From: a bacterium
GTDB taxonomy: Bacteria; UBP18; UBA7526
Assembly: GCA_030615855.1 (NCBI GenBank)
Contig: JAUWYL010000026.1
Coordinates: 1 to 14,399 of the forward strand
Reading direction: 5' to 3'
DNA: 14,399 nucleotides
This document shows positions 1 to 14,399 of this stretch, piece by piece. The position numbers were made by a program, and so were the translations under genes. Position 1 is the first letter of the stretch, and every line of letters starts with the position of its first letter. The notes beneath the pieces are model-generated. The model was given only the letters and a program-made list of their open reading frames with translations, was not told where the DNA came from and ran no database searches.

Positions 1-1224
1 AGAGATCACTGGCTCGGGAAAGTGCATGGTCTCTAACAAAATGGGCGCATCTCTATCGCATAATGTATCCCCGGTCTTGGTCTCCTTCAATCCTACGCAG
101 GCAGCGATATCACCAGCATAGACCTCCTCCCTATCCCGACGTTTATTGGCGTGCATCTGCAGGATCCTTCCCATCCTTTCCCTCTTATCCCGGGAGGCAT
201 TATAGATATAGGAACCAGCCTTCACACTCCCGGAATATACCCGGAAAAAGGTGAGATTCCCCACATAGGGATCGCTGGCGATCTTGAAGGCCAGGGCGGC
301 GAAAGACTCGGAGTCAGAGGCTTTCCTCTTCTCCTTACTTCTACCTATGGGATTAATACCCTCCACTGCCCGGATATCGATGGGTGAAGGAAGGTAGTCC
401 ACTATGGCATCCAAGAGGGGCTGGATCCCCTTATTCTTGATGGCGGCACCACATAGCACGGGGATGAGAGTAGCAGATAGGGTCCCTTTTCTAATCCCTC
501 TCTTCAGCAGATCCTCCTCTATCTCTTCTCCTTTTAGGTATTTCTCCATCAACTCCTCATCTGCCTCGCTTACTCCCTCAATCAGTCTCTCCCTATATTC
601 TTTTGCTTCTTCCCTAAGTTCAAGTGGGATCTTTCCTATCCTGGGCTTTATCCCTAGGTCCTCTTTTTCCCAGATAATGGCCCTCATCCTGACCAGATCG
701 ATCACTCCCTTAAAGTTCTCCTCTTCTCCTATAGGGATCTGGATGGGAAAAGCATTAGCATTGAGTTTCTCTCTCATCTCCTCTACCGCTTTTAGGAAGC
801 GAGCGCCCGTGCGATCCATCTTATTTATGAATGCCAGGCAGGGAATGCCATATCTCCTCGCCTGATGCCAGACGGTCTCTGATTGGGGTTCCACTCCCCC
901 CACGGCACAGAAGATGGCCATGGCCCCATCCAGGACTCTTAGGGATCTCTCAACTTCAACCGTGAAGTCCACGTGGCCCGGGGTATCAATGATGTTAATC
1001 CTATGGTCTTGCCAGTAGCAGGTAGTAGCCGCAGAGGTAATGGTTATTCCCCTCTCCTTCTCCTGAGCCATCCAGTCCATGATGGCTGTCCCCTCATCCA
1101 CCTCACCCAATCTGTGGCTTATCCCGGTATAGTAAAGGATGTGTTCTGTGGTGGTCGTCTTTCCGGCATCGATATGGGCCATGATCCCGATATTTCTTAT
1201 TCTTTCTAAAGGTATCTCTCTCAT
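1..1224 (-). CDS. fusA: Elongation factor G, N-terminal part (truncated by window edge)
   Basis: EF-G is the ribosomal translocase: a GTPase that moves tRNA-mRNA after peptide transfer and helps recycle ribosomes with RRF. About 408 residues are present, beginning at the ATG at 1224. The G-domain motifs are intact: P-loop AHIDAGKT at residues 16-23, DTPGH at 80-84 and NKMD at 134-137. Domain II follows (GDTLCD region), and the window ends just after the PEPVIS motif that opens domain III. Domains III-V, about 280 residues, lie beyond position 1. It is the last visible gene of the rpsL-rpsG-fusA group, 157 bp after rpsG. A hairpin-like TCACTT/AAGTGA sequence lies just before the start, and the Shine-Dalgarno match (GTGAGAAG) is only moderate. 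The identification as bacterial EF-G is certain. Possible paralogues elsewhere in the genome cannot be judged. Confidence 0.98.
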
Positions 1225-1381
1225 TCTTCTCACTTTGCTCGTCGAAGTGATCGGTGAGCGGTGATCGGTAGTAGTTGGTTTACGGTGTACGGTTTACGGT
1301 TTACGGTGAAAAACGGTAAACGGTCCCGAATGAAGTGAGGGACGGGTAGACCGTTAACCTTATGTAATACGGTTCACTATC
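1225..1381. repeat. rpsG-fusA spacer filled with degenerate TTTACGGT / GATCGGT words
   Basis: On the plus strand, 1252-1300 carries imperfect near-tandem words (gtgatcggt, gtttacggt, gtgtacggt, gtttacggt). Next come aaacggtaaacggtc and then the inverted word gaccgttaacc. A sequence tcccgaatgaagtgaggga (about 1324-1342) resembles, in the opposite orientation, the CTCGCTACGCTCGG micro-repeat found before other genes of the operon. No credible ORF or promoter was found. The spacing and word content look like a decayed repeat array, not a conserved leader. Confidence 0.6.
1309..1359 (-). terminator. Possible terminator or attenuator hairpin after rpsG
   Basis: In the transcript direction GGTTAACGGTC (1359-1349) can pair with GACCGTTTACC (1325-1315), 10 of 11 positions, around a loop of about 23 nt. 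It is followed after one base by five T residues (1313-1309). This resembles an intrinsic terminator. However, the loop is long, the T run short, and both arms are made of the spacer's repeated word, so the resemblance may be accidental. Because fusA follows on the same strand, partial attenuation is more plausible than full termination. Confidence 0.3.
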
Positions 1382-1852
1382 TTACCAGCGATAGTGGGCG
1401 AAGGCCTTATTGGCCTCTGCCATCCTGTGGGTATCCTCTTTTTTCTTTACTGCTGACCCAGTCTTCTTTGAGGCATCGAAAAGCTCCCCGGCCAATCTCT
1501 CAGCCATGGTATGCTCTCTTCTCTTCCTGGCAAAGTTTATTATCCAGCGCCGGGCCAAGGTCTCTCCCCTATCTGGTCTGACATCTACTGGGACCTGGTA
1601 GGTGGCTCCTCCCACCCTACGAGGCTTTACCTCCAAAAGGGGTCTTACATTCTCAATGGCCCTTTTAAAGAGGCTCAAGGGGTCTTGACCGCTCTTCTTT
1701 CCCACAATCTCCAAAGCCTCATAGAGTATGGATCTGGCCAGGGATTTCTTCCCCTTCAGCATGAGGCAGTTAACAAACTTCGCCACTAAGAGGTTATTAT
1801 ACTTGGGATCGGGCAGTATCTCCCTCTTAAAGACTCTCTTTCTTCTGGGCAT
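1382..1852 (-). CDS. rpsG: 30S ribosomal protein S7
   Basis: S7 is a primary 16S rRNA-binding protein. It nucleates assembly of the 30S head and lies near the E-site and P-site tRNAs. The 156-residue product has the usual length and ends in the conserved AHYRW tail. Family sequence is visible throughout: the basic N-terminus with PDPKY near residues 15-18, KFVN near 25-28, the central [12 protein letters not shown] segment near 78-88, and RRWI near 101. The frame stays open to a GTG at 1861, but the ATG at 1852 is chosen because a GGAG Shine-Dalgarno (1864-1861) lies 8 nt before it and the GTG overlaps that site. It lies between rpsL (96 bp upstream) and fusA. In E. coli S7 autoregulates the str operon from the rpsL-rpsG spacer. 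Here that spacer is repeat-like, and no S7-binding element could be recognised. Confidence 0.98.
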
Positions 1853-1948
1853 CTCACTCACTCCGTTCGTACGCAGATTACCGCAGATTATCAGCGGTAA
1901 TCAGCGTCCAATACGCCCACGCAGTAGGTAATACAAAGAAATCTGCGT
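1853..1948. repeat. rpsL-rpsG spacer: palindromic CGCAGATTACCGCAGAT repeat
   Basis: Positions 1871-1907 form an imperfect palindrome: a left arm acgcagattaccgcagatt faces a right arm that is its reverse complement at about 16 of 19 positions. A second inverted pair, acgcag (1919-1924) and ctgcgt (1943-1948), abuts the rpsL stop codon. The word family recurs between tRNA-Trp and rpmG (13921-13980). No gene or promoter is seen here. In E. coli the equivalent spacer is the S7 translational operator; this one looks repeat-derived. Confidence 0.65.
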
Positions 1949-2320
1949 TTATTTGGGTCTTTTCGCTCCATATTTGGAGCGACTCTTTCTCCTGTCCTCC
2001 ACTCCCATAGTATCCAGGGTTCCCCTTATGATGTGATACCTCACCCCAGGTAAATCCTTCACCCTTCCTCCCCTGATGAGGACGATGGAGTGTTCCTGTA
2101 AGTTATGGCCTATTCCGGGGATGTAGGCGGTGACCTCCATACCATTGGAGAGGCGAACCCTGGCCACTTTCCTTAGGGCACTGTTGGGTTTCTTAGGAGT
2201 AGAGGTATAGACCTTGGTACATACCCCTCTACGCTGAGGAGAGCCACCCAGGGCAGGAGTGGTGACCTTCCTCACCTGCCTCTTCCTTCCCATCCTTAAT
2301 AGTTGACCTATGGTAGGCAT
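1949..2320 (-). CDS. rpsL: 30S ribosomal protein S12
   Basis: S12 lies at the decoding centre of the 30S subunit and contributes to codon-anticodon checking. The 123-residue product has standard length. It shows [12 protein letters not shown] near residues 41-52 and [13 protein letters not shown] near 84-96, with lysines at the two classical streptomycin-resistance positions, so the streptomycin-sensitive type is predicted. The aspartate of VKDLPG is the residue that RimO methylthiolates in many bacteria. The frame is open upstream to 2386, but that extension reads through repeat sequence. The ATG at 2320 gives the universal MPTIGQL start and has GAGG (2330-2327) 6 nt before it. That Shine-Dalgarno is part of a micro-repeat also found before secE and rpmG. 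The gene follows the fused polymerase gene after a 284-bp repeat-filled spacer and precedes rpsG. Confidence 0.98.
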
Positions 2321-2324
2321 TTCA

Positions 2325-2343
2325 TACCTCGCTACGCTCGGAG
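2325..2343 (-). promoter_or_regulatory. SD-bearing micro-repeat before rpsL
   Basis: On the coding strand the sequence CTCCGAGCGTAGCGAGGTA ends 4 nt before the rpsL ATG, so its GAGG serves as the Shine-Dalgarno at 6-nt spacing. Near-identical copies occur before secE (13719-13735), rpmG (14127-14147) and, shortened, the small ORF before rplA (12509-12523). Confidence 0.6.
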
Positions 2344-2498
2344 TAACCAGTAACCAGTTTACAGTTTTGAAAACTACAAATTCCAATACACAAATTACAA
2401 ATCACAAACAATAACCAATGACCGAAATTACAATGACCAAAGCAACACGCTTTTGTTTGGAATTTGGGAAATTGGGATTTGGGATTTGTTTGTATTGA

Positions 2499-2534
2499 TT
2501 CGCCTTTGGCGAAGAAATCTTCGGCGTAGCCGAA
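2499..2534. repeat. Pair of 15-bp mini-hairpins
   Basis: TTCGCCTTTGGCGAA (2499-2513) and TTCGGCGTAGCCGAA (2520-2534) are both perfect 6-bp stems with 3-nt loops, 6 nt apart. A similar unit, AGCGACAAAGTCGCT, lies in the tuf-rpmG spacer (14158-14172), and a 17-bp one lies before the polymerase gene (10458-10474). No T run follows, so they are not typical terminators. Confidence 0.65.
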
Positions 2535-2604
2535 TATTTGGGTGCTTGTAATTTGGAATTTATTTATTCTGGTTACTGTTCGCTGGTTACTGTAAACCTC
2601 TATT

Positions 2605-5600
2605 CTACTGTTCACTTTTTACCAGTTCTAACTCTTGGTAAACAGAGAGACCGGTTCCGGCTGGTATGAGGTGGCCCATAATCACGTTCTCCTTCAGGCC
2701 CCTTAGCTCATCCCGCTTCCCACTTGCTCCGGCCTCAGTCAAGACCCTGGTCGTCTCCTGGAAACTGGCCGCGGAGACGAAGGACTCTGTTGTCAGAGAG
2801 GCCTTGGTTATTCCCAAGAGTATGGGTTGGGCAGTGGCTGGTTTCTTCTTCTTCTTTTTTAATACCTTCTCGTTCTCCTCCCGGAATGCGGTCCGATCTA
2901 CCGCCTCACCTGCCAAGAAGCGGGTATCACCAGGATCTACGATCCTCACTTTTTTGAGCATCTGGCGGACGATGATCTCCACGTGCTTATCATTTATCTC
3001 CACACCCTGAAGTCGATAGACCTCCTGAATCTCGTTCACCAGGTAGTTCTGGAGCTCCTTATCTCCTTTGACTCTCAATATATCATGGGGGATGACGGGA
3101 CCGGACATCAGTCTATCTCCAGCTGTCACTCGATCCCCTTCATAGATCCTGAGATGCTTCCCCTGGGGAATGAAGTACTCCCGACTCTCTGTCTCTCCCT
3201 CAACGATGATCCTTCTCATCCCCCTAATTGACCCTCCGAATTTGACTACCCCATCGATCTCTGTGATGATTGCCGGCTCCTTCGGCTTCCGAGCCTCGAA
3301 GAGCTCGGCCACCCGAGGAAGCCCACCAGTGATATCCTTGGTCTTCATTATCTCTCTGGGGAACTTAGCCAAAACCTCTCCGGGAGCGACCCAATCGCCA
3401 GGGCTCACCGCAATGTGGGCCCCGGTCAGTACAGTATATCTATCAACGACCTTGCCCATCCTATCCTTAATGATGATCTCTGGATGGAGCTGGGTATGGC
3501 GATGATCGATGATCACCCTTCCTATATGTCCCGTAGACCTATCGCGCTCCTGCCTCATGGTCACTCCCTTGATGACGTCTGAGAAGCTCACCTCGCCCTC
3601 CACCTCTGCTAATAGGGGGCGGGTATAGGGATCCCACTCCACCAGGAGTTGACCTTTCTTCACCCTCTTCCCCTCTTTCTCTTTCAATAGGGCACCATAA
3701 AAGACCCTCTGGGTCTGAATCTCTTCCCCCTCCTCATCCAAAAGGCTTATTCTTCCATTGCGGTTTAAGACCACAGTCTCTTTATTCTTATTCACTACGT
3801 TCCTCAGGTTGTAGTACTTTACTCTTCCCTCTTCCTTGGCCAGGATCTTCGATTGGGCGATTACTCTGGATGCCGTTCCTCCGATGTGGAAGGTCCTCAT
3901 GGTAAGCTGGGTTCCTGGTTCACCAATGGATTGGGCAGCGATGACCCCCACCGCCTCTCCCAAGTCAACCAACCTTCCCGTGGATAGGTTCCTTCCATAG
4001 CACTTCTGGCAGACCCCATACCTCGCCTCACAGGTTAGGACACTTCTCACCTTGACCTCATCTATGCCTGCCTCCTCAATGATTTTTGCCTTCTCCTCCG
4101 TGATCTCCTCACTCCTTCTGCAGATAGAATCGCCCAGTCTGGGGATGGTGATATCCTCCTGGGCTACCCTCCCAATGATCCTATCCGATAGCGTGACTAT
4201 GATCTCCTCTCCCTCCAGTATGGGACCTAAGGTAATCCCGTTGAGCGTTCCACAATCCTCTTCGTTGACAATCACCTCCTGGGCAACATCCACCAATCTC
4301 CTGGTGAGATACCCAGAGTCCGCGGTCTTCAGGGCGGTATCGGCCAATCCCTTCCGCGCTCCATGGGCGGATATGAAGTACTCTAAGACGGTCAGTCCCT
4401 CCCGGAAGTTGGCCGTGATGGGGGATTCTATGATTTCACCACTTGGTTTGGCCATCAGTCCCCTCATGCCCGCCAGCTGCCTCACCTGCTCCTTGGATCC
4501 CCGGGCTCCAGAGTCAGCCATCATCAGGATGGGGTTGAACTTCGTCCTTCCCTTGGGTGGAACCCTCAATCCCTCAATCATCCAGTCCGCCACCTTGTCT
4601 GTGGTATGGGTCCAGATGTCGATGGCCTTGTTATATCTCTCACCATCGGTGATGATCCCATCCTTATACTCTCCCTCCACCTTCCATACCGCCCTCTTGG
4701 CCCTTTCCAAAAGCTCTTTCTTTTCCTTGGGCACCTTCATATCATCCAGACCAATAGAGATCCCGGCCTGGGTGGTAAATTGGAAGCCCAATTCCTTTAG
4801 GTTATCCAAGAGGAGGATAGTTCTATAGCGTCCTAATCTTTGGAAGCAGGAAAGGATGAGGTTGACGAGGTCCTTCTTTACTATTTCCTTATTTATAAAT
4901 CGGAGCTCCTCTGGTAGAATCTGGTTGAAAATTACCCTTCCGCAGGTGGTAGCTACAATCTCCTCACCGATCTTTACCTTTATTTTGGCATGAAGGAAGA
5001 GTGCTCCATGTTCATGGGCGATGAGGACTTCCTCGCAACTTGAAAATCTCTTACCCTCTCCCTTCTCTCCAGAAAGCTCCTTTGTAAGATAGCATAGGCC
5101 CAGAACCATATCCTGAGTGGGGGTAACTAAAGGCTTTCCATGGGCCGTGGACAGAATATTATTTGGAGCGAGCATCAAGAGCCGGGCCTCGAGCTGGGCC
5201 TCACTAGATAATGGGACATGGACCGCCATCTGGTCCCCATCGAAGTCAGCATTAAAGGCTACACAGACCAGGGGATGAATTCTGATGGCGTCTCCTTCCA
5301 CAAGCAGCGGTTCGAAGGCCTGAATCCCTTGGCGGTGCAGAGTGGGGGCACGATTGAGGAGTATGGGATGCTCTGAGATTATCTCCTCCAATATGTCCCA
5401 GACCTCACTGGTCTCCTGGGCCAGGAGCTTCTTGGCTCCCTTAATGGAGGTGACATAACTCTTCTCCTTTAATCTTTTGATGATGAAGGGCTCGAAGAGC
5501 TCCAGAGCCATCTTCTTGGGCAATCCGCACTGGTGGAGCTTGAGCTCTGGTCCGATGACGATGACCGAGCGCCCCGAATAGTCGACCCTCTTACCCAATA

Positions 5601-8600
5601 GGTTCTGCCTGAACCTCCCCTGCTTCCCCCTAAGCATATCGGATAGAGACTTTAAGGGTCTTCCCCCAGCACCCTTAACCACCCTTCCCCTCCTTCCATT
5701 ATCAAATAAAGCATCCATTGCTTCCTGGAGCATCCTCTTCTCATTCCTCACGATGACCTCTGGGGCGCGAAGCTCCATGAGCTTCTTTAACCTATTATTC
5801 CTATTAATTACCCGGCGATAGAGGTCGTTCAGGTCGCTTGTGGCGAACCTTCCCCCGTCCAAAGGAACTAAGGGTCTTAGGTCAGGCGGGATGACGGGAA
5901 GGACTTCTAGGATCATCCACTCCGGCCTATTCCCAGAGGCCAGGAAGGACTCCACGATCTTCAATCTCTTACTTAGCTTCATCCTCTTCTGGGCAGAGGT
6001 AGTCCTTCTCATGTTATTCTTGATCTCCTTGGCAAGAGCAGCCAAATCCACCTCCTCCAATAGTTTCCTGATGGCCTCTCCCCCTATCCCGGCCTTAAAG
6101 GAGGTACCATACCTCTCTCTATAATCCTGGTACTCTTCCTCAGTCAAGAGCCTCTTCTTGGCCAGCTTGGTCATGCCGGGATCGGTGATGATGTACTCCT
6201 CAAAGTAGAGGACTTTCTCTAACTGTCTCTGGGATAACCCGAGAAGAGCTCCCATTCTACTGGGTATCCCCTTGAAGTACCAGATGTGGGAAAGAGGAGT
6301 AGCCAACTCGATGTGGCCCATCCTAACCCGGCGCACAGAAGACTTGGTAACCTCTACCCCGCAGCGATCACATACTATCCCCTCATGCTTCATCCTTTTA
6401 TACTTTCCACAGTAGCACTCATAGTCCTTGGTGGGACCGAAAATCCTTTCGCAGAATAGACCATCCCTCTCCGATCTGAAGGTACGATAATTTATGGTCT
6501 CTGGCTTCTTGACCTCTCCCTGGCTCCAGAATTGGATGACCTCTGGCGAGGCGATCTTTACTCTTATGGCTTCATACCCACCTGCCCGTCCCTGTCCGTC
6601 CGACAGGCGGGCGGCAGACGGAGGCGAGGTAGGGGTTGCTGGCGTCCTCTTCTTCCTCTCAAGTTCGACATTCAAGGTCAGTCCCATCAACTCCTTGACC
6701 AGGACATTGAAGGACTCGGGAAGGGTAGGGGGAAGGGTGTCTTCTCCCTTGACAATGGCCTCGTATATCTTCGTTCTCCCAACGATGTCATCGCTCTTTA
6801 CGGTGAGCATCTCCTGCAGGGTATAAGCGGCCCCATAGGCCTCCAGGGCCCAGACCTCCATCTCCCCAAACCTCTGTCCTCCAAACTGGGCCTTCCCTCC
6901 CAGGGGTTGCTGGGTAACCAGGGAGTAAGGACCTATTGCCCGGGCATGGATCTTATCCGCCACTAGGTGGGCGAGCTTCATCATATAGATATAGCCCACC
7001 GTGACCTCTTGATCGAAGGGCTCACCCGTCCTCCCATCATATAATATGGTCTTCCCGTTCTCTGGAAGGCCGGCCTTCTTCAAGAGCTTTTTGATCTCCC
7101 CCTCTCTTGCTCCATCGAAGACTGGAGAGATGAACTTCAGCCCCAAGGCTTGAGCAGCCCAGCCCAGGTGGGTCTCCAGTATCTGGCCCACATTCATCCT
7201 TGAGGGAACCCCAAGGGGGTTTAAGAGTATCTCCACTGGGGTGCCATCTGCCAGATAGGGCATATCCTCCTCAGGCAGGATCTTGGCGATCACTCCTTTA
7301 TTCCCATGCCTTCCTGCGATCTTATCTCCCACAGAGAGTTTCCTCTTCTTGGCTACGAAGACCTTGACCATCTTCAAGATCCCTGAGGGGAGTTCATCTC
7401 CCTTCTTGGCCCTCTCCAGGTCCCGGTCTCTTCTTCTCTTGATGGCCTCTATCTTCTCCTTCAGGATCTCTTCTATCCTCTCAATCTCCTCTTTTCTCTT
7501 CAGTCTCTTAGTCTCTCTCTTGACCCTCTCAGAGAGTCTTTTTATCTCTCTCTCCGCCTCTCTCTTTATCCCCTCTAACTCCACAGATTGGGCCTCTCTC
7601 TCCTTCTTAGTCTTGGGCCTCTTCTTCTTAGAGAAGATCTTGACATCGACCACTATCCCCTCATCCCCAGGGGGGAAGCGAAGGGAGGCATCCCTTACTT
7701 CTGCTGCCTTCTCTCCAAATATGGCGCGCAGTAGCTTCTCCTCTGCAGAGAGCTCGGTCTCTCCTTTAGGGGTGACCTTACCGATCAAGATATCCCCTGG
7801 TTTGACAGCGGCCCCGATACGCACGATCCCCTCCTCATCCAGATTGACCAGGGCCTCCTCTGCTACGTTGGGGATGTCTTTAGTAATCTCCTCCTTCCCC
7901 AATTTAGTATCCCGGGCTAAGAGCTCATACTCCTCTATATGGATAGAGGTGAACTTATCATCCTTCACCACCCTTTCACTTATTAGGATAGCATCTTCAA
8001 AGTTATATCCCTCCCAGGGCATGAAGGCCACTAAGACATTTCTTCCCAAAGCGAGTTCCCCCTTGTCTACTGCCGGACCATCAGCAATGATCTCTCCCCT
8101 CTTCACTCTCTGGCCTCTCTTCACGATCGGCCTCTGATGGATGCAGGTATCCTGATTGGACCTGATGAACTTATCCAGGAGATAGGTATCATGGGTCTCG
8201 AGGCTGAAGGAAGGCTCCTCTATTCGGATGATGATCTTATCTGCGTCTACCTCTTCTACTACTCCCTCCCTTTTAGCCAAAACGACCGCCCCGGAGTCCT
8301 GGGCTACCTTCTCCTCTATCCCGGTTCTCACCAAAGGGGGCTCAGGAACCAGGAGGGGAACTGCCTGGCGCTGCATATTGGAACCCATAAGAGCCCGATT
8401 GGCATCATCGTGTTCCAGAAAAGGAACCAAGGCAGCCGAGACAGAGACCAACTGTTTAGGCGAGATGTCCATGTAATCGATCTCGCTTGGGGTAACCTTA
8501 GGGAAGTCACCCCTCCTCCTTGCCGAGACTCTTTCCTCCAAGAAACATCTCTTACTGTCGAGTCGGGCATTGGCCTGAGCGATAGTGTACTCGTCCTCCT

Positions 8601-10440
8601 TATCTGCAGAGAGGTACTCGATCCTCTCAGTCACCCTTCCCTTCTCTACCTTGCGATAGGGAGATTCAATGAGGCCGAACTCATTCACCTTGGCATAGGT
8701 GGAGAGGGAGTTGATGAGGCCGATGTTCGGGCCTTCTGGAGTCTCTACAGGACACATCCTGCCATAGTGAGTATGGTGGACATCCCGCACCTCAAAGCCT
8801 GCTCTCTCCCGAGATAATCCTCCCGGGCCTAAGGCAGAGAGTCTTCTCTTATGGGTGAGCTCTGCTAAGGGATTCGTCTGGTCCATGAACTGGGAAAGCT
8901 GACTCCTGCCAAAGAAATCCCTTATTAAAGCTACCAGGGGATTGGCGTTTATCAGGTTGTGGGGCATGGCGCTCTTTAGATCCATAAAGGACATCCTTTC
9001 CCTTATCCCCCGCTCTACCCGGAGGAGCCCAATCCTCACCTGGTTGCTCAAGAGCTCTCCCACGCTCCTGGCCCTCCTATTCCCCAGGTGATCGATATCA
9101 TCGATGGTTCCCTTTCCATACCTTAAATCAACCAGATATCTGACAGCCCCGATAATATCCTCTCTGGTCAGGGCTCTCTCGCTCATGGGAACATTCAGGC
9201 CCAGCTTCTTATTGAGTTTATACCTTCCCACCTTGGCTAGGTCATATCTTCTCTTATCGAAGAAGAGCCTCTCCAAAAGCCTCTTAGCCCCTTCTGCTGA
9301 GGGTGGTTCACCAGGACGAAGCCTTCTATAGACCTCTATCAAGGCCTCCCTCTGGGTAGTGGTGGAATCCTTCTCCAGGGTATTCCTGATGGCCAGGTTG
9401 GCCCTTACCTCATCAATGACCACGGTCCGCACCTTCTTTATCCCTGCTTTTGCCATTTTACTCAGGGAAGTAGGGGTGACCTCCTGGTTAGCTTCTAAGA
9501 TGACCTCTTTCGTCTTTTCATCTATCGCTTCTCTTGCCAAAATCTGGCCCAGGGCCTTGGGCAACTTGGCTAGGGGGGAAATGACCTCTATCTCCTTTAT
9601 CCCGGCCCCCTGGATCTTCTCCAAGAGAGGTGGGGTAACTTTCTCTCCAGCCGAGAGGATCTTCTCACCCGTCTGCCTATCCCTAACGGTTCTTATGGCC
9701 ACCTTTCCTAAGGCTCGAGAGAACCTGGGCCCTTTGACCTTCAGGATCTTGGGGGGTTCTTCTACCTTGATCTCTCTCGTGGGATAGAAGAAGGATAGTA
9801 TTTCTTCATTCCTCTGGTAGCCCAGGGCGCGCAAGAAGGCAGTGACTAAGAGCTTTCTCTTGCGATCTATCCGGGCATAGACCAGGTCATTGACATCGAG
9901 TTCAAACTCCAGCCAACCTCCTCTGTAGGGAATGATGCGGCAGGAATAGAGGTGTTTGCCATTGGGATGAACAGAAAAAGTATAGGCCACCCCTGGGGAA
10001 CGATGGAGTTGGCTCACTACCGCCCGCTGGGCGCCATTGATGATGAACGTCCCCTGAGGGGTCATGCGGGGTATCTCCCCAAGATAGACCTCCTCCTCCT
10101 TGATCTCCTTTATCTGCTTCTTCCCCGCCTTATCTTCTTCTCTTATCACTAGCCTCAGGATTACCTTAAGGGGCAGGGTATAGGTCAGGCCTCTATCTCG
10201 ACATTCCCTTATATTATACTTCAGCTCCCCCAACCTATAGCCTACAAATTCTAAAAAGCTAAGGCCCTGGGTATCATAAATGGGAAAGATTTCTCTAAAG
10301 ACGGCCTCCAGACCCTGAGGCTTGCGAGAAAGAGGACCCTTGCCTGGCTGCAAGAAATCCTCATAGGATTTCTTCTGGATCTCGATGAGGTTCGGTATTT
10401 CCAAGACCTCTGGGATCTTGGCAAAGCTTACCTTCTTCAT
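2605..10440 (-). CDS. rpoBC: Fused RNA polymerase beta-beta' subunit (RpoB-RpoC fusion)
   Basis: One 2611-residue frame encodes both large subunits of the DNA-directed RNA polymerase core. Residues 1-1265 are RpoB, ending in the [14 protein letters not shown] tail followed by ELERKKR. Residues 1266-1288 are a linker, and RpoC begins at about Y1289 ([12 protein letters not shown]). In RpoB the rifampicin pocket is wild type (D520, H530, S535, equal to E. coli 516, 526, 531). A Lys/Glu-rich insert, probably coiled coil, occupies about 935-1012, and GRHGNKG lies near 1043-1049. In RpoC, zinc site 1 is C1342, C1344, C1357, C1360; the Mg-binding NADFDGD has D1732, D1734, D1736; the trigger loop lies about 2024-2050; zinc site 2 is C2063, C2137, C2144, C2147. 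A run of six lysines (2528-2533) sits near the C-terminus. No separate rpoC start is seen: the first in-frame ATG is M1350, inside zinc site 1. The ATG start has GGGGG 10 nt upstream. Natural fusions are known in Helicobacter relatives and Wolbachia. Confidence 0.97.
6580..6630. repeat. In-frame GC-rich imperfect palindrome in the RpoB-RpoC linker
   Basis: The 51-nt stretch runs from ACCT (6580-6583) to AGGT (6627-6630). Its core is CCTGTC-cgtcc-GACAGG (6591-6607), and CTGCCCG (6582-6588) faces CGGGCGGCAG (6608-6617) imperfectly. It encodes about 17 linker residues rich in Ser, Ala, Gly, Pro and Arg, with no counterpart in either subunit. Its length is a multiple of three, so removing it would leave the frame intact. 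This recalls palindromic elements that insert in-frame into genes, as described in Rickettsia. No second copy is in this window, so mobility is inferred, not shown. Confidence 0.5.
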
Positions 10441-10599
10441 TATAGAATAACCCCCTACCCCGATTTTATCGGGGAAAACTCTGAAATTTTAAACAAGTGA
10501 TCAAATTTCTAATTACTAATCTCCAACAAAATGTCCAATTCTTAAATGTCAAATGTCCAATCCAGATCATTGGAAATTGGAAATTCTCTTTTACAGAAA
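10441..10599. repeat. rplL-rpoBC spacer: AAATGTCCAATT word array and hairpin
   Basis: Plus-strand words aaatgtccaatt (10529-10540) and aaatgtcaaatgtccaatcc (10544-10563) are followed by inverted words tggaaattggaaatt (10571-10585), giving an imperfect hairpin just after rplL. The AT-rich middle has nothing recognisable. In E. coli this spacer holds an attenuator and an RNase III site that lower rpoB expression relative to the ribosomal genes. No long RNase III-like duplex was identified here beyond these words and the 10458-10474 hairpin. Confidence 0.5.
10458..10474 (-). promoter_or_regulatory. Perfect hairpin next to the rpoBC ribosome binding site
   Basis: In the transcript, CCCCGAT and ATCGGGG form a perfect 7-bp stem with a 3-nt loop, ending 2 nt before the GGGGG (10455-10451) that is the only Shine-Dalgarno candidate for rpoBC. 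The C-rich arm could alternatively pair with that G run and hide the ribosome binding site. No T run follows, so it is not a simple terminator. A regulatory role is inference. Confidence 0.4.
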
Positions 10600-11130
10600 T
10601 TATTTAAGTTCTACCTTGGCTCCCACCTCTTCCAGTTTCTTCTTTACTTCTTCTGCTTCCTCCTTTGGGATCCCGGTCTTCACCGGCTTGGGAGCTCCGT
10701 CTACCAGGGCCTTAGCCTCCTTCAGGCCGAGGTCGGTCAGACTCCTCACCACCTTAATGACCTGTATCTTCTGAGGGCCTATCTCCTTCAAGATGACATC
10801 GAAGGTGGTCTTCTCCTCTGCCGGAGGTGCCCCGGGGGCTGCTCCGGGAACCGCCATGGCCACCGGCACTACAGCACTAACTCCAAACTTCTCCTCCAAT
10901 ACCTTGACAAGATCGGCAAGTTCTAAAACACTCAAGGATTCGATGCCTTTTATAATCTCTTCTGCTTTTTTGGAAAGCTCCACCGCGACCTCAGGTTTAG
11001 GCTCTTTCTCTGCCTTCGGAGCTTCTGGCTTTGTCTCTTTCTCTACTATCTCTTTTGCTTCCTCCTTCTTCTCTTCTTTGGGAGCTTCTTTAATTTCTGG
11101 TTCCTTCTTCCCCTCTTTCTTTTCTACCAT
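10600..11130 (-). CDS. rplL: 50S ribosomal protein L7/L12 with long charged N-terminal extension
   Basis: L7/L12 forms the ribosomal stalk that recruits and activates GTPase factors such as EF-Tu and EF-G. From the ATG at 11130 the product is 176 residues, about 50 longer than usual. Residues 1-49 are almost only Lys, Glu, Pro and Ala. The family begins at about residue 50 with the L10-binding dimer domain ([20 protein letters not shown]), then a short Ala/Pro/Gly hinge, then the factor-binding domain ([26 protein letters not shown], ending KVELK). A perfect AAGGAGGT (11146-11139) lies 8 nt before this ATG; the in-frame TTG at 11136 is only 2 nt from that site and is rejected. A GTG at V50 (10983) has GAGG 5 nt upstream (10992-10989). 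Starting there would give a normal 127-residue L12, so two forms are possible. The gene follows rplJ closely, as in most bacteria. Confidence 0.96.
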
Positions 11131-11138
11131 AATCAACT

Positions 11139-11146
11139 ACCTCCTT
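11139..11146 (-). promoter_or_regulatory. Perfect Shine-Dalgarno of rplL
   Basis: AAGGAGGT lies 8 nt before the ATG at 11130, just before the rplJ stop at 11150. Its strength fits the need for several L7/L12 copies per ribosome, and it supports translation of the full Lys/Glu extension. Confidence 0.85.
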
Positions 11147-11149
11147 CTT

Positions 11150-11677
11150 TTATCGCTCAATCCCCTTAAGAATGAGAATTAAATTTCTTATATTTCCTTT
11201 GAGAACATTTATCAGGCCCGGTATGGGTGATTTTATTATAGAAGCGACCTGGGAGAGAAGTCCCTCATAGGAAGGGAGAAGAGCGAGCTCTCTAATCCTT
11301 TCCCTATCGATAAGCCTCCCCTCAACTATCCCCACCTTAATCTTCAGATTCTCATGTTCCTTGCTAAAATCGGTCAATATTCTCACTCCCGCCAGAGGGT
11401 CTTCATAACCAAAGGCAATAGCAGTGGGCCCCCTCAGATAAGGAAGGAGCCCTTCTTCATATCTTTCCCCTTTGACTGCCAGGCGGGCCAAGGTATTCTT
11501 AATCACCTCATACTCAATCCCTTCACTCCTTAACTTCTTTCGCAGATCGCTCATCTCTTCCACATCCAGACCACAATAATCAGAGAGAACGATGCTTGAA
11601 GCAGAATGCATCCTCTCCTTTATCTTCTCGACCTTCTTCTCCTTGGCTATTCTCTGTGGTTTCTTCTCTTCTGCCAT
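11150..11677 (-). CDS. rplJ: 50S ribosomal protein L10
   Basis: L10 anchors the L7/L12 dimers to 23S rRNA at the base of the stalk and, with L12, normally represses its own mRNA. The 175-residue product is of usual length. Its N-terminal RNA-binding domain shows the family pattern: a basic helix, SDYCGLDVEEMSDLRKKLR near residues 33-51, then EVIKNTLARLA near 57-67. The C-terminal helix that binds L12 dimers ends in GNIRNLILILKGIER. The ATG shares its A with the rplA stop codon (TAATG), with an AAGGAAGG Shine-Dalgarno inside the end of rplA, so the two are probably translationally coupled. There is therefore no room for the separate structured L10 leader found upstream of rplJ in many bacteria. 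Any L10 autoregulatory site would have to lie within rplA or elsewhere. Confidence 0.97.
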   Translation of the reverse strand: MAEEKKPQRIAKEKKVEKIKERMHSASSIVLSDYCGLDVEEMSDLRKKLRSEGIEYEVIKNTLARLAVKGERYEEGLLPYLRGPTAIAFGYEDPLAGVRILTDFSKEHENLKIKVGIVEGRLIDRERIRELALLPSYEGLLSQVASIIKSPIPGLINVLKGNIRNLILILKGIER

Positions 11678-12390
11678 TAGAGGCCTTCCTTGGTTAGTCT
11701 TTTGATTAGATCCTGGGTATCTATTCTGATGCTCGGCCCCATGGTGGAAGATAAAGTGGCCTTCTTCAGGTACTGACCTTTGGCGGTGGCCGGTCGGGAC
11801 TTAACCACCGCCCTGAGAAGGGTGAGGAGATTCTCCGAAAGGTCTTCTTCCTTGAAAGACTTCTTACCGATGGAGAGATGCAAAATACTCTGGCTATCCA
11901 TCCTATACTCTATCCTGCCCGCCTTGGCCTCTTTCACCGCCTGAGCTATCTTTAGAGTGACGGTGCCCAATTTGGGATTGGGCATAAGACCTTTGGGTCC
12001 CAGAATCCTTCCCAGCCGAGCAATCTCCTTCATCATATCTGGAGTAGCGATGGCCACATCGAAATCAAGCCAGCCCTTATTGATTTTCTCTATCAATTCT
12101 GTGGTTCCCACGAAGTCCGCCCCTTCCCCCTTTGCTTCCTTCTCCTTCTCTCCCTTAGCAAAGACCAGGACCTTTATCTTCTTTCCTCGACCATAAGGAA
12201 GGACTACCGTCCCCCGAACCATCTGAGAGGAATCCTTGGGGTCCACCCCTAATCTGATATCAATATCGATCGATTCATCGAACTTAGCGGGGGCAACTTT
12301 CTTGATTAGGGTGAACGCTTCCTCTAGAGGATAAGTCTTCCCCTTCTCTATTTTTCCTAAGGTTTCTTTATATTTCTTCCCCCTCTTCAC
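11677..12390 (-). CDS. rplA: 50S ribosomal protein L1
   Basis: L1 binds 23S rRNA in the mobile L1 stalk, which guides deacylated tRNA out of the E site. In many bacteria it also represses the L11-L1 mRNA. The 237-residue product is of normal length and contains the signature LGRILGPKGLMPNPKLGTVT at about residues 126-145. The start is GTG at 12390 (MKRGKKY), preceded by GGGAGGGG. This start lies in the 3' arm of a 13-bp perfect inverted repeat and overlaps the TGA of a small upstream ORF (GTGA). A closed hairpin would hide the ribosome binding site, and translation of the small ORF would open it. Downstream it couples to rplJ by a TAATG overlap. Identity is certain; the regulation is inferred. 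Confidence 0.97.
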   Translation of the reverse strand: MKRGKKYKETLGKIEKGKTYPLEEAFTLIKKVAPAKFDESIDIDIRLGVDPKDSSQMVRGTVVLPYGRGKKIKVLVFAKGEKEKEAKGEGADFVGTTELIEKINKGWLDFDVAIATPDMMKEIARLGRILGPKGLMPNPKLGTVTLKIAQAVKEAKAGRIEYRMDSQSILHLSIGKKSFKEEDLSENLLTLLRAVVKSRPATAKGQYLKKATLSSTMGPSIRIDTQDLIKRLTKEGL

Positions 12391-12443
12391 CCCGCCCCTC
12401 CCTCTATAACTATAACTTCACAAAATTGACTTATAAAAAACAT
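12387..12443 (-). CDS. Small ORF / leader peptide coupled to rplA
   Basis: An 18-codon frame, MFFISQFCEVIVIEGGAG, starts at the ATG at 12443. A perfect AAGGAGGT (12458-12451) lies 7 nt before it. It ends in a TGA (12389-12387) that overlaps the rplA GTG start. Its last codons run through the 3' arm of the inverted repeat 12389-12502. The same frame extends upstream to another ATG at 12506, giving 39 codons, where a micro-repeat supplies GGAG/GAGG. Either start could be used. The short Ile/Phe-rich product resembles no family I know. The simplest role is to bring ribosomes into the hairpin and hand them to rplA. Whether a stable peptide exists is unknown. Confidence 0.45.
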   Translation of the reverse strand: MFFISQFCEVIVIEGGAG

Positions 12444-12502
12444 AAAAATTACCTCCTTATAAATTCTGTCTAGCAATGTTTTAATAAAAGGAGGGGCGGG
12501 GT
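12389..12502 (-). promoter_or_regulatory. 13-bp inverted repeat masking the rplA start
   Basis: On the plus strand ACCCCGCCCCTCC (12389-12401) is the exact reverse complement of GGAGGGGCGGGGT (12490-12502). In the mRNA the second arm contains the rplA Shine-Dalgarno-like purine run and nearly all of its GTG start. The loop, about 88 nt, holds the perfect Shine-Dalgarno and ATG of the small ORF. A very GC-rich 13-bp stem should be stable. The arrangement suggests a translational switch, possibly an L1 or ribosome-dependent control point, although no canonical L1-binding motif was recognised. Confidence 0.6.
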
Positions 12503-12508
12503 TCATCC

Positions 12509-12523
12509 TACCTCGCTCCGCCC
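12509..12523 (-). promoter_or_regulatory. Partial SD-bearing micro-repeat between rplK and rplA
   Basis: The coding-strand sequence GGGCGGAGCGAGGTA matches the 3' two-thirds of the micro-repeat before rpsL, secE and rpmG. It lies 2 nt before the ATG at 12506 that would begin the 39-codon version of the small ORF, offering GGAG at 9-nt or GAGG at 4-nt spacing. Confidence 0.45.
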
Positions 12524-12530
12524 TTCTTTT

Positions 12531-12989
12531 CTATTCTTCTTCTTTCCTACTTTCCTGAATGATTTCGGTTACTACCTCAATGCCCATGGACCTGGCTGTT
12601 CCCTCCACAATCCTTACTGCCCGCTCCAAGTCTGGAGCATTCAGGTCGGGCATCTTTATTTTAGCGATCTCTCTTACCTGGGCCTTGGTTACCTTAGCGA
12701 TCTTCTCCTTGCCTGGGGTACCACTTGCCTTGGCCAATCCCGCGGCCTTCTTTAGTAAGATGCTCGCGGGTGGGGTCTTGGTGATGAAGGTGAAGGAGCG
12801 GTCCTTGTAGACCGTGATCACTACTGGGATGATCATCCCCTCCTCCTTCTTGGTTCGCTCATTGAAGGCCTTACAGAACTCCATGATATTCACCCCATGC
12901 TGGCCAAGAGCCGGGCCCACGGGAGGGGCAGGATTAGCTGCCCCGGCCGGGATCTGGAGTTTTATCTTGGCAGCTATCTCTTTGGCCAT
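12531..12989 (-). CDS. rplK: 50S ribosomal protein L11
   Basis: L11 binds the GTPase-associated centre of 23S rRNA, takes part in factor-dependent GTP hydrolysis and in RelA activation, and is the target region of thiostrepton. The 152-residue product is about 10 longer than common because of an acidic/basic tail (ESRKEEE). The N-terminal domain shows [20 protein letters not shown] near residues 10-29 with the prolines that contact thiostrepton, then [15 protein letters not shown]. The C-terminal RNA-binding domain includes [10 protein letters not shown] and [14 protein letters not shown]. Its ATG shares one base with the nusG TGA (TGATG), so it is translationally coupled to nusG. It is followed by a 140-bp spacer holding the small ORF and inverted repeat before rplA, where many bacteria have a shorter gap. 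Confidence 0.97.
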
Positions 12990-13522
12990 CAGATCCTCTC
13001 CACCTGCAAGAAATTCAATTCCACAGGTGTAGTACGTCCGAAGATGGTTACCTCCAGCTTAAGCGTTCCTCTTTCAGGATAGATCTCCTCAATAATGCCG
13101 ATGAAATTGGTGAAGGGGCCATCAACGATTCTGACGCTTTCCCCTTTCTCAAAGATGACCTTGAGCTTGGGCTTCTTGGCCACCCGCTTCATTTCAGATA
13201 GAATGTAATCTACCTCTCCCTGGGCTAAGGGGATGGGCTTTGTCCCGGCGCCCACAAACCCCATCACCCCGGGAGTATTCTTCACCGCATACCAGGTATC
13301 ATCCGTTAACTCCATCTCGATCAGGGTATAACCAGGAAAGAACTTCTTGGTTGAGATCTTCTTCTTGCCCTCCTTAATCTCGGATATCTGTTGGGTAGGA
13401 ACGAGGACCTGGGAGATCTTATTCTCTAGACCCATGCTCTGGAAACGATGCCTTATATTTTCACCCACCTTATTCTCATCGTAGCCACTATAGATGTGAA
13501 TGGCATACCATGCTTTAGCCAT
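12989..13522 (-). CDS. nusG: Transcription elongation/antitermination factor NusG
   Basis: NusG is the universal (Spt5-related) elongation factor. Its NGN domain binds the clamp of RNA polymerase, and its KOW domain contacts Rho or ribosomal protein S10, linking transcription to termination or translation. The 177-residue product is of normal length. The NGN domain occupies about 1-112 ([16 protein letters not shown] at 4-19, [10 protein letters not shown] at 61-70, PGVMGFVG at 84-91). The KOW domain occupies about 124-177 ([16 protein letters not shown] at 127-142). The ATG at 13522 follows the secE stop by 3 nt. The gene belongs to the conserved secE-nusG-rplK unit. Its partner polymerase in this organism is the fused beta-beta' protein encoded downstream. 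No unusual insertion is visible. Confidence 0.98.
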
Positions 13523-13525
13523 ATT

Positions 13526-13714
13526 CTACCTCACTAAAATCAACCTTAGAAGTCTTACTAACATCAGATCTACAACTCCAATAAAGAGGGCAATAACGAC
13601 TACAGTGACGACGACCACCCAGGTAGCACCGGAGACCTCCCTCCTGTTCGGCCAGGTCACCCTCTTCATTTCTAATCTCACTTCCTTTAAGAATCTCCCG
13701 ATCCTTCTGGGCAT
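13526..13714 (-). CDS. secE: Protein translocase subunit SecE
   Basis: SecE is the essential small membrane subunit that clamps the SecY channel. The 62-residue product is the short, single-spanning type found in most bacteria (the E. coli protein has three spans). Residues 1-30 are an amphipathic cytoplasmic helix with the conserved EMKRVTWPNRREV motif (about 15-27). Residues about 32-52 are a Val/Ile-rich transmembrane helix, followed by a basic tail. The ATG at 13714 has GAGG(T) about 6-7 nt upstream, within a micro-repeat copy. The stop is 3 nt from nusG, giving the near-universal secE-nusG pair. It follows tRNA-Trp. Confidence 0.96.
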   Translation of the reverse strand: MPRRIGRFLKEVRLEMKRVTWPNRREVSGATWVVVVTVVVIALFIGVVDLMLVRLLRLILVR

Positions 13715-13838
13715 TTTTTACCTCGCTACGCTCGGTTAGTTCGGAGTACGCTCGGCTTTGCCTCGCTTGAGTTCGGTGTTTAGTATATTTTCTCTCCGAA
13801 CTCCGAACTGTTAACTCCGAACTGAATTATCCGCATCT
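13715..13838. repeat. tRNA-Trp to secE spacer: GTTCGGAGT words and inverted CTCCGAACT array
   Basis: On the plus strand AGTTCGGAG (13738-13746) and GAGTTCGGTG (13769-13778) face three copies of CTCCGAACT (13794-13802, 13801-13809, 13815-13823), so the spacer can fold back on itself. A degenerate micro-repeat variant (acgctcggctttgcctcgctt, about 13748-13768) lies between. No ORF or clear promoter is seen. The tRNA-Trp 3' end is at 13839, so these words would form the RNA just after the tRNA. Confidence 0.6.
13719..13735 (-). promoter_or_regulatory. SD-bearing micro-repeat before secE
   Basis: Coding-strand CCGAGCGTAGCGAGGTA lies 4 nt before the secE ATG. It is identical over this length to the copy before rpsL and places its GAGG at a functional Shine-Dalgarno distance. 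Confidence 0.6.
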
Positions 13839-13916
13839 TGGCAGGCCAGGAGGGATTCGAACCCCCAACATCCGGTTTTGGAGACCGGCGCTCTAACCAA
13901 TTGGAGCTACTGGCCT
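13839..13916 (-). tRNA. trnW: tRNA-Trp (anticodon CCA)
   Basis: A full cloverleaf can be drawn. The acceptor stem AGGCCAG pairs with CTGGCCT over 7 bp. The D arm is GCTC/GAGC. The anticodon stem CCGGT/ACCGG encloses CTCCAAA, with anticodon CCA reading UGG. The variable loop is followed by a T arm GGGGG-TTCGAAT-CCCTC. The discriminator is G, the usual tryptophan identity base in bacteria, and the 3' CCA is encoded. It lies between rpmG and secE on the same strand, an arrangement seen in several bacterial groups, so it is probably cut from the tuf-rpmG-secE transcript. Confidence 0.97.
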
Positions 13917-13977
13917 ATACGCTGATTGCCGCTGATTTACTTCGCAGATTGCCGCTGATATCTGCGGTCATCTGCGT
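13917..13977. repeat. rpmG to tRNA-Trp spacer: palindromic CGCAGATTGCCGCTGAT repeat
   Basis: Positions 13943-13976 are a near-perfect palindrome centred on GATATC. Another copy of the word (acgctgattgccgctgat) lies at 13919-13936. It belongs to the same family as the rpsL-rpsG spacer repeat at 1871-1907. In both places the word atctgcgttta ends in the stop codon of the gene upstream in transcription (rpmG here). Confidence 0.65.
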
Positions 13978-14127
13978 TTACTTAATTTCCTTGTGGAGGG
14001 TGTGCTTTCTGCAGAACTTACAGAACTTCTTCAACTCCAATCTATCTGGATTCTTTTTCTTATTCTTAGTAAGGGTATAGTTTCGCCTCTTACAGACAGT
14101 ACAGGCTAAAGTGATGGTCTCCTGCAT
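13978..14127 (-). CDS. rpmG: 50S ribosomal protein L33
   Basis: L33 is a small protein near the E site of the 50S subunit. From the ATG at 14127 the product is 49 residues, normal for the family. It is the zinc-binding (C+) type, with CTVC near residues 9-12 and CKFC near 36-39. Between them lies the basic [20 protein letters not shown] core, with a KHTLHKEIK tail. The frame is open upstream to 14217, but that extension translates repeat sequence and is rejected. The Shine-Dalgarno is GGAG (14137-14134) at 6-nt spacing, inside a micro-repeat copy whose last bases touch the start codon. It follows tuf and precedes tRNA-Trp, a gene order conserved in many bacteria. Confidence 0.96.
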
Positions 14128-14147
14128 ACCTCGCTCCGCTCGGAGTA
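14127..14147 (-). promoter_or_regulatory. SD-bearing micro-repeat before rpmG
   Basis: Coding-strand CTCCGAGCGGAGCGAGGT runs directly into the rpmG ATG. Compared with the rpsL and secE copies it has G in place of T, creating GGAG at 6-nt spacing. That suits this start, where the usual GAGG would be only 1 nt away. Confidence 0.6.
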
Positions 14148-14256
14148 TGAAAGTAATAGCGACAAAGTCGCTTAAGTAGGATAGTAAGAAAGTATCATTG
14201 GTCGTGTAGCTTATCACCCGTAACTTTTTACTCTCCTACTCTTTTTCTTTCCTACT
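14128..14256. repeat. tuf-rpmG spacer: AGTAGGA words, inverted partner and mini-hairpin
   Basis: In the transcript, AGTAGGAAAG and AGTAGGAGAG words (14256-14231) are followed by the inverted TACTTTCTTACTATCCTACT (14194-14175). Then comes a perfect 6-bp mini-hairpin AGCGAC/GTCGCT (14158-14172) and finally the micro-repeat before rpmG. I see no T run placed as for a strong terminator after tuf and no clear promoter. Confidence 0.55.
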
Positions 14257-14399
14257 TTACTGTATAATCTCTGTCACCACCCCAGCACCCACCGTCTTTC
14301 CTCCCTCTCTGATGGCAAAGTTCTGCTCGGGTTCTAAGGCGATGGGGATGATGAGCTCTATCTCCAGATCCACATTGTCTCCAGGCATGACCATCTCCA
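14257..14399 (-). CDS. tuf: Elongation factor Tu, C-terminal end (truncated by window edge)
   Basis: EF-Tu carries aminoacyl-tRNA to the ribosome as a GTP complex. Only the last 47 residues are in the window. They match domain III of EF-Tu: [18 protein letters not shown], then the highly conserved [15 protein letters not shown], ending TEIIQ before a TAA at 14259-14257. The remainder lies to the right of the window. A tuf copy upstream of secE-nusG matches the position of tufB in E. coli. Whether a second copy follows fusA, as in many genomes, cannot be seen here. Confidence 0.98.

Follow-up and report, generated by a model that had tools for sequence, protein, structure and literature searches.

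The two largest subunits of bacterial RNA polymerase, beta and beta', are not always separate proteins. Joining the C-terminus of beta to the N-terminus of beta' can leave function intact, as the engineered enzyme of E. coli and the natural one of Helicobacter attest. In E. coli the large subunits were reportedly tethered by engineering, to go by the title of a 1997 report by Severinov et al.; that enzyme shares the site of joining with the protein described here but is a laboratory construct. Natural cases comprise Helicobacter and Wolinella, where beta and beta' are fused in one chain (PMC1557499; PMC9696931), and Wolbachia, which has a natural RpoB-RpoC fusion (PMC7483510). The Helicobacter fusion is dispensable for viability according to a 2025 paper (PMC12718164), which cautions against presuming that it has a strong adaptive role. 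Within the open-licence papers searched, we found no natural RpoB-RpoC fusion beyond these lineages; a fused chain was likewise absent among the 60 best PDB sequences, and a search of a plasmid collection found nothing.

Here we describe an rpoB-rpoC fusion from an uncultured bacterial phylum, denoted phylum A. The stretch of DNA analysed, hereafter the window, is an entire contig of 14399 bp (C29, 1-14399) from a genome (G000) of 1.375 Mb in 45 contigs, estimated at 93.6% completeness. We are highly confident that its beta operon carries a true and fixed gene fusion, one that is probably made as a single chain. This is a known kind of fusion in a new lineage, and it is commoner in uncultured phyla than the literature we found suggests.

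NCBIfam holds two curated RpoBC fusion families: NF007172, which we take to be the Helicobacter-type model PRK09603, and NF011417, presumably the Wolbachia-type model PRK14844. The window protein scores below both, with 3004 bits against a cut-off of 5372 for the former and 2834 bits against 4632 for the latter; a Helicobacter-type fusion from our census (G046), used as a positive control, passes NF007172 with 5736 bits. Like the Helicobacter and Wolinella proteins, the window protein unites beta and beta' in one chain, in the same order and at the same joining place, but it has 2611 aa where these have about 2890, and G046 lies far from it in the RpoB+RpoC tree. With the Wolbachia protein it shares the single beta-beta' chain; in our trees, which contain no Wolbachia sequence, it groups with candidate phyla and not with proteobacteria. 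An earlier note, made from the window's sequence, had suggested that the fusion did not look like either type, and family scores and the distance from the Helicobacter type agree with it. Judged by these comparisons, the window's fusion arose apart from both known ones, with the profile score only as the basis in the case of Wolbachia.

The fused gene and its operon

The window's rpoBC gene is one open frame (2605..10440, on the minus strand, as are all genes and gene segments of the window located below), which runs from ATG to stop over 2611 codons with zero internal stops and encodes a chain with a predicted mass of 294 kDa. Its RpoB (beta) moiety (residues 1-1261; 6658..10440) matches TIGR02013 over its full length (residues 3-1260, 1843 bits against a curated cut-off of 801), and its RpoC (beta') moiety (about residues 1289-2611; 2608..6576) does the same for TIGR02386 (residues 1292-2602, 1833.5 bits against 963.5). 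Between them lies a linker (about residues 1262-1288; 6577..6657) with neither an rpoB stop codon nor an in-frame ATG, GTG or TTG. Pfam places RpoB domains 1-7 at residues 17-1261 and RpoC domains 1-5 at residues 1291-2550. The catalytic NADFDGD motif (residues 1730-1736), both zinc sites (1342-1360 and 2063-2147), the rifampicin-pocket segments (513-525 and 529-542) and the trigger loop (2035-2048) are all intact. An uninterrupted 2611-codon frame with preserved catalytic, zinc-binding and drug-pocket residues is what the earlier note had proposed, and both points are borne out, by full-length domain matches and residue by residue respectively. Screening the entire genome with PF04997 also yields just one RpoC match, the fused gene.

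The gene lies in the order tuf (partial)-rpmG-tRNA-Trp-secE-nusG-rplK-rplA-rplJ-rplL-rpoBC-rpsL-rpsG-fusA (partial), where rpmG (an L33-like ORF), secE and tuf were identified by eye. Upstream of rpoBC are tRNA-Trp(CCA) (13839..13916), a secE-like ORF of 62 aa assigned from sequence and position (13526..13714), nusG (12989..13522), and the genes for ribosomal proteins L11 (rplK, 12531..12989), L1 (rplA, 11677..12390), L10 (rplJ, 11150..11677) and L7/L12 (rplL, 10600..11136). Downstream are rpsL (S12, 1949..2386), whose true start is probably internal to the ORF, rpsG (S7, 1382..1861) and the N-terminal 411 aa of fusA (EF-G, 1..1233), truncated by the contig end. The operon had been called a complete beta-str operon: the usual order holds, but the word complete does not, fusA and tuf being cut by the contig ends.

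Conservation of the junction in the window's phylum

Phylum A comprises six genomes in our collection, all carriers of the fusion being metagenome assemblies, and in three that are incomplete the junction is missing. Where it can be read, the genes are fused in three of three genomes (G000, G001 and G004). The fused frame has 2624 aa in G001, of the same genus, and 2622 aa in G004, of another genus of the same family, and is respectively 89% and 87% identical to the window protein over the full length. Both gene ends are present in G002 (residues 1-750 and 2425-2609, 97-98% identical), its contigs ending before the junction, and the incomplete genomes G003 and G005 gave no rpoBC match. Two of the six (G001 and G002) come from cold-seep sediments, the CSMAG series being a global cold-seep catalogue (PMC10491686).

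These relatives bear on the most damaging objection, namely that an assembly or sequencing error erased a stop codon or frameshift near 6640 in an organism that really has two separate subunits. The data are metagenome-assembled genomes rather than reads, and a GC-rich hairpin at the junction could be error-prone; nevertheless, independently assembled genomes share the fused frame, and the linkers of G000, G001 and G004 differ from one another by indels of whole codons. Either side of the junction, G000 and G001 differ mainly by third-position substitutions (12/5/61 and 14/5/56 at first, second and third codon positions). After the C-terminus of RpoB (VELE), moreover, no in-frame ATG, GTG or TTG occurs before residue 1349 in G000, 1350 in G001 and 1355 in G004, and in all three this first start codon past the linker falls within the first zinc-binding site, so that a separate, complete RpoC with an ordinary start codon is impossible. 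The conservation of the fusion, the whole-codon indels and the lack of an RpoC start together effectively exclude a missed stop or frameshift, and we give an error origin hardly any weight. The frame is, on this evidence, a genuine fusion, neither chance nor read error, and probably predates the split of the known genera of phylum A. Both the search of close relatives for split or fused genes proposed by the earlier note, which turned up the same fusion in two further species, and the scenario that it named as fatal have thereby come out in favour of the fusion.

The linker is variable and basic; about 26 residues long in the window protein, it ranges from 16 to 33 aa among relatives, changing by whole codons, and the distance from the ESFNVL motif of RpoB to the GEVKK motif of RpoC is 47-72 residues among fused proteins. 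Modelled with AlphaFold2, the junction has low confidence overall (mean pLDDT 60.8); residues 1263-1288, between two predicted strands, come out unstructured (pLDDT < 50). This fits, without proving it, a linker that is probably a flexible tether. A variable, basic and probably disordered segment might also be the place where the fused chain, once made, is cut to yield ordinary separate beta and beta' in the working enzyme. We consider such cleavage very unlikely: Pfam matches neither a protease nor an autocleaving domain in the linker or beside it, and the large subunits of the Helicobacter enzyme are reportedly tethered, as the title of a 1998 report by Zakharova et al. has it. We infer instead that the gene is translated as a single chain that stays uncleaved.

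Within the linker, a GC-rich segment able to form a hairpin (6586..6624) is translated in frame. It is common to G004, of the other genus, and absent from G001, of the same genus, a distribution that takes one loss or two gains. The RNA fold of this segment was not stronger than that of shuffled sequences (z 0.18). We also considered the linker as a dispersed repeat and dropped the idea: G000 and G004 each contain a single copy of the hairpin, and elsewhere only weak partial matches of 20-31 bp turn up.

Fusions in other lineages and the number of origins

Censuses of 60, 389 and 386 genomes across the domain (overlapping sets), with phylum-wide follow-ups, were used to look for further fusions. 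A gene was counted as fused only if its match spanned the junction without stops, each case being re-read from the DNA; the fused-gene counts are lower bounds among the matches listed. At least 21 fused loci were obtained, as against 92 unfused same-strand pairs examined. Every readable junction was fused in phylum B (6/6: G198, G315, G401, G403, G406 and G071), phylum C (2/2: G043 and G060) and phylum D (4/4: G207, G323, G407 and G080). Fusions were also present, among the matches listed, in lineages E (G113, G238 and G448) and F (G123 and G248), which are delimited by the tree alone and not by phylum assignment. With three further candidate phyla fused at every readable junction and two more lineages besides, the window's fusion is not isolated.

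The proteins of B, D and E/F resemble the window's in being fused RpoBC chains (2465-2691 aa where complete, as frame lengths) with a short variable linker, and they are its neighbours in the tree; those of B and D are about 55-62% identical to it where compared. Their linkers differ, however, and the fusion is possibly separate from the window's. Phylum C likewise has fused RpoBC proteins, of 2534-2540 aa, but occupies a separate position in the tree. Some candidates were discarded. G379 had appeared to be a close RpoB relative (1987 bits) through overlapping BLAST pieces counted twice, its aligned identity being 62%. Very long RpoC frames in G041, G044, G117 and G354 proved to contain large inserts or extensions instead of fusions: all are stand-alone RpoC frames, about 2000-2275 aa long, that carry large insertions (L036 of G041, 2871-8996; L035 of G044, 8396-15223; L053 of G117, 632-6715; L054 of G354, 369-6359). 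In G021, G024, G041, G055 and others, an insertion splits the RpoC N-terminal domain into two Pfam matches within one open frame.

In RpoB+RpoC trees, built with FastTree (112 taxa) and IQ-TREE, both the Helicobacter type and phylum C branch away from the other fusions, and a single clade of phylum C with A-F is rejected (p-AU 6e-7). A, B and D-F share one region of the tree, in which a group with support 98 holds B, D-F and eight unfused genomes (G029, G031, G269, G380, G368, G131, G216 and G241) and excludes A. Separate RpoB and RpoC trees, the check advised at the outset, both put A in this same position.

The shared region raises the question of whether A, B, D, E and F inherited the fusion from a common ancestor, the genes having later been split again in the unfused members. 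The mixture model leaves room for such an ancestor: under LG+C20 PMSF a single fused clade has a p-AU of 0.062, and B and D-F form a clade there. Against it stand the position of A outside the support-98 group with its eight unfused genomes and, under LG+G4, a p-AU of 0.023 for A, B and D-F forced into one clade; A with D-F as one clade gives 0.039, and A with B 0.005. We find a shared fused ancestor rather doubtful, though far from negligible. The topology favours the other reading, in which phylum A probably gained its fusion independently of B and D-F. Of the initial proposal of an independent fusion in another lineage, the other lineage is established, and independence from B and D-F is likely (p-AU 0.023 and 0.062 for a single fused clade).

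Among the sampled genomes, at least three origins are needed to account for the sequences, namely the Helicobacter type, phylum C and the window's neighbourhood, and about four are favoured. It is likely, in our judgement, that rpoB-rpoC fusion is recurrent and phylum-fixed in several uncultured phyla (A-F), that at least two gains, and probably three, took place besides those of Helicobacter and Wolbachia (in C apart from A/B/D-F), and that a split RNA polymerase is exceptional or absent there. Seen wherever the junction can be read in at least four candidate phyla, the fusion is no longer a curiosity but a recurrent path of evolution. It could serve as a rare-event marker to place uncultured phyla, and the fused phyla offer natural replicates for asking whether tethering alters assembly, stoichiometry or drug response. 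For annotators it matters that both existing fusion-family cut-offs are missed by the window's gene and by the others tested.

Probable route to fusion and local features of the operon

The fusion most likely arose when rpoB lost its stop codon and rpoC its start, the losses that set fused genes apart from ordinary neighbours, and the adjacent genes merged into one frame. The short, variable and probably flexible linker would bridge the C-terminus of beta and the N-terminus of beta', so that a single ribosome pass would yield both subunits as one chain, of about 294 kDa, and this chain, together with alpha and omega, would fold into a core enzyme of the normal form. Few mutations should suffice, since in unfused genomes the median gap from the rpoB stop to the start of the RpoC match is 87 bases and rpoB and rpoC already share a frame in 29 of 77 unfused pairs. 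This last proportion does not exceed one third (p = 0.47), and we set aside the idea that in-frame neighbours prime the fusion. A chain that stays in one piece would by logic fix beta and beta' at a 1:1 stoichiometry and save one assembly step; both are plausible consequences here.

Two further features of the window lie away from the junction. A short repeat, GGCATTT..TACCTCGCTACGCTCGG, adjoins genes at 2316-2341, 13710-13735 and 14118-14143, and is possibly a dispersed intergenic element; intergenic repeat content, to which the earlier note had appealed, carries no weight for judging the lineage. Set against L045, the window's rplJ-rplL region (about 10780-11400) is about 87-91% identical at the DNA level to that of the close relative G002, as against 94-100% in the flanks, and G001 displays the opposite trend, with 96% for L10 against about 89% for RpoBC. 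This pattern of identities suggests local recombination inside the operon.
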